DNA from: Clostridiales bacterium
Lineage (GTDB): Bacteria; Bacillota; Clostridia; Christensenellales; JAISNN01
Direction: 5' to 3'
NCBI GenBank assembly: GCA_031275485.1
Contig: JAISOS010000019.1
Span: 1 to 64,000, forward strand
DNA: 64,000 bases
Position 1 is the stretch's first letter; each line of letters opens with the position of its first letter. The notes below the pieces were generated by a model that saw only the letters and a program-made list of their open reading frames with translations, was not told the DNA's origin and made no database searches. Positions 1 through 64,000 of this stretch are shown here, in pieces. A program made the position numbers and the translations under genes.

Positions 1-114
1 ATAGACCACTTCAACAAGGTACATTTAATTACGAATTGAACCGCCGTATACGGAAAACCGTACGTACGGTGGTGTGAGAGGGGCGAAAACCTCTGCGTTT
101 AGCCTCTACTCGAT
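1..114 (+). mobile_element. 3' end of a group II intron (domain V and domain VI); intron body and RT ORF lie outside the window
   Basis: gaACCGCCGTAtaCGGAAAACCGtacgTACGGTGGTgtgagagg folds as a domain V-type hairpin (outer ACCGCCGTA/TACGGTGGT, inner CGG-aaaa-CCG), followed by a D6-like stretch ending in CTACTCGAT, a typical bacterial group II intron 3' end. Confidence 0.75.
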
Positions 115-330
115 TAAAACGATCTTACTTTGTACGATACGGCGATTATTCTTTTAAACCGTACAGCGAACATCTTTTCCGCCACGTAAAGCTTCGTTTT
201 TTTGCGTGTAACCGCCGCGAACGGCGTCAATATCAAATTGAATAGAAAAGCCGCCGTTTTTATAAAGACGGCGATTTTGAAATTAGATCTCGTTAGGCCT
301 GAAAGTTTAACTAATATGAAAAACGCAAAA

Positions 331-390
331 GTTTTTTGGAAAGGGGCGCATGGGGGGAAGCCTTTTGTTCGCAAAAGGTCTCCCCCGTAT
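331..390 (+). repeat. Dispersed palindromic element, F orientation
   Basis: gttttttggaaaggggcgcatggggggaagccttttgttcgcaaaaggtctcccccgtat. Confidence 0.85.
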
Positions 391-419
391 AATTTTTTTT
401 TTGATAAAAAAATCCTCTC

Positions 420-3227
420 TCAAAGAACCTTTCTCAAAAACTGTCCCGTATAGCTTTCGGCCGTTTCCGCAACGCATTCGGGGGAGCCTTCGGCGACGAT
501 TTGTCCGCCGCCGCCGCCGCCCTCGGGACCGAGATCGATGATGTAATCCGCGCATTTTATGACGTCGAGGTTGTGCTCTATTACGATTATAGTATTGCCG
601 CCTTTTTTGAGGCGTTTCAGTATTGTCAAAAGCTTGTCCGCGTCCGCAGCGTGGAGTCCCGTCGTCGGCTCGTCGAGTATATAGACGGTTTTGCCCGTGC
701 CGCGTTTGGCGAGCTCCGTCGCGAGCTTGACGCGTTGCGCCTCGCCGCCGGAGAGAGTTGTGGACGCTTGTCCGAGCTTGACGTAGCCTAGCCCCACGTC
801 GTAAAGCGTTTTGATTTTACCGTACACGGACGGGATGTTCTCAAAAAAAACGCACGCCTCTTCCACGGGCATTTCCAAAACGTCGTAGATATTTTTACCT
901 TTGTATTTGACCTCGAGGGTTTCCTTGTTATAACGGCGTTCCTTACAGACCTCGCACGGCACGTATATATCGGGCAAAAAGTGCATTTCTATCTTGATTA
1001 TGCCGTCGCCGCCGCAATTCTCGCACCGTCCGCCTTTGACGTTGAAGCTGAACCGTCCTTCTTTGAAGCCGCGCGCCTTGGCGTCCTGCGTCTCGGAGAA
1101 CAGTTTTCGTATGTTCGCGAACACGCCCGTATAGGTCGCGGGATTACTGCGCGGCGTTCTGCCTATCGGGCTTTGGTCTATGTCTATCACCTTATCAAGG
1201 TATTCTATGCCGCGGATTTCGCGGAATTTTCCCGCATAAGTTTTCGCTCCGTTCAGCTTTTCGGCGAGATAGGGATAGATAATTTCGTTGACAAGGCTGC
1301 TCTTCCCGCTACCCGACACGCCCGTAACCGCCGTCATAAGACCGACCGGTATTTTCACGTCTATATTTTTCAGATTATTTTGCGCCGCGCCGAGTATTTC
1401 CAAAAACCTTCCGTCGGGCTTTGCGCGTTCCTTTTCGTAAATAATTTTTTTCGCGCCCGAAAGATACTGTCCCGTCACGGATTCGGCGCACGCCGCTATG
1501 TCGTCGGGCGAGCCGCACGCGACGAGCCTGCCGCCGTTCACGCCCGCGCCAGGGCCTATGTCTATTATATAATCTGCGGCGCGCACGGTGTCCTCGTCGT
1601 GTTCGACTACGATGAGCGTATTGCCCAAGTCGCGCAGACGTTTAAGTGCGGCGATCAACCGTTCGTTGTCGCGCTGGTGAAGTCCTATGCTCGGTTCGTC
1701 CAAAATGTACAGCACGCCCATAAGCCCGCTGCCTATCTGCGTCGCGAGCCGTATTCTCTGCGCCTCGCCGCCCGAAAGCGTACCCGCGCTCCTGCCCAGC
1801 GTCAGATAGCCGAGACCCACGTTTTTCAGGAAGCTAAGGCGCGCGGAAATTTCTTTCATTATTTGCGCCGAAATAAGCCTTTCCGTCTCGGTAAACTCTA
1901 TACGTCCGACAAAACCGCAAAGACCGTCTATCGGCATTTCCGTCAAATCGAAAACGCTTTTTCCGCCCACCGTAACCGCCAATGCTTCCGGTTTTAGCCG
2001 CTTGCCTCCGCACGCGCGGCAGGGTCTGCTTGTCATAAGACTTTCTATCTCGTTTTTTACGTAGTCGGACGTCGTTTCTCTGTACCGTCTTAAGAGATTA
2101 TTTACTACGCCCTCGAACGCCGTCGTATACCTGCCCGAAAAGCCGCCGCCGTCGTATCTGACCTCGATTTTTTCCCCGCCGTTCCCGTAGAGTAGCAGGC
2201 TTTGCATATCGGGCGGCAGAGTCTTATAGGGCGCGTCCATCGAAAAACCGTATCTTTCGGCAAGCGCGGCGAATACCGCCTTCGCGATTTTGCCGCCGTC
2301 CATATTCCAGCCCGAAATATCCAGCGCGCCCTCCGCGACGCTACGCTCGGGACGGACGACCTTGTTCACGTCGATTTCGTTCGTGAAGCCCAAACCCGTA
2401 CACTCCGGACACGCGCCGAACGGGCTGTTAAAGCTGAAAAGACGCGGCTCCAGCTCCTCTATGCTTATGCCGCAGTCGGGACAGGCGTATTTTGAGCTGA
2501 AAAGCGTTTCCGCGCCGTCGGTTTCGGCGATTACGAGTCCGTCCGCGAGTTTTAACGCCGCCTCCACGCTGTCGTTCAGCCTCCGCCGCATGTCCTTTTT
2601 TATAATCAATCTGTCTATGACTATCTCTATCGTATGCCGGACGTTTTTGTCAAGCTCTATAACCCCGTCGAGGTCATAAATTATTCCGTCTATCCTCGCG
2701 CGGACGTAGCCGCTCCTCTTCATTCCGTCCAGCAGCTTTGCGTATTCGCCCTTTCTGCCGCGCACGACAGGCGCGGAAACGATAAGTCTGCCTCCTTCCG
2801 TCCCCCGCATTATCGTATCGCAAATCTCATCCACGCTCATACGGCTGATTTCCCTGCCGCATTTTACGCAGTGCGGCTTGCCTGCCCGCGCGTACAAAAG
2901 ACGCAGATAGTCGTAAATCTCCGTGACCGTGCCTACCGTTGAGCGCGGATTGTGCGAGGTCGTGCGCTGATCTATGGAAATTGCCGGCGACAAGCCCTCG
3001 ATAAGCTCCGCGTCGGGCTTTTTCATCTGTCCCAAAAACTGCCGCGCATATGACGAAAGGCTCTCGACATACCGCCGTTGCCCCTCGGCGAATATCGTGT
3101 CGAAAGCGAGTGAGGACTTGCCCGAACCGCTCACTCCCGTGAAAACAACGAGTTTGTCGCGCGGAATCCTTACGTCTATGTTTTTTAAATTGTGCTCCTT
3201 CGCGCCTTTTATATATATATAATCCAT
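420..3227 (-). CDS. uvrA: Excinuclease ABC subunit A
   Basis: 935 aa; [64 protein letters not shown], two ABC signatures, zinc-finger CxxC motifs. Confidence 0.98.
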
Positions 3228-3269
3228 CGTTTTCTCCTTCTTCGTTTTTCGTTTTTTTAGTTATTAAGT

Positions 3270-3335
3270 TACGCGGGGGAAGCCTTTTATTCACAAAAGG
3301 TTTCCCCCGCACCCCCTTCCAAAAAAACTCTGACG
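3270..3335 (-). repeat. Dispersed palindromic element, R orientation (loop inverted relative to flank)
   Basis: acgcgggggaagccttttattcacaaaaggtttcccccgcacccccttccaaaaaaactctgacg. Confidence 0.85.
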
Positions 3336-3439
3336 TTATACTGTCGGTCTTGCGCCGCTACGTAAACAAAACTCTAAGCCTCTTTCCCGAAACTCTTACC
3401 GACATCATACTATACTATCAGTATGCGTTCCGGCAACCC

Positions 3440-3875
3440 TTACGGCACGGCTTTTTCACGGCTTTTTTGTGCGTTTTTGATGGTCTTTTCGCGTGTTTTT
3501 TATGACTTTTTACATATTCTTTACGCGCTTTCCGCAAACTTTTCACGTGTTTTTAACGACATTTTCACGGCTTTTTCAACAATTAATCCGCGTCGTTTTT
3601 ACATCGCTTTCGCAAATTTCCAAACGGTCTTTACATGTTTTTACACGTTTTTATGACTTTTTTACACATTTTACGTCATTTTTCATAGATTTTTTATGCG
3701 TTTTTAATGATCCTTTCATAAATTTTTCGCACATTTTTACGCCGTTTTAACGACATTTTCACGGCTTTTTTAACAATTAATTCGCACCGTTTTTCACACT
3801 ACTTTTCGCAAATTTTCAACGGCTTTTACACGCTTTTTTATATATCTTTTTTACGGTTTTTCCGGCGTTTTTACG
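3440..3875. repeat. T-tract-rich intergenic array with an internal degenerate direct duplication
   Basis: T(4-7) tracts every ~10-13 nt; 'taacgacattttcacggcttttt(c/t)aacaattaat(c/t)cgc' occurs at ~3558 and ~3749. Confidence 0.7.
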
Positions 3876-3878
3876 GTT

Positions 3879-5843
3879 TTATTTTTTGTTTTTCTCAGAG
3901 AGGCGTTTCAAATTCGCGAGTTCGTCGCGGAGCTTTATCGCCGTTTCGAAGTCCAAAACGCTCGCGGCGGTTTTCATCAGTCCTTTGACCTTTTCGATTT
4001 CCTTCAAAATATCGCGCGGCGCGGTGTCGTCCCAAAGTTTCGAGGTGATTTCAATCGTATTTTTCACGTCTTTTATTATTGTTTTCGGAATAATTCCGTG
4101 TTTTTCGTTATATTCGGTTTGAAGCCGTCTGCGCCGTTCGGTTTCCTTTATAGCGCGCTCCATACTCCCCGTCACCGTATCGGCGTACATAATCACGCGC
4201 GCCTCGCTGTTCCGCGCAGCCCTGCCTATCGTCTGTATGAGCGACGTGTCGCTCCTTAAAAAGCCTTCCTTGTCGGCGTCGAGTATGCAGACCAGCATAA
4301 CTTCGGGTATGTCCAGACCTTCGCGCAACAAATTTATACCCACCAGCGCGTCGAATTCCCCGCGTCGGAGCGAGGCGACTATGTTTATCCTTTCCAGAGT
4401 GTCTATATCGGAGTGCATATATTTCACGCGTATACCGTGCTCGTTCAAATATTCCGTCAAATTTTCCGCCATTTTCTTGGTCAGCGTCGTCACCAAAATT
4501 CTGCCGTTTTTTTGCGCGACAGAGTTAATTTCCGAAATTAAGTCGTCAATCTGCCCTTTGACGGAACGCACGGATACCTCAGGATCGACCAGCCCCGTAG
4601 GGCGTATGACCTGCTCGGCGACGTCGTCGGCGAGATTCAATTCGTATTCCGCCGGCGTCGCCGACACGCAAACCGTCTGCTTTACGCGCGCGTCGAATTC
4701 GCCGAAATTCAGCGGGCGGTTGTCGAACGCCGCCGGCAGGCGGAACCCGTAGCCGACGAGGTTTGTCTTCCGCGCCTTGTCGCCCGCGTACATTCCGCGT
4801 ATCTGCGGAATCGTCATATGGCTTTCGTCGATAAACGTTATAAAATCGTTCGGGAAAAAATCCAAAAGCGTGTACGGCGGCGTACCGGGAGCGCGCCCGT
4901 CGAAATACCGCGAATAATTTTCTATTCCGCTACAATACCCTATCTCCCTTATCATCTCTATATCGTAACTCACGCGCTCCCTTATCCGTTGCGCCTCTAT
5001 CAACTTGCCCTCGCTTTTGAAATATTCCTCGCGGATAAGCATATCGCGGTGAATTTCTCTAAGCTTTTCTTCCTTTGTTTCATCGTTCGCTATATAGTGA
5101 CTCGCCGGAAATATCGTTACCGTTTTTAACCGATTGACGGGCGTACCCGTTACGATACTTATTTCCGTTATCCTTTCCACCGTATCCCCGAAAAATTCAA
5201 CGCGCACGGCCATCTCGCTGTAACTCGACGGGAATATTTCCACGACGTCCCCTCTCGCCCTAAACGTCGAGCGCGCGAAGTCTATATCGCTTCTCTTGTA
5301 CTGTATGTCCACGAGCCGATCCAAAAGCTCGTCTCTGTCCAAAACCGTCCCCTCGCGGATCGACACCGTATGCCTGTAATATTCGTCGGGCGCGCCCAAG
5401 CCGTAAATACACGACACCGACGACACGACGATAGTATCCCGCCGCTCGCAAAGCGACGCCGTCGCGCTGTGGCGGAGCTTGTCGATCTCGTCGTTTATCG
5501 CGAGGTCTTTCTCGATGTACGTATCCGTCTTGGGTATATACGCCTCCGGCTGATAATAATCGTAATAGCTGACGAAAAACTCCACGCGGTTCTTTGGGAA
5601 AAATTCGCGGAATTCATTGCAAAGCTGCGCCGCCAAGGTTTTGTTGTGCGCGATGACAAGCGCGGGTCTTTGCGTGCGCTCGATGACGTTCGCCATCGTA
5701 AATGTCTTGCCGCTACCCGTAACGCCCAAAAGCACCTGCGTCCGAAACCCGTCCTCTATACCCGCCGATAACCGCTCTATCGCCTGAGGCTGATCGCCCG
5801 AAGGAAGGTACGGCGCGTATAATTCAAATTTGAAATCTTCCAT
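3879..5843 (-). CDS. uvrB: Excinuclease ABC subunit B
   Basis: [25 protein letters not shown]...[15 protein letters not shown]; the track ORF start at 5879 is upstream of the conserved N-terminus, so ATG at 5843 is preferred. Confidence 0.97.
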
Positions 5844-5849
5844 ACCCGA

Positions 5850-5878
5850 ATTATACCACAACATACGAAAAATAAGCA
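5850..5878 (-). promoter_or_regulatory. Putative uvrB promoter (TTGCTT-18-TATAAT) ending 6 nt before the uvrB ATG
   Basis: minus strand TTGCTTATTTTTCGTATGTTGTGGTATAATtcgggtATGGAAGAT. Confidence 0.5.
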
Positions 5879-6815
5879 AACCAAAACCCCGTCCGCAGGA
5901 AAATTTTAAGACACTTTTTATTTTTTTTATTTGCGCGGGGAAGCCTTTTTGTTAAAAAAAAATTACCTTTTTTACAAAAAACAGGGATAATCTGTCCTCA
6001 CGGTTTTAAACGAACCGAAACAAAAAGACGACTTGCAAAATATCCGCAAACCGTCCTTTTTATTTGACTTCTTTTTTAACCTAAACGCGAAACGGTTTAA
6101 GAGAAATTTTTGAGAATAAAACCGACTAAAAGCGCGGATTGCGGGGACTTTATGCGGATCTATCTCAAAATAATTCTTAAAACTCCCGCCGTTACGGTCG
6201 GAAAAGAGGTCTATTGTTCCCGCGTCCGCTTTAGCCTTTCCCGCTTTATACCGCCGGTAGCCCGGCGTCCGACAAAGTAACCCTCGTGCTTTCTATGTCT
6301 TTCATAACAAGTGTCATCGCAATTTCCCTTCTGTAATCCGGGTACGGGAAAGTCATATCAAAATATATTTCTTTAATGCCTCTCTCTCAAACGTTACCGC
6401 ATACTCGTTTATTTTCATCGGCACACCCTATAACTTCGTCGTCTGTGTCAACGTTTTTTCGCTCTTTGTTTAACTTTTTTCCGTTTTTTCGACTTTTTCT
6501 CAAATTCTTTATTCCACAGCCTGTCCACACCCGCAAAAAAACCGGCGGCTTCAGACATCCAATCTTTTGGAATGCTGTACGACGGAATCCCTTTTCGCGC
6601 GGATACAACCTTTTTTTTAAATTTATAAAAAATTTATCCGCGTATACCCCTATTTTTTTATGCTATTTTTCTTATATTGTTGTATAATATATTTAAAGCG
6701 TTTCGGCGTTGCCGGAACGGAGACAAAATACGCGCTTAAAAGCGGCGAAAAACGACGCGTTACGTTCGGGATTATTTGAATCATATTTATTTTCGCGAAG
6801 GATGACTTAACGGCT

Positions 6816-9308
6816 ATGACTCTTTGGTATAAAAACGCGGCGGAGACTTGGATAGACTGTCTGCCGCTGGGCAACGGCTCGCTCGGATTGATGCTCGACG
6901 GCGGTACGTTTCGGGAAAAAATATTCTTGAACGACGATACCCTTTGGTCGGGCTGTCCGAAAACGGAAAACGGCGAAAAGGACGCTTTCGGCAAAAAATT
7001 TGAAGGCTTTCGCGGGCTGATCCCGAAAGGACGTAAAGCTGCGGGGGGAAAAACGGACGGCGGAGAAAAAAACGCCGCCGCAAAAAATATCGAAAGACTG
7101 CGCGGGCTGATATTAAAAGGACATAAATTCACTGCGGAAAATCTGCTCCGCGCAACATCTCCGGGCGATATAAGCGAGGCGTATATGCCGCTCGGAACGG
7201 TGTTTATAGATTATAAAATCGACGGGCAGATCAACGAGTATTCGAGAGAACTCAATCTCGAAACCGCTCTGCATACCTCGAAATTCAACGCGGGAGGCAA
7301 TCTGATTGAAAAACGGACGTTTTGTAGCTTCCCCGACAAGTGCGGCGTAATGAATATCCGCTCGGTCAGAAAAATCTCGCTCGATGTTTCGTTTAATACG
7401 CCGCTCGAATACGATACCTCGGCGGAGGGCGAAGTTTTGTTCTTTATCGGGCGCGCTCCCGATATAAATCCCGCCGCCGCGTTTTCTCCTATTCCCGTTC
7501 AGCTCAATCAGCCCGAATACAAGGATAAAGGAATGGCGTTCGCGGGGGGAATACGGATTATCACGGACGGTACGGTCGCGGACGAAGGCGGCGCAATTTC
7601 CGTCAACGGCGCTACGGACGTTTTACTCGTGTTTAAAAGCAAAACGGGCTTTGCTTCTCACGGCGTCCAGCCGGAAACGCGCGCCGAACCGCTCAAAGCC
7701 GCCGTCAAAAACTTTTTTAACCGTCATTTCGATTTCGACTATATGTACGAAAGACATTTGAACGATTATTCCGCGCTGTTTAAACGCGTAAAACTGAAAT
7801 TGACCAAAAATACCGGCGGAAAATCCGCCTCGATTTTTGATAAACGCGGAGATTTGCCGACGGACGAATTGCTCGCGTCCGTAAGACGCGGCGCGGAACC
7901 GCCGCCGTTCCTTGTCGAATTGTATTATAATTACGGCCGCTATCTCTTAATCGCGTCCTCGCGGCAGGGCTCGGAACCCGCAAATTTACAGGGAATTTGG
8001 AACAAAGAGCCGCGCCCGCCGTGGTCGTCAAACTATACTCTAAATATCAATACGCAAATGAATTATTGGGCGGCGGGCGGTTGTAATCTGTCCGAATGCT
8101 TGGAGCCGTTCAAACGCTTCGTAACCGAACTCTCCGAAAACGGCAAAAAAACCGCCGAAAAAATACTCGGCGTTGCGGATGGCTTCGCCGCTTTCCATAA
8201 CTCGGATATCTGGCGAAAAACCTCGCCCGTAAAGGGCGACCTCTCATACGCCTTTTTTCCCACGGCGGGCGTTTGGCTGGTCAACGAAATATATACCGCG
8301 TATACGCGCAACGCGAAATATCTCGCGCCGTCCCTCTCCGACGGAGAAACCGAAAACGTTTTCTCCCTCTTGGAAAGTTGCTGTAAATTCGCGGACGGCT
8401 GGCTCGCACCGTATAAGGAATATTACGTTACCTGCCCGTCGTCGTCTCCCGAAAATAAATATAAGCAATCGCTCTTTAAGCTGTCGCTCGATTACGCGTC
8501 CGCCTGCGATATGTCGCTTATCCGGCAGGTTGTAGAAAACTACAGGGAGCTGTCCGAAAAATTGGGCGTTTCCTCCGCGCTTTTAGACCGTATATCCGAA
8601 AAAGAAAAAAAACTTTATCCTTTGAAAATCGGTCGGAACGGTATACTCGAATGGCACGAGGAATACGCCGAAACTGAACCCGGTCACCGCCATTTTTCGC
8701 CGCTCTACGGTCTCTATCCCGGTAATCTCATAAAGCCCGGAAAAGCAAACGCGGACGCCGAACAAAAAGCTCTGACCGAGGCTTGCGCAAAGTTCCTTGA
8801 CAGACGGCTGGACTGCGGGAGCGCGTCTACCGGATGGAGCGCGGCGTGGGCGGCGGCACTCTACGCCCGCCTGAAAAACGGGGAAAAAGCCTACGCATGT
8901 ATAAAAAAGCTGTTGGAGCAGTTTACTTTTCCCAATTTATTCGATAAACACCCGCCGAATATATTTCAAATCGACGGAAACCTCGGCGCGGTCGCCGCAA
9001 TCAACGAGATGCTTATTCAAAACGCGGATGGCATAAACGAAGAAAGCGGGACGTCCGCTTCCACAGGCGTCAACGGCGCGGCTGGCACAGTCGAACTGCT
9101 TCCCGCACTTCCCGACGCGCTGTCGGACGGGTATGTTTCGGGATTAATCGCGCAAGGCGGATTCGCCGTGGATATGCGCTGGCAAAATAAGCGCGTGGTT
9201 TCGCTAAGCGTGCGCGCGCCCTCGGAATTTAAAGACCGTAAGCTCGCCGTAAAACGCGCAAACCTCTCCGACGGCTTATTCGCGGAGGGAGACCTGATTT
9301 TCGTGTAA
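6816..9308 (+). CDS. Glycoside hydrolase family 95-like (alpha-L-fucosidase type), no signal peptide
   Basis: 830 aa; WIDCLPLGNGSLGLMLDGG, LNDDTLWSG, LQGIWNKEPRPPWSSNYTLNINTQMNYWAAGGCNLSECLEP, typical of GH95. Confidence 0.9.
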   Translation: MTLWYKNAAETWIDCLPLGNGSLGLMLDGGTFREKIFLNDDTLWSGCPKTENGEKDAFGKKFEGFRGLIPKGRKAAGGKTDGGEKNAAAKNIERLRGLILKGHKFTAENLLRATSPGDISEAYMPLGTVFIDYKIDGQINEYSRELNLETALHTSKFNAGGNLIEKRTFCSFPDKCGVMNIRSVRKISLDVSFNTPLEYDTSAEGEVLFFIGRAPDINPAAAFSPIPVQLNQPEYKDKGMAFAGGIRIITDGTVADEGGAISVNGATDVLLVFKSKTGFASHGVQPETRAEPLKAAVKNFFNRHFDFDYMYERHLNDYSALFKRVKLKLTKNTGGKSASIFDKRGDLPTDELLASVRRGAEPPPFLVELYYNYGRYLLIASSRQGSEPANLQGIWNKEPRPPWSSNYTLNINTQMNYWAAGGCNLSECLEPFKRFVTELSENGKKTAEKILGVADGFAAFHNSDIWRKTSPVKGDLSYAFFPTAGVWLVNEIYTAYTRNAKYLAPSLSDGETENVFSLLESCCKFADGWLAPYKEYYVTCPSSSPENKYKQSLFKLSLDYASACDMSLIRQVVENYRELSEKLGVSSALLDRISEKEKKLYPLKIGRNGILEWHEEYAETEPGHRHFSPLYGLYPGNLIKPGKANADAEQKALTEACAKFLDRRLDCGSASTGWSAAWAAALYARLKNGEKAYACIKKLLEQFTFPNLFDKHPPNIFQIDGNLGAVAAINEMLIQNADGINEESGTSASTGVNGAAGTVELLPALPDALSDGYVSGLIAQGGFAVDMRWQNKRVVSLSVRAPSEFKDRKLAVKRANLSDGLFAEGDLIFV

Positions 9309-9326
9309 AACCGGTAAATTTGAATT

Positions 9327-9390
9327 TACGCGGGGAAAACCTTTTGTGAACAAAAGACTCTTCCCCGCGCCCTTCCTTTTTAAAGAACGG
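9327..9390 (-). repeat. Dispersed palindromic element, R orientation
   Basis: tacgcggggaaaaccttttgtgaacaaaagactcttccccgcgcccttcc. Confidence 0.85.
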
Positions 9391-9464
9391 CGTTTTCAAA
9401 TACGATAGCGCCGCGTTTGAAAGCGTAATGAGCATAATATAAGCGGGTATAGTATAAAATTATT

Positions 9465-9525
9465 AAAGTTTTTTGAAAAGGTACGCGGAGAAAACTCCTT
9501 ATCCGCAAAATGTTCTCCCCCTTAT
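9465..9525 (+). repeat. Dispersed palindromic element, F orientation, diverged
   Basis: aaagttttttgaaaaggtacgcggagaaaactccttatccgcaaaatgttctcccccttat. Confidence 0.7.
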
Positions 9526-9628
9526 AAATTTTCTAAACGAAAATTGTGTACGGCTCTTTCTCCGTCCACAATTTTTTTTAATTTTATTCGCCGTATCGTT
9601 TTTTTTTCGTTTTTTTTGTCATAATTTC

Positions 9629-9658
9629 TTGAAAAATTTCGCTCGGATATAGTATAAT
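9629..9658 (+). promoter_or_regulatory. Putative dnaA promoter TTGAAA-18-TATAAT, 6 nt upstream of the dnaA ATG
   Basis: ttgaaaaatttcgctcggatatagtataattatcgtATGCAAAACC. Confidence 0.6.
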
Positions 9659-9664
9659 TATCGT

Positions 9665-11095
9665 ATGCAAAACCACAACGATATTTGGGCGCGCGCCCTT
9701 GAGTCATTAGCTTCGTCTATGTCGCAGGTGAGCTTCGACGTTTGGATAAAAACGCTCGTTCCGCTTGGCTTTGTCAATAAAAAGCTCATACTGGTCACAC
9801 CGTCGATTTCTTCGCAGGTGCTGATCAACAAAAGCTATATCGACGCCGTGCGTTCCGCCGTTACTTCCGCGTCGGCTTCCTTTTCGGCAAATTTATCGGA
9901 CGGCGACGCGGATGCCGACGACGTGGAAATTATAACCGAAACGCAAAAAGAAGAATATTTGAGCAAGCTGAACGCGGAGGGCGGAAAGGGAGCGGTAGAC
10001 GGTGCGATAATCGCCGCCGCCGTTGATAAAAAAGAGGACGAGTACGCGCAATTCGTTCCGAAATATACTTTCGACAATTTCATCGTTGCCGAATCCAACA
10101 GGCTCGTCGCCGCCGCCGCAAGCGCTGTCGCGAAAAATCCCGGCTCTCAATATAACCCGCTTTTTATATACGGCGGCGTGGGTCTCGGAAAAACGCATAT
10201 CATGCACGCGATAGGCAACTATATCCGAGAGCATAATCCCGCGTTGAAAATTATATGCGTCCCGACAGAAAAATTTACAAACGAGTTGATAGACTCTATC
10301 AGAAACAGCCGCGACAGCCGCGATAACCGCGAGTTCCGTGAAAAATACAGGAGCGCGGACGTGCTGATGATGGACGACATCCAGTTTTTGTCCGGTAAAG
10401 CGGGAACGCAAATGGAGGTCTTTCATACATTTAACGACCTCTACCAAAGCGGTAAGCAAATTATTATGACCTCGGATAAGCCACCTAAGGAAATAGCCCA
10501 GCTTGAAGAGCGCTTGCGCTCGCGCTTTTTGTCCGGTCTCATCGCCGATATCCAACCGCCCGACCTCGAAACCCGCGTAGCCATTCTTAAAAGAAAAGCC
10601 TTGCAGGAAAAATACGACATCGATCCCGTCGTTATAAATTTTATCGCCGAAAAGGTAACCGGCAATATCCGCGAAATGGAAGGGCTACTTTCCCGCGTCG
10701 TCTTTTATTCCACGCTCGTGGGAAAATGCGCGAATAATCTCGCGCTCGCCAACGAGGCGCTTAAAGATTATGCCGACGTAAAAAACGAAAGCATTACGGC
10801 TTACGACGTTATCGACGCGTGTTGCAACTGTTGTAATATCACTAAAAATGAAATCTTAGGGAAAAAGAAAACTAAAGACATCGTCGAACCGAGACAAATC
10901 GCGATTTATTTAATTACCGAAATGCTCCCGCTGCCGCTTATCTCCATAGGCCAACTGTTCGGCGGACGCGATCATACGACTATCATCCACGCGCGCGACA
11001 AAATAAGCCAGAAAATAAAGACCGACCCGAAAATTAAGGCGAAAGTCATAGATATTCAAACATATATAAGCGACGTTAAAAGACCTGTGAGCTGA
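9665..11095 (+). CDS. dnaA: Chromosomal replication initiator protein DnaA
   Basis: 476 aa; NDIWARALESL...SFDVWIKTLVPL domain I, YNPLFIYGGVGLGKTHIMHAIGN, VLMMDDIQFLSGK, GGRDHTTIIHARDKI. Confidence 0.98.
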   Translation: MQNHNDIWARALESLASSMSQVSFDVWIKTLVPLGFVNKKLILVTPSISSQVLINKSYIDAVRSAVTSASASFSANLSDGDADADDVEIITETQKEEYLSKLNAEGGKGAVDGAIIAAAVDKKEDEYAQFVPKYTFDNFIVAESNRLVAAAASAVAKNPGSQYNPLFIYGGVGLGKTHIMHAIGNYIREHNPALKIICVPTEKFTNELIDSIRNSRDSRDNREFREKYRSADVLMMDDIQFLSGKAGTQMEVFHTFNDLYQSGKQIIMTSDKPPKEIAQLEERLRSRFLSGLIADIQPPDLETRVAILKRKALQEKYDIDPVVINFIAEKVTGNIREMEGLLSRVVFYSTLVGKCANNLALANEALKDYADVKNESITAYDVIDACCNCCNITKNEILGKKKTKDIVEPRQIAIYLITEMLPLPLISIGQLFGGRDHTTIIHARDKISQKIKTDPKIKAKVIDIQTYISDVKRPVS

Positions 11096-11138
11096 GACTG
11101 CGACAAGGCGGGCGGCGCATAGAGCCATAAAAAACAAA

Positions 11139-11174
11139 CGTGGGAAACCTTTTGTTCACAAAAGGTTTCCCACG
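11139..11174 (+). repeat. Dispersed palindromic element, perfect 17-bp stem with a paired change in the outer stem
   Basis: CGTGGGAAACCTTTTGT tc ACAAAAGGTTTCCCACG. Confidence 0.9.
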
Positions 11175-11199
11175 CATAAATTTTAAAAAATAAAAAAAT

Positions 11200-12129
11200 C
11201 TAATCGAACAAAGCCGTTGAAAGGTATCTCTCGCCCGTGTCGGGCAGGATGACTACTATAACCTTTCCCGCATTTTCGGCTTTCTGCGCCAGTTCCGTGG
11301 CGGCGTGAAGCGCGGCGCCCGAGGATATGCCTACAAGCACGCCCTCCGTTCTCGCAAGTAGCTTGGCGGCGGCAAACGCCTCGTCGCTTTTGACGGCGGC
11401 GATTTCGTCGTAGATTCCCGTATTCAGCGTGTCGGGCACAAAGCCCGCGCCAATGCCTTGCAGTTTATGCGGACCGGCGATACCCTTTGACAGCACGGGC
11501 GAGTCGAACGGCTCGACGGCGACGATTTTTATTTTCGGATTTTTGGATTTGAGATACTCGCCCGCGCCGCTGATTGTGCCGCCCGTACCGATACCGGCGA
11601 CAAAAATATCGACTTTACCGTCCGTATCTTTCCATATTTCCGGTCCGGTCGTTTCAAAATGCACTTTAGGGTTCGCGGGATTGACGAACTGCCCCAGAAT
11701 AACCGAACCGGATATTTCTCTGTTCAGCTCGGCGGCTTTCGCAATCGCGCCTTTCATTCCTTTCGGTCCTTCGGTCAGCACTAACTCCGCGCCGTAGGCT
11801 TTCAAGAGATTTCGGCGTTCTATGCTCATCGTTTCCGGCATCGTCAGAATCAATTTATAACCCCGCGCCGCCGCGACGGAAGCGAGTCCTATTCCCGTAT
11901 TGCCGCTCGTCGGCTCTATAATAGTCGCGCCTCTTTTGAGTACGCCGCGCTCTTCCGCGTCGGCAATCATCGCCTTGGCTATTCTGTCTTTGACGCTTCC
12001 GGCGGGATTGAAAGCCTCGATTTTGGCGAGAACAGCCGCCCAAAGTTTTTTCGTGCCGCCGTAGTTCGACAGTTCCAAAAGGGGCGTTCCGCCTATTAAA
12101 TCGGTTATCGTTTTTGCTACGTTTGCCAT
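11200..12129 (-). CDS. cysK: Cysteine synthase A (O-acetylserine sulfhydrylase)
   Basis: 309 aa; [54 protein letters not shown]. Confidence 0.95.
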
Positions 12130-12232
12130 AATTCACCTCATAATAATTTTTATATTTCGTTTTGTTTTTTTATTTCATTTTCATCGCTTTTTATCACGTT
12201 ACGCCCGATTTTTATCGCGCCAAAGCCTTGCG

Positions 12233-12296
12233 TTAAAGTTTTTTGGAAAGGGACGCGCAGAAAAGCCTTTTTTCACAAAGAGCTTTCCCCGCGTAT
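12233..12296 (+). repeat. Dispersed palindromic element, F orientation
   Basis: taaagttttttggaaagggacgcgcagaaaagccttttttcacaaagagctttccccgcgtat. Confidence 0.8.
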
Positions 12297-12316
12297 GTTC
12301 AAAAATAAAAATAAAT

Positions 12317-13642
12317 CTATATTTTCTCAAACGCCCGCGTCAAGTCGTTGATCAAATCCTTAACGTTTTCCGTGCCTATCGAGAGTCTTATCGTATTCGG
12401 CTTTATACCCTGTTCGGCAAGTTCACTTTCGTTCAGTTGAGAATGGGTCGTCGTCGCTGGATGAATTACAAGCGATTTTACGTCCGCTACATTGGCGAGA
12501 AGTGAGAATATTTGAAGGCTGTCTATAAATTTATGCGCCTCCTTGACGCCGCCCGCGATTTCGAATGTGAAAATAGAGCCACCGCCGTTCGGAAAATATT
12601 TATCGTAAAGCCTGCGCTGTTTGCTCCCCTTGCGCTCCAAGGACGGGTGGTTTACCCTTTCCACTTTTTTCTGCTTTTTCAAAAATTCCAAAATTTTGAG
12701 CGTATTTTGGACGTGCCGCTCCACGCGGAGGGACAGCGTCTCTATTCCTTGCAACAGCAAAAACGCGTTGAACGGCGAAATTGCCGCGCCCGTATCGCGC
12801 AAAAGCACCGCGCGTATCGCCGTAACAAACGCTGCGGGTCCCGCCGCCTCTATGAACGAAACGCCGTGATAGCTTTCGTTCGGCTCGACGAGTTTAGGGA
12901 ATTTCCCGCTCGCCGCCCAATTAAAATTACCGCCGTCCACGATTACGCCGCCGAGCGTCGTCCCGTGCCCGCCGAGAAACTTGGTCGCCGAATGGACGAC
13001 TATGTTCGCGCCGTATTCTATCGGTCTCAGAAGGTACGGCGTCGCGAAGGTATTGTCCACTATGAGCGGAATCTTGTGTTTGTGCGCGATAAATGCGGCC
13101 TCTTGAATGTCTATAATGTTGGAATTCGGATTTCCGAAGGTCTCTATAAAAACCGCCTTGGTTCTGTCGCCGACAGCCCTTTCAAACGCGCCATCTTCGT
13201 CCGGGTCTACGAACACGGTATTTACGCCGTATTCTTTGAGCGTGTGAAAAAACAGATTGTACGAGCCGCCGTAAATCGTCTTTGCCGACACGATATTGTC
13301 GCCGCTTTTCGCGAGGTTCAAAACCGCGTACGTAACTGCGGCCGCTCCCGACGCGACCGCCAAAGCCGCCGCGCCGCCCTCAAGCGCCGCCACGCGCTTT
13401 TCCAAAATGTCCTGCGTCGGATTGGTCAGCCTGCCGTAAATATTCCCCGCGTCGCGAAGCCCGAACCTGTCGGCGGCGTGCGCGGAATTGTGAAAAACAT
13501 ACGAGGTAGTCTGGTAAATCGGCGCCGCCCGCGCGTCCGTCGCCGGATCGGGACTTTCCTGCCCTATGTGCAACTGCTTGGTCTCGAAAGACCATTTGGA
13601 CGTGTCCTTTATCGTGTTCTCTTGCTCTTTTTTTGTCGTCAT
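12317..13642 (-). CDS. O-acetylhomoserine aminocarboxypropyltransferase/sulfhydrylase (Cys/Met metabolism PLP enzyme)
   Basis: 441 aa; WSFETKQLHIGQESPDPATDARAAPIYQTTSYVF, VVHSATKFLGGHGTTLGGVIVDGG, LSIGTENVKDLINDL. Confidence 0.93.
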   Translation of the reverse strand: MTTKKEQENTIKDTSKWSFETKQLHIGQESPDPATDARAAPIYQTTSYVFHNSAHAADRFGLRDAGNIYGRLTNPTQDILEKRVAALEGGAAALAVASGAAAVTYAVLNLAKSGDNIVSAKTIYGGSYNLFFHTLKEYGVNTVFVDPDEDGAFERAVGDRTKAVFIETFGNPNSNIIDIQEAAFIAHKHKIPLIVDNTFATPYLLRPIEYGANIVVHSATKFLGGHGTTLGGVIVDGGNFNWAASGKFPKLVEPNESYHGVSFIEAAGPAAFVTAIRAVLLRDTGAAISPFNAFLLLQGIETLSLRVERHVQNTLKILEFLKKQKKVERVNHPSLERKGSKQRRLYDKYFPNGGGSIFTFEIAGGVKEAHKFIDSLQIFSLLANVADVKSLVIHPATTTHSQLNESELAEQGIKPNTIRLSIGTENVKDLINDLTRAFEKI

Positions 13643-13686
13643 GTATTATTGCCCCCTTTTATATATGTCGATATTTTATTAAATAT

Positions 13687-13752
13687 ATATGTTTTATATG
13701 TTTAAAATTTGTCAATTTTAAATTTATAAATATTGATATGTTTTATATGTTT
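13687..13752. repeat. 17-bp direct repeat atatgttttatatgttt (13687-13703, 13736-13752) upstream of the metY-like gene
   Basis: exact repeat start-to-start distance 49 bp in AT-rich DNA. Confidence 0.7.
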
Positions 13753-13823
13753 TAATATATTATACGTCAATAAAAATCCTTTGTCAATCGTTTTTCAAGA
13801 CTTTTCATAATTTTAAAAAAAAA

Positions 13824-13890
13824 TATGCGGGGGAAAGCCTTTTGTAAGCAAAAGGCTTTCCCCCGCGCCCCTTTCCAAAAAACTTTAACG
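13824..13890 (-). repeat. Dispersed palindromic element, R orientation
   Basis: tatgcgggggaaagccttttgtaagcaaaaggctttcccccgcgcccctttccaaaaaactttaacg. Confidence 0.9.
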
Positions 13891-14085
13891 CTTTTTATGA
13901 CCGTTTCGACCGCGCAAAAGTAAAGCGCGGCGAAAATTCCCGTAACTACCGTTTTCGCTTTTTGATTTTATTTGAATGTCCGCTTGCCCGCTCATTCGGC
14001 GTTTTTTGATCCGGCGATTTTTTTTGAGGCATTTTGCCGAATATAATAAAAATATAATATCGTCCGTAAAATCTTTAAACTCGTC

Positions 14086-14114
14086 TTGACATAAAATGAA
14101 AATTGTGTTAATAT
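14086..14114 (+). promoter_or_regulatory. sigma-A type promoter TTGACA-17-TAATAT
   Basis: ttgacataaaatgaaaattgtgttaatataat. Confidence 0.7.
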
Positions 14115-14119
14115 AATTA

Positions 14120-14269
14120 CGGTTATTATTCCGTTTTGAATAATAGGGTGTTTATAAACGGTTCCAGATCCGCTTATTCGAAAATTTCAGCGGTTTTCAG
14201 GTTTGAAATCCGCTCGTAATTTTATCGAAAGACCGTTTAGAACCGATCCGATACGGCGAGGTTATTTAT
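14120..14269 (+). promoter_or_regulatory. Structured ~150-nt 5' leader with alternative pairings
   Basis: ATTATTC-cgtttt-GAATAAT (14125-14144); CGGTTC(14159)/GAACCG(14240); AGCGGtTTTCA-ggtt-TGAAAtCCGCT with a competing upstream CCGCT. Confidence 0.45.
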
Positions 14270-14719
14270 ATGGTGATGATGAGATTTTACGTTTCCAAGC
14301 TTAATAAACGTAGCAACGGTACAATCGTGACGGACGCGACCGGCGGCGTTGTTTGCGTCGCTTACGAAACCCCCTACGGGTATGTCTTGAACGATAAGGA
14401 CCGCAAATCAGTCATAGGTACGCTCAATTTCAATAAGCGCACAGCCGTAATCGGCGTGCCGGAGGATAACGTCCTCACCGTAAAACGCAAATTTTTCGGC
14501 GGCGTGAAATTTAATAAGGAAAGCGGCTACTATAAAAAAGGCTCAATGCGGAAATTCAAAGTCGATATATTCGAAAACGGTCGGCTGTCCGCACGTATAT
14601 CCAGAAATCCGGATGACGCGGGTAGCTATGCCCTCGATATCCGGAAAAGCGCCAACGCCTTGCGTACCATGCTTATCGCGCTCGCTTTGAACGACTTCTT
14701 TCTAAGGAAAAAAAGTTGA
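14270..14719 (+). CDS. Hypothetical protein, LURP-one/Tubby-C-like pattern
   Basis: 149 aa; YGYVLNDKDRKSVIGTL, RKFKVDIFENGRLSARISRN, YALDIRKSANALRTMLIALALNDF; GAGG ribosome-binding site upstream. Confidence 0.6.
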   Translation: MVMMRFYVSKLNKRSNGTIVTDATGGVVCVAYETPYGYVLNDKDRKSVIGTLNFNKRTAVIGVPEDNVLTVKRKFFGGVKFNKESGYYKKGSMRKFKVDIFENGRLSARISRNPDDAGSYALDIRKSANALRTMLIALALNDFFLRKKS

Positions 14720-14751
14720 TTTTAAAAAGGTTTTTCGGGGAAAAGGAGATT

Positions 14752-14818
14752 TATGCGGCGGAAACTTTTTCTCGGAAGAAAAGGCTTTCCCACGCGCCCC
14801 TTTCCAAAGGACTTAGCG
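14752..14818 (-). repeat. Dispersed palindromic element, R orientation, diverged
   Basis: tatgcggcggaaactttttctcggaagaaaaggctttcccacgcgcccctttccaaaggactta. Confidence 0.65.
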
Positions 14819-14898
14819 TTTCTTTATGATAGGCTAAAGTAGGGCGGTTGCGTATGCGGCATAAATTTCCGAAAGTTTTTTATGCGTATGGGTTTATA

Positions 14899-14960
14899 TT
14901 GCGGAAAATCTTTTTTTGAGAGAAAAGACATCCACCTCGCTCCTTTCCAAAAGCCTCCGT
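14899..14960 (-). repeat. Dispersed palindromic element, degenerate
   Basis: gcggaaaatctttttttgagagaaaagacatccacctcgctcctttccaaaag. Confidence 0.4.
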
Positions 14961-15239
14961 TATTTTAACGGTATTATAAAACAGAGCGCGGCGGCAATAT
15001 TTTTTTACAAAGCAAAAGGATTAGCCGTCTATTCGTTTGTATTAGGCTTTCCGCAGTTTTACGCGTAGAAAAACGCGTTGCGCGGTTAAAAAAAAACGAC
15101 GGGCTTAATTTCCACCTTTCGCGTCTTATTTTTGTAATTTTTACATATACTTAAAAAATGCCTTGCGCAGTTTAAAAGCGATCAATTTATCCCGAATCAA
15201 ATTATTCGGGAAGTCTAATGGAAAAAATACGTTTTCCGC

Positions 15240-15476
15240 CTATGCGTTGCGGCTGTAAAATTTTACGTTACCCGTCAAAACGTCCGAATACGAATACGTC
15301 CTTATAGCGTCGCAATCCGATTTCACGGTAAATACGGACGAATAAAGGTTTTCCACCCTGCCGTTATACTCCACTATCTTATTGCGCCCCATATTGACCC
15401 GCAAAAGCACGTCTATGCCTTGCAGGCAGCCAAGTCTGTTTTTCGCGTCGTTTATAGAATATTTGACTTCTTTCAT
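15240..15476 (-). CDS. veg: Veg family protein
   Basis: 78 aa; DAKNRLGCLQGIDVLLRVNMGRNKIVEYNGRVENLYSSVFTVK...SYSDVLTGNVKF matches the Veg (DUF1021) pattern. Confidence 0.85.
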   Translation of the reverse strand: MKEVKYSINDAKNRLGCLQGIDVLLRVNMGRNKIVEYNGRVENLYSSVFTVKSDCDAIRTYSYSDVLTGNVKFYSRNA

Positions 15477-15664
15477 AAATTAGCACCCTTTCGCGGTTTT
15501 TTTATTTCAACGCTTTTTAAAAAAGATTTTTTGTTTTGCCGGTATTATTTTTCCCGTTTTTTACCGAAATATTCATCGGCTTTCAGTAATAAAAAATACG
15601 TGGATTGCGCCCGAAAATTTCCGCAAAAATAAAGAACGGCTTGATATAAAAATCAAACCGCCGC

Positions 15665-15825
15665 TTTTTGTTCCGCCGTAATTAAAAATTACGGGATTTC
15701 GTTTTTTCGTTCCACCGTAATTGAAATTGAATAAGTAAAATTTTGTTTTTTTGTTCCGCTCCGATTAAAATCGATAAAACCGTATTATTTTTTGCTTCGT
15801 CCGTAACGAATAAATTCGATTAAAT
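15665..15825. repeat. Four degenerate ~40-bp units (TTTTTTGTTCCGCCGTAATTAAAA-like)
   Basis: units begin near 15665, 15702, 15745, 15787. Confidence 0.55.
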
Positions 15826-15995
15826 CATTCCGGTCTTATCGCGCCCGTCGGACAGCCGTCCGCGCACGCGCCGCAATCGATACACACTGCGGGGTCGATG
15901 ACGTACTGCCCCGCTCCCTCGCCGATTGCGCTCACCGGACATATGTCCGCGCACGCGCCGCAGCTTATACAATCGGAATTAATACTGTGTGGCAT
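15825..15995 (-). CDS. 2x[4Fe-4S] ferredoxin
   Basis: MPHSINSDCISCGACADICPVSAI...CIDCGACADGCPTGAI; SD gggaggaaaa places the start at 15995. Confidence 0.93.
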   Translation of the reverse strand: MPHSINSDCISCGACADICPVSAIGEGAGQYVIDPAVCIDCGACADGCPTGAIRPE

Positions 15996-16106
15996 AAAAT
16001 TTTCCTCCTTTTTTCTAATTATTAGATGGTTATATTTTAACATAAAACGCCGCCTTTGTACAGTAGTTTTACGAAAGTATTTTTTTAAAGGTTTTTTCTA
16101 TAAAGA

Positions 16107-16170
16107 TACGCGAGGGGAAAACCATATGTTCTCAAAAGGTTTCTCCCGCGCGCCCTTCCAAAAAACTTTA
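16107..16170 (-). repeat. Dispersed palindromic element
   Basis: tacgcgaggggaaaaccatatgttctcaaaaggtttctcccgcgcgcccttccaaaaaacttta. Confidence 0.8.
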
Positions 16171-16523
16171 TCATTTATTTATGCAAATTAAAGCTTTCTA
16201 TTCATCTCGGGGCGTATTTACGTAAATGAAAACGATAGAATTTTAGGCGGTTTTCGTGTCTTTCACGACGTTTAACGACGGCGCGGCCGGGTTGGTTCCG
16301 CGCGAGGAAAAAACAACGCCGAAAGGTGCAAATAAGCGCAAAAAAAACGCGCTTTTTGCGCTTTATGCGAACACGCGCCAATTAAACCTTTTTATCCGTA
16401 CTCATTAAGCCTTCAAACTCGACGGCGCGGCTACCGCTCCGCCGGTTTAAAAAGCGCAATCACCCTATATTCCGAAAAAAACTCTCCTCAGCATTAGGGC
16501 TTAATCAAATCGTTAAAACGCCG

Positions 16524-16582
16524 GAGTTTTTGGGAAAGGGCGCGGGGAAACCCTTTTGCGAACAAAAGGGTTTCCCCGCATA
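16524..16582 (+). repeat. Dispersed palindromic element, F flank, perfect 17-bp stem with an extra C:G pair
   Basis: gagtttttgggaaagggcGCGGGGAAACCCTTTTGcgaaCAAAAGGGTTTCCCCGC. Confidence 0.9.
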
Positions 16583-16587
16583 CAATA

Positions 16588-16621
16588 AAAGGGCTTAGGA
16601 GATTTTTCTCCTAAGCCCTTT
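16588..16621 (-). terminator. Rho-independent terminator of the 1532-aa gene
   Basis: perfect 15-bp stem AAAGGGCTTAGGAGA/TCTCCTAAGCCCTTT, 4-nt loop; minus-strand T-run follows. Confidence 0.85.
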
Positions 16622-16654
16622 ACCGTAAGCCGTAAATGTTTTTATTAAGCTTGC

Positions 16655-19600
16655 TTACGTTCCCGTCAACTCGCCGACCGCCGCATTATACAACGCGGTA
16701 ATCGAAGCTTGAATGAGGCTACTCTCGCTTTCCGCTTTCGAAGCTTCCGCCGCTCTTAACGCAAAGCGGTAAATTATTTCGTCCTTAATCGGCTTGGTGC
16801 TCCCCGAAGCTCTTAAAGCGACTATAAGGCCCTCAATATCTGTTATATAAGCCGCATCCGCGCTCCGCGCCGCCGCGTCCGCCGCGTCGGTAAGATTCAG
16901 AGCCGCTCCCAAGAACACTTGCTCAACGGCGCTCAACGCGTCAAACGCGGTTCTCTCCTTTTCAACGGCTTCATAAGCGGCTTGTTTCAGCGCGTCGGCC
17001 GTTTCAGGAGTAACGGCAAGCGCGTCCGCGTAAAGAGCCTCTATTCTCGCGCCAACGTCCGCTTTTGTGATAAGAGCTTTTATGACCGCGTCCGTAGCCC
17101 CTAACGCGGCGTCATACGACTTCGCCGACTGTGCAATCGACGCGATCGACGCTACGGCTTTCTGATAATCCGTATTAAAGCAGGTCGCCGCGTCAGGCAA
17201 TCTATCCAATTGACTGTTCTCAACATTGCTTTTTGAACGGGTTTCCAAGATTCTGCGGGCTTCGTCGGCGGCCGCAATAATCTCTTTCGCTCTTATGCCG
17301 TCGGATTTTAGAATTGCCCAGACGCCCTCCCTAGCGTATTTAACGTCATTGTCATAATAGGCCTCCGAAGGATAGTTTCCGTCAATATAAGCCTGTACAT
17401 AGCCTTTGACATAACTTTCCGTGTACGGTTCAAAGGCTGTCCATATGGCGTTCGCCTCGTCGTTAGCCTCCGTTCCGGTATAGCCGGAGTCGTATGTTTT
17501 AGACCTGAACAATTCTTCTATCTCGGCTTTAAGGTCGTCCAAATCAGCAATATAATATATGTCGGCCGCTTGAACCTCGTCGTATTTTTTACCGACCCAA
17601 TATACCCATTCCTCTACGGTCGCGGCATAAACTTCCGTCTTCGCTTTATGCGTCAATTCGTCGGTTTCGGCGCCGATATCCTCAAGAAGCGACTCGACAA
17701 GCGCCTTATATTCCGCATAGCTTGCCGCCGACTCTACGCCCGACCCGCCGTCAAAGTATTTTGCGCCGCTCGCCGCGCCGTACCACTCGTCGTAATTGTA
17801 GCCGATATAGTCTACGTCGTTATCGTTCGCGTCCGGATCGTCGTCGTCGATTGTGTCGTAGAACGTTTTCACCGCGCCGGTTATTCTCGTTTCCGCCTCC
17901 GCAAAGTAGTCGGCGATTGTCTTGACGTTAATCGTTCCGTCAAGCAGTTCGCCTAAAAGACGTGTAGCTTCCTTATAGGAATCGACGTCGTCGATTTCAA
18001 ATGTGAAAACCTTACGGTATACGCCGTACAACCGCTCGTCCAGCTCTCTCGCGAAATCCGGCGCGTCTATCCACCAATCCGCCGACGGCACTTTTCCGTA
18101 GCTCGGATCGGTCAGATACCGCTCGGTTGTCGCCACCCAATTGTCATAAATCGCTTGCAGTATCGCCTTTTGGAGTTCGCCGATAGGCGCTTCTCCCGCT
18201 TTCACCTCTTTAGCTAGGTCATCTTCATATATTCTCTTAAATTCCGCGTCAAAATCCGCACGGGTAGTTTTTTTCAAAAGTTCCTCGTAGAACCAGCTGA
18301 AATTATAATTAGTTTCATAGTCATAATCCGCGTTGTCCGTAATCACCGTTTTAAATATTTCACGGGTTCTGTCGTTGACGTCTTTCACAGCGTTCTCTTG
18401 CGCTACGTCGATTTTATCAACCGCATAGAACATAGCGTCGATAGTTTGCATGACGGTATCTCCGTCGGCGGTCCCGTCGAGCTCCGAGAGATAATCGCGG
18501 ATACTACCTATTAATCCGGCTATGTCCTCCCGGAAGTATTCCCCGTACTCCGCCGTGCCAAAACCGTTATAGACGAACGTATACGTATATTCGTGATTGA
18601 CGAATTCGTCTATGAGCTCTTCGAACGCGTGCGTCCATCTGTATTTTAACAGGTCAAGCACGTAAGCCCCCGCTTCGTCGGTCAGCAATCCGCTTCCGTT
18701 AAGAACCGTATTTATCGCCTCTATTCTGTCCATATTAGAAACGTTCTCACCGTCAATAGCCGCGAACGGCTTCTCCGTTCTTGTCTCCGCGCGCTCCCAA
18801 CGGACAGGCTTGTTATCTTCGTCGTAAACCGTCTTATACAGCTCCATGCTCCACTCGTCGTCTCCGAACCATGCGGCGAACCATGCGTCGCGGTCGGTCT
18901 TGTCGCCGATATCCGTCTTCGGGCCGTTCCAATTTTCCTTAAAGAGATAGTCCCCGACGGAATCGTCGTATGAGTCCAAAGTGTTGTCCTTAGTATCGTA
19001 GTAGCTCTCCACCAATCCGGCTATAAGCTCTTTCAGCTCCTCATACGCCGCCTCGTCCATTTTCAAATCATAGTTCACGGCTTGCATACATCTATCATAG
19101 AACGCCTCGCCCAGCCGCGCGACCGTCGTTTCGTCGCTCTCCGTAATCGCGCCGAGATTATCGTAGGTTTGCGTGTCAAGCCAATCGATTAATTCGTCGT
19201 ACAAAGCGTCTATCTCGGTAGAGTCAAACAAAGGCATTCCCGTGAAGTCTATAGCTTTTATTTTGTCCGTCTCTATCGTCAATTTATCCGCCAGCGACTC
19301 TTTCGTAAGCCCGAATATAAACTCTTTAAAGCCGTCGGCTATCCCGCTATTCTCCGGATCGTAGACCTTCGCGAAAGCCTCCTCGTAAGCCTCTCTGCCG
19401 CCGTTTGCCGCGTCGTACAAATCTACGTAGTACGCGACGCCGTCGCCGTTGCCGTTGTCAAAGCCCGTTATGCCGTCGAACCACTTCCCGTAGCCTTCCT
19501 CAAAGCCCGCTTCGTTCATACGGTAACCGATAAACGCTATGTTATTTATATCCGCCGAGTCATACTTCGCGTTGTTGATTGTATTGTAATAGTCCGTAAT

Positions 19601-21253
19601 CAACCGCGCGACGGCGTTTTTCGTATACTCGGAATTAAACTCTAATGCCGCCAGCTTGCTTTTCGCCTCGGAATCGGCTTCCGTGCCGGTCGTTTTGGTC
19701 GTTCCGTCCCATTTCTCGTCTAAAGCGGTTTGACCGTATATAAGCTCGCCGAGCTCTTGTAACGCGGCGTCAAGCGCGACTTGATCGTAAGCGCGGGTCG
19801 CCGTAAGCGCGTCGTACTCGGCCCGTATCCAGCTCCACCAATAATCGGCGGCGGCTAAATAAACTTTGTCCTCCACTTCCGGTAGCAACGCGCCGTCTTC
19901 GTCAAGCGCATTCGCTCTCGCCGCGATAAAGGCGTCGTAGTCGCCCGCTCCGTCCGCCGCGACGATATCCGCAAACCACGTTTCATAGGTATAACCGATG
20001 AACGTTATATCGTCGTCTCCGTCATTGCCATCGTCGTCTATGCCGTCGTAATATTCTTTGATTTTGCCGTCGATAAGATCTTTGGTATCGGCTTGCTGTA
20101 CCGCTATCGTATCGATAGTTCCCAGTTCGTCGAGTTTGTCCTTAAATTGCGCGTACGTAATATCGTTGTACGAAGCGTTTTTCACAAAAGCGGCCAATTC
20201 GCCATAGTTATTCTCAACCTCTTTCGCGTAATATTCGCCGTTGCCCTTATACGAAGCGAATGCCTCATCGATCTCGGCCAGCCAATTCTCTTGAATAAGA
20301 CCCGTCTCGCCGCCCGCCGTTCCGAAAATCTCTTTCTTCATAAACTTCGTCAGGCTCTCGTCGCCGAGGTCTATGACTCTGAAAAGATTCAGGGTTAGTT
20401 CGCCGAGATTCTTAGCGCCGACTAAATCGATTATGAAATATTCGCTCTCTTCGCCCGCGTCGAACCAATTACCGTAGTCGTAATTAATATCTTTCGCGAG
20501 GTCTTCGTCCGTCGCGCTCGGATAAAAGCCTTGATAGAACTCCAAAACGGCGTTTTCTACGGCTTTCTGTATCCAGCCCTGAGCAAGAACGCTTTCCACG
20601 GCTTCCCTGTCGGCGTCCACGACGTCTTGGAATTTACCGTCGACGTAGTCTTGCAACGTGTCGCTCTGAGAATTCAACGAAGATACGATAAAGTCTTGCA
20701 ACGCGCTTTCCAGAGCCGGAATATCCGTATCTTTCAACGTGCCGAGCGTTGTTTTAAGCGTCGAAAGCTGCTCCGACAAGCCTTTTAAATATGTATTCAG
20801 CGGAATTTCCTCGTTACCCTCTCCCTCGAATACTATCTGCGATTCCAAATCGTCCAACCGATCCGTCAACGCCGATTCCAAATCGTCCAGCCGATCGTCC
20901 AATTCCGTCAACGCCTCGCTTAAACCGTCCAATTCCTCGTCCTTAAGACCGTCGATAAGACCGGTAATGTCTCTCTTTAAATCATTAATCTTAGAGAGCA
21001 ACGTATCGGTCAAATCGGAATTACCGGTCGCCACGTCGTCTTTTAGACCGCCCACATCGTCTTTCAGACCGTCCAACGTCCGCTGAATGTCGCTCATCGC
21101 TTGTTCAAGCAGATCGTTGCGTTTGACTTCCGTCGATACGAATACCGACAGCAAGACAAACGAAGCTACAAACACCGCCGACGATACAGCAATAGCTATA
21201 TTAATCAGCAACGCTTTCTTTGCCACAAAAAATGCCTTGATTTTACTCAACAT
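16655..21253 (-). CDS. Large acidic repeat protein, N-terminal signal anchor, coiled coil, repeated 'YYDTI..D..D.xxFIGYxYxxWF' modules
   Basis: 1532 aa; LLINIAIAVSSAVFVASFVLLSVFV TM segment; coiled coil LDDRLDDLESALTDRLDDLESQ; recurring modules; SD aaggag. Confidence 0.85.
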   Translation of the reverse strand: MLSKIKAFFVAKKALLINIAIAVSSAVFVASFVLLSVFVSTEVKRNDLLEQAMSDIQRTLDGLKDDVGGLKDDVATGNSDLTDTLLSKINDLKRDITGLIDGLKDEELDGLSEALTELDDRLDDLESALTDRLDDLESQIVFEGEGNEEIPLNTYLKGLSEQLSTLKTTLGTLKDTDIPALESALQDFIVSSLNSQSDTLQDYVDGKFQDVVDADREAVESVLAQGWIQKAVENAVLEFYQGFYPSATDEDLAKDINYDYGNWFDAGEESEYFIIDLVGAKNLGELTLNLFRVIDLGDESLTKFMKKEIFGTAGGETGLIQENWLAEIDEAFASYKGNGEYYAKEVENNYGELAAFVKNASYNDITYAQFKDKLDELGTIDTIAVQQADTKDLIDGKIKEYYDGIDDDGNDGDDDITFIGYTYETWFADIVAADGAGDYDAFIAARANALDEDGALLPEVEDKVYLAAADYWWSWIRAEYDALTATRAYDQVALDAALQELGELIYGQTALDEKWDGTTKTTGTEADSEAKSKLAALEFNSEYTKNAVARLITDYYNTINNAKYDSADINNIAFIGYRMNEAGFEEGYGKWFDGITGFDNGNGDGVAYYVDLYDAANGGREAYEEAFAKVYDPENSGIADGFKEFIFGLTKESLADKLTIETDKIKAIDFTGMPLFDSTEIDALYDELIDWLDTQTYDNLGAITESDETTVARLGEAFYDRCMQAVNYDLKMDEAAYEELKELIAGLVESYYDTKDNTLDSYDDSVGDYLFKENWNGPKTDIGDKTDRDAWFAAWFGDDEWSMELYKTVYDEDNKPVRWERAETRTEKPFAAIDGENVSNMDRIEAINTVLNGSGLLTDEAGAYVLDLLKYRWTHAFEELIDEFVNHEYTYTFVYNGFGTAEYGEYFREDIAGLIGSIRDYLSELDGTADGDTVMQTIDAMFYAVDKIDVAQENAVKDVNDRTREIFKTVITDNADYDYETNYNFSWFYEELLKKTTRADFDAEFKRIYEDDLAKEVKAGEAPIGELQKAILQAIYDNWVATTERYLTDPSYGKVPSADWWIDAPDFARELDERLYGVYRKVFTFEIDDVDSYKEATRLLGELLDGTINVKTIADYFAEAETRITGAVKTFYDTIDDDDPDANDNDVDYIGYNYDEWYGAASGAKYFDGGSGVESAASYAEYKALVESLLEDIGAETDELTHKAKTEVYAATVEEWVYWVGKKYDEVQAADIYYIADLDDLKAEIEELFRSKTYDSGYTGTEANDEANAIWTAFEPYTESYVKGYVQAYIDGNYPSEAYYDNDVKYAREGVWAILKSDGIRAKEIIAAADEARRILETRSKSNVENSQLDRLPDAATCFNTDYQKAVASIASIAQSAKSYDAALGATDAVIKALITKADVGARIEALYADALAVTPETADALKQAAYEAVEKERTAFDALSAVEQVFLGAALNLTDAADAAARSADAAYITDIEGLIVALRASGSTKPIKDEIIYRFALRAAEASKAESESSLIQASITALYNAAVGELTGT

Positions 21254-21364
21254 ATTTTTTTTACTCCTTATCCTTTTTGTTAAGTATTTTTATTTATGTT
21301 CGCCGTCCTTGTTCCGTTTTCCGAAATCCGATACGGTTATTTTTCCGCGTCCGTTTTTTACGCT

Positions 21365-21420
21365 AAAAGTTTTTATAAAGCAACGCGGAAGGCAACCTTA
21401 TTTTAAGGATTCCCCGCGTA
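21365..21420 (+). repeat. Dispersed palindromic element, F orientation, shortened stem
   Basis: aaaagtttttataaagcaacgcggaaggcaaccttattttaaggattccccgcgta. Confidence 0.65.
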
Positions 21421-21440
21421 AATTCTTAAAACAAAACCTT

Positions 21441-22259
21441 CTATTCCTCTTTTTTTCTGAATTCCGCAGGACGGCGCTCGCCGAAGTCGACGATTTTCAC
21501 CTCGCCGTCCGCTTTGTCGTATATTATCTCTTTACGCGTGTACGGATTATATTTCTTATCCCCGGGACTTACAAACGTTTTCTTTTTCTCACCGCCTATC
21601 TCGGCGGCGGCTTTCAAAAACAACTCGGCGGAAACGCCGTCCTCACGCAAATTCTCGCCCGAAACGGTCTTTTCTTTTTTGCTTTCCGCGTATTTCGCCG
21701 TCTTTTCCTTTTCGACCGCTTCGCGCGCCGATTTTTCCTTCTCCGCCGTTTCAACGGCGGTCTTTTCCCGCTTGCCGCCGTCGGACACGACAAAAACCGC
21801 ACCGTCGTCACGCGGAGCGTCCTTGAAACCGCTGTCGTCGATTATGTAAACGCCGTCGTCCGCCCGCTCGGCTGTGTCCGCCCGTTTCTCGCCGCCGTCC
21901 GCTACCGTCCTCCCGTCTCCCGCGATTCCGGCGCTTACGCTCTCGTCACCCCGGCTACCGATACGCGCCGAAAAAGCTTCCTCCGCGCCGTCCTTTTCCG
22001 CCTCGCCGGTCTTTTTCTTGCCGCGCTTCAACGACAGCAATGCGAAAAGCGCCGCCGCAGAAATCAGCATAAGACCGGAAAATAAAATCAACTGCCACCA
22101 GCCGCCAACCGCCGCGCCGAAAACTATGCCGGTTAAAGCTAAACTCACCGACCGCGCCGCGCCGCCTCCCGCAAAAACGAACGCTACGGCGGTAAAAACA
22201 GCCGCCGCAAAAATCGCCGGAATTAAATGATAACCGTTATTTTTGTTTGTTTTTTTCAT
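21441..22259 (-). CDS. Membrane protein with long charged cytoplasmic tail
   Basis: 272 aa; three hydrophobic segments then K/E/A-rich tail; SD gaggtaatt; immediately upstream of the 1532-aa gene. Confidence 0.75.
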   Translation of the reverse strand: MKKTNKNNGYHLIPAIFAAAVFTAVAFVFAGGGAARSVSLALTGIVFGAAVGGWWQLILFSGLMLISAAALFALLSLKRGKKKTGEAEKDGAEEAFSARIGSRGDESVSAGIAGDGRTVADGGEKRADTAERADDGVYIIDDSGFKDAPRDDGAVFVVSDGGKREKTAVETAEKEKSAREAVEKEKTAKYAESKKEKTVSGENLREDGVSAELFLKAAAEIGGEKKKTFVSPGDKKYNPYTRKEIIYDKADGEVKIVDFGERRPAEFRKKEE

Positions 22260-22825
22260 AATTACCTCATCGGCAGGTATTATTCGCCGCGCACGCCGAA
22301 CGATATAAAAAAGATGACCTAAATTTTTTCATTATATATAAGTATTATACCACAAATAAACAATAAGTCAAGCTATTAGCGAATAATTTAAAAATTTTTT
22401 TAACGGAAAACTAAATTGCGTTTTTTGGCTTTTTTGACAAAATTTCGCCCTTTTTTGCCTTTTTTTATGAGATTTTAAGCTAAAAACGGCTTAATTTTTT
22501 TAACATCTCGCGCTTTTACTTTTTTAAAAAAATGCAATTTTTTGTGTTTTGTTTTAAGCTCAACCACAAGCCGCATAAAAAAAATTAAAACGCGGTCACG
22601 CGAACGCGGATTTTTTTCCCCGCCGTTTCCGCAGATTTTTTGACGGTTTTTGTGAGTTTTTTTATGTTTCCCTCGATTTTTTCAGCGGTTTTAGAAAGAG
22701 CTACGAATTATTTATCCTTTTAGCGCGTTCCGTCATATATTATTGTATGAACGTTTTCTTAAATTACAGGAGCGGGCAACTCACGTTTAAAAAAGTAAAA
22801 AATTATATGGAGCGGCGGTTGAAAT

Positions 22826-24076
22826 ATGGAATTTGATAATTTACCGTTTTTGGAAAATATAAAAAATATGGCGAAAGAGTATAATTCGGTTTTAAAAAAG
22901 CCGCAAAGATACGCATGTATAAAACACGATTGCCCGCCGGCGTATTACGAACATATGGAGAAAATTTACGGGAAACAAAAACGCACGGAAAAATTTGACG
23001 AAACGCAAGGCGGCGGCGCGGACGGCTCTATTACGCAAAATAACGGAGTAAATAATTATTCACCGCAAAACGGAAACGGAAACTCCAACGGCTATATTCC
23101 GCAAAGCGGCGACACGGATAATTACACCCTGCAAAACGGAGCTCCCAACGGTTATATTCCGCAAAGCGACGGGATGAATTCAGGTTTTGATAACGGGGAG
23201 CTTGCCTATTTCGAGCCGGGCTTTTCGGGCGACATTGCGCGCGAAAACGCGGTTGCCGATTTTGAAAACCAATACGAACTTTCGGATTTGTTTTCAGAAT
23301 TGAGAGACTTCGGAAACCGCGACGGACGGGATATATTAGACGGCGACTTGTCAGAACCGCAAAATTTATACGGAACGCGAAGCCGCAGCGATGCGAATTC
23401 GGGAATTAATGCAAATGGAAATAATACATACAACGGCGCGAACACGGGAATAAATACGAATAATACTATAAACGGAAGCGGCGCCTACAACGACGGCAAG
23501 CCGGCTCAAAAGATTCCGCAAGGAAACGCACCTAACCATATTCAAGAGTATGCCGATATGACGTTCCGATACCCGAAAACGCAAGAAAGCTCCGCCGCCC
23601 GTGATTTTGAACGACAAATCGACGACTCGCAACAAATCGACGGAACGCGGCAAAATAACGGCGCGGAGAATAATAAAGATTATAGAGACTTAGCCGCGTT
23701 TACAAATACTTTAAAAAATATCCGTTTAATTCTGAACGACCAAGCGGCGCTACTTATATATATGCGCTCGCTGACGCCCGACCGCGTACTGCGCGAAAAA
23801 ATCGACGGCGCGCTGTCGATGAAAGAAAACGTGCTGAAAGATTCCGAACATATATACGCCGAGATCGGCGGCGCGGCGAATATATCCCGTCCGAATATAT
23901 CGCGCGGAGCATACGGGAACGCCTATAATATGCTGACGGCTTTACAAAATACGCTTGACCGGAATTTTGAGATTCTCGTAAACAATAATTTCAGCAAGAA
24001 TTATATGAACGGTCTTTCGGGAATGATTTCCTCCGAAAATAAATACCGTCTTTTGGCTACCGAATTGAAGCGATAA
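22826..24076 (+). CDS. Asn/Gln/Gly-rich low-complexity protein with helical C-terminal domain
   Basis: 416 aa; NGYIPQSGDTDNYTLQNGAPNGYIPQSDG; C-terminal ~130 aa predicted helical by eye. Confidence 0.75.
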   Translation: MEFDNLPFLENIKNMAKEYNSVLKKPQRYACIKHDCPPAYYEHMEKIYGKQKRTEKFDETQGGGADGSITQNNGVNNYSPQNGNGNSNGYIPQSGDTDNYTLQNGAPNGYIPQSDGMNSGFDNGELAYFEPGFSGDIARENAVADFENQYELSDLFSELRDFGNRDGRDILDGDLSEPQNLYGTRSRSDANSGINANGNNTYNGANTGINTNNTINGSGAYNDGKPAQKIPQGNAPNHIQEYADMTFRYPKTQESSAARDFERQIDDSQQIDGTRQNNGAENNKDYRDLAAFTNTLKNIRLILNDQAALLIYMRSLTPDRVLREKIDGALSMKENVLKDSEHIYAEIGGAANISRPNISRGAYGNAYNMLTALQNTLDRNFEILVNNNFSKNYMNGLSGMISSENKYRLLATELKR

Positions 24077-24228
24077 TAAAAAATGCCGGTTTTGCCGTCA
24101 AAAATAAACCGCGAAAAATAAAACCGTCAATACGGCGATCGCGCTTTTAAATCGCACGGCGGACAAGGTTTAAACCGTATAAAACGAAACCGTAAAAAGC
24201 AAAACTTTTTGCGATAAGCTGATTCGCG

Positions 24229-25068
24229 TTATTTTTTTAAATAAAAAACCGTCCGCCTCGCATTTCCGGCGAGTATGTCTCTGATTTTGAAAATGCTGTT
24301 AGAAATTATAACTTTTATGCCCCGTTTAAGCGGTTCTTTGATATATTCAAGCTTGGCAAGCGCACCGAACGCTCCCTTGCGGCTCGCGCCGACGCAGCTT
24401 TTTTGCAATTCCTCAATTTTTTTTATAAGAAAGTCCGAAGTTTCCGCCGCAACCTCCGGCACGAGCGTGGACGGGTCGGAGGCGTTCTGATATATTCCGT
24501 CTGTGCCGGTTAAAATCAGCAATGTCGAACAGCCGAGCAGACAGGCTATTTGCGCGGCGGTCTCGTCGTTATCGACGCATTCGACGGCTTTTTGCCCCTC
24601 TTTCCGCATCGTTTGGATTTCCATTTTGCGGTTTTCGTCGTCCGAAACGGCGTCGTTATAATTAATTATCGGAATCGCGTTTTGCGGCGGACATCTAAGG
24701 AGCATTTCTTTAAGATGACGGCGTTTCGCTCCGTCGTTGAAATGCTGATGTTCGACGAGAATTTGACGTATGCTGAATTTGCTGTCTACGAACTGTCTGT
24801 AATTTTGCATCAAAACGGATTGCCCCTGCGCGGCGTAATCGGTCTTAATTTGCTCGGCGGCGTCGGGACAATCCGCGGCAAAAAGCTCGCCGCCATTGCG
24901 TTTGATATAGTCAAGGCGACCTATTTCGGTCGCGCCGGAGGAAACTAAAGCGCAACCCGGTCTTAACTCTCTGGACAATCTGGCAAAGACGTTGTAATTT
25001 ATATCGTTATAGTCCTTGTCGATGAGAGCCATAGAACCTATTTTTATAACCAAATCTATAGTATTCAT
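24229..25068 (-). CDS. proB: Amino-acid kinase family, glutamate 5-kinase-like
   Basis: DLVIKIGSMAL, ALVSSGATEIGR, AAQGQSVLMQNY, IPIINYNDAVS, VDNDETAAQIA, LLILTGTDGIY; ATG 25068 or TTG 25083. Confidence 0.65.
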   Translation of the reverse strand: MNTIDLVIKIGSMALIDKDYNDINYNVFARLSRELRPGCALVSSGATEIGRLDYIKRNGGELFAADCPDAAEQIKTDYAAQGQSVLMQNYRQFVDSKFSIRQILVEHQHFNDGAKRRHLKEMLLRCPPQNAIPIINYNDAVSDDENRKMEIQTMRKEGQKAVECVDNDETAAQIACLLGCSTLLILTGTDGIYQNASDPSTLVPEVAAETSDFLIKKIEELQKSCVGASRKGAFGALAKLEYIKEPLKRGIKVIISNSIFKIRDILAGNARRTVFYLKK

Positions 25069-25227
25069 AATTTTTTCAATCAATTACGACGTTATATTTT
25101 TCTTTATAGCTTTTACTTTTTTAACCTGTTTCTTTTCGTATCGTTCTTCTCCGTTTTTATCGGCGAGTTCAATATAAAATTCACAATTCTACGTCTATAC
25201 GCTTCCGCGCCGTGAACCGACCTCTAA

Positions 25228-25794
25228 TTAGACCCTGCTCATATACTCGCCGCCCTCGCGGGTGTCGATTCTTATAACATCGCCTTGATTGACGAACATC
25301 GGCACATTAATAGTCAGCCCGGTTTCAAGCGTAGCCGGTTTAGTCGCGTTAGAAACGGTATCGCCCTTCGCCCCCGGCTCGCAATCGGTAATCTCGAGCT
25401 CGACAAAGTTCGGCGGCTCGACAAGGAATGCCTCTCCCTTATAAAAGGAGATCGTCGCGTTGGTATTTTCTTTAATAAAAAGAAGAGCGTTTTCCACTTG
25501 ACTTTGGTTAAGCGGCGTTTGCTCATACGTTTCCGGATCCATAAAGTAGTAGAGACTGCCGTCCGAATAAAGATATTGCATTTCCTTTCTTTCGATTAGG
25601 GCAAGCTCGAATTTATCGGACGGATTAAATGTCCGCTCGACGATACTGCCGGATATGACGTTTTTGATTTTCGCTCTTACGAACGCCGCGCCCTTGCCCG
25701 GCTTGACATGTTGAAAATCGACGATTACCATGACGTTGCCGTCCATTTCAAAGGTTATACCCTTTCTGAAATCGCCTGCGGTTAAAAATCCCAT
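25228..25794 (-). CDS. efp: Elongation factor P
   Basis: 188 aa; [41 protein letters not shown], full-length EF-P pattern. Confidence 0.97.
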
Positions 25795-26015
25795 TATGAA
25801 AATCCTCCGAGATAAAAAATATGATATTTGAGCGTTTATAGCCGTTATTATTGGAATTATAAATAAGATTAAGATTGCGTTTTTTCATCCGCGCACGCCT
25901 ATTTTTAGGACAATTACGAATAATTTTTCATATATGCGGCAATTTATTCGCGGCGTTTATAAATTTCTTTTCCGCGTTATTCATAAAATTTTTTTGTAAC
26001 ATACGCAACGTTTCC

Positions 26016-26066
26016 ACCCGTCAAACTTTAAAATCGGACGGCGTCCGATTTTAAAGTTTGACGGGT
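26016..26066. repeat. Perfect inverted repeat, 24-bp arms with 3-nt spacer
   Basis: ACCCGTCAAACTTTAAAATCGGAC ggc GTCCGATTTTAAAGTTTGACGGGT. Confidence 0.97.
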
Positions 26067-26107
26067 TATAGTAGTATATAATTTGTTCGCACCAGAAGCC
26101 GTTTCCG

Positions 26108-27307
26108 CTATATATACGTCAAGTTTTTTTGCGCCGTATAAAAATTCCTCACGCCGTCGGCGGTCAAAAGAATCATATCCTCTATCCTGACGCCGAAGCG
26201 GCGTTCGAGATATATACCCGGCTCGACGGTCACGACGTTCCCGGGTAAGAGTTTTTCCCCGCTTTTTTGGGAAAGGCGCGGCTGTTCGTGGATCTCCAAG
26301 CCGACCGCATGCCCGAGCGCGTGCGTGAAAAAACTCCCGTAGCCTCTTTCTATAATGATGTTGCGCGCGACCGAATCGGCGTCCTTTCCCGACACGCCGC
26401 CGTACCCGGCAAGTGTTTCGGCGTCCGAACGGCCGTTGAATTTTTTCACGGCGGAATTTTTTGCAAATCGGCTGTTTTCGGCCGATTCGGCGGCTATAAA
26501 ATCGAGTGCGGCGCGCTGCGCGTTGAAAACCGCGTCGTAGATCACGACGTATTCCGAATCGGCGGTATTTTTGCCGCCGAACACGAAAGAGCGCGTCATA
26601 TCGGCGCAATAGCCCTTAAATTTCGCTCCCAAATCCACCGTGACAACGCTGCCGTTTTTGAGTTTTGCGTTTCCGTACGCGTGATGCGGTCTCGCCGTAT
26701 TCGCGTCGAAAGCGACGATCGGCTCGAAAGAAACGTTTTCCGCGCCGTTTTTACGCATATACGCGTTAATTTCATCCGCCAAATCCTTTTCCGTAACGCC
26801 CTCTTTCAGCGAATTCAAGACGTGCGCCATAGTTTTTTCGGTAATTTCGGCGGCCTTTTCGATCCTCAGAATTTCCGACGGCGATTTAATTTTCCGCATC
26901 GCGTATAATTTTTCGGAAACCGGAATCAAATCGGCGGGCATTTTCCGCATTTTCAAAAAATCGGAATAAGATACGAAAGCGTCCTCGAACCCCAATTTCC
27001 CAACCCTCTCGCTCCGCAATATTTCGCCGGCCGCTTCGAAAGGATCGGCGGCGGTTATGTCTATTATCCCGCAAGGATAGTTTTCCGTATTTTCGCTCCC
27101 TGCGAAAGCCGCCGGACTTCCCGCGGAAACGGCGGCCCGAGCGGCTTCGGCGTAACGCTTATCGACCAAAAAAAACGCGCGGCCGGGCAACAGCAACAAG
27201 AGCGAATCCTCGCTCTCGAAGTCCGTAAAATAGAACTTATTGACTCCGCCCGTTATTAAAACGGCGTCGAACCCTCCGGTTAAAAAAAGATTTTTCGGAT
27301 TTTTCAT
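26108..27307 (-). CDS. M24 family Xaa-Pro peptidase
   Basis: 399 aa; PHHAYGNAKLKNGSVVTVDLGAKFKGYCADMTRSF, FFTHALGHAVGLEIHEQPRL, VTVEPGIYLERRFGVRIED. Confidence 0.95.
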   Translation of the reverse strand: MKNPKNLFLTGGFDAVLITGGVNKFYFTDFESEDSLLLLLPGRAFFLVDKRYAEAARAAVSAGSPAAFAGSENTENYPCGIIDITAADPFEAAGEILRSERVGKLGFEDAFVSYSDFLKMRKMPADLIPVSEKLYAMRKIKSPSEILRIEKAAEITEKTMAHVLNSLKEGVTEKDLADEINAYMRKNGAENVSFEPIVAFDANTARPHHAYGNAKLKNGSVVTVDLGAKFKGYCADMTRSFVFGGKNTADSEYVVIYDAVFNAQRAALDFIAAESAENSRFAKNSAVKKFNGRSDAETLAGYGGVSGKDADSVARNIIIERGYGSFFTHALGHAVGLEIHEQPRLSQKSGEKLLPGNVVTVEPGIYLERRFGVRIEDMILLTADGVRNFYTAQKNLTYI

Positions 27308-27395
27308 TTACGCGTCCTTAATATTCATATTATTATAGCATATCAAGCGGCAATATTCAAGCAAATTTATATCGTTTATTTTTTTATGCGTTTTT

Positions 27396-27461
27396 TATGC
27401 GGGGAAAACCTTTTGTGAACAAAAGGCTTTCCCCCGTACCCCTTTCCAAAAAACTTCAACG
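27396..27461 (-). repeat. Dispersed palindromic element, R orientation
   Basis: tatgcggggaaaaccttttgtgaacaaaaggctttcccccgtacccctttccaaaaaacttcaac. Confidence 0.9.
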
Positions 27462-27501
27462 CATTATTACGCAAAATAAAGCGCTCCCCTCGCAAACGCT
27501 T

Positions 27502-27551
27502 CTTTTGTAAAAACGCCTTTTTTGTAAAAACGCCTTTTTTGTAAAAACGAA
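27502..27551. repeat. Three tandem copies of ~17-bp CTTTTTTGTAAAAACGC
   Basis: cttttgtaaaaacgccttttttgtaaaaacgccttttttgtaaaaacg. Confidence 0.8.
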
Positions 27552-27620
27552 AAAAACGGAACTTCTAAAAAAATACCGCCGTAACGCTCGGTTCGATCGG
27601 TTCGAACGGAATATAACCGC

Positions 27621-27686
27621 TAAGGTCTTTTGGAAAGGGGCGGGGGGGAACCATTTCTCCCAAGAAAAGGTTCCCCCCCCGCATAA
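27621..27686 (+). repeat. Dispersed palindromic element, F orientation
   Basis: taaggtcttttggaaaggggcgggggggaaccatttctcccaagaaaaggttccccccccgcat. Confidence 0.8.
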
Positions 27687-27712
27687 ATCGTATTCCTTTA
27701 AATTACCTTTCC

Positions 27713-27748
27713 AAAAAACTCCCCCCTGAACTCAGGGGGGAGTTTTTT
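27713..27748 (-). terminator. Strong Rho-independent terminator of the YDG/MBG-like gene
   Basis: AAAAAACTCCCCCCTGA ac TCAGGGGGGAGTTTTTT, 17-bp palindrome. Confidence 0.9.
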
Positions 27749-27786
27749 TAATACAAGTCTTCGTTTAATTCATTACAACTTACCGT

Positions 27787-30700
27787 TTATTTGCGGTTAA
27801 TTACCTTATTAAAGGATTCGTACTGCGGTTTTTTATGCGCCTTAACCGACACGAGCTCCGGATTCGGTTTAGGCTTATTGACGATCGTAACGTTCTCCTC
27901 TTTGAGGCGCAGGATTCTCTTCCGCTCCGCCTCGAACTTCTCGGCGCGTCTTAAATCCGACGCTTTCTTTGCCGCAACGAACGCCGCTTGCGTTCTCTTT
28001 TCCTTGACTATGGCGGCGATCACCAGCGCGATACCGTAAGCGACGGCAACCGCTCCGGCGGCTTCCGCGACGTTCAGCGCCACGGCGAGCGCAAAGCTCT
28101 CGTATGCCGCCGACTCCGGCGAGCCCGTAACGTAATAATTTATAGCGTCGTCGCCCGTAAGCCTTATTTCAACCGTATAATCTCTGTAATTATTGACTTT
28201 TAGGGATAGGTCGGTCTGCCAATCCGACGTATTATTACCTTCCAAGACTCTGTACTCCGCCTCGTACCCGCCCGTATTGAGTACGGTAATAACGCCGTCC
28301 GTTCTCTCGACCTCGAAGGTCAAAGCCGCTTTTTCTATAGTGACGAAACCGACTCCGTTCACGACCTTATAATTCGCCGTCGCGGTAAGGTCGTCGACCG
28401 TATATTCCACAATATAGGTATAGGCGTATATTACGTCGCCCGCGGCTACCGGATCGCCCGTAGTTTCGTTTATTATTCTCTTAATAACTATGAGCGAATC
28501 CCAATCCACTCCGTCGTTCACTCCCGACACGACGCTTCTTTGGAGTACGTCCGTATGATCCTCCTTATCGAAAGTGAGCGTCGCGCTTCCTACGTCTATC
28601 GCTACTTCTCTCGGTTTAACCGACACCGTAATCGAAAAATCTTCGCATACGGCGTAGTTCTTGTCGTCCGGAATAAACGTAACCTTTATCGTGCCCTCAT
28701 ATTCTCCGACAGAATAATAGCCCGTCGAAATTTTATTTAAATATTCGCCGTCGGCAGACCAGTCGAGAGTTCCGGAAACAAGCTCCTTACCGAAATAGCC
28801 CTCTATGCCGTATCCCGACGCTTCGCCGGCGAACCTCTCTCCGTAAACCGCCTCGATTACCTGCTCGGTAGAGCTAATAACGAAAGGCTCGATCGTTCCC
28901 ATTCCCTTTGCGGCGACCGTCGCGCTAACCGCGCCCGACGCGTTCAGCTGGTAAAAATTCTTATATTCGCCGGACAGCACCACGCTCGCCACGATATCGA
29001 TACCCTCGCCCGCGTCGCTCTGCGAGAAGCGCATTCCGCTGACGGTATAAACGCCCGCGGCGGGCTGAACCTGCACGCTTGACCCGAAATCGTAGAAACC
29101 CTCGACTTGGAAGGTATAGCCCGATAAGCCTATGATCATATCCGTTCCGTCGTACGTCTTTACGACGGGCTGCGAAACCGTCAATTTCAACGTCTGTTTG
29201 CTCATCGCCCCGACGGTTTTTATCTCCGTATTTACCGGCATTATATAGTTTTTCGAAACGTCCGTATCGTCGCGATAAGCAACCGTAACCGTAACCGGCA
29301 TATTTTTTGTAAGCGTCGAGCTTTGATTAAAGCCGTCGTAGACCGCAGTAACCTCATATTCCCTGCCCGGGACGAAAGTCTGACCCGCGATTAGACCCGA
29401 TATGTTTAAAGTAACGTTCGCCGCGTCCGTTCCGTCGTATACTTTCGATATGCCGGAGGAGAGGGACGCCGAGAGCGGAATTTTTCTTATTTCCGCCGTT
29501 CCCGAGAGGGAGCCGGACGCCAAAACGTAGTTATCGGTTTTGGCGTTGCCTATGAGGGCGACGGCGCCGGACGCGCCGACCGTTCCGGCGTCCGGGCTTG
29601 CGAACGCGAGGTTCAAAACGGTAAAGTCCTCGTTTCTGTAAATCGTCTGACCGAATACCGCGCCGCTTAGCGTCACGGTCGCGGTCAGGTCGTCCGTAAG
29701 CGCGTTATAATCCTTCGGGTTCGGCGTAAACACCGCCGTCAGCTCTTTCCGCAGAACGTTAATTTTGACGGTCAGCGCGGTCGTAGTTGTGTAGTTGGAG
29801 TCGAGAGAAGTGAATGTCAGGTTCGTATATACCGTGCCGCTTACCGCGACAGTCGGTCTTTGCGGTATCTGCGCGACTCCCGCGCCCTGCGAAACGGTTC
29901 CGTTCGGTTTATCCCCAAAAAAGCCGGTTCCGGCGATTACGCTTACGCCCGCCAAAAACTCGTATCCGTATGTAACGGTCAAATCTTCCAGTCCCGAAAT
30001 TCTTCCCGGCGTAATTCTGCCGCCCGCCGTCGAAGTTCCCGTATTGACGCCGCCCGTGAAAGTGTGGTTGTATTCGCCGGTATAGAACGCGAAAGACGCG
30101 GTTATATAGTTGTTCGCCGTAACGACGTTCTTGTCCGCGAAGCGCGCTTCCGTAACGTAAAACAGGCTTGCCTGCGGCTGAACCTGCACGCCGCCCCCGT
30201 AGTAGCCGGAGAACGTCGCGGTAAAGACCGAGCCGTAGAGCCCCGTCGCGTCCGTCGTGCCGTCGTAGACCTTGCTCCCCGCCGCTATATTAACCGAGCT
30301 TACCGAAACGACCGCTCTTTGCACCGTAAACGGAACTACCGCGTATCCGACTGTAACGTCGTCGTTCGTATTGTTCGGCGTATTGCCCACGTCCTGACGC
30401 AAGGCGACGACATACTCGTAGCTCCCCGCCGCCGTAGGTCTCGCCGCGCCGAGCGCAAGCGCCACGCCGTCGTTACCCGACCCCCGGTATCGGCCCGTAT
30501 GCGAATTTATATGGTTAGCCGCGTTAAACGCCGACGCGTCGGCGTAAGCCGTGGGTCCCTGCGCCAGCCCGTCGTACGTCCATTGCGCGCCCCCGAGACT
30601 CGGCGTCGGCGTGGCCTTAAACGTCGCCGTAATGCTTACCGGTCCCGCTCCGCTAAACTTATAAAGAGCCAGGCTCGGCTTAGCCGCCCATTTGTAGGCG

Positions 30701-31896
30701 TCGTTTACCAGACCGGAGGTCTCCGAGGTCCACGCGTCCAGAATATAGCCTATATCTCCGCACGCCGTAACCTCGGCGCCGCCGCCTATGCCGGAAAGCT
30801 CCGCCGCCGTGGCGACGGCCTTCGCCGGAACGTACGTATTGCCGACCGTCCCGTTCGCCCCCGCCGAAACGTTAATCGCGGGAGTGTTGTAGGAGCCCTG
30901 AAGCTTCGTCGCCTCGATAACCGCCGCCGTCGTCGCCCAAGCGTAAGCCTGAGTTCCCGAACCGAAAAACGCCGCTCCTCCTTTGCCGTGCGCCGTGACT
31001 ACCAACTGGAGAAATATCTTTATTCCGATACCGCCGGTATTCGCCAAGTTTGTCAGCGTCGCGCCGTTCGCGGTGTAGCTCTCCGTAAAAATATATGTCT
31101 GACCGCTCTCCTGAGGGGTCCCGTTTGCCGGACTGTCGTTTATTACGACGCCGAAAGACGAAAGCCGATTTGTAGTCGCGGTGTCCGCGTATCCCGCGAG
31201 AGTCGAGTCTACCGCGTTGAAAAAGCCTCCGCTTGAGGTAATCGTCGCGGGACTCGAACCCGAGGTGCTACTCGCCCATTCGGTTCTCCAGTACGTGCGG
31301 AATTCTACGGTAAACGTCAGCGAGTTTACTCTTCCGTTTAAGATCGCCCTCTTCAGCTCTTCGCTGAACTTCATGCTGTAATTGATGCGCGCGTAAGACG
31401 TTACCGTCGCGGTTTTGGGGCTACCGGCGGAGAAACTTCCGTTACTACCCTGCGCGTCCGCTTGCTCTTTCGACTTCCCCGCGGCAACCTCCGCCGTCTT
31501 GGAGTCCGTCGCCAGATCGTCGCCCGGCGCGTTCGATTTGACGACGCCGCGCTGGGCTATATCCTGCCCCTGCGAATAACCCAAAGTATTCTCCAGACCG
31601 GGAGCGTCGTAATAACTCCTCGAAACGGTTTCGTCGGTTATCCCGAACGTATAGCTCGCCGTTTTCGTGTCTCCGGTCGAGCGCGAAGTCGTCCCGCTAG
31701 TCTCGGCGACTCCGCCGCCGTCCGCGTCCCCGCCTATGTCGATCGCCGAAACCTCCCCCCGCGCGCCGTATACGTCCGAGCCCGAGAGCCCGCCTCCGAA
31801 AACGCCCGCGAGACCGAAAAGCCCGCCCGCTCCAAAAGCGAACGTCAGCAGGCAAACCAATAATCTCAAACCTCCGCCGGTCTTTTTCATATTCAT
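27787..31896 (-). CDS. Large secreted/surface protein with YDG/MBG-type repeat domains, C-terminal TM helix and ~80-aa basic cytoplasmic tail
   Basis: SKVYDGTTDATGLYGS, SKVYDGTDAANVTLN, VKTYDGTDMIIGLSG; C-term VAVAYGIALVIAAIVKEKRT...; SD-supported start MNMKKTGGGL at 31896. Confidence 0.85.
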   Translation of the reverse strand: MNMKKTGGGLRLLVCLLTFAFGAGGLFGLAGVFGGGLSGSDVYGARGEVSAIDIGGDADGGGVAETSGTTSRSTGDTKTASYTFGITDETVSRSYYDAPGLENTLGYSQGQDIAQRGVVKSNAPGDDLATDSKTAEVAAGKSKEQADAQGSNGSFSAGSPKTATVTSYARINYSMKFSEELKRAILNGRVNSLTFTVEFRTYWRTEWASSTSGSSPATITSSGGFFNAVDSTLAGYADTATTNRLSSFGVVINDSPANGTPQESGQTYIFTESYTANGATLTNLANTGGIGIKIFLQLVVTAHGKGGAAFFGSGTQAYAWATTAAVIEATKLQGSYNTPAINVSAGANGTVGNTYVPAKAVATAAELSGIGGGAEVTACGDIGYILDAWTSETSGLVNDAYKWAAKPSLALYKFSGAGPVSITATFKATPTPSLGGAQWTYDGLAQGPTAYADASAFNAANHINSHTGRYRGSGNDGVALALGAARPTAAGSYEYVVALRQDVGNTPNNTNDDVTVGYAVVPFTVQRAVVSVSSVNIAAGSKVYDGTTDATGLYGSVFTATFSGYYGGGVQVQPQASLFYVTEARFADKNVVTANNYITASFAFYTGEYNHTFTGGVNTGTSTAGGRITPGRISGLEDLTVTYGYEFLAGVSVIAGTGFFGDKPNGTVSQGAGVAQIPQRPTVAVSGTVYTNLTFTSLDSNYTTTTALTVKINVLRKELTAVFTPNPKDYNALTDDLTATVTLSGAVFGQTIYRNEDFTVLNLAFASPDAGTVGASGAVALIGNAKTDNYVLASGSLSGTAEIRKIPLSASLSSGISKVYDGTDAANVTLNISGLIAGQTFVPGREYEVTAVYDGFNQSSTLTKNMPVTVTVAYRDDTDVSKNYIMPVNTEIKTVGAMSKQTLKLTVSQPVVKTYDGTDMIIGLSGYTFQVEGFYDFGSSVQVQPAAGVYTVSGMRFSQSDAGEGIDIVASVVLSGEYKNFYQLNASGAVSATVAAKGMGTIEPFVISSTEQVIEAVYGERFAGEASGYGIEGYFGKELVSGTLDWSADGEYLNKISTGYYSVGEYEGTIKVTFIPDDKNYAVCEDFSITVSVKPREVAIDVGSATLTFDKEDHTDVLQRSVVSGVNDGVDWDSLIVIKRIINETTGDPVAAGDVIYAYTYIVEYTVDDLTATANYKVVNGVGFVTIEKAALTFEVERTDGVITVLNTGGYEAEYRVLEGNNTSDWQTDLSLKVNNYRDYTVEIRLTGDDAINYYVTGSPESAAYESFALAVALNVAEAAGAVAVAYGIALVIAAIVKEKRTQAAFVAAKKASDLRRAEKFEAERKRILRLKEENVTIVNKPKPNPELVSVKAHKKPQYESFNKVINRK

Positions 31897-32351
31897 AATT
31901 TCTCTCCTTATCCGCATGAAAAATTATTTTTTTATATTTGAAAATATTTCAAACCCGTCTTTTTTAATATTTCCGTTATTTATTTCTATCGTTTCTATCG
32001 TTTCCGTTTCGAACGCGCCGTTTCGAAGCCCGTGTTCCGGAGTCCCGCTCCGGACGAATCTAAACGCGCCCCGAAAACTCCCTTTTTTCCGCCGCTTCCG
32101 ACCGCGAAGCCTTCTCCGCGTTTATAACCTTATATCTAATTCCCGTCCGGCGCTTTCCGCGTATCCCGCGCCCGTTTTTTTGACCGAAAACCGCGTTTTT
32201 GACCGCGAAAAACGAAAAACGGCGCAAACTGCCCGATAATTCTATTCTCGTATGACTATTATATATCATAAATTTCAACTTGTCAATACCCATTTGAAAA
32301 AAAGTCATAAAAAATTTAAATTTCTTTTTTCGGAAAAATTTTTTTAAAAAA

Positions 32352-32737
32352 ATACGCGGGGGAAACCTTTTGTGAACGAAAGGCTTTCCCCCGCGCCCCC
32401 TTCCAAAAAACTTTAATATTATTTGCCGCGCCGTATAAACGGTAAACGCCGCGCTTTCTTTGTGAAAGGGGGGAATTTTTTTTAAAACATACGCGGGAGA
32501 AACCTTTTGTGAACGAAAAGGTTTCCCCCGCGCCCCTTTCCAAAAAACTTTAATACTATTTGCCGCGCCGTATAAACGGTAAACGCCGCGCTTTCTTTGT
32601 GAAAGGGGGGAATTTTTTTAAAACATACGCGGGGGAGAAACCTTTTGTGAACGAAAAGGTTTCCCCCGCACCCCCTTCCAAAAAACTTTAATATTATTTG
32701 CCGCGCCGTATAAACGGTAAACGCCGCGCTTTCTTTT
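32352..32737 (-). repeat. Tandem array: two full ~137-bp units and one partial, each carrying one dispersed palindromic element
   Basis: tacgcggg begins at 32353, 32490, 32626; shared tail 'tatttgccgcgccgtataaacggtaaacgccgcgctttcttt'. Confidence 0.95.
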
Positions 32738-32759
32738 TTTATAACGAAAACGCCGTATA

Positions 32760-33122
32760 TTATTTTTTTGTTTCCCTATTTTCCGTACTTGCTTTACTTT
32801 TCGTGCTTGCCTCGCTTTCCCCGTTTTCCGCGCAATGCGGGCAACCCGGCGGGGAGCGTTCCGCTTCGGGCGCGCGCAAAGGCTCTTTCTCCTCTTCGCC
32901 GCCGCAAGCGCAAGTCCGCCCGAACCCGTCTTCTTCCGGCGCGGACAAACCGTCCTTTTCGGCGTTTCCGGGCGCGGAGGCACAGCCCCGACAATTCGGG
33001 CAGCCCGCCTCCGAACAGCCGCAGGACGGCTTCCCTTTTCTTCTCTTTATAACGTTATAGGCGATCGTAAACGCTACAAGCGCGATCGCCCCCGCGAGAA
33101 CCGCTATCTCCGCAGGCTCCAT
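32760..33122 (-). CDS. FeoB-associated Cys-rich membrane protein, extended
   Basis: 120 aa; N-terminal TM IAVLAGAIALVAFTIAYNVIKRRKGKPSCGCSEAGCPNCRGC; downstream of feoB. Confidence 0.75.
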   Translation of the reverse strand: MEPAEIAVLAGAIALVAFTIAYNVIKRRKGKPSCGCSEAGCPNCRGCASAPGNAEKDGLSAPEEDGFGRTCACGGEEEKEPLRAPEAERSPPGCPHCAENGESEASTKSKASTENRETKK

Positions 33123-33140
33123 ACAAAACCCTCCCTAATC

Positions 33141-33323
33141 TAATAAATTGCGCTTTAAAGCCGCGTATATACGTATATAAATGTTTGCGGATACACCTAA
33201 AAACAGAACCAGCATAATAAATTACGCTTTAAAAACCGCGTATATACGTATATAAATGTTTGCGGATACACCTAAAAACAGAACCGGCATAATAAATTAC
33301 GCTTTAAAAGCCGCGTATATAAA
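33141..33323. repeat. Tandem repeat, ~2.4 copies of a 74-75-bp unit
   Basis: taataaatt(g/a)cgctttaaa..ccgcgtatatacgtatataaatgtttgcggatacacctaaaaacagaacc(a/g)gca at 33141, 33215, 33290. Confidence 0.95.
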
Positions 33324-33480
33324 CGAAAAAATACGCGAAAGCCGCGCGCGTTTTTATATATACGGTATACGCGCGGAGCCTTATATATACGGCGCGGACC
33401 TCGCGGCTCCGCGTCAACCGCGCCGAGGTCAAGCTACGGTTGCGGTTGCGGCGCGGTTCTTTTTCGGGCGTTAACAACGC

Positions 33481-33548
33481 GTTAAAGTTTTTTGGAAAGG
33501 GGCGCGGGGGAAACCTTTTCGTTCACAAAAGGTTTCCCCCGCGTATTT
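33481..33548 (+). repeat. Dispersed palindromic element, F orientation (near consensus)
   Basis: gttaaagttttttggaaaggggcgcgggggaaaccttttcgttcacaaaaggtttcccccgcgtattt. Confidence 0.92.
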
Positions 33549-33586
33549 AAAAAAAGCCTTCCCCCGCGTATCTTTTTATAAAAACC

Positions 33587-35833
33587 TTAACTTCTCTTAA
33601 AAATTCCGGCTATTTTCCCGAATATCCTAAATCTTACGGCGAGAACGATTGCGGCGGTCAGGGCAAGGAAAACAAGCAGTCCAAGCCACCACGAGGCGAC
33701 GAAAAGCGTCCCGAGCCAGAAAACCGCGAGCGCGACAATATACGCCGTAGCTATCCAATAGATTATCGCCTTACCGAGCCAGTGTCCCTTTCCGCTTTTA
33801 AATTCGCCGCGCGCCGCCGCGACCGCCGCCATACACGGCACGCTAAGAAGGTTAAACGCCATAAAGGCGAACATCGCGGGAACCGATACGTCCAAGCCGC
33901 CGAGAACCCCGCCCACGCCGATCAGCATAAGCCACAGCGGGTTGCCCGCGCCGTCCTCGAGCTCCAAAGCCTCGTCGCCGTCCATTCCCGCGAAAATACC
34001 CATCGTCGCCACGACCACCTCTTTCGCCAAAAGCCCCGTGAACGTCGCGACGACGAACTTCCAGCCGTTTTCACCCATTCCGAAGCCTAACGGCACGAAT
34101 ATCCACGTGAAGAACCGCGAAATCAGACCCATCATACTGTCGCCGCCGTCCTCGACAAGCCGAAAAGAAAAGTCCAGACTCGTGAGCGCCCAGATGACGA
34201 CCGTCGCGCCCGCGATTATCGTGCCGGCTCTTACGACGTAATTTTTCAGCTTTTGCCAGAGATGAAGCGCGGTATTTTTCAGTTGCGGCAGACGGTAGGC
34301 CGGCAGCTCCATAATGAACGGCGGCGTTTCGCCCTTTATTACCGTGTTTTTTAAAAAAAACGCGGAAATAATCGCTATCGCTATGCCGAGTACGTACATC
34401 GAAAAAACGGTAAGCTCGGCGTTTATGCCCTTGTAGTATGCGAACGCCCCCGCGAACGCCGCCCATATGGGCAGCTTCGCGCCGCACGAGAAAAACGGAG
34501 CCAAAAATATCGTCCGCGTCCGCTCCTTCTCGTTCTCCAGGGTGCGCGTCGCCATAATTCCGGGCACGCCGCAGCCGAAACACATGATAAGCGGCATAAA
34601 CGCCTTGCCCGACAGACCGAACCGCCGGAAAGCTCTGTCCATTATGAACGCCACGCGCGCCATATAGCCGCTGTCCTCCAATACCGAAAGAAACAAAAAC
34701 AATACTAAAATCTGCGGCATAAACGACAGCACGGCGAACACGCCGCCCAATAAGCCGTCGTTGACCAGCCCCGCGTACCACGTGCCCTCGGGCAAGCCCC
34801 CCCCTATGAGCCCGCCGAGCCACGACGTGAAAAGCTCCATAAGGTTAAACAGTATTACGCCCGGCGAATTTATAGCGTCCGCGCCGAAAATCGCGCTGTC
34901 AAAAGAGCCTTCCCCGAAGAATACGCCGAGAAACAGAAAATCCTCGCTGAACGTAATGTGAAACACCGCGAGCATTATAGCGAGAAAAATCGGTATGCCC
35001 CATATTTTGTGCGTCAAAACCCTGTCGATTTTGTCGCTGCGCGTCAAGGCGGCGTTTTTCTCCGCCTTTTTCAAAACGGATTGCAGCTCCGCGGCTATCC
35101 GCTTGTACCGCGCGTCCGCTATGTAACCCTCGAAGTCGCCCTCGAATATTCCCGTGTCCGCGGCATCCCTTTTCGGACGGATCCGCTCCGCTATTTTCGG
35201 GTATTTCCCGACCTCCGGACCGTCGTTCTCTATCAGCTTGACCGCGTGGAAGAGAGGACTGCCGACTTTTTCGCGCCTGTAAAGCTCCGCCGTCTCCTCC
35301 AAAAGCGCGGACAGAGAACCGCCCAATACGCTCGCGCCCGCGCGGGACGAGCGCGCCGCTTTTACGCTCCGCTCCATAAGTCCGTCTATGCCCGAACCCT
35401 TTAACGCGCTGATTTTGACGACGGGTATCCCGAGCGCCTTTTCCAGCTGAGCCACGTCTATCCTGTCGCCGTTCTTATCCGTAACGTCCGTCATATTCAA
35501 CGCCGCGACTATCGGTATGTCAAGCTCAAGCAATTGCGTCGTCAGATACAGATTGCGCTCCAAGTTCGTCGCGTCGATTATGTTTATAATGCAATCGGGT
35601 TTTTCGTCCAGCAGAAAATTCCGCGACACAATCTCCTCGGGCGAATAAGGCGAGAGCGAGTAAATACCCGGCAAATCGATTATTTCGGGCCTTTCCGCCG
35701 CCTTGCGGTATACGCCCGTCCTCTTGTCAATCGTTACGCCCGGCCAGTTTCCGACGTGCGCCGTACTGCCCGTGAGCGCGTTAAAAAGCGTGGTCTTTCC
35801 GCTGTTCGGATTTCCCGCCAAAGCAAATTTCAT
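33587..35833 (-). CDS. feoB: Ferrous iron transport protein B
   Basis: MKFALAGNPNSGKTTLFNALTGSTAHVGNWPGVTIDKRTG; FeoB gate motifs; start moved to 35833 from the track 35923. Confidence 0.97.
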   Translation of the reverse strand: MKFALAGNPNSGKTTLFNALTGSTAHVGNWPGVTIDKRTGVYRKAAERPEIIDLPGIYSLSPYSPEEIVSRNFLLDEKPDCIINIIDATNLERNLYLTTQLLELDIPIVAALNMTDVTDKNGDRIDVAQLEKALGIPVVKISALKGSGIDGLMERSVKAARSSRAGASVLGGSLSALLEETAELYRREKVGSPLFHAVKLIENDGPEVGKYPKIAERIRPKRDAADTGIFEGDFEGYIADARYKRIAAELQSVLKKAEKNAALTRSDKIDRVLTHKIWGIPIFLAIMLAVFHITFSEDFLFLGVFFGEGSFDSAIFGADAINSPGVILFNLMELFTSWLGGLIGGGLPEGTWYAGLVNDGLLGGVFAVLSFMPQILVLFLFLSVLEDSGYMARVAFIMDRAFRRFGLSGKAFMPLIMCFGCGVPGIMATRTLENEKERTRTIFLAPFFSCGAKLPIWAAFAGAFAYYKGINAELTVFSMYVLGIAIAIISAFFLKNTVIKGETPPFIMELPAYRLPQLKNTALHLWQKLKNYVVRAGTIIAGATVVIWALTSLDFSFRLVEDGGDSMMGLISRFFTWIFVPLGFGMGENGWKFVVATFTGLLAKEVVVATMGIFAGMDGDEALELEDGAGNPLWLMLIGVGGVLGGLDVSVPAMFAFMAFNLLSVPCMAAVAAARGEFKSGKGHWLGKAIIYWIATAYIVALAVFWLGTLFVASWWLGLLVFLALTAAIVLAVRFRIFGKIAGIFKRS

Positions 35834-35849
35834 AATCCTTGCCTCCTTA

Positions 35850-36083
35850 TTATTTCGACGATTCCAAAAGAACCGTTTCCGCCTCGCTCTTTCTGAGCGA
35901 CAGCTCGTAGCCTCTGACCGCAACCTCTATCGGATCGCCGAGCGGCGCGGTCTTTATCATCTCTATCCGCGCTCCCGGCGTTACGCCCATATCGAAAAGC
36001 CTGCGACGGATTTTTCCCTCCGCCGAAACGGACACGACGCATCCCTTTTCGCCCGGCATAAATTCACTCAATTTCTTTTTCAT
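35850..36083 (-). CDS. feoA: FeoA family protein
   Basis: 77 aa; LSEFMPGEKGCVVSVSAEGKIRRRLFDMGVTPGARIEMIKTAPLGDPIEVAVRGYELSLRKSEAETV. Confidence 0.93.
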   Translation of the reverse strand: MKKKLSEFMPGEKGCVVSVSAEGKIRRRLFDMGVTPGARIEMIKTAPLGDPIEVAVRGYELSLRKSEAETVLLESSK

Positions 36084-36138
36084 AAAATTTTCTTTCCTTT
36101 TTTATTTTTTAAGAAGATTTATTTTATTAAGAGCGGAA

Positions 36139-36211
36139 ATACACGGGAGCGAGAGCCTTTCGCGAGTAAAAGATCCCGTCCGCGTAAGCCCGTCTCCTCT
36201 CTAAAAAACTC
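36139..36211 (-). repeat. Dispersed palindromic element, degenerate
   Basis: tacacgggagcgagagcctttcgcgagtaaaagatcccgtccgcg...ctctctaaaaaactcacg. Confidence 0.4.
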
Positions 36212-36422
36212 ACGCCACTATAATTTTCATCGCGAGGGCGCGGTTAAGGGCGACGCGTCCGTCCTTTATTTTCAGCACGACGTTGCCGTCGCTGTCGAAC
36301 ATAGAGGTTATCGGACTGCCGACGTACATACCGAGATTTTCCAGATGCCGCTTTACCTTCTCGTCGGCGTCGATCTGCTTTATGGTCATTTCCCTGCCCA
36401 ACGGCGCAAACGCCAAAGTCAT
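36210..36422 (-). CDS. FeoA family protein (second paralogue)
   Basis: 70 aa; MTLAFAPLGREMTIKQIDADEKVKRHLENLGMYVGSPITSMFDSDGNVVLKIKDGRVALNRALAMKIIV. Confidence 0.9.
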   Translation of the reverse strand: MTLAFAPLGREMTIKQIDADEKVKRHLENLGMYVGSPITSMFDSDGNVVLKIKDGRVALNRALAMKIIVA

Positions 36423-36480
36423 ACTCCGAACCCTCCTCCCGTCGGTACCGTATATCTAAATACGCGATATTATTTCCCAC

Positions 36481-36504
36481 ATAAGTTAGCCTGCGCTTAC
36501 TTAT
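36481..36504. promoter_or_regulatory. Inverted repeat upstream of feoA, candidate metalloregulator (DtxR-family-like) operator
   Basis: ATAAGTTAGC ctgc GCTTACTTAT (9/10 arm match). Confidence 0.55.
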
Positions 36505-37181
36505 TTTTATAAAAAAATCACGATTACGCGCTTTTTTGCGTTTCGCATGCAAAAGTTCCGCGAATACGAAATCTTTTCGCGTTTATTTTACCAAATCCGC
36601 GTTTGTTTGTCAAGCGTTAGGATAAGGTAATTCAAATTTTTTTTCGATAGCGAATCCGTACCGTATAGCCGTTATGAATCGGAATTAGGTAAAGTAAAAA
36701 ATAAGCTCTGAATTTTTTTCCGCAAGCCGCCGAAATATCATTTGTTGCCCGAACGCGGAAAGCGGTTCTTTCCGCAATATACGGCGAAAAGGACGGCGTT
36801 CAACTCGCTTGATTATATTTTAAACGGATATAACTCTCAACCGCCGAGCAAACGCGGCGGTCCGTATAAAAATTTATCGATAACTTCGCAAAATGAACTC
36901 TAAAATCCGAGTAAATTTGCAAAGCAGGCTTCCGGTCGGAATTTAAAGCGGAAGCCATTTTTGCGAGCCGTGAAAAACAATTTGGGAACCCGCTACCACA
37001 AATTGTCTGCGATTTTTTTCGCGTAAGTAACTTAATCTTTGAAATATGAATAAACTAAAATTGCCGAGAAATAAAATCAACAGGCTTGCTTCGGGACGGA
37101 AGCGGCGGAACGCGGAAAACCGCCGAACGCCGAAAAAACCGTTTCCGTAGCAAAACACAATACTTATGCGAGGAGAAATTT

Positions 37182-37394
37182 ATGTTTAACTACCGAAACA
37201 CACCGAACGCACCGAACGCGCCCGCAGACTCTGCCCAAGCCCGTTCCATGCCCGCTAAAACTAACCTGGCCCAGGCGTACGTTCCGGAGCAGGTCTTTCA
37301 ATCGCTCTACGCTCCCGAAAAAGCGCTTATGCAGGGAACGCTTTTTCAGGAACTGGACATGCCGTATAACAAACCCGGGCATACGCGGCGTTAG
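37182..37394 (+). CDS. cotJA: Spore coat protein CotJA
   Basis: LAQAYVPEQVFQSLYAPEKALMQGTLFQELDMPYN; SD aggaga; first gene of cotJABC. Confidence 0.85.
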   Translation: MFNYRNTPNAPNAPADSAQARSMPAKTNLAQAYVPEQVFQSLYAPEKALMQGTLFQELDMPYNKPGHTRR

Positions 37395-37459
37395 CGCGTC
37401 CGCAATAAGCCGTAACAGGCAAAAAACTCAAAACAAACAAAAGGAGGATTGTATATAAA

Positions 37460-37702
37460 ATGAATATGACTCTATATAAACTCACACAGCTCGATTTTTG
37501 CGCGGTCGATTTGCAGCTTTATCTGGACACGCACCCCGGCGACACGAAAGCTATCGCCGAATACAACAAAATTCTGACGGAAGCGTCGGCTCTTCGCTCC
37601 GAATACGAACGGAAAAACGCACTGACCGCGAAAAACCCTTCCGCAACGGATAAATTCGATTGGATTAACGAGCCTTGGGATTGGGAAGCGCAATATAACT
37701 AA
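37460..37702 (+). CDS. cotJB: Spore coat protein CotJB
   Basis: 80 aa; FCAVDLQLYLDTHPGDTKAIAEYN...WINEPWDWE. Confidence 0.9.
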   Translation: MNMTLYKLTQLDFCAVDLQLYLDTHPGDTKAIAEYNKILTEASALRSEYERKNALTAKNPSATDKFDWINEPWDWEAQYN

Positions 37703-37894
37703 CGCGTTTTGACGCGCCGTAAAAAACGCGGCGGCTTAATAAAATTGATTATTCTTATACTATAAAACGCTTTTAAACGCCGCGGAAAGCGATACGGGCT
37801 TGATACGGCGATCCGATCGTTTAAGACGAGCGGACAAGAGCGGCAAAAAAATAATCCGTTTACATTTTACTTTATAAAGGAGAAGTACATACCT

Positions 37895-38467
37895 ATGTGG
37901 ATTTATGACAAAAAACTGGAGTTTCCGGTCAAAATCAAAAAAAAGGATCCGAAATTGGCAAAGCTGATTATCACTCAGTACGGCGGACCGGACGGCGAGC
38001 TGGGCGCCTCGTTGAGATATCTTAGTCAGCGTTTCGCGACGGTTACGCCGCAAGCGAAAGCGGTATTGACGGATATAGGCACGGAGGAACTCGCGCATCT
38101 TGAAATGATAGGCGCGATCGTGCAACAGCTGACCTCGGATCTCTCGATAGAAGAAATAAAGGCGAACGGCTTCGACGCTTTTTATGTCGAGCACGGTCTC
38201 GGCGTTTTTCCGCAAAGCGCGGCGGGCGCGGCTTTCACGGCGAACGCTTTCCAAAGCAAGGGCGATCCCGTAACAGACCTCTACGAGGATATGGCGGCGG
38301 AGCAAAAAGCGCGCTCCACTTACGAATATCTGCTCGATATGATAGACGATCCGGATGTCGCCGCGCCGATAAAATTCCTGCGCGAGCGCGAAATCGTGCA
38401 TTTTCAACGCTTCGGCGAGGCACTCGAATACGTCCGTCAACACCTCTCGGCGAATCATTATTTTTGA
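37895..38467 (+). CDS. cotJC: Spore coat protein CotJC / Mn catalase family
   Basis: 190 aa; MWIYDKKLEFPVKIKKKDPKLAKLIITQYGGPDGELGASLRYLSQRF, GTEELAHLEMIG. Confidence 0.95.
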   Translation: MWIYDKKLEFPVKIKKKDPKLAKLIITQYGGPDGELGASLRYLSQRFATVTPQAKAVLTDIGTEELAHLEMIGAIVQQLTSDLSIEEIKANGFDAFYVEHGLGVFPQSAAGAAFTANAFQSKGDPVTDLYEDMAAEQKARSTYEYLLDMIDDPDVAAPIKFLREREIVHFQRFGEALEYVRQHLSANHYF

Positions 38468-38480
38468 TACGGAACACGCG

Positions 38481-38519
38481 AAAAACGGCGGTCAGCCTGT
38501 CGGTTTTCCGCCGTTTTTT
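38481..38519 (+). terminator. Rho-independent terminator after cotJC
   Basis: AAAAACGGCGG...CCGCCGTTTTTT. Confidence 0.8.
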
Positions 38520-38540
38520 AATTTTTGAATTTTTTTAAAT

Positions 38541-38605
38541 TCACGCGGTGGAAACCTTTTGTGAACAAAAGGCTTTCCCCCGCGCCCCTTTCCAAAAAAC
38601 TTTAA
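38541..38605 (-). repeat. Dispersed palindromic element, R orientation
   Basis: tcacgcggtggaaaccttttgtgaacaaaaggctttcccccgcgcccctttccaaaaaactttaa. Confidence 0.9.
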
Positions 38606-38646
38606 TAATTCATTATTGAAACACGCATTTTTATTTATTCTGTTTC

Positions 38647-39012
38647 CTATTTCAGTTCTAATATAACTATACGATATTTTTTACCCGAATAGTTATATCC
38701 GTTCGCCCATTTTGCCCTGTCGGAATCCGTTGAACGCTCGACGCCTGACCTTTTTTGAACCTGATATGTTTTGCCGTCATCGGACACGAAAGTTGTTTTG
38801 TCCCCTTTCTCTCTGTTTGTGGCAATGTTGACGATTTGCTTATTCTCATCCGTATCCTCGCCGCCTTCCCCTTCCGGTTGTGTGTGGTCTATATTCCACC
38901 CGTAAGGCGACTTCTCATTCCCGTAGCAATCCTTGTGCACTTCCCGCCCTCTAAAATCATACTCTGTCTTGCTGTTCCCGAATTTTTTTTCCCAAAAAGT
39001 TATATGGTTCAT
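38647..39012 (-). CDS. HNH endonuclease-like protein
   Basis: 121 aa; GWNIDHTQPEGEGGEDTDENKQIVNIATNREKGDKTTF is an HNH-type core. Confidence 0.75.
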   Translation of the reverse strand: MNHITFWEKKFGNSKTEYDFRGREVHKDCYGNEKSPYGWNIDHTQPEGEGGEDTDENKQIVNIATNREKGDKTTFVSDDGKTYQVQKRSGVERSTDSDRAKWANGYNYSGKKYRIVILELK

Positions 39013-39184
39013 AAATACTTTATCTCCCTATAAACCTTATATTTATCGTCGTTAAAGATTGGAATTACGCTAAAGATACTCGTTGAGTTTTTCCGTTTGC
39101 GGCGAAAAAGGCTTTCTGCTTACGGAGTTATCCACGATTACTGCGCTACTATTGTCAAATAACGGCTCTTTAACGGCTTCTCTA

Positions 39185-39310
39185 ATTATACGTCGTCGTC
39201 TATGTCAAGCGATTTTACGCGTATTTTTAAACTTTTTTATTTTTTTCGCTTTTTGACCGGCTTTTATTCCACATTTTATACACAGCGCGGAATTTTTCTT
39301 TTCCGTCTTT
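39185..39310 (-). promoter_or_regulatory. Promoter module copy A (upstream of the HNH gene)
   Basis: minus strand TTGACA-12-TATAAT (39185-39208), spacer TAGACGACGACG; flanks shared with copy B. Confidence 0.6.
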
Positions 39311-39338
39311 CTGTTTTTTTTAAAGCAACGCCGCATAT

Positions 39339-39743
39339 TTACATCACGATATTTCCGTTCGCGTCGGACGGCTTTGTCAAAGCTATGATAAATTCGATAA
39401 ACGCGGCGATAGTCGGTATAGTTGTCCAACAAAAAAGTAAATAAAGTATGCCCGTACCGGTTTTACCCTGATAGAACTTATGCGCGCCAAAGCCTCCCAA
39501 AAAAAACGCGAGTAGCGCGTATGTCGTCTTATTTACGAACTTTTTCCCTTTCGACGCCGCCGTGAGTGCCGCAGTGTCCTCGTTTTGAGGCGCGATATAG
39601 TTTTTTTCGCCGTCTTGAAAAATCTTCACGTCCTGCCCGACAAACGGCGCGAATTTCACATCCTCTCTCGGTATACCGAGCGTCGTGCCGTCGTCCAGAC
39701 CCACGACGACCTTCATTCCGTCTACCGCAACAATTTTTGCCAT
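39339..39743 (-). CDS. TM2 domain-containing protein
   Basis: NKTTYALLAFFLGGFGAHKFYQGKTGTGILYLLFCWTTIPTIAAFIEFIIALT; SD-supported start MAKIVAVDG at 39743. Confidence 0.88.
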   Translation of the reverse strand: MAKIVAVDGMKVVVGLDDGTTLGIPREDVKFAPFVGQDVKIFQDGEKNYIAPQNEDTAALTAASKGKKFVNKTTYALLAFFLGGFGAHKFYQGKTGTGILYLLFCWTTIPTIAAFIEFIIALTKPSDANGNIVM

Positions 39744-39797
39744 AAATTTCTCCTTTCGCTTATCCACACGGATTTTCCCCTCTTACAAGGTAATTCT

Positions 39798-39925
39798 ATT
39801 ATACGTCGTCGTCGTCTATGTCAAGCGATTTTACGCATATTTTCTTGTTTTCTTTCATTTTTTTTCGGTTCTTTATTAATTTTTATTCCACATTTTACGC
39901 CAGATATGAAATTTTTACTTTTTTA
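39798..39925 (-). promoter_or_regulatory. Promoter module copy B (upstream of the TM2 gene)
   Basis: minus strand TTGACA-15-TATAAT (39798-39824), spacer TAGACGACGACGACG. Confidence 0.65.
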
Positions 39926-39944
39926 AGGCGGCGTCGCATACGGT

Positions 39945-40022
39945 CGCTATGAAATATAACGGAGCAAGCAAAACGCCGCCCTTAGCCGCTTACGGCGGGA
40001 AAGGCGGCATTCGGCTTGCTCT
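39945..40022. repeat. Second repeat family, palindromic copy
   Basis: tatgaaatataacgGAGCAAGCaaaacGCCGCC...GGCGGCattcgGCTTGCTC; related sequence at 45931-46010 in opposite orientation. Confidence 0.65.
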
Positions 40023-40095
40023 CTTCCGATTTTGACAACTATACATCGTTTCCGCCGGAAAAGCAACTGCGCGACGTTACCTAACGTTTTTTCTT

Positions 40096-40290
40096 TTATT
40101 GCTTTTTTAGCTTTTTTATCAGTTTTATTATATGCTTCAAATTAAAAAGGGCAAGGGCAATCGTTATACCCGTGATTTTGACGGCCAAATCTGCGGCGTT
40201 ATTCTCTATCAATAAGCTAGAGGTCAGCACTGCGGCAAGAACAATCAAGCCGATAATTATAAAGATGTTATCTTTAAAAATTTTTTTCAT
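40096..40290 (-). CDS. Small protein with two predicted TM helices
   Basis: 64 aa; IFIIIGLIVLAAVLTSSLL, LAVKITGITIALALFNL; SD gggga. Confidence 0.5.
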   Translation of the reverse strand: MKKIFKDNIFIIIGLIVLAAVLTSSLLIENNAADLAVKITGITIALALFNLKHIIKLIKKLKKQ

Positions 40291-40451
40291 AGTGTCCCCC
40301 GATTTTTTTCGGCGTAAATCCGCCCGAAATTAAAGTTTTTGATTTTTTAACGGTGTAAACGCAAATGTGATAAAGCTAATACTTTCAATTTTTCCGGTAT
40401 AAATCAGTTCCCAATCGACATTTTCGATTTTTTTTAACGACGCAAATTCGC

Positions 40452-41249
40452 TTAAAGTCTAAGCAATTCTCTCGCGTTTCCGTCAAAAATCATTTCTTTT
40501 TCTCTGTCGGTTAGATCGAGCGCGTCGATAAACCTCTCCGACTCCGCTACGTGCATCCACGGCGTGTCCGAGCCGAACAAAAACTTCTCCGCGCCGTGCT
40601 TTTTTATCATTCTATTAATAACGGGGATGAATTCCCTGTCGTCCAGACTGACGAACGAGGTATCTACGTACGCGTTGCTTCCCGCAAGATGCTCCGTTAC
40701 GGCATCGAAAATCCTATATCCTCCGAAATGCGCGAACACGAATTTTCCCGTGGGAAAGGCATTAACGATTTTTCTCGCCTTTTCAGCGGGGCAATTCAAT
40801 CTGTGCATATACGCAAAGTCATAGCCCGCGTGAAAGGACACAATCAGCCCCAACTCCGCGCACATACCATAAACGCGGAAAGCGCGGCGGTCGTCAACCT
40901 CAAAATCCTGATACTCCGGGTGTAGCTTTATGCCCTTAATTCCGGCGGCTTTCAGCCTCAAAAGCTCCTCCTCGAAAGCGTCTCCCGTAGGATAGACCGA
41001 GCCGAAAGAAACGATCGCCGGTTCTTTGTCAAGCTCTATCGCAAAATCGTTGACATTTTTGTGCTGCTTTTCCTTTGTGGCTATATTCAACACAACGAAT
41101 TTATCGACGCCGTTTTCCTTAAAATATCTCAGCGTATCGGTTTTCGTTCCGTCCGTTACGGGTTTATTTATTCCCGCAACATCCGTAAGCTTGGCGATGA
41201 CGCCTGCCGCTAAATGATCGGGATAAATATGGCTATGAAAGTCTATCAT
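40452..41249 (-). CDS. Amidohydrolase family protein (Amidohydro_2-like)
   Basis: 265 aa; MIDFHSHIYPDH, GIKLHPEYQDF, SFHAGYD, FAHFGGYRIFDA, FLFGSDTPWM. Confidence 0.88.
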   Translation of the reverse strand: MIDFHSHIYPDHLAAGVIAKLTDVAGINKPVTDGTKTDTLRYFKENGVDKFVVLNIATKEKQHKNVNDFAIELDKEPAIVSFGSVYPTGDAFEEELLRLKAAGIKGIKLHPEYQDFEVDDRRAFRVYGMCAELGLIVSFHAGYDFAYMHRLNCPAEKARKIVNAFPTGKFVFAHFGGYRIFDAVTEHLAGSNAYVDTSFVSLDDREFIPVINRMIKKHGAEKFLFGSDTPWMHVAESERFIDALDLTDREKEMIFDGNARELLRL

Positions 41250-41715
41250 TAAAACGCTCCGTAAAAATTAAATCGTATTTTAAAATTTCCCGCCGTATCG
41301 TAAAATTAAAAAGCCTTTTAAGATATGTCCGACGCGCGTTATCATATAACGCATTTTTATTCCTCTACGCTTAAAGCTTTTGTTAGACTTCTTTTAAAAA
41401 CTGTGCCGACGGTATCTTTTGCCGCTTTAAGCGTGCCGCCGAATTGTTTTTCCCGACATGCCGCTCGAAAGTATACTTTGTCAAAAGCGACGCGGCGGTA
41501 CGCAAAAACCGCTTGAAAACTCTTCGCCGTCAAATTTCAAAAAAAGATATAACAAATATTGCGAAAATCATTCGTAGCAACTATCCGCTTTAGATGTAAG
41601 AAAGTTCGCGGCGACACCGCATCTTTGACTTGCGTCGACCGCCGTCGGATTTTGTGCGACCGCTGCAGACTAAACGAATGAAAACCGCACGGTTTTACCG
41701 AAACAAAAGACACGG

Positions 41716-41733
41716 CAAACGTGTTAACGTTTG
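41716..41733. promoter_or_regulatory. LacI-operator-like inverted repeat
   Basis: CAAACGT gtta ACGTTTG; a second IR AAAACCG ca CGGTTTT at 41681-41696. Confidence 0.35.
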
Positions 41734-41767
41734 TTACGCGGTATTTCCTTATATTTGCGTCATTGAA

Positions 41768-43639
41768 TTAAATCATATCCTTGTCGTAAGGCAAGTCGAT
41801 TTTTATCGACTTGACGGAATCGGCGGACACGGCGTTCAACGCTTGTTGAAGCCGCTGCTCCGTCAAATTTTTTTCTTGATATTTCTCGTTATTTTTAATC
41901 CGCCTTTTCTGCTCGGCGAGATTTCTATTCATTCTAAGCTCGGAATATTGATCCTCGTTCACCCACTTTTTGATTTCCGCCTTTATATATTTCTTATTCG
42001 ACGGATCCGCGATCTTTAAATCCGCGTAATTCACTCTGAAGCCGTCAAGAATCGGTTCGTAGCCCTTTACTCTCGCGATAAACTGCCCGTATCTTTCCTC
42101 TTTCAGCCGCTTGCGCTTTATGAAGCACCTCTCGCCGTCCTCGGGATTTGCCGCGCGCGTCCAACACCGTTCGGCGACGGCAAGCATACGCGGAAAGAAG
42201 TTAAGATCGGCTTTTTCGCGGCTCAGCACGTATTCCGTCCAAAGAGGAGCTTCTATTCCCAATAGACTCCCGTTCGCGACGGCGTTTTTCAGCTCCTTTG
42301 GCAGTTCGTAAAAATAAGTCTTTTTCAACGGCGTGAGCGCATACGGATAATCGCAATAGAACGCTTTTTCGGAAGACAGTATAAATCTCCTGCCGCCCGC
42401 TACGATTTGCGCGCTCAACTCGGCGTTTCGCGTCTTATTCTCCATCCAAAATTGAGAGATTATGCCGCCTGCGGTATTCGACTTTATGCCGTCGTTATAG
42501 CCTATTACGATTTTTCCCTTGCTCGCGCAATACTCCGTCATGCGGTTTATAAAGTCGCTTTGCAGAGCGGACAAATCCTCCTGACCTAGTTCGGCGAGAC
42601 GCTTTCGGCAATGCGGGCAACTTTTCCAATTGTCCGTCGCGACTTCGTCGCCGCCTATATGGAAATACGGTCCGTCGAACACCTCGAATAATTCGTCAAG
42701 GATATCGCGCATAAAGACGTATGTCTCTTCCTTGCCGACGCAGAGAACCTCGCGGCTAACGCCGTATTCGATGCGCACGTTTGTTTTATCTCCGCCGCAG
42801 GACAAATTGGGGTACGCCGCCAAAATCGCCTGAACGTGTCCCGGCATATCTATTTCGGGGATTACCGTAACGAAGCGTTTCTTCGCGAACGCGACGACGT
42901 CCTTTATATCATCCTTCGTATAGTAGCCCTTATACGTCCCCGCGTTATGCGTGAATACGCCGCCCGCGCGTCCCGTACAATCGCCGTTTCTTTCCGACGA
43001 GGTTATATTTATAAACGGATATTTGTCTACCTCAAATCTAAAGCCTTGATCGTCGGAGAGGTGCCAATGGAATACGTTGAATTTCAGAGCGGACATAAGT
43101 TCTATATACCTTTTTATTTCCGTTCTGTCGAAAAAATGCCGTGAAACGTCTATCATGAAACCCCGATAGCGAAATTTGGGGAAATCCCGGATTACCATAC
43201 ACGGACAATACAATTCTTCCGCGTACAGCACGGAATCCAAGCGCAAAAACTGTTTGATTGATTGCAACGCGTAAAAAAAGCCGGGCGCGCCGCCCGCGCT
43301 GATTTTCATACTGTGCGGGAAGCACTCTATCGCGTAGCCCTCGACATCGATAGCGGCGTTTTCCTCGAAAAGGATATTGTTATAACCGGGTTTATTGTAG
43401 TGTATGTAAAGCTCCCGCGCCATAGCCTTTTTCAGCATATCCCGAAAATTTTCGGCAAAATCCTTTCTTTTCGGATCTACGATAAGCAGGGTATCCTTGT
43501 TTATGACAAAATAGCCGTCCGCAGGCGCATACATATACGGCTTAGGCACCAAACCCGAATCGTAGTAAAGAACGCGCTTCGGTTTTTTTTGCGATTTTTT
43601 GCTTACCGCCGTTTTATTTTTCGGTTTCAAACCACCCAT
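41768..43639 (-). CDS. Glycoside hydrolase family 20-like beta-N-acetylhexosaminidase, no signal peptide
   Basis: 623 aa; PKFRYRGFMIDVSRHFFDRTEIKRYIELMSALKFNVFHWHLSDDQGFRFEV, GPYFHIGGDEV. Confidence 0.93.
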   Translation of the reverse strand: MGGLKPKNKTAVSKKSQKKPKRVLYYDSGLVPKPYMYAPADGYFVINKDTLLIVDPKRKDFAENFRDMLKKAMARELYIHYNKPGYNNILFEENAAIDVEGYAIECFPHSMKISAGGAPGFFYALQSIKQFLRLDSVLYAEELYCPCMVIRDFPKFRYRGFMIDVSRHFFDRTEIKRYIELMSALKFNVFHWHLSDDQGFRFEVDKYPFINITSSERNGDCTGRAGGVFTHNAGTYKGYYTKDDIKDVVAFAKKRFVTVIPEIDMPGHVQAILAAYPNLSCGGDKTNVRIEYGVSREVLCVGKEETYVFMRDILDELFEVFDGPYFHIGGDEVATDNWKSCPHCRKRLAELGQEDLSALQSDFINRMTEYCASKGKIVIGYNDGIKSNTAGGIISQFWMENKTRNAELSAQIVAGGRRFILSSEKAFYCDYPYALTPLKKTYFYELPKELKNAVANGSLLGIEAPLWTEYVLSREKADLNFFPRMLAVAERCWTRAANPEDGERCFIKRKRLKEERYGQFIARVKGYEPILDGFRVNYADLKIADPSNKKYIKAEIKKWVNEDQYSELRMNRNLAEQKRRIKNNEKYQEKNLTEQRLQQALNAVSADSVKSIKIDLPYDKDMI

Positions 43640-44033
43640 TTCGCACCTCTCCCCCGAATAAGAGCGTTCTGATCAGTGTCTGACGGCACAAACCTAAAAG
43701 CCGCTCCCCCACCCGCGTCAAGCCCGTTTTTATACCCGAAACCGTCCGTCTGAAAATAAAACGGCACCGCGCAACACCCAGCCCAAACGCGTTTTCAATG
43801 TTATACAATATTATGATAACATATTTTCTTGCATTTTACAAGCATATTTCAATTTTTAGGTGTGCTTAATAGCGTTGTTATGCAAAATATAACAAGCTGA
43901 CAGGCTGAATGCAAGATTGCCTTAGACCGTATGATTCTCCGACAACTTTACGCCGGCGGCTATCCTCCGCTTCTAATCCAAGATTTCCATCTTATAATTT
44001 TTCAAAGAAAAATTCCCCCCTCCCATAAAAACT

Positions 44034-45758
44034 TTATATTTTCTTCTCGCCGGCGAGTATTTCCATAGCTTCACGCTGTGATCCGGATGGGGATTTGATT
44101 GAGAAAGCTATGTTAGTCAAATGGTCGGCGACGCGTTCCAAACCCGATATGACCGCGTAAAAATACGCGCCGGATTCAACGGAACAACCGCCCTCATTCA
44201 ACCGTCCCACGTGATTATCGCCGAAAGTCCGCTTCATTTCGTCAACCTCGTCCTCGACGCGGGCGACGAAACTCAACTTTTTTATGTCGCCGCTGATTAA
44301 AATATCTATCGCCGCATCGTACATTACGAGAACCTTTTCATACATCGCGTTTATTTCTTTTAGAGCGGCGTCCGAAAATATTACGCGCTTTTCAATTATC
44401 TTTTCCGCTTCCTCTATGAAGTTCTGAGCATAATCGCCTATGCGTTCGACGTCGCTTATGACGTGATGCAGAGAACCTATAAAAAGCTCCTCGCTCTTTG
44501 CGGTGGATACGGAAGAAAGCTTGATTAGAAAGGCGGCGACACCTTTGTTGATAAAGTTTATCGTTTCCTCATCCTTTAATATCTTATCTTTGTCGGAAAC
44601 CGCGCGCGTCAGGAGCGCGGTTATTCCGCGCTTGAGGTTTTCACGCGCTAAGTCGGACATACCCTTTACTTCCTTTTTCAGTTGGAGCACCGCAGCGGGA
44701 GGCGTCGTAAGCAGCCTGTCGTCTATATACCGGAGCTTGCGCCTCCCCACCCCGACCGCGTCCTTTTTATCGGGAATCAAGCGTTCGGACAAAACCACTA
44801 ATTGTTTTGTGAACGGCAGAACCAGACCCGCCGTAATGAGATTGAATATTAGGTGAAATACTGCGACCCGAAACTCCTCCGTAGGTATCGCGCGCTGCAA
44901 AATATCGACTACAGGATTTTTTAAAATCAAAAGAACGGCGACGAACGCCAGCGTTCCCGTAACGTTGAACAAAAGATGCATAACCGCCGCACGCTTGGCG
45001 TTTACCGTCGTTCCTATCGACGCGATTAACGCGGTTACGCAGGTGCCGATATTTGAGCCGAGAACGATGAATAAAGCGTATTCGAGCGGCAGAACCCGCG
45101 CGCCTATCATCGAAATCACGATACTTATAAACGCCGAACTGCTCTGTATTATGCCCGTGAAAATCACTCCGAACAAAACTAGCAAAAGCGAATAACCTAT
45201 CGAGCCGAATAAGTCGTTCGAGCTAAATAAGCCGCTTGAGTCGAACAAGCCGCGTATAGCTTCGTTTACCGTCGGATCGCTCTTGAATGCGTTCCCCATG
45301 AGGTCGAGTCCCACGAATATCATGCCTAAGCCGCTCATTATCCTACCGATTAATATCACCTTTTCCTTTTTGGAAAACATTATGATAAATATGCCGATAA
45401 ACGTAAACGCGACCAGATATTCTGTTATCTTGAACGCGGACAATGCGGACATAAACGCCGTTACCGTCGTACCCACGTTCGCGCCGATTATTATCGCCGC
45501 CGCCTGCATAAGCGTCATTATTCCCGCGTTGACAAATCCGATGACCATGACCGTCGTCGCCGAACTGCTCTGGATTATTCCCGTTACCGCAGTGCCGACG
45601 CCGAAGCCCGCGAATCTGTTGCCGCTGATTTTCCCGAGTAAACGCTGTATGCCCTTGCCTGCACCATGCTCTAAGCCGTCGCTCAGCGTTTTCATTCCGG
45701 TCATAAAAATGCCCACTCCGCCCAACAACGCGAATAAACTTAATATTAAACCGCCCAC
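44034..45758 (-). CDS. Na/Pi cotransporter family protein with PhoU-like C-terminus
   Basis: 574 aa; GTAVTGIIQSSSATTVMVIGFVNAG, GVIFTGIIQSSSAFISIVISMIGA; GTG start. Confidence 0.93.
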   Translation of the reverse strand: MGGLILSLFALLGGVGIFMTGMKTLSDGLEHGAGKGIQRLLGKISGNRFAGFGVGTAVTGIIQSSSATTVMVIGFVNAGIMTLMQAAAIIIGANVGTTVTAFMSALSAFKITEYLVAFTFIGIFIIMFSKKEKVILIGRIMSGLGMIFVGLDLMGNAFKSDPTVNEAIRGLFDSSGLFSSNDLFGSIGYSLLLVLFGVIFTGIIQSSSAFISIVISMIGARVLPLEYALFIVLGSNIGTCVTALIASIGTTVNAKRAAVMHLLFNVTGTLAFVAVLLILKNPVVDILQRAIPTEEFRVAVFHLIFNLITAGLVLPFTKQLVVLSERLIPDKKDAVGVGRRKLRYIDDRLLTTPPAAVLQLKKEVKGMSDLARENLKRGITALLTRAVSDKDKILKDEETINFINKGVAAFLIKLSSVSTAKSEELFIGSLHHVISDVERIGDYAQNFIEEAEKIIEKRVIFSDAALKEINAMYEKVLVMYDAAIDILISGDIKKLSFVARVEDEVDEMKRTFGDNHVGRLNEGGCSVESGAYFYAVISGLERVADHLTNIAFSIKSPSGSQREAMEILAGEKKI

Positions 45759-45930
45759 TTATAACTCCCTTAGTTTTTCTTTTCCTTTGAACCCGTATTC
45801 ATACCCCAAAAGCACGGGTTTGTTTGCCGCCGCGCCCGAAACGGAACTCGCGGTCGTTATTGTCTTTTAACGCGGCGTCTTCTAATTAGAATTTACCATC
45901 CGCCCGTAATGGGCTAAAAGGTTTTTTTCG

Positions 45931-46010
45931 TATTGCAACGGTACGAAAACCGTTCCTTTTGCCGCTTTCGGCAAAAGGCGGCGTTTGGCTTGCTCCATTA
46001 TATTTCATAA
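45931..46010. repeat. Second repeat family, half copy
   Basis: cggtacgaaaaccgttccttttgccgctttcggcaaaaggcggcgtttggcttgctccattatatttcat. Confidence 0.55.
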
Positions 46011-46035
46011 CTACCGCATTATATAAATTGTCGTA

Positions 46036-46092
46036 GTTGTTTGAAAGGAACACGGGGAAAAGCCTTTGTTCATCAAGGATTTCTCCCTCATA
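46036..46092 (+). repeat. Dispersed palindromic element, F orientation, diverged
   Basis: gttgtttgaaaggaacacggggaaaagcctttgttcatcaaggatttctccctcat. Confidence 0.55.
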
Positions 46093-46101
46093 ATCCTTAT
46101 T

Positions 46102-47643
46102 CTAATTCTTCTTCATCAACTTAAAAATAGGCAGTTCGTCTATTTCCGCTTTGACCGTAACGGCGCGTCCGCCCTCGCATATATCGTCCGTACCTACGCG
46201 CTTCCACTCTCCTTTCGGCAGTTTGACTTCCTTTTCGCGCGCGCCCTTATCCACGACCGGCGCGACAAGGTAATCGTCGCCCAACATAAATTGCTGATTT
46301 ACCTCCTCCATTCCCTCGTTCGGAAAAGAGTATTCCATATAGCGGACAATTGGTTCGCCCGTCATCCTCGCCGCATTCGCGTATTTCACGATATAATCGG
46401 AAAATTCCAAATGAAATTTCGCGGCGGCGCGGCACAGTTCCGCCGTCCTTTTGTTTCGGAGCCGCCAAAGCGAAAGAGAATACTGCATCATCGGCATAAG
46501 CGTCGAACATTCCGCCCATCTTATGAATAATTCGTGGTCGTAAAACTCCTGCGGCTTCCAAAAATCCGCCGCCCAGCCGCCGCCTATCATATCCGGACAG
46601 GAAAACGGATGTCCCGTTAAGCCTAAAAGCAGGCTGTTAGGAATCAGCGCGCGTAAACCGCCGTATTTTTCCCAACGGTGCCGCTTGTCGCCCAACCGTT
46701 GCGCAACGCCCACGCCGCCCGCTTTCCAGCTTGCTCTAAGCTCGTTGAAAGGAAATTGAAGCGCCGACCTCATCCACAATTCCGTTTGCCCGTTAGGCGA
46801 AACTCCGCCCGCCGTTATGTCGTCGGCGCGGTAAAATTTGTTGTCCGCAGCGTCCTGCTTGAAGCCGTCTACTCCGTATTTTTCCATCAGTCCGCGGCAC
46901 ACGCCGGTAAACCACTCGAATGCCTTAGGCTCGGACATATCCAACACCGCACTCGTACCGTCCCACCATTTGCGCATGGCGACGCTCCCGTCGGCGTTCC
47001 GCACAAGACAGCCGTTTTCCTTTAAATAAGAAAACGACGGCGATTTCGGGCTGACGAAAGGCACTATCCATAAAATCACCTTGAAGCCCATCCCGTGTAG
47101 CTCGTCAATCATCGCTCCGGGATTTTTAAAAAATAGATTCTTAAACTCCCAATCGCCGAAGGTTCTCTGCCAGCCGTCGTCTATTATAATCTCGCCCGCC
47201 GGCATGCCGCTATTTATTATGCTCCGCGCATATTTCAGAACGCCGCTCTGCCGTTGCAATTTTTTCATTTCTATCCACGTGCAATATTGCGGAATCCGAA
47301 ACATCAGCTCGTCCGGCATATTCCCGTCGGGCGGGAAATGCCGCTTGCTCGCCGCGAGGTACGCGCCGCGTAAGGTTCCGAAACCCTCGTACAATTTGAT
47401 TTCCGCCGTGTCGGACTCCGCAGTTACGCCGCCCTTGTCAAATTTAATGACATAACCGTCATCAGACCATACGTACCGCCCTTTGTTACTGATAAAAAGC
47501 GGCGTCGACTGGTCGCCGAAACCCTTTACGCTGTCGTTTACGCGCTCGCGCTCCGCGTTGACCGGCATTTCCACGCCGTCGCCGATTTGTCCGCCGTACC
47601 AATACTCGCCTTTAATCATATCGAATTTTAAGCTGAATTTCAT
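46102..47643 (-). CDS. Glycoside hydrolase family 31-like
   Basis: 513 aa; IIIDDGWQRTFGDWEF, GVDGFKQDAADNKFY, GHPFSCPDMIGGG, QQFMLGDDYLVAPVVDKGAREKEVKLPKGEW. Confidence 0.9.
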   Translation of the reverse strand: MKFSLKFDMIKGEYWYGGQIGDGVEMPVNAERERVNDSVKGFGDQSTPLFISNKGRYVWSDDGYVIKFDKGGVTAESDTAEIKLYEGFGTLRGAYLAASKRHFPPDGNMPDELMFRIPQYCTWIEMKKLQRQSGVLKYARSIINSGMPAGEIIIDDGWQRTFGDWEFKNLFFKNPGAMIDELHGMGFKVILWIVPFVSPKSPSFSYLKENGCLVRNADGSVAMRKWWDGTSAVLDMSEPKAFEWFTGVCRGLMEKYGVDGFKQDAADNKFYRADDITAGGVSPNGQTELWMRSALQFPFNELRASWKAGGVGVAQRLGDKRHRWEKYGGLRALIPNSLLLGLTGHPFSCPDMIGGGWAADFWKPQEFYDHELFIRWAECSTLMPMMQYSLSLWRLRNKRTAELCRAAAKFHLEFSDYIVKYANAARMTGEPIVRYMEYSFPNEGMEEVNQQFMLGDDYLVAPVVDKGAREKEVKLPKGEWKRVGTDDICEGGRAVTVKAEIDELPIFKLMKKN

Positions 47644-47779
47644 TTTTTTAAACGCTCCGTAATTTTAAATTTTCGAGCCGTTCGGCTTTATATGATATTT
47701 TATATTATTATCACATTTTTGTCAATTCTTTTGATCGCGGGGAAATATATGGTCCGAACTCTTTTCAAAAACGAAATCT

Positions 47780-47835
47780 ATACGGGGGGCTTTCGTTCAT
47801 AAAAGGTTTTCACAGCATCTCCCGCCAAAAAACCT
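47780..47835 (+). repeat. Dispersed palindromic element, degenerate
   Basis: tatacggggggctttcgttcataaaaggttttcacagcatctcccgccaaaaaacctta. Confidence 0.4.
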
Positions 47836-48387
47836 TAAGCTTTTCAACGACTCTATACAAACAAAGCGCCGTCGCCGAAGTTTTATGCTTTAATATGCTT
47901 TCAACAGTCTGCGAAAAGGCCTCGCGAGCGGTTTTTTTTACCTACAATACGTTTCGGCGGATATAAATAAAAACCGTTAAAGATCCTCGTTTAAAACTGT
48001 GAATACAGATTTAAATTCCGTTTGCTTTTCAAGACAACGCGCGTTTTTATCGTAATAGCGACAAAATTTTCGGGACGATTCGGTTTTTCGCGGTTTTGCG
48101 TCGCGCATAATTTCTTTTCTCTTGGCAAATATTAATTGCGACATAAAAAATTTTTTTAAGAAATAAGCCTTGCTTTTTTTCGTTTCTTTTGTTATAATGT
48201 ATATAAATACCGACGGAATAAGGGTGTTTTTACATTTTTTTTAAATATTCGATGTTTTTTCAAAAACTTTTTCCGTTTTGTAATGATTAACGCAAAAAAA
48301 TTCATTTTAACTTAGCCTAGGTTTATTAAAATTATTCGGAAAATAGAAAGTTTTCAGTAAATATATCTTTTAAAGGTGGAATCTATT

Positions 48388-48843
48388 ATGCAAAAAGAAA
48401 AAATAAGTATTTTTATCGAGGATATGATTACCCTCGCTCCCGTGTTCAAGAAAAACTTCTTGGACTGCTTCGGCTCCGGCCAAGAAAGAAAGATATCTAA
48501 TCATCAGTTTTACTGTGCCGTGATTATCTACAAGAACGAACAGATATCTATGTCCGCGCTTGCCCGCAACCTCGGCATCTCCAAACAACAACTCACGCGT
48601 ATCGTGGACGAGCTTGTTTCCCAAGATATCGCCGTGCGCTCGGTCAATCCGCGCAACCGCAGGATAATCTTTGCCCGGCTCAGCGAAGAAGGGAAAAAAC
48701 GCGTGGCCGCTTTCATCGAAACGGCGAAAAACCGCCTGACCGACATATTCTCCGCGTTCAGCGAGGCGGAGATCGACGAGGCGATAAAGAGTCTGTGCGT
48801 CCTCTGCGATTTGTTCAATAAAATATCCGCGCTGAACGCGTAG
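48388..48843 (+). CDS. MarR family transcriptional regulator
   Basis: ISMSALARNLGISKQQLTRIVDELVSQDIAVRSVNPRNRRIIFARLSEEGKKRV; SD aaaggtgg supports ATG 48388. Confidence 0.92.
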   Translation: MQKEKISIFIEDMITLAPVFKKNFLDCFGSGQERKISNHQFYCAVIIYKNEQISMSALARNLGISKQQLTRIVDELVSQDIAVRSVNPRNRRIIFARLSEEGKKRVAAFIETAKNRLTDIFSAFSEAEIDEAIKSLCVLCDLFNKISALNA

Positions 48844-49408
48844 TCGTTTTGTTTCGTTCGGTTTATTGTATCGCTACGGCATAAATAAAACCTTTCCGCT
48901 TTTATCGCGGACGAGCGGATACGCGCCGAAAATGCCGCTTGATGATAAGCGCGAAAAATGTTTTTATTTCGAGCGCGACAGCGGCGGATAATATCGTCCG
49001 CAGTTAAGTAAAACGCTTTCGTTTTTAATTTCTGGGGGCGTTTTTCTTTTTTCAGTCCCGCGCCGTCGGATTGCGCCTAATACCGTAAACGTTTTTATTG
49101 TTTATTTGTCATTTTTTTGAATCCGCGTGATTTTGAAACGGTATAAGCAATCGTCGCTTTTAATGATAAAGGATATACGCATAAATAAGTGGATAAACAT
49201 AATTTTTAGACTTTCAAATTAGCGTTAGTACAATTTGAAAACGCCGTCTTGTAAAGACGGCGCGGCGGTTTTTCCGTCGGTTTAACCCCGCTCTCGGCAA
49301 CTACCCGCAAAGAGTTTCTCTTTTTTACAATCGCATTTTATGCGGCGTGAAAAACGTCTCCTGTACGGTTTGCAAGCGCGATCGCTATATTATAAGAACG
49401 ACCGCAGT

Positions 49409-50755
49409 TTATCCTTTCTTTTTGAAAAGCTCCGCGATTTTTGACGGAATACCGTTTTTATATACGATTTTTTCCTTATGCGCTTCGATCGTGTCGGGCG
49501 CTATATATACGGCACGAATTTTAGACTCGCCGATAAATTGCGTATGATAAACGCTTCTGTGCCCCGTAATCAGGTACGCGACCGGACAAGCTAAAGCGGA
49601 AAGTATAACCAAGCCGGGCGATAAAAACATCTCGAACGCCATAATTATACAGGCGAGGGGCGTGTTCGTCGAGCCCGCCAAAACCGCTAGCATTCCCAGA
49701 CAGGAAAAGACGACGGGATCCAATCCGAAGAATGCGGCGAACGCGCTACCGGACGTTATCCCTACGAACATAAGCGGCGTCAAAACCCCGCCGCTACCGC
49801 CGAATGAAAGCGTTATAGCCGTAAATAAAATCTTTAACATGAAATCGTGAGGCAGTACGTTTCCTCCCCCCGCTATCGTCATAAAATATTCTACTCCCGT
49901 TCCGAGATAGTTTTTGTTGAATATCAACGCCAAAAGCGCAAGCGCCGCGCCGCCGATAATCCCCTTTAACGGCTTATAAACGCGGATTTTTTCGGCAAGA
50001 CGGGCGGAGCCTCTCATCGCCGTTATCATTAAAAGCGATACTAAACCGAAAAAAACTCCCGCGCAAAAAGCCATAAAAAGCCAAGCCGGAGCATTTGAGA
50101 CCGAGACGGCAAACCCAGAAAGATCGGGCATTTCTTCCGTTCTCAAGCCGAAAAGCCCGAATACGTAATGCCCCGCAAGCGACGCGATTAGCGCCGAAAA
50201 AATATTTTTCAAATTCAATCTGCCTATTACCAATACCTCGGCGACAAATATCGCCGCCGCTATAGGCGTGCCTAATATCGCGGCAAAGCCCGCGCCCATA
50301 CCGCAAACGACCAGCGTTTTGGTATCCTCTTCGTCCAGACGAAGAGCGCGCGCCGCGAGACTCGCCGCCCCCGCGCCTATTTGCGTTGTCGGTCCCTCCT
50401 TGCCCGCCGAGCCTCCGACCGCAATCGTTATCACCGTGGCGGCTATCTTTATAGGTATAGTTTTCGCCTTTATCCTACCGTTGTTCTTATGCACCGCCTC
50501 TATCGCTTTTTCCGTTCCGTGCCCCTCCGCCGCCGGAGCGAACCGTTCGACCAGAAAGGACGAAAGAAACATAGCTAAGGGTAAAAACAGATAATAGTAT
50601 TCGAAACGGTTAGTAAAGCCCGCCGCCGTATTCAAAAGCCAAATAAAAAACGCGCCCAACGCACCCACAACCGAGCCGATTCCTCCGCCTAAAATCGTTT
50701 GTTTCAAAATATCGGTCAAAAACAATAAAAAAACCGTGATTTTCTTTCTGAGCAT
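49409..50755 (-). CDS. ClC-type chloride channel / antiporter
   Basis: 448 aa; GGSAGKEGPTTQIGAGAAS, GMGAGFAAILGTPIAAAIFVAEVL, SFGGSGGVLTPLMFVG. Confidence 0.95.
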   Translation of the reverse strand: MLRKKITVFLLFLTDILKQTILGGGIGSVVGALGAFFIWLLNTAAGFTNRFEYYYLFLPLAMFLSSFLVERFAPAAEGHGTEKAIEAVHKNNGRIKAKTIPIKIAATVITIAVGGSAGKEGPTTQIGAGAASLAARALRLDEEDTKTLVVCGMGAGFAAILGTPIAAAIFVAEVLVIGRLNLKNIFSALIASLAGHYVFGLFGLRTEEMPDLSGFAVSVSNAPAWLFMAFCAGVFFGLVSLLMITAMRGSARLAEKIRVYKPLKGIIGGAALALLALIFNKNYLGTGVEYFMTIAGGGNVLPHDFMLKILFTAITLSFGGSGGVLTPLMFVGITSGSAFAAFFGLDPVVFSCLGMLAVLAGSTNTPLACIIMAFEMFLSPGLVILSALACPVAYLITGHRSVYHTQFIGESKIRAVYIAPDTIEAHKEKIVYKNGIPSKIAELFKKKG

Positions 50756-51207
50756 ATTAAATCCTTTCCTTTTAAACGCGTTTATTTATGCATGCCGTTA
50801 TATATCTTACAAAACTGAAAATAAGTTATCAAAATTTCCGTATAGCGGCGATTAAATTTGACCTCAGACCAAAAGCGTTTTTGGACGTTCGATAATGTTC
50901 CGCCAAAATCCGAATTTGAATATAACTTTCATATCCCATAACCGATTTCACAAGAAGTTTATTGTGTCGTAATTGCATTTTTAAATCGTACCGCCCGCAC
51001 TTTTCGTTTTTAATCAGAACTTGTTTCATGGATTGAAGTCGGATTTACAAAAGATTTTTGAGAGTTTTCAGGATGTTTTTTTAATAGCGGAGCCGACGAA
51101 AAAAACAATGTAGGCCGTGAAAAAGCTATTAAAGACGCACGTTTTTATCTATGAAAACAGATTATTACCGTGAACGCAGTTAGTTATCGTAGAATTATTA
51201 AAACCGC

Positions 51208-51270
51208 TAAAGTTTTTTAAAAAGAGACGCAAAGGAAGCTTTTTGTTCAAAAAAAGGTTTTTCCTGCATA
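51208..51270 (+). repeat. Dispersed palindromic element, F orientation, diverged
   Basis: taaagttttttaaaaagagacgcaaaggaagctttttgttcaaaaaaaggtttttcctgcat. Confidence 0.65.
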
Positions 51271-51371
51271 ATTTTAAAAATAAAAATACCTCCGCTTTTT
51301 TAAACGGCTTCATTATATTACTCTACGTCAAATTTATCAACTATTTTTATCATAAAATTTATAAAATAACA

Positions 51372-51401
51372 TTGACGGCGGCTGTTAGATTGTGTTATAA
51401 T
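51372..51401 (+). promoter_or_regulatory. Promoter TTGACG-18-TATAAT of the GPH symporter gene
   Basis: ttgacggcggctgttagattgtgttataat. Confidence 0.7.
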
Positions 51402-51456
51402 CATTCGTGATATAAGATGCGTCGATATATAAAATACAAAAGGAGTTTGCCGCATT

Positions 51457-52845
51457 ATGGATATCTCTCCGCAAAAATTTCTTTCGATAAAGGAAGTTCT
51501 CGCTTACTCGCTAGGCCTGTTCGGTTTTCAGCTCATCGTCGGCTTTTTGAATTCCTACCAGGCGGAATTCTATTTTACGGCTATGAACGCAAACCTCGCG
51601 GTTACGGGCGTTTTGATTTTGATTGTGAAAATCGTCTCGGCGGCGTTTGACCCCGTCGTCGGCAACATGATAGAAAAAAGGGGCAAATTGAAGCCGTTTA
51701 TACTTGTATCCGTATTGCCGCTTTTTATTATGACCGTGGTGATATTCATCAAAGTTCCCCTCGCGGGTGTCGGGCTGTACGCCTATATCTTTTTTACTTT
51801 TTTGCTGTTCAGTATGGCGGCGACACTCGGCGACGTGCCGTCGTGCGCAATCGCTTCAAGCGTTACCCCCAACCCGACCGAGCGCACAAATCTCGTTTCG
51901 CTCTCGAACACGCTGAAAGCTATCGGGTTATCCGCATCCGCCGCAGTTATCCCCGTCGTCTGTCTGATAGTTCCGGGCGGTTCCGCCGTCGTAACGCAAA
52001 ACGGCGCGCCTGACACGCCTATAAGCACGCTCGAATATACCGTTTCCGCCATTGCGATAGCCGTTGTCGGTTGCGTTTTCTTTCTCTTTATTTATTTTTT
52101 CAATAAGGAACGCGTACCCTATGCCGCCGAAAAAATGTCGTTTCGCGATATGCTTGGCGTGTTAAAGGGAAACAAACCCTTTATGCTCGTCATAATTTCC
52201 TGCTTCTTGGGCTTCGGCAGACAAATACAGACCGGCATAGCCGTCCAAGCCGCAAATTCCATTATGGGAGGGCAAAATTATTTGCTAATAATAGGCATTA
52301 CGGGCGGTATAGGCGGAGTGATAAGTATGTCCCTAACGCCGCTCCTCATAAAAAAATTCGGCGAAAAAAGGACTTATATCGGCTTGTCGCTGTACGGCTT
52401 CGTCATGTCGCTCGTAACTTTTTTGGTCGGCTATGAAAATATAGCCGTTATGCTCGTACTTTTGTTTTTCGCGGGCTTTCAATTCGGTGTGGTCAATATA
52501 CTGCCCGTCGTTATGGCGACGGACAGCGTCGACTATTATGAATACAAAACGGGAAAACGCGCCGAAGGTACGATTTACGCCGCGCTAAGTCTCACAGTCA
52601 AGGTTACGCTTGCTATGGGTACGGCTTTGGGGCTTGCCCTAGTCAACTTTTCTGGCTACGACATCGCGCTCGGCGGGCTTCAATCCGAGGGAACTAAGAC
52701 CATGGTCTACTTCGCTTACGCCGCCGCGCCTGGTATTTTTAGCCTGTTGTCCGTGTTCCCGATTATTAAATACGACCTCGTCGGAAAAAAGAAATTGGAA
52801 ATCGCCGCCGAATTGCAGGCAAGGAGAGGCGCGGAAAATCCTTAA
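51457..52845 (+). CDS. GPH-type sugar:cation symporter (MFS)
   Basis: 462 aa; EVLAYSLGLFGFQLIVGFLNSYQAEFYFTAM, AFDPVVGNMIEKRGKLKPFILV, DSVDYYEYKTGKRAEGTIYAALSLTVKV. Confidence 0.9.
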   Translation: MDISPQKFLSIKEVLAYSLGLFGFQLIVGFLNSYQAEFYFTAMNANLAVTGVLILIVKIVSAAFDPVVGNMIEKRGKLKPFILVSVLPLFIMTVVIFIKVPLAGVGLYAYIFFTFLLFSMAATLGDVPSCAIASSVTPNPTERTNLVSLSNTLKAIGLSASAAVIPVVCLIVPGGSAVVTQNGAPDTPISTLEYTVSAIAIAVVGCVFFLFIYFFNKERVPYAAEKMSFRDMLGVLKGNKPFMLVIISCFLGFGRQIQTGIAVQAANSIMGGQNYLLIIGITGGIGGVISMSLTPLLIKKFGEKRTYIGLSLYGFVMSLVTFLVGYENIAVMLVLLFFAGFQFGVVNILPVVMATDSVDYYEYKTGKRAEGTIYAALSLTVKVTLAMGTALGLALVNFSGYDIALGGLQSEGTKTMVYFAYAAAPGIFSLLSVFPIIKYDLVGKKKLEIAAELQARRGAENP

Positions 52846-52893
52846 GTCTTCGATTTTTTGTACGCGCTTATTCACATTACTGCCGGCAGAATC

Positions 52894-54759
52894 TTATTCT
52901 TTATATTTACTCAAATTAAGCATTAACACGCTTATGTCGGCGGGCGAAACTCCCGATATGCGCATCGCCTGTCCGACGGACAGCGGCTTTATTTTATCCA
53001 ATTTGAGCTTCGCCTCATTGCGGAGCCCCGACAGCGTTTTGTAGTCTATTCCCTCCGGAATCGGACGTTCGTCGGCTTTTAAAAAGAGCTTTATTTCGCT
53101 TTCCTGCTTTTCGATATAGCCTCCGTATTTAATTTCAGCCTCCGCTTCGCTGAGCGCGGCGCGGGAATAGCACGAAAATTCGCCGTTCTCCGATAAGTCG
53201 GCAAAGCAAAAATCCGGTCGTTTAATAAGCTCGCGAATCAAATATCCGCGCGGAACAAGCGGAATGTTTTTTGTTTCGAAAACGCCTTTCAAAAACGACG
53301 GAGGCAAAACCTTTTCAATTTTTGCGTATATTTCTTTTAGCTCCGTTTGTTTTTTTAAATATTTTTCATAACGCGCATCGCTCACAAGCCCAACATCCCG
53401 TCCTTTTTCGGTCAAACGCGTGTCGGCATTGTCCTGACGCAAGATCAGACGGTATTCCGCGCGCGAGGTCATCATTCTGTACGGCTCGATAGTCCCTTTC
53501 GTCACCAAGTCGTCTATCAAAACTCCGATATACGCCTCGTTTCGCTTCAAAATTAGCGGAGACCGTCCTTTCAGATACATAGCGGCGTTTATTCCGGCTA
53601 TAACGCCCTGCGCCGCCGCCTCCTCGTAACCGCTTGTGCCGTTCAGCTGTCCTGCGGTAAAAAGCCCGCGTATGCGCTTCATGCCAAGTGCGGGCGTAAG
53701 CTGCTCGGGATTAAGACAATCGTACTCTATAGCGTAAGCAAACCGCATAATTTCAGCGTTTTCAAGTCCCTCGACCGAATGGATTACCCGTTCCTGTACA
53801 TCTGCGGGCAACGAACTGCTTCCGCCCTGCACATACATTTCGTCGGTGTCCGTTCCCTCCGGCTCGATGAAAATTTGATGCCTTTCCTTTTCGGGAAAAC
53901 ACATAATTTTGTCCTCTATCGAGGGGCAATAGCGCGGACCCACGCCGCTTATACTCCCGTTATACATGGGCGAGCGCGAAATGTTTTTTAGGATCTCACG
54001 GCGCGTCTCCTCCGTCGTCCGCGTAAGATAGCAAACCGCCTGCGCGTCCGCCGGAGTATCGTAAAAGTCGTTCATAAACGAAAATGAGCATATTCCCGTT
54101 TCGCCCCTTTGTATCTGCATTTTGGAAAAATCTACGCCGCGTCGGTGTATGCGCGGCGGTGTGCCGGTCTTGAAACGGCGTATTTCTATACCCGAATCCG
54201 AGAGAGAACGGCTCAATTTTTCCGCCGCGAAAAAACCCGACGGTCCGGATTTTTTAGAATATTCGCCGATTATGACGCGGGAATCAAGATATACGCCCGT
54301 GGCGAGTATGACGGCGGCGCAATAATAGGTAACGCCCGTAGCGGTTTTTACGCCTTTTATGCCGCCCGCGCCGTCCAAAAGCAGTTCCTCCGCCTCGTCT
54401 TGCATAACGGTCAACCCGCTTTGCGCTTCCAACGTTTTTTTCAAAATACGGTGATACAAGCCCTTATCAACTTGCCCCCTTAAACTTCTAACCGCCGCGC
54501 CTTTCGCGCCGTTCAGCACTTTCATTTGAATAAGAGCTTTGTCCGCCGTAATTCCGATTTCCCCGCCTAATGCGTCGACCTCTCTGACCAACTGTGCCTT
54601 GGAAGTACCGCCGATATTCGGATTGCACGCCAAAAAGCCTATGGAATCCAAGCTCATAGTCAATAAAAGCGTCTTTAAACCCAGCCGCGAAAGCGCTAGC
54701 GCAGACTCGCTACCCGCATGTCCCGCGCCTATTACGACGGCATCAAATTGTTTTTGCAT
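52894..54759 (-). CDS. mnmG: tRNA uridine-5-carboxymethylaminomethyl modification enzyme MnmG (GidA)
   Basis: 621 aa; FDAVVIGAGHAGSESALALSRLGLKTLLLTMSLDSIGFLACNPNIGGTSKAQLVREVDALGGEIG. Confidence 0.98.
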   Translation of the reverse strand: MQKQFDAVVIGAGHAGSESALALSRLGLKTLLLTMSLDSIGFLACNPNIGGTSKAQLVREVDALGGEIGITADKALIQMKVLNGAKGAAVRSLRGQVDKGLYHRILKKTLEAQSGLTVMQDEAEELLLDGAGGIKGVKTATGVTYYCAAVILATGVYLDSRVIIGEYSKKSGPSGFFAAEKLSRSLSDSGIEIRRFKTGTPPRIHRRGVDFSKMQIQRGETGICSFSFMNDFYDTPADAQAVCYLTRTTEETRREILKNISRSPMYNGSISGVGPRYCPSIEDKIMCFPEKERHQIFIEPEGTDTDEMYVQGGSSSLPADVQERVIHSVEGLENAEIMRFAYAIEYDCLNPEQLTPALGMKRIRGLFTAGQLNGTSGYEEAAAQGVIAGINAAMYLKGRSPLILKRNEAYIGVLIDDLVTKGTIEPYRMMTSRAEYRLILRQDNADTRLTEKGRDVGLVSDARYEKYLKKQTELKEIYAKIEKVLPPSFLKGVFETKNIPLVPRGYLIRELIKRPDFCFADLSENGEFSCYSRAALSEAEAEIKYGGYIEKQESEIKLFLKADERPIPEGIDYKTLSGLRNEAKLKLDKIKPLSVGQAMRISGVSPADISVLMLNLSKYKE

Positions 54760-54954
54760 TGTTTATTTCTCTTTGTTTTTTAATTCTTTATCCTTTCCCG
54801 TATTGTCGTATTATTGTAATTCTCCAAGCAAAATTTTCCGAAAATTCCGTCTATAGAGCATCTCGGAAGCGGTATTGTCGGATAAATAAGTTTTTTGTCA
54901 GTTTTCATGTTGCGCGATACCCGTAAAAGCAGGTTACGGTTCGTTTTTTTGTTC

Positions 54955-56337
54955 TCACTTTCCCAAACAAAATTTTCCGAAAATCTCGTCTATGAGCGCC
55001 TCGGAAGCGGTTTGACCCGTAATTCTGCCGAGCGCGCTCCACGCCGCCCGCAAATCTATGAGAATACATTCGGCGGCGTTATCGAAAAACCCCTCGCTGG
55101 CGGCTTTTAAATGAGCTATCGCATCCGCTATCTCAGCGCCTTGCCGCATATTGACCGCCGTTTCCGCACCGCCGTCTCCACTCTTAAAGCGTTCCGCTAA
55201 AACATTCAAAAGCCGCTCCGTTCCTTCTCCCGTAAGCGCGGAGACGCCGAAAATCTCGATTTCGCCAAACCGCTCCCGCAACTCGCTCGAATTCTCATCG
55301 AATGAGGAAATTGAGGAAATTTTATCAATTTTATTGAAAACTACTATGACCTCGCGCTCCTTTAAAAAATCTGTGTCGGGTAAAAAACCGCTACTTTCGT
55401 ATTCGTCCGCGTCTATAACGAGAAGAACTATATCCGCGCCCTTTGCGGCGGCGTAGGAACGTTCTATACCCTTTTTCTCTATAACGCCGTCCGCTTCGGA
55501 ATCGGCACGAATTCCTGCGGTGTCGACAAGATTTAAACGTACCCCGCCGTACTCAAAGCTCTCTTCAACGGTGTCCCGCGTAGTGCCCGCGATTTCCGTA
55601 ACGATAGCCCTGTCACGCCCTGAAAGGCGGTTTAAAAGCGAGGATTTGCCCGCGTTCGGCGCTCCTATCAGCGCGACGTTTACGCCGCGTTTTACGACCT
55701 CAGTCCGCTTCGCCGATTTTAAAAGAAACTCGGCGTGGGCAATAAGTCCGCCCAAAGCCTCCGCCGACTCGGCGTCCGCCCCGTCCACTTCGTCGGGGTA
55801 GTCGAGAACCGCCTCTATGCCCGCGATAATACCCGCGAGCGCATCCTGCATGGCGCAGGTTTCCTTGGACAATTCTCCGTTCATCAGCCGACACGCCGCC
55901 CTAAGCGCGGCGGTGCTGTCTGCGTTTATAACGTCTATTATACCCTCCGCGTCGGACAGCCTAATTTTGCCGTTCAAAAATGCGCGTTTCGTGAATTCGC
56001 CGGGCTCCGCAGGGTATACGCCAAGATAATAAAGTTTTTTTAAAACGGCGTTTAAGAGCGTCTCGCCGCCGTGACAATGAAATTCGACTACATCCTCGCC
56101 CGTAAAGGAATCCGGGGCACGGAAAAACACCATATAGCATCTGTCAATTACCCCGTCTGCTTCAACCACGCCGAAATTCATAACGGCGTGTACGGCGCGC
56201 TCAACGGATTTTAGCGCGGAGTTTTTCGGCTCGAAAAGCCGCGCCGCGATTTTTAAACAGCCCTCGCCGCTGATTCTGATTATTCCTATGCCGCCCCTGC
56301 CCCTCGGCGTGGACGGCGCGGCTATTATTTTCCGCAT
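54955..56337 (-). CDS. mnmE: tRNA modification GTPase MnmE (TrmE)
   Basis: 460 aa; IIAAPSTPRGRGGIGIIRISG, VALIGAPNAGKSSLLNRLSGRDRAIVTEIAGTTRDTVEE, C-terminal FGKFCLGK. Confidence 0.98.
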   Translation of the reverse strand: MRKIIAAPSTPRGRGGIGIIRISGEGCLKIAARLFEPKNSALKSVERAVHAVMNFGVVEADGVIDRCYMVFFRAPDSFTGEDVVEFHCHGGETLLNAVLKKLYYLGVYPAEPGEFTKRAFLNGKIRLSDAEGIIDVINADSTAALRAACRLMNGELSKETCAMQDALAGIIAGIEAVLDYPDEVDGADAESAEALGGLIAHAEFLLKSAKRTEVVKRGVNVALIGAPNAGKSSLLNRLSGRDRAIVTEIAGTTRDTVEESFEYGGVRLNLVDTAGIRADSEADGVIEKKGIERSYAAAKGADIVLLVIDADEYESSGFLPDTDFLKEREVIVVFNKIDKISSISSFDENSSELRERFGEIEIFGVSALTGEGTERLLNVLAERFKSGDGGAETAVNMRQGAEIADAIAHLKAASEGFFDNAAECILIDLRAAWSALGRITGQTASEALIDEIFGKFCLGK

Positions 56338-56470
56338 TTACAGCTCTCCTTTTTTGAGTTTTTGCGCTTTTTTATTCGCGGAGAAAACCTTTTCGCCGAA
56401 AAGATTACGCGCCGTTCCTCTTTTCATAAAGATTTCGTTTTTTATCACACGGCTTCGCGGCGTTGAATTT

Positions 56471-59400
56471 TTATTTTTCACCTAACGCCGCACGTAAAAA
56501 GCCCGAGAGTCTTTCTATTTTCTGCGCGGTATTCAAATTCCTCGCGTTAAAGATGAGCGCGGGCGCTTTTTCAGAACCCGTCAAAACTGAATTTTTGTCT
56601 TTGGCTATCAAATTTACCAACCGTTTATGCCGCGAAAAGGTCTTGTCAAAGGTTATGCCGAGACCCCGCGCGTTTATCATAATTCTTAATGCGTCGAGCC
56701 TTCCCGCCATGTTTTTTATGAGCGCGATGTCTATCAAATTCAAAACGGAAACAGGCGGCTTGCCGTAGATTTCGTTTAATTCGGCTAAATATTTCGTTTT
56801 TCCGGCCGCATTTTCAATGCGCGCGATTTTATTGTAAATTTCAAGCTTATCCGCGCCGGAAGCATAGGAATCATCTATATAGGTATCTATATCCACGTCG
56901 AAACGCACCTCCGTCTCCACGCTCTTTTCGACCGCCTCGCCCCTTAACTCGCTCACCGCCTCTTTCAGCATACGGCTATATAACTCGTAACCCACCCTTT
57001 CCATATGCCCGTGCTGTTCCGCGCCCAAAACACTGCCCGCTCCGCGTATTTCCAAATCGCGCATGGCAAGCTTGTAACCGCTACCGAAATCCGTGTAGTC
57101 CATAACGGCGTTGAGTCTCTGCATAGCGCTTTCCGTCAAAATTTTACCAGGCTCGTACGTGAAATAGGCGTGCGCGACGAGTCCGCTCCGTCCGACGCGT
57201 CCGCGTAGCTGATACAACGTGGCAAGACCGAATTTGTCCGCGTTGCAGACGATTATGGTATTTGCGTTCGGGAGGTCTATGCCGTTTTCTATTATAGTCG
57301 TACATACAAGCAGATCCGCCTCACCGTTATAAAACGCCGTCATTTTTTCGTCGAGAACCGCGCCCGTCATTTTTCCATGCGCGACGATTATTTGTATATC
57401 GTCGGACGCGTCGAAAAGGCGGCTTATGCCGTATGCGAAGCCATCTATGCGCTCTACGTTGTTGAACAGTATAAAGCATTGTCCGCCGCGGCTTTTTTCA
57501 CGCAAAACGGCGTCCTTTATCAGACCTTCCGAATATTCCGTAACATAAGTCTCGACCGGAACGCGGTTTTTCGGCGGCGTTTCAAGCAAACTTATGTCGC
57601 GTATGCCCGAGAGCGACATATGCAGGGTGCGCGGAATAGGCGTAGCCGAAAGCGTCAGTACGTTGACGTTGTTTTTTACCGTTTTGATTTTTTCCTTATG
57701 TTCCACGCCGAATCTCTGTTCCTCATCGAGTACCAAAAGTCCTATGTCGTGAAAGCTAACGTCGTCGGAGAGCAAACGATGCGTCGCGACGATTATATTC
57801 AGCCTGCCGTCCTTTAAATCCTTTAAGACTTTTTTGACCTCCTCGCGGCTTTCAAAACGCGATAGTATGCCAACGTTCAACTTGAAATTCTTAGTTCTGG
57901 ACAAAACCGTATTGTAATGCTGCCTTGCGAGAATTGTCGTCGGCGTTAAAATCGCCGCCTGCTTGCCCTCCGTAACGACCTTAAATATCGCGCGCAGAGC
58001 GACTTCCGTCTTGCCGTAGCCCGCGTCGCCGCATAACAGCCTGTCCATAATTCTGCCGTTTTCAAGATCGCTCTTTATGTCGGCAACCGCCGTTAGTTGA
58101 TCGTCGGTCTCATCAAACTCGAAACCATCTTCAAATTCTCTCTGCCATTCCGTATCCGCGCCGTAGACATGTCCCGCCGCGCGTTCGCGCTTATTATACA
58201 ATTCCAAAAGGTTGAACGCCAGTTGCCTGACGGATTTTTTTACGCTTTCCTTGACCTTGGCGAACTCCGCGCCGCCCATTTTCGAGAGCTTCGGCTCGCC
58301 GCCTCCCGTATACTTGCTCAGCTTATCGAGATTTTCCACGGGAACAAATAAAACCTCGTCGTTTCGGTAAATCACGCGCCCGTAATCGCGTACCGTCTCG
58401 CCCGTTTTCAGCTTTGCCACGCCTATAAATCTGCCTATACCATGAATATCGTGAACGATGTAATCCCCCGCTACGGGAATATAGCCCGTTCCTTTTCTTT
58501 CCGTCTTCTTTACGGTTTTTTGTTTTCGGAACAGATCGTTCGCGCCTATTACCGCAAGCCCGCTTTTTTCAAGAATAAATCCGTTTCCGATTTTAAGCGG
58601 CGTAATGCAAACGCCTTTGAAATTCGGAGGAGGCGCGTCGGCTAAAAACACGGCGGCTGACTTTTCCGAAAGACTTTCGTAAACGGATCTCGCGCGATCC
58701 TTTTCCTTGCAACATAAAACGACGCGCTTTCCGCTTTTTAAAAGCGCCTTTAAATCACTGACAAGCGCTTCGGGATTGGAGTTGTAAGACGCGGCTCTTA
58801 TCGAGGGCATATTCAACGCAGCGTCGGGAAAAAAGACGGGATTGAGCGATGAAATCTGCAAAAAAGCAATCGCCGCCGTATTTTTTGCCCCGGAAAAGCA
58901 TGCGTCCTCCGGAACTGCCGCGTCTTTGTGCTCGCGATAGATTTCACCGCTCGCCGTCAGGTTCGCTACGCGCTCGTAAAATTCTTCGTAATAGCCTTTC
59001 AGCCGTTCTTTTATAATATTCGGTTCGTCGTACAATACCGTCGCATCATCCGGAAGCCAATCGAAAACCGTCGAAAAGCTCTCCTTCGCGAAAGGTATAA
59101 TCCAATCGAAGCCACCGTAAGCCGAGGGCTTTTCCAACCTCTCAAGCGCGCCTTCCGTTATACTCTTTATGCGCAACCTGTCCGCGCCTTTCGGTATCTC
59201 TAAGCGCGCTATACGTTCCGCCGCCAATCTCGCCGCCGCCGCGTCGTAGAGTATTTCGCAGGCAGGATAAATCGTAACGCTCCCAAGCTCTCTTATTCCC
59301 ATCATAGATTCCGCGTCTATAACTTTGACCGACTCGACTATATCCCCAAAAAAGCTTATTCTGACGGGACTTCCCGCAACGGGATAGACGTCCAGAACGT

Positions 59401-59917
59401 CGCCCCTGACCGCAAACTCGCCCAGCGCGGAAATTCTGTCCGTTTTGATATAGCCGCAAAGCGTCAGCGCGCCTGCAAGCGCGTACAAATCCGCGTCCGC
59501 ACTCGTTTCAAGCCTAACCGCGCGCTCTTTAAAAAGGCGCGGACGAGGAAGATATTGCGCCAGAGTTTCCGGTGATATCACTAATGCTCCCGCATCGTTT
59601 TCAGCTAAATCCCTTAGAACGGACAGCCGTTCACGGGATAGAGCCGCATCCGCGCCGTGCTTATAAATCAAAAAATCGTCCTTACAGGGCAGTAGCAAAA
59701 CCTTTTTTTGCATATAATCGGACAGCTTCTCCGCAACCTCGGCGGCGTGAAGCCTGTCTCGGGCGACGTACAACACAAAACGGCGGAGAATCGCCGCCGT
59801 ATGGGGTCTTGCGTTCTCCGCCATAGAAAGTATGTTGACCTTTCCGCCGCCATCCGCAATACGCTTTAATTCGGCGTAGTTCTTGTCAAGGTTTTCTATT
59901 TTTAAAAAGTCATACAT
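56471..59917 (-). CDS. mfd: Transcription-repair coupling factor Mfd
   Basis: 1148 aa; DYIVHDIHGIGRFIG, DRLLCGDAGYGKTEVALRAIFK, LLVLDEEQRFGVEHKEKIK, QLRGRVGRSGLVAHAYF. Confidence 0.98.
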   Translation of the reverse strand: MYDFLKIENLDKNYAELKRIADGGGKVNILSMAENARPHTAAILRRFVLYVARDRLHAAEVAEKLSDYMQKKVLLLPCKDDFLIYKHGADAALSRERLSVLRDLAENDAGALVISPETLAQYLPRPRLFKERAVRLETSADADLYALAGALTLCGYIKTDRISALGEFAVRGDVLDVYPVAGSPVRISFFGDIVESVKVIDAESMMGIRELGSVTIYPACEILYDAAAARLAAERIARLEIPKGADRLRIKSITEGALERLEKPSAYGGFDWIIPFAKESFSTVFDWLPDDATVLYDEPNIIKERLKGYYEEFYERVANLTASGEIYREHKDAAVPEDACFSGAKNTAAIAFLQISSLNPVFFPDAALNMPSIRAASYNSNPEALVSDLKALLKSGKRVVLCCKEKDRARSVYESLSEKSAAVFLADAPPPNFKGVCITPLKIGNGFILEKSGLAVIGANDLFRKQKTVKKTERKGTGYIPVAGDYIVHDIHGIGRFIGVAKLKTGETVRDYGRVIYRNDEVLFVPVENLDKLSKYTGGGEPKLSKMGGAEFAKVKESVKKSVRQLAFNLLELYNKRERAAGHVYGADTEWQREFEDGFEFDETDDQLTAVADIKSDLENGRIMDRLLCGDAGYGKTEVALRAIFKVVTEGKQAAILTPTTILARQHYNTVLSRTKNFKLNVGILSRFESREEVKKVLKDLKDGRLNIIVATHRLLSDDVSFHDIGLLVLDEEQRFGVEHKEKIKTVKNNVNVLTLSATPIPRTLHMSLSGIRDISLLETPPKNRVPVETYVTEYSEGLIKDAVLREKSRGGQCFILFNNVERIDGFAYGISRLFDASDDIQIIVAHGKMTGAVLDEKMTAFYNGEADLLVCTTIIENGIDLPNANTIIVCNADKFGLATLYQLRGRVGRSGLVAHAYFTYEPGKILTESAMQRLNAVMDYTDFGSGYKLAMRDLEIRGAGSVLGAEQHGHMERVGYELYSRMLKEAVSELRGEAVEKSVETEVRFDVDIDTYIDDSYASGADKLEIYNKIARIENAAGKTKYLAELNEIYGKPPVSVLNLIDIALIKNMAGRLDALRIMINARGLGITFDKTFSRHKRLVNLIAKDKNSVLTGSEKAPALIFNARNLNTAQKIERLSGFLRAALGEK

Positions 59918-60134
59918 TATTCATGGTTTGCGGTCTGTTACCGCGCGCGCACAAAATATTATCGGCGCGTTTTTCTTTTTATGTCGTTCGTTATATGTGA
60001 ACGCAACTTAATAATCGCGTATAATTAATCCTTTTAAAATTGCGGCGCCGCCGTATATATTTTTCGTCTGCACGTTTTTTCTATTTTCACGCCGTCCGCG
60101 CTATATGAACGCGCGTAATATCATAAGGCTTATT

Positions 60135-60689
60135 CTATCCGTTGTACTCGCGCATAATCCTTTCAAAATCTCTGTTATAAATATAATCGCCGACGGCTTT
60201 CGCGGCTCTTTCCGCCGATTCGGTCAATATTTTCATATCGTCCGCGCCAAGCCCGCCCAAAACATAATCTCTGAGCGGCTTTTCCGTGTCTTTTTTTATG
60301 CCTATTCTGATACGCGGAACATAACCCGCTTTTAAAATCACATCGCGCATTCCGTTGTGCGTTCCCGCGCTACCGTCTCTTCTGATTCTCAGCGTTCCAA
60401 GCGGAATATCCGCGTCGTCGTATACGATCATGACCTCGCTTTCCTTCGCGCCGTATTTGCCTATAAGCTCGCGGACCGCGTCTCCCGACAGATTCATATA
60501 AGTTTGAGGTTTGGCGATTACGATTTTTTCACTCCCATTATAGAACTTCCCCGTCAGCGACTTACATTCTTTATCCTTAAGCCTTACGTTAAGAAGCGCG
60601 GAGAGCGCGTCCGCGAACAAAAAACCCGCGTTGTGAAAAGTCCTCGCGTATTCCTCCCCAGGATTGCCGAGTCCGACCGCAATAAGCAT
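60135..60689 (-). CDS. pth: Peptidyl-tRNA hydrolase
   Basis: 184 aa; LIAVGLGNPGEEYARTFHNAGF, KPQTYMNLSGDAV, VMIVYDDADIPLGTLRIRRDGSAGTHNGMRDV. Confidence 0.98.
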   Translation of the reverse strand: MLIAVGLGNPGEEYARTFHNAGFLFADALSALLNVRLKDKECKSLTGKFYNGSEKIVIAKPQTYMNLSGDAVRELIGKYGAKESEVMIVYDDADIPLGTLRIRRDGSAGTHNGMRDVILKAGYVPRIRIGIKKDTEKPLRDYVLGGLGADDMKILTESAERAAKAVGDYIYNRDFERIMREYNG

Positions 60690-60828
60690 TTCTTTCTCCG
60701 TAATTTAAAAGATTTTTAAGTCCCGTTAAATTCTATACGAAACTAACCGTCTTTGTCAAGGAAAAACGAGACAAAAAAGAGTCGTTTCAATTTTGCGTTT
60801 TGAAACGACCCGATCTTTCATAATGCGG

Positions 60829-60958
60829 CGACGTCTGTCCGACGCCCATTTAATAAATCCCAAAAACTTATCCACCCCATTCAAAATCCCGAATAAAATA
60901 CGACGACCTCTGTCCCCGCTATTTAATAAATCCGAAAGACTTGCCTATTTCGTTCAAA
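60829..60958. repeat. Diverged ~75-bp tandem duplication covering the 3' end of the cvpA-like gene
   Basis: cgacgtctgtcc..atttaataaatccCaaaaActt..ttcaaaa (60829) vs cgacctctgtcc..atttaataaatccGaaagActt..ttcaaaa (60904). Confidence 0.7.
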
Positions 60959-61662
60959 AGACTGACGAAAACGTTGTTTTCATACATAATTTTGAACACG
61001 GTGGATTCTTCAAGATACACCATAAACGGTTGCACGACGGGTTCGGAGGAAAAGAGCGACAAAATTGCGAGAGCTATATATACGAAGAACACGACTAACG
61101 CCGCCCAAACTATCGCGCCTAAGGACTTGTCAATATATTTGAATATGCTCTTTTTAAGCAACTTCGCGAAAATTTTATTGAAAATACCAATAATGATAAA
61201 CAGCGCGATAAACAACGCGGCATAACTTACGACATAACAAAGAATAAGCGTTATCCCCGGTATAAGCAACTGCGCCATAGACGCGGGCGGGTCGAAACTT
61301 ATGACCTTAACGATGATCGCCTCCATAGTTCCCGAAAAAATGCTGAAACCGCTGTCTTTCAAAATATCCACGACGGGCACGCTCCCATCGGCGGTCTGCA
61401 AATACAGCTTACCGCCCTCCGAGAGAACGGGCTGATTCACCAAGTCGCCTAAGCCGCTGAAAAGCCCTTTGACCCAGTCGCCGATAGCCCCGCCTATTTC
61501 CATATTATAAACGTATTCGGCGACATACTTGCAAAGAAACGCTGCGGTGACAACCGAACCCGCGAAAGGCAAAATCTTTTTTATGAATTTGTACAAGCCT
61601 AGTTGCCAACCCACAATCAATCCTAAACAAAGAAATAAAACTAAAACTACGTCAAGCAACAT
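60919..61662 (-). CDS. CvpA family membrane protein
   Basis: 247 aa; LLDVVLVLFLCLGLIVGWQLGLYKFIKKILPFAGSVVTAAFLCKYVAEYVY, C-terminal 'DKSLGAIVWAALVVFFVYIAL'. Confidence 0.8.
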   Translation of the reverse strand: MLLDVVLVLFLCLGLIVGWQLGLYKFIKKILPFAGSVVTAAFLCKYVAEYVYNMEIGGAIGDWVKGLFSGLGDLVNQPVLSEGGKLYLQTADGSVPVVDILKDSGFSIFSGTMEAIIVKVISFDPPASMAQLLIPGITLILCYVVSYAALFIALFIIIGIFNKIFAKLLKKSIFKYIDKSLGAIVWAALVVFFVYIALAILSLFSSEPVVQPFMVYLEESTVFKIMYENNVFVSLLNEIGKSFGFIK

Positions 61663-62018
61663 GATTCCTTACCTTCTTAAATTAAATTTTCGATCCTCTT
61701 AAATTACATGAAAATACCGCGAGCCGCTTTTAACGTTTCCTCGCTTCCGCCGTTTTTTGACCGATCGTTTTTCAAGGAAAATTTCGTTAATATTATCATA
61801 TATATTTTTATTATATCACTAAACTAACAAAAAAGCAATATCTTTTTTATAAATTTTCGAGAATTTCAAAAAAACTATTGCCGTTTTCCGTCTTTTACGC
61901 GTTCTTTCCCGCGTTTTTTGGAAATTATTTCAAGCTTTTTATATTCGGCATACGCGATTCACCGCGCCGAAAACGAAAATTAAACTTACGCGTTTACCGT
62001 ACCTTATGTATGTTACGG

Positions 62019-62675
62019 TCATTTTATAAGGTTTTTTCCGCGCAATACTTCGCGCATTCCTTCCGTGACGGAAGCGTCTATACTTTCTAAGCTTGTCCGT
62101 TCCGATACGATATATCCGTCCGCCCATCTATCCTCGTCGTCGTCAATAAAATGAGCCATGTAGGATTTTGGCGAGCCTTTAGAGGGCTTGATAAAATTTA
62201 AACTCCCGTATCCCACGCTAATTTTATTGTCGTCCCTGCTCTTAAATACATAGCTGAGATTATATTCGGACATATCCGCACTGTCGGCGATAAAATCATG
62301 ATTGTGTCTGAAATCGACGTCAAAATTTTTACCGCTAACGGTAATTCTGTCGTCCGAATAACGGACATCCAACAAAGTAAAGCCGATTATCTTCGTTTTA
62401 TCTTTATTGCCGTATATTACCTCAATCCACCTGCCGCCTACATATTCGTTTTTAAATACGTTTTTGATTACAAAAGTCGAGGTTATAATTTTTTTTATTA
62501 TAATGTTAGTGAACAAAAACAGCAATATCAAGATTATTAGCGATACGAGGTGATATACGGCTTCCGGCAAATTAAATCTATTGTTTATCGCAGATGTAAT
62601 AACCCTCTCGATAGTCGAGCTAATTAATAATCCGAACGAATAAATTAGCAAACGCGCTTCATATAGTTTTTTCAT
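62019..62675 (-). CDS. Two-TM plus beta-strand-rich protein, Cap15 / S-2TM-beta-like architecture
   Basis: 218 aa; two N-terminal TM segments then NEYVGGRWIEVIYGNKDKTKIIGFTLLDVRYSDDRITVSGKNFDVDF...YMAHFIDDDEDRWADGYIVSERT. Confidence 0.55.
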   Translation of the reverse strand: MKKLYEARLLIYSFGLLISSTIERVITSAINNRFNLPEAVYHLVSLIILILLFLFTNIIIKKIITSTFVIKNVFKNEYVGGRWIEVIYGNKDKTKIIGFTLLDVRYSDDRITVSGKNFDVDFRHNHDFIADSADMSEYNLSYVFKSRDDNKISVGYGSLNFIKPSKGSPKSYMAHFIDDDEDRWADGYIVSERTSLESIDASVTEGMREVLRGKNLIK

Positions 62676-62745
62676 AAAAACCTCTTATTTCAGGACGTGT
62701 CTGCACACATCGAAACCGAGCGGATTCCGGTTGTGTGAGTATGAC

Positions 62746-63228
62746 TTAATATAGCTTTTTTGTCGGACTGTTAGTCCACTCTTCAAATAATTGCATACAA
62801 ACCTCTCTATCCGTATTAACCTTTTGCATAACGCCGGCATTCTTCGAGCCTGCCGCCTCTTCACTGATTTTTTTATCTCTAAATCCGATTTTATCGGTAT
62901 CAGACTGTGTACACCCGTAATAAACGACCTCAATATTCGCCCATTTTAGAGCCGCAGCGCACATCGGACAAGGCTCCGCCGTAGAGTAAATACGGCATCC
63001 GGCAAGGTCATGGGTTTTTAATTTTTTCGAGGCTATGCGGATTGCGTTTATTTCTGCATGAGCCGTAGGGTCGTTGTCGGCGAGTACCGTATTATGCGCC
63101 GTTGCGACAACAACCCCGTCTTTGACAATTACAGCGCCGAACGGTCCGCCTTCTCCGTGCGCTATTCCTGTTTTTGCGGCAAGCACGGCACGCTTCATAT
63201 AAGGATTAATCTTATTTTGTTTATTCAT
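62746..63228 (-). CDS. Nucleoside/nucleobase deaminase, guanine deaminase (GuaD)-like
   Basis: 160 aa; GGPFGAVIVKDGVVVATAHNTVLADNDPTAHAEINAIRIA, STAEPCPMCAAALKWA, C-terminal KKLY. Confidence 0.88.
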   Translation of the reverse strand: MNKQNKINPYMKRAVLAAKTGIAHGEGGPFGAVIVKDGVVVATAHNTVLADNDPTAHAEINAIRIASKKLKTHDLAGCRIYSTAEPCPMCAAALKWANIEVVYYGCTQSDTDKIGFRDKKISEEAAGSKNAGVMQKVNTDREVCMQLFEEWTNSPTKKLY

Positions 63229-63397
63229 CGCCTATAAATTTCCTTTCTCAAAAATGGTTTTTTGCCGATAGCTTTAAGATTTTTATCGCATATGTTTATA
63301 AATTCCTCATTTGAGAATCCGCCGTAGCCTTTCACAATTCGTTTTTGCTCCGCGTTTAAGAATAAGCAATTTAAACAACGATTGTACTACACGGAAA

Positions 63398-64000
63398 TTA
63401 TTTCAAGCTTTCAGGGTTTAGCGCGTATAATTCGGGTATAACAAAAAGCCCGTCCTTTCTTATCAGCCGGTCGTCAAAAAATATCGAGCCGCCGCCCGCC
63501 TCCTTCGTTTGAATGAGAACCAAATCCCAATGTATAGCCGATTGATTGCCGTTATCCGCGTCCGAATAGCAACTACCCGGAGTAAAATGAATCGAGCCGC
63601 TTATTTTTTCATCAAACAGTATGTCCCCCATAGCCTTCGTCACATACGGATTGACACCCACGGCGAATTCGCCGACATAGCGCGCGCCTTCGTCCGTATC
63701 AAAAATTTTGTTCGCCGCGTTCGTAAGCTCGGGCGTCGCGCATTCGGCCCTGACTATTTTACCCTTGGAAAAAGTCAACTTCACGCCGTTGAATTCGGTT
63801 CCGTTATAAATCGACGGCGCGTTGTACGAAATTACGCCTTCGACGCTGTCCTTTACGGGCGCGGTATAGACTTCGCCGTCGGGTATGTTTCTAAGCCCCG
63901 CACACTTGACTCCGCCTATATCCTTTATCGAAAAGCTGAGATCGGTGTTTTTCGCCGTCAGGCGTACTTTATCCGTCTTTTTCATAAGAGCGACAAGCCT
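63398..64000 (-). CDS. M29 family aminopeptidase, C-terminal part; 5' end beyond the window
   Basis: IGGVKCAGLRNIPDGEVYTAPVKDSVEGVISYNAPS, DEGARYVGEFAVGVNPYVTKAMGDILFDEKISGSIHFTPGSCY, NQSAIHWDLVLIQT; frame open to the window edge. Confidence 0.88.
   Translation of the reverse strand, partial: RLVALMKKTDKVRLTAKNTDLSFSIKDIGGVKCAGLRNIPDGEVYTAPVKDSVEGVISYNAPSIYNGTEFNGVKLTFSKGKIVRAECATPELTNAANKIFDTDEGARYVGEFAVGVNPYVTKAMGDILFDEKISGSIHFTPGSCYSDADNGNQSAIHWDLVLIQTKEAGGGSIFFDDRLIRKDGLFVIPELYALNPESLK

What the first reader, a model, noticed from the sequence alone, without database searches (positions are those of the whole stretch)
16655..22259. Giant acidic repeat protein with an unrecognised ~200-aa repeat module, paired with a membrane partner
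The 1532-aa protein has a signal anchor, an N-terminal coiled coil, then recurring modules with motifs such as IKEYYDGIDDDGNDGDDDITFIGYTYETWF, ITDYYNTI..DINNIAFIGYRM..GKWFDG and VKTFYDTIDDDDPDANDNDVDYIGYNYDEWYG, each followed by helices with W..W....YD. I do not recognise the module as a named domain. It is directly preceded in the same orientation by a 272-aa membrane protein with a charged cytoplasmic tail, suggesting a two-gene surface assembly. The Asp-rich loops could bind Ca2+.
Basis: partly seen in the sequence, partly recalled or inferred. Interest (0 to 1): 0.65.

Follow-up and report, generated by a model that had tools for sequence, protein, structure and literature searches.

The report
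Membrane-anchored surface fibre with new repeat
A gut Clostridia genus known so far from termites carries a giant acidic protein, built from six copies of a protein module that matches no known family or solved structure, which is probably a surface fibre tied through the membrane to a dedicated partner protein; its function is not proven.

Summary
The 1532-aa protein has an N-terminal membrane anchor, a coiled-coil stalk, six tandem ~155-195-aa modules and a helical C-terminus. Self-alignment and shuffle Z-scores confirm the repeats. No module matches Pfam or a PDB sequence. AlphaFold2 gives a confident mainly helical domain (pLDDT 87, pTM 0.83; tandem pair 84.5/0.73) with no match in the PDB (best E 0.72) or BFVD. 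Among 396 genomes of the order and 399 of the phylum, the module occurs convincingly only in the window's own genus (3 of 6 held genomes). Two of the relatives are MAGs in an accession block deposited from termite guts. The partner gene is upstream in all three. It has conserved ends joined by a charged tail of very variable length; a third cytosolic gene lies divergently in three genomes. A paralogue in one species joins the module to Listeria-Bacteroides repeats behind a different anchor, so the module is very probably extracellular. Best reading: a membrane-anchored surface fibre whose transmembrane helix pairs with the partner, which carries a cytoplasmic docking tail. Binding target and partner contact are inferred. 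Calcium binding is not supported by any known motif. New orphan domain family in a known kind of architecture.

The parts
16655..21253 (-). 1532-aa acidic membrane-anchored repeat protein (big protein)
   Evidence: net charge -182, 20.6% D+E; homologues in G001 and G004
21113..21253 (-). N-terminal uncleaved signal anchor (residues 1-47), the best conserved part of the protein, with an invariant Asn in the transmembrane helix
   Evidence: 30/47 identical to G004 against 394/1390 for the rest; A10 alignment; strong matches only in the three big proteins among 61 genomes
20819..21121 (-). predicted coiled-coil stalk (about residues 45-145)
   Evidence: weak hits to coiled-coil Pfam and NCBIfam models at residues 49-146; repetitive self-alignment
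20090..20572 (-). module 1 (residues 228-388)
   Evidence: reciprocal best match of G004 module 1, Z 12.0; AF2 tandem model
19634..20095 (-). module 2 (residues 387-540), IKEYYDGIDDDGNDGDDDITFIGYTYETWF
   Evidence: Z 17.7 to G004 module 2 and 15.1 to module 6; AF2 tandem model
19094..19636 (-). module 3 (residues 540-720), ITDYYNTI..FIGYRM..GKWF
   Evidence: best match of G004 module 3, Z 5.0
18479..19048 (-). module 4 (residues 736-925), strongly diverged
   Evidence: reciprocal best match of G004 module 4, Z 11.8; weak in the self-profile
17897..18478 (-). module 5 (residues 926-1119), diverged
   Evidence: Z 6.0-7.2 to modules of G001
17408..17908 (-). module 6 (residues 1116-1282), VKTFYDTIDDDDPDANDNDVDYIGYNYDEWYG; the module modelled by AF2
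   Evidence: pLDDT 86.7, pTM 0.83
16655..17407 (-). C-terminal region, not a module (residues 1283-1532)
   Evidence: no module match; aligned to G004 up to residue 1447
21441..22259 (-). 272-aa partner: two hydrophobic segments, charged cytoplasmic tail
   Evidence: homologues in G001, G004 and, N-terminal part only, G002
22155..22235 (-). partner hydrophobic segment 1 (residues 9-35)
22026..22103 (-). partner hydrophobic segment 2 (residues 53-78), followed by KRGKKK
21444..21551 (-). conserved C-terminal tail motif of the partner, YNPYxRKExIYxKxxxEVxIVxxGxYxPxxF
   Evidence: 14 invariant positions in three sequences; strong matches only in the three partners among 101 genomes, next best E 0.025
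22344..22371 (-). promoter-like site upstream of the partner: TTGACT-16-TATAAT with extended -10, 11 of 12
   Evidence: consensus match only
22265..22268 (-). Shine-Dalgarno-like GAGG of the partner
   Evidence: direct reading
21264..21267 (-). Shine-Dalgarno-like GGAG of the big gene
   Evidence: direct reading
16588..16621 (-). intrinsic-terminator-like hairpin (15 pairs) after the big gene
22826..24076 (+). divergent third gene, 416 aa: conserved N-terminus MEFDNLPFLENIKNMAKEYN, N/G-rich middle, helical C-terminus, no membrane segment
   Evidence: next to the partner in the window, G004 and G002, on another contig in G001

Best explanation
The locus encodes a membrane-anchored surface fibre. 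The big protein is held by its N-terminal helix with the N-terminus inside. A coiled-coil stalk and six tandem helical modules with a probably new fold project outwards as an acidic rod of about 1,480 residues. The partner, probably made from the same transcription unit, sits in the membrane beside the anchor and carries a charged cytoplasmic tail of variable length ending in a conserved docking motif, so the pair would link the outer fibre to something inside the cell, perhaps the product of the divergent third gene. Its likely job is attachment or spacing at the cell surface in the insect gut (symbiont, protist, wood particle or gut wall). Shown: the repeats, lack of a known family, gene pairing, conserved anchor and tail, confident predicted fold. 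Inferred: export, anchor-partner contact, binding target.
For: Repeats. Long anchor with positively charged inner side. Partner segments followed by KRGKKK, RFKKK, RIRAVDYRK or QKKK in all four homologues, placing the tail inside by the positive-inside rule. Pair present together in G000, G001 and G004 and neither found in G003 and G005. The anchor is more conserved (64%) than the rest (28%) and occurs only in the three big proteins that have a partner; the G001 paralogue at C107 has another anchor and a peptidase-like gene, not a partner, beside it. That paralogue carries four Listeria-Bacteroides repeats (PF09479, E 3.4e-39), a surface-protein domain, fused to the same module. Promoter-like site, ribosome-binding sites and a terminator frame both genes. 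Modules 1-4 of the window and G004 correspond in order, so individual modules are kept under their own constraint. AF2 models of one and two modules are confident.
Against: Nothing shows export, expression or binding directly. There is no cell-wall anchor motif (LPxTG) or lipobox. In G004 a 1.1-kb gap full of tandem repeats separates the two genes, so co-transcription there is uncertain. Co-occurrence rests on six genomes, and the pattern could reflect their family tree. G002 is 69% complete and its contig ends inside the partner.
Confidence: 0.6

Rival explanations
1. Stand-alone surface protein: the big protein is displayed by its own anchor, and the partner is a neighbour with a separate role (for example a membrane-shape or division factor), not part of one complex.
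For: The module also occurs without the partner in the G001 paralogue. The genes are 1.1 kb apart in G004.
Against: The pair keeps order and orientation in three divergent genomes, and the specific anchor is found only with the partner.
Confidence: 0.2
2. Transmembrane sensor: the modules bind a ligand outside and the partner's tail passes the signal to a cytosolic protein, perhaps the third gene product.
For: Conserved short tail motif on a spacer of variable length, and a conserved divergent cytosolic gene.
Against: No kinase, anti-sigma, cyclase or other signalling domain in any of the three proteins.
Confidence: 0.1
3. Envelope layer or matrix protein (S-layer-like): the modules assemble side by side into a coat rather than single fibres.
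For: Large acidic repeat protein with few Cys.
Against: The protein is tied to the membrane by an anchor and a long coiled coil. No S-layer homology or other cell-wall-binding Pfam domain was found. Found in only half of the held genomes of the genus, unlike a basic coat.
Confidence: 0.07
4. Phage structural gene, such as a tape-measure or fibre protein from a prophage.
For: Long helical protein with coiled coil; one weak sequence match to a phage short tail fibre in the coiled coil only (E 0.26).
Against: Window neighbours are housekeeping genes; no hit in phages, viral contigs or BFVD; native-like codon composition.
Confidence: 0.02

Closest known systems
Listeria-Bacteroides repeat (InlB B-repeat, PF09479) surface proteins
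   Same: Giant modular surface proteins abundant in this genus (24-75 matches per genome); the G001 paralogue fuses these repeats to the new module.
   Different: The window protein has no PF09479 match, and the modelled module is mainly helical.
Staphylococcal Ebh/EbhA giant helical-repeat surface protein (FIVAR/GA modules)
   Same: Long chain of tandem helical modules on a Gram-positive surface (established knowledge).
   Different: No FIVAR or GA Pfam match. EbhA 2dgj appears only at chance level (E 3.4, TM 0.20-0.23). The modules here are longer.
TolA/TonB-type proteins (membrane segment plus long charged helical spacer plus end domain)
   Same: The partner has membrane segments, a KAE-rich spacer of variable length with an 11-residue period in G004 (33-bp units), and a conserved end.
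   Different: The tail is predicted to be cytoplasmic by charge, and no TolA or TonB family match was found.
EF-hand, dockerin or RTX calcium-binding modules
   Same: Asp/Asn-rich loops.
   Different: No such motif in the window protein and no Pfam match.

Membership tests
Listeria-Bacteroides repeat (PF09479) | Match to the PF09479 model in the window protein | tested here: not met
   no match up to E 1
Ebh-type FIVAR/GA repeat protein | Match to the FIVAR or GA Pfam models | tested here: not met
   neither listed for the protein or any of 14 modules
Ebh-type FIVAR/GA repeat protein | Fold similarity to solved EbhA | tested here: not met
   2dgj E 3.4, TM 0.20-0.23; absent from the single-module search
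Sortase-anchored (LPxTG) surface protein | LPxTG motif | tested here: not met
   none in three homologues
SLH-anchored S-layer protein | SLH domains (PF00395) | tested here: not met
   no SLH match
EF-hand, dockerin or RTX calcium-binding protein | Canonical calcium-loop motif | tested here: not met
   no DxDxDG-type or GGxGxD motif in the window protein; G004 has two isolated DxDxDG-like matches
EF-hand, dockerin or RTX calcium-binding protein | Measured calcium binding | not testable with these tools
   needs protein
Membrane-anchored modular surface protein (architectural class) | N-terminal anchor with N-terminus inside | tested here: met
   (sequence-based topology)
Membrane-anchored modular surface protein (architectural class) | Tandem extracellular modules | tested here: met
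   tandem; extracellular supported by the PF09479 fusion, not measured
Membrane-anchored modular surface protein (architectural class) | Exposure on the cell surface | not testable with these tools
   needs cells

The most novel reading that the evidence does not exclude
The module is a new protein fold that arose or survives in one genus of gut Clostridia, and with its partner forms a previously unknown transmembrane system that couples an outer fibre to the inside of the cell, with the charged partner tail acting as a length-variable spacer to a docking motif.
Probability: 0.25. Interest if true: 0.75.

Novelty: new variant of a known kind. Interest (0 to 1): 0.48.

Why it matters
Surface proteins decide how gut symbionts hold on to hosts, protists or wood, and those of uncultured termite-gut Clostridia are almost unstudied. 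Here is a defined module with a confident predicted fold that matches no family or solved structure, plus a co-conserved membrane partner that offers a testable link to the inside of the cell. If it holds, it adds a new domain family, probably a new fold, and a lineage-specific surface apparatus.

Tried and rejected
Pfam and NCBIfam on whole proteins and Pfam on each of 14 modules: no real match. PDB by sequence: only designed helical bundles and other weak matches. Fold searches of the single module (PDB, BFVD) and the tandem pair (PDB): nothing significant. First genome-contig scan with the single protein: nothing; the second, with a three-sequence alignment, found two named records. Viral contigs, plasmids, phages: nothing. 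Weak module hits in six other genomes of the order (E 0.002-0.006, short pieces) taken as chance. Weak partner hits in G003 and G005 (E 0.02-0.04): G005 is a different surface protein, and in G003 no listed ORF over 150 aa at the hit resembles the partner. Iterating the module profile beyond two rounds merged modules into whole-protein matches and was discarded. A three-module alignment lined up overlapping rows with themselves and was not used for folding. Paper searches for the isolate codes found nothing; habitat was settled by accession range.

Full report
OBSERVATION. The two ORFs are where the finding puts them: a 1532-aa protein at 16655-21253 (-) and a 272-aa protein at 21441-22259 (-), 187 nt upstream. 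Codon-position GC of both is like that of neighbouring housekeeping genes. Self Smith-Waterman gives a 425-column alignment of residues 177-566 with 910-1302 at score 206. A profile seeded on four clear modules and iterated once finds six modules in the window protein, six in the G004 homologue and three in the G001 homologue. Shuffle Z-scores between modules reach 15 inside the window protein and 25 inside G001. The unit is ~155-195 aa. The DDD loop is clear in modules 2 and 6 only.

ANATOMY. Residues 1-47 form an anchor with four Lys on the inner side and a hydrophobic stretch far longer than an ordinary signal peptide; it is 64% identical to G004, against 28% for the rest. A coiled-coil stalk follows (about 45-145, weak coiled-coil model hits), then modules 1-6 (228-1282) and a C-terminal region. 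The partner has two hydrophobic segments and then a charged tail. In all four homologues the last hydrophobic segment is followed by basic residues, so the tail is most likely cytoplasmic. The tail varies from ~190 to ~570 residues, in G004 through 33-bp (11-residue) and 36-bp repeats, while the last 36 residues are conserved (14 invariant positions).

EXPRESSION UNIT. A strong sigma-70-like site with extended -10 lies 85 nt upstream of the partner start, both genes have Shine-Dalgarno-like sequences, and a 15-pair terminator-like hairpin lies 34 nt after the big gene. In G004 the genes are separated by a 1.1-kb tandem-repeat array with no credible gene, so co-transcription is not universal.

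RELATIVES AND RANGE. Among 396 genomes of the order and 399 of the phylum, convincing module matches occur only in the window's genus, in three of six held genomes. Both prefixes fall in the block JAIRJQ-JAITXW deposited with a termite-gut MAG study (PMC11257099). That the window's own MAG is also from a termite is inferred from genus. Plasmid, phage and viral collections have no match.

GENE NEIGHBOURHOOD. Partner plus big gene occur in the same order in the window, G004 (L017) and G001 (L016). A third gene, cytosolic by sequence, lies divergently beside the partner in the window, G004 and G002; in G001 it is on another contig. In G002 the contig ends inside the partner, so the big gene there cannot be judged. 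G003 (93% complete) and G005 (84%) show none of the three. Six genomes are too few to exclude shared ancestry as the cause.

MODULE REUSE. G001 carries a paralogue at C107 (L052) in which four Listeria-Bacteroides repeats (PF09479, E 3.4e-39) precede two modules behind a different anchor, with a peptidase-like gene beside it and no partner. This places the module among surface domains and ties the partner to the specific anchor, which is found nowhere else in 61 genomes at comparable score.

MODULE EVOLUTION. Window modules 1, 2 and 4 and G004 modules 1, 2 and 4 are reciprocal best matches; G004 module 3 best matches window module 3. Even the degenerate module 4 is kept. The three G001 modules are recent duplicates of each other. 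So an ordered array predates the split of the window and G004 species, while G001 rebuilt its own.

FOLD. AF2 with the 14-module alignment gives module 6 at pLDDT 86.7 and pTM 0.83: a mainly helical domain with long helices at 2-20 and 87-114 and a small hairpin at 75-85. The tandem model of modules 1-2 gives 84.5 and 0.73 with the same general series of elements in both. The acidic loop is among the least certain parts. Foldseek finds nothing at E below 0.7 in the PDB, or below 1.1 in BFVD. AlphaFold DB was not on hand, so 'new fold' means no solved relative.

MECHANISM. The simplest account is a membrane-anchored fibre displayed outside, with the partner's membrane segments packing against the unusually conserved anchor helix (invariant Asn inside the helix) and its tail reaching into the cytoplasm to a docking target. 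Tail length varies freely while its end does not, as expected of a tether. Attachment or spacing at the cell surface is the likely role. Export, contact and target are inferences.

CALCIUM. No EF-hand-like, dockerin-like or RTX-like motif occurs in the window protein, and several modules lack the acidic loop. Calcium binding remains possible for modules 2 and 6 but has no positive support.

VERDICT. Confirmed observation; a new orphan domain family, probably with a new fold, in a known kind of architecture; function inferred.

Noticed in passing
window 27787-31917 (-): 1376-aa surface-type protein with weak YDG-domain matches and, by direct reading, a C-terminal hydrophobic segment followed by a basic tail; another membrane-tethered giant with a cytoplasmic tail close to this locus.
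   Followed up: no
window 22826-24076 (+): Family of proteins with a nearly invariant N-terminus (MEFDNLPFLENIKNMAKEYN), N/G/Q-rich disordered middle and helical C-terminus, found in 4 of 6 genomes of the genus and in none of the other relatives searched; no Pfam match.
   Followed up: partly
L052 2-1657 (-): Paralogue with four PF09479 repeats joined to the new module, cut by the contig end.
   Followed up: yes
L017 9523-10506: Array of ~122-bp tandem repeats (about 94-96% alike) between partner and big gene in G004.
   Followed up: no
window 32337-32736 and 33141-33321: Intergenic tandem repeats of 137 bp x 2.9 and 75 bp x 2.4, about 95% alike.
   Followed up: no
genomes G000-G005: 23 to 75 PF09479 matches per genome throughout the genus, against none in 14 control genomes: a very rich surface-repeat repertoire.
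   Followed up: no
L017 10944-11517: 33-bp repeats (17 copies) encode an 11-residue KAE-rich period in the partner tail, suggesting a long straight helix of adjustable length.
   Followed up: partly
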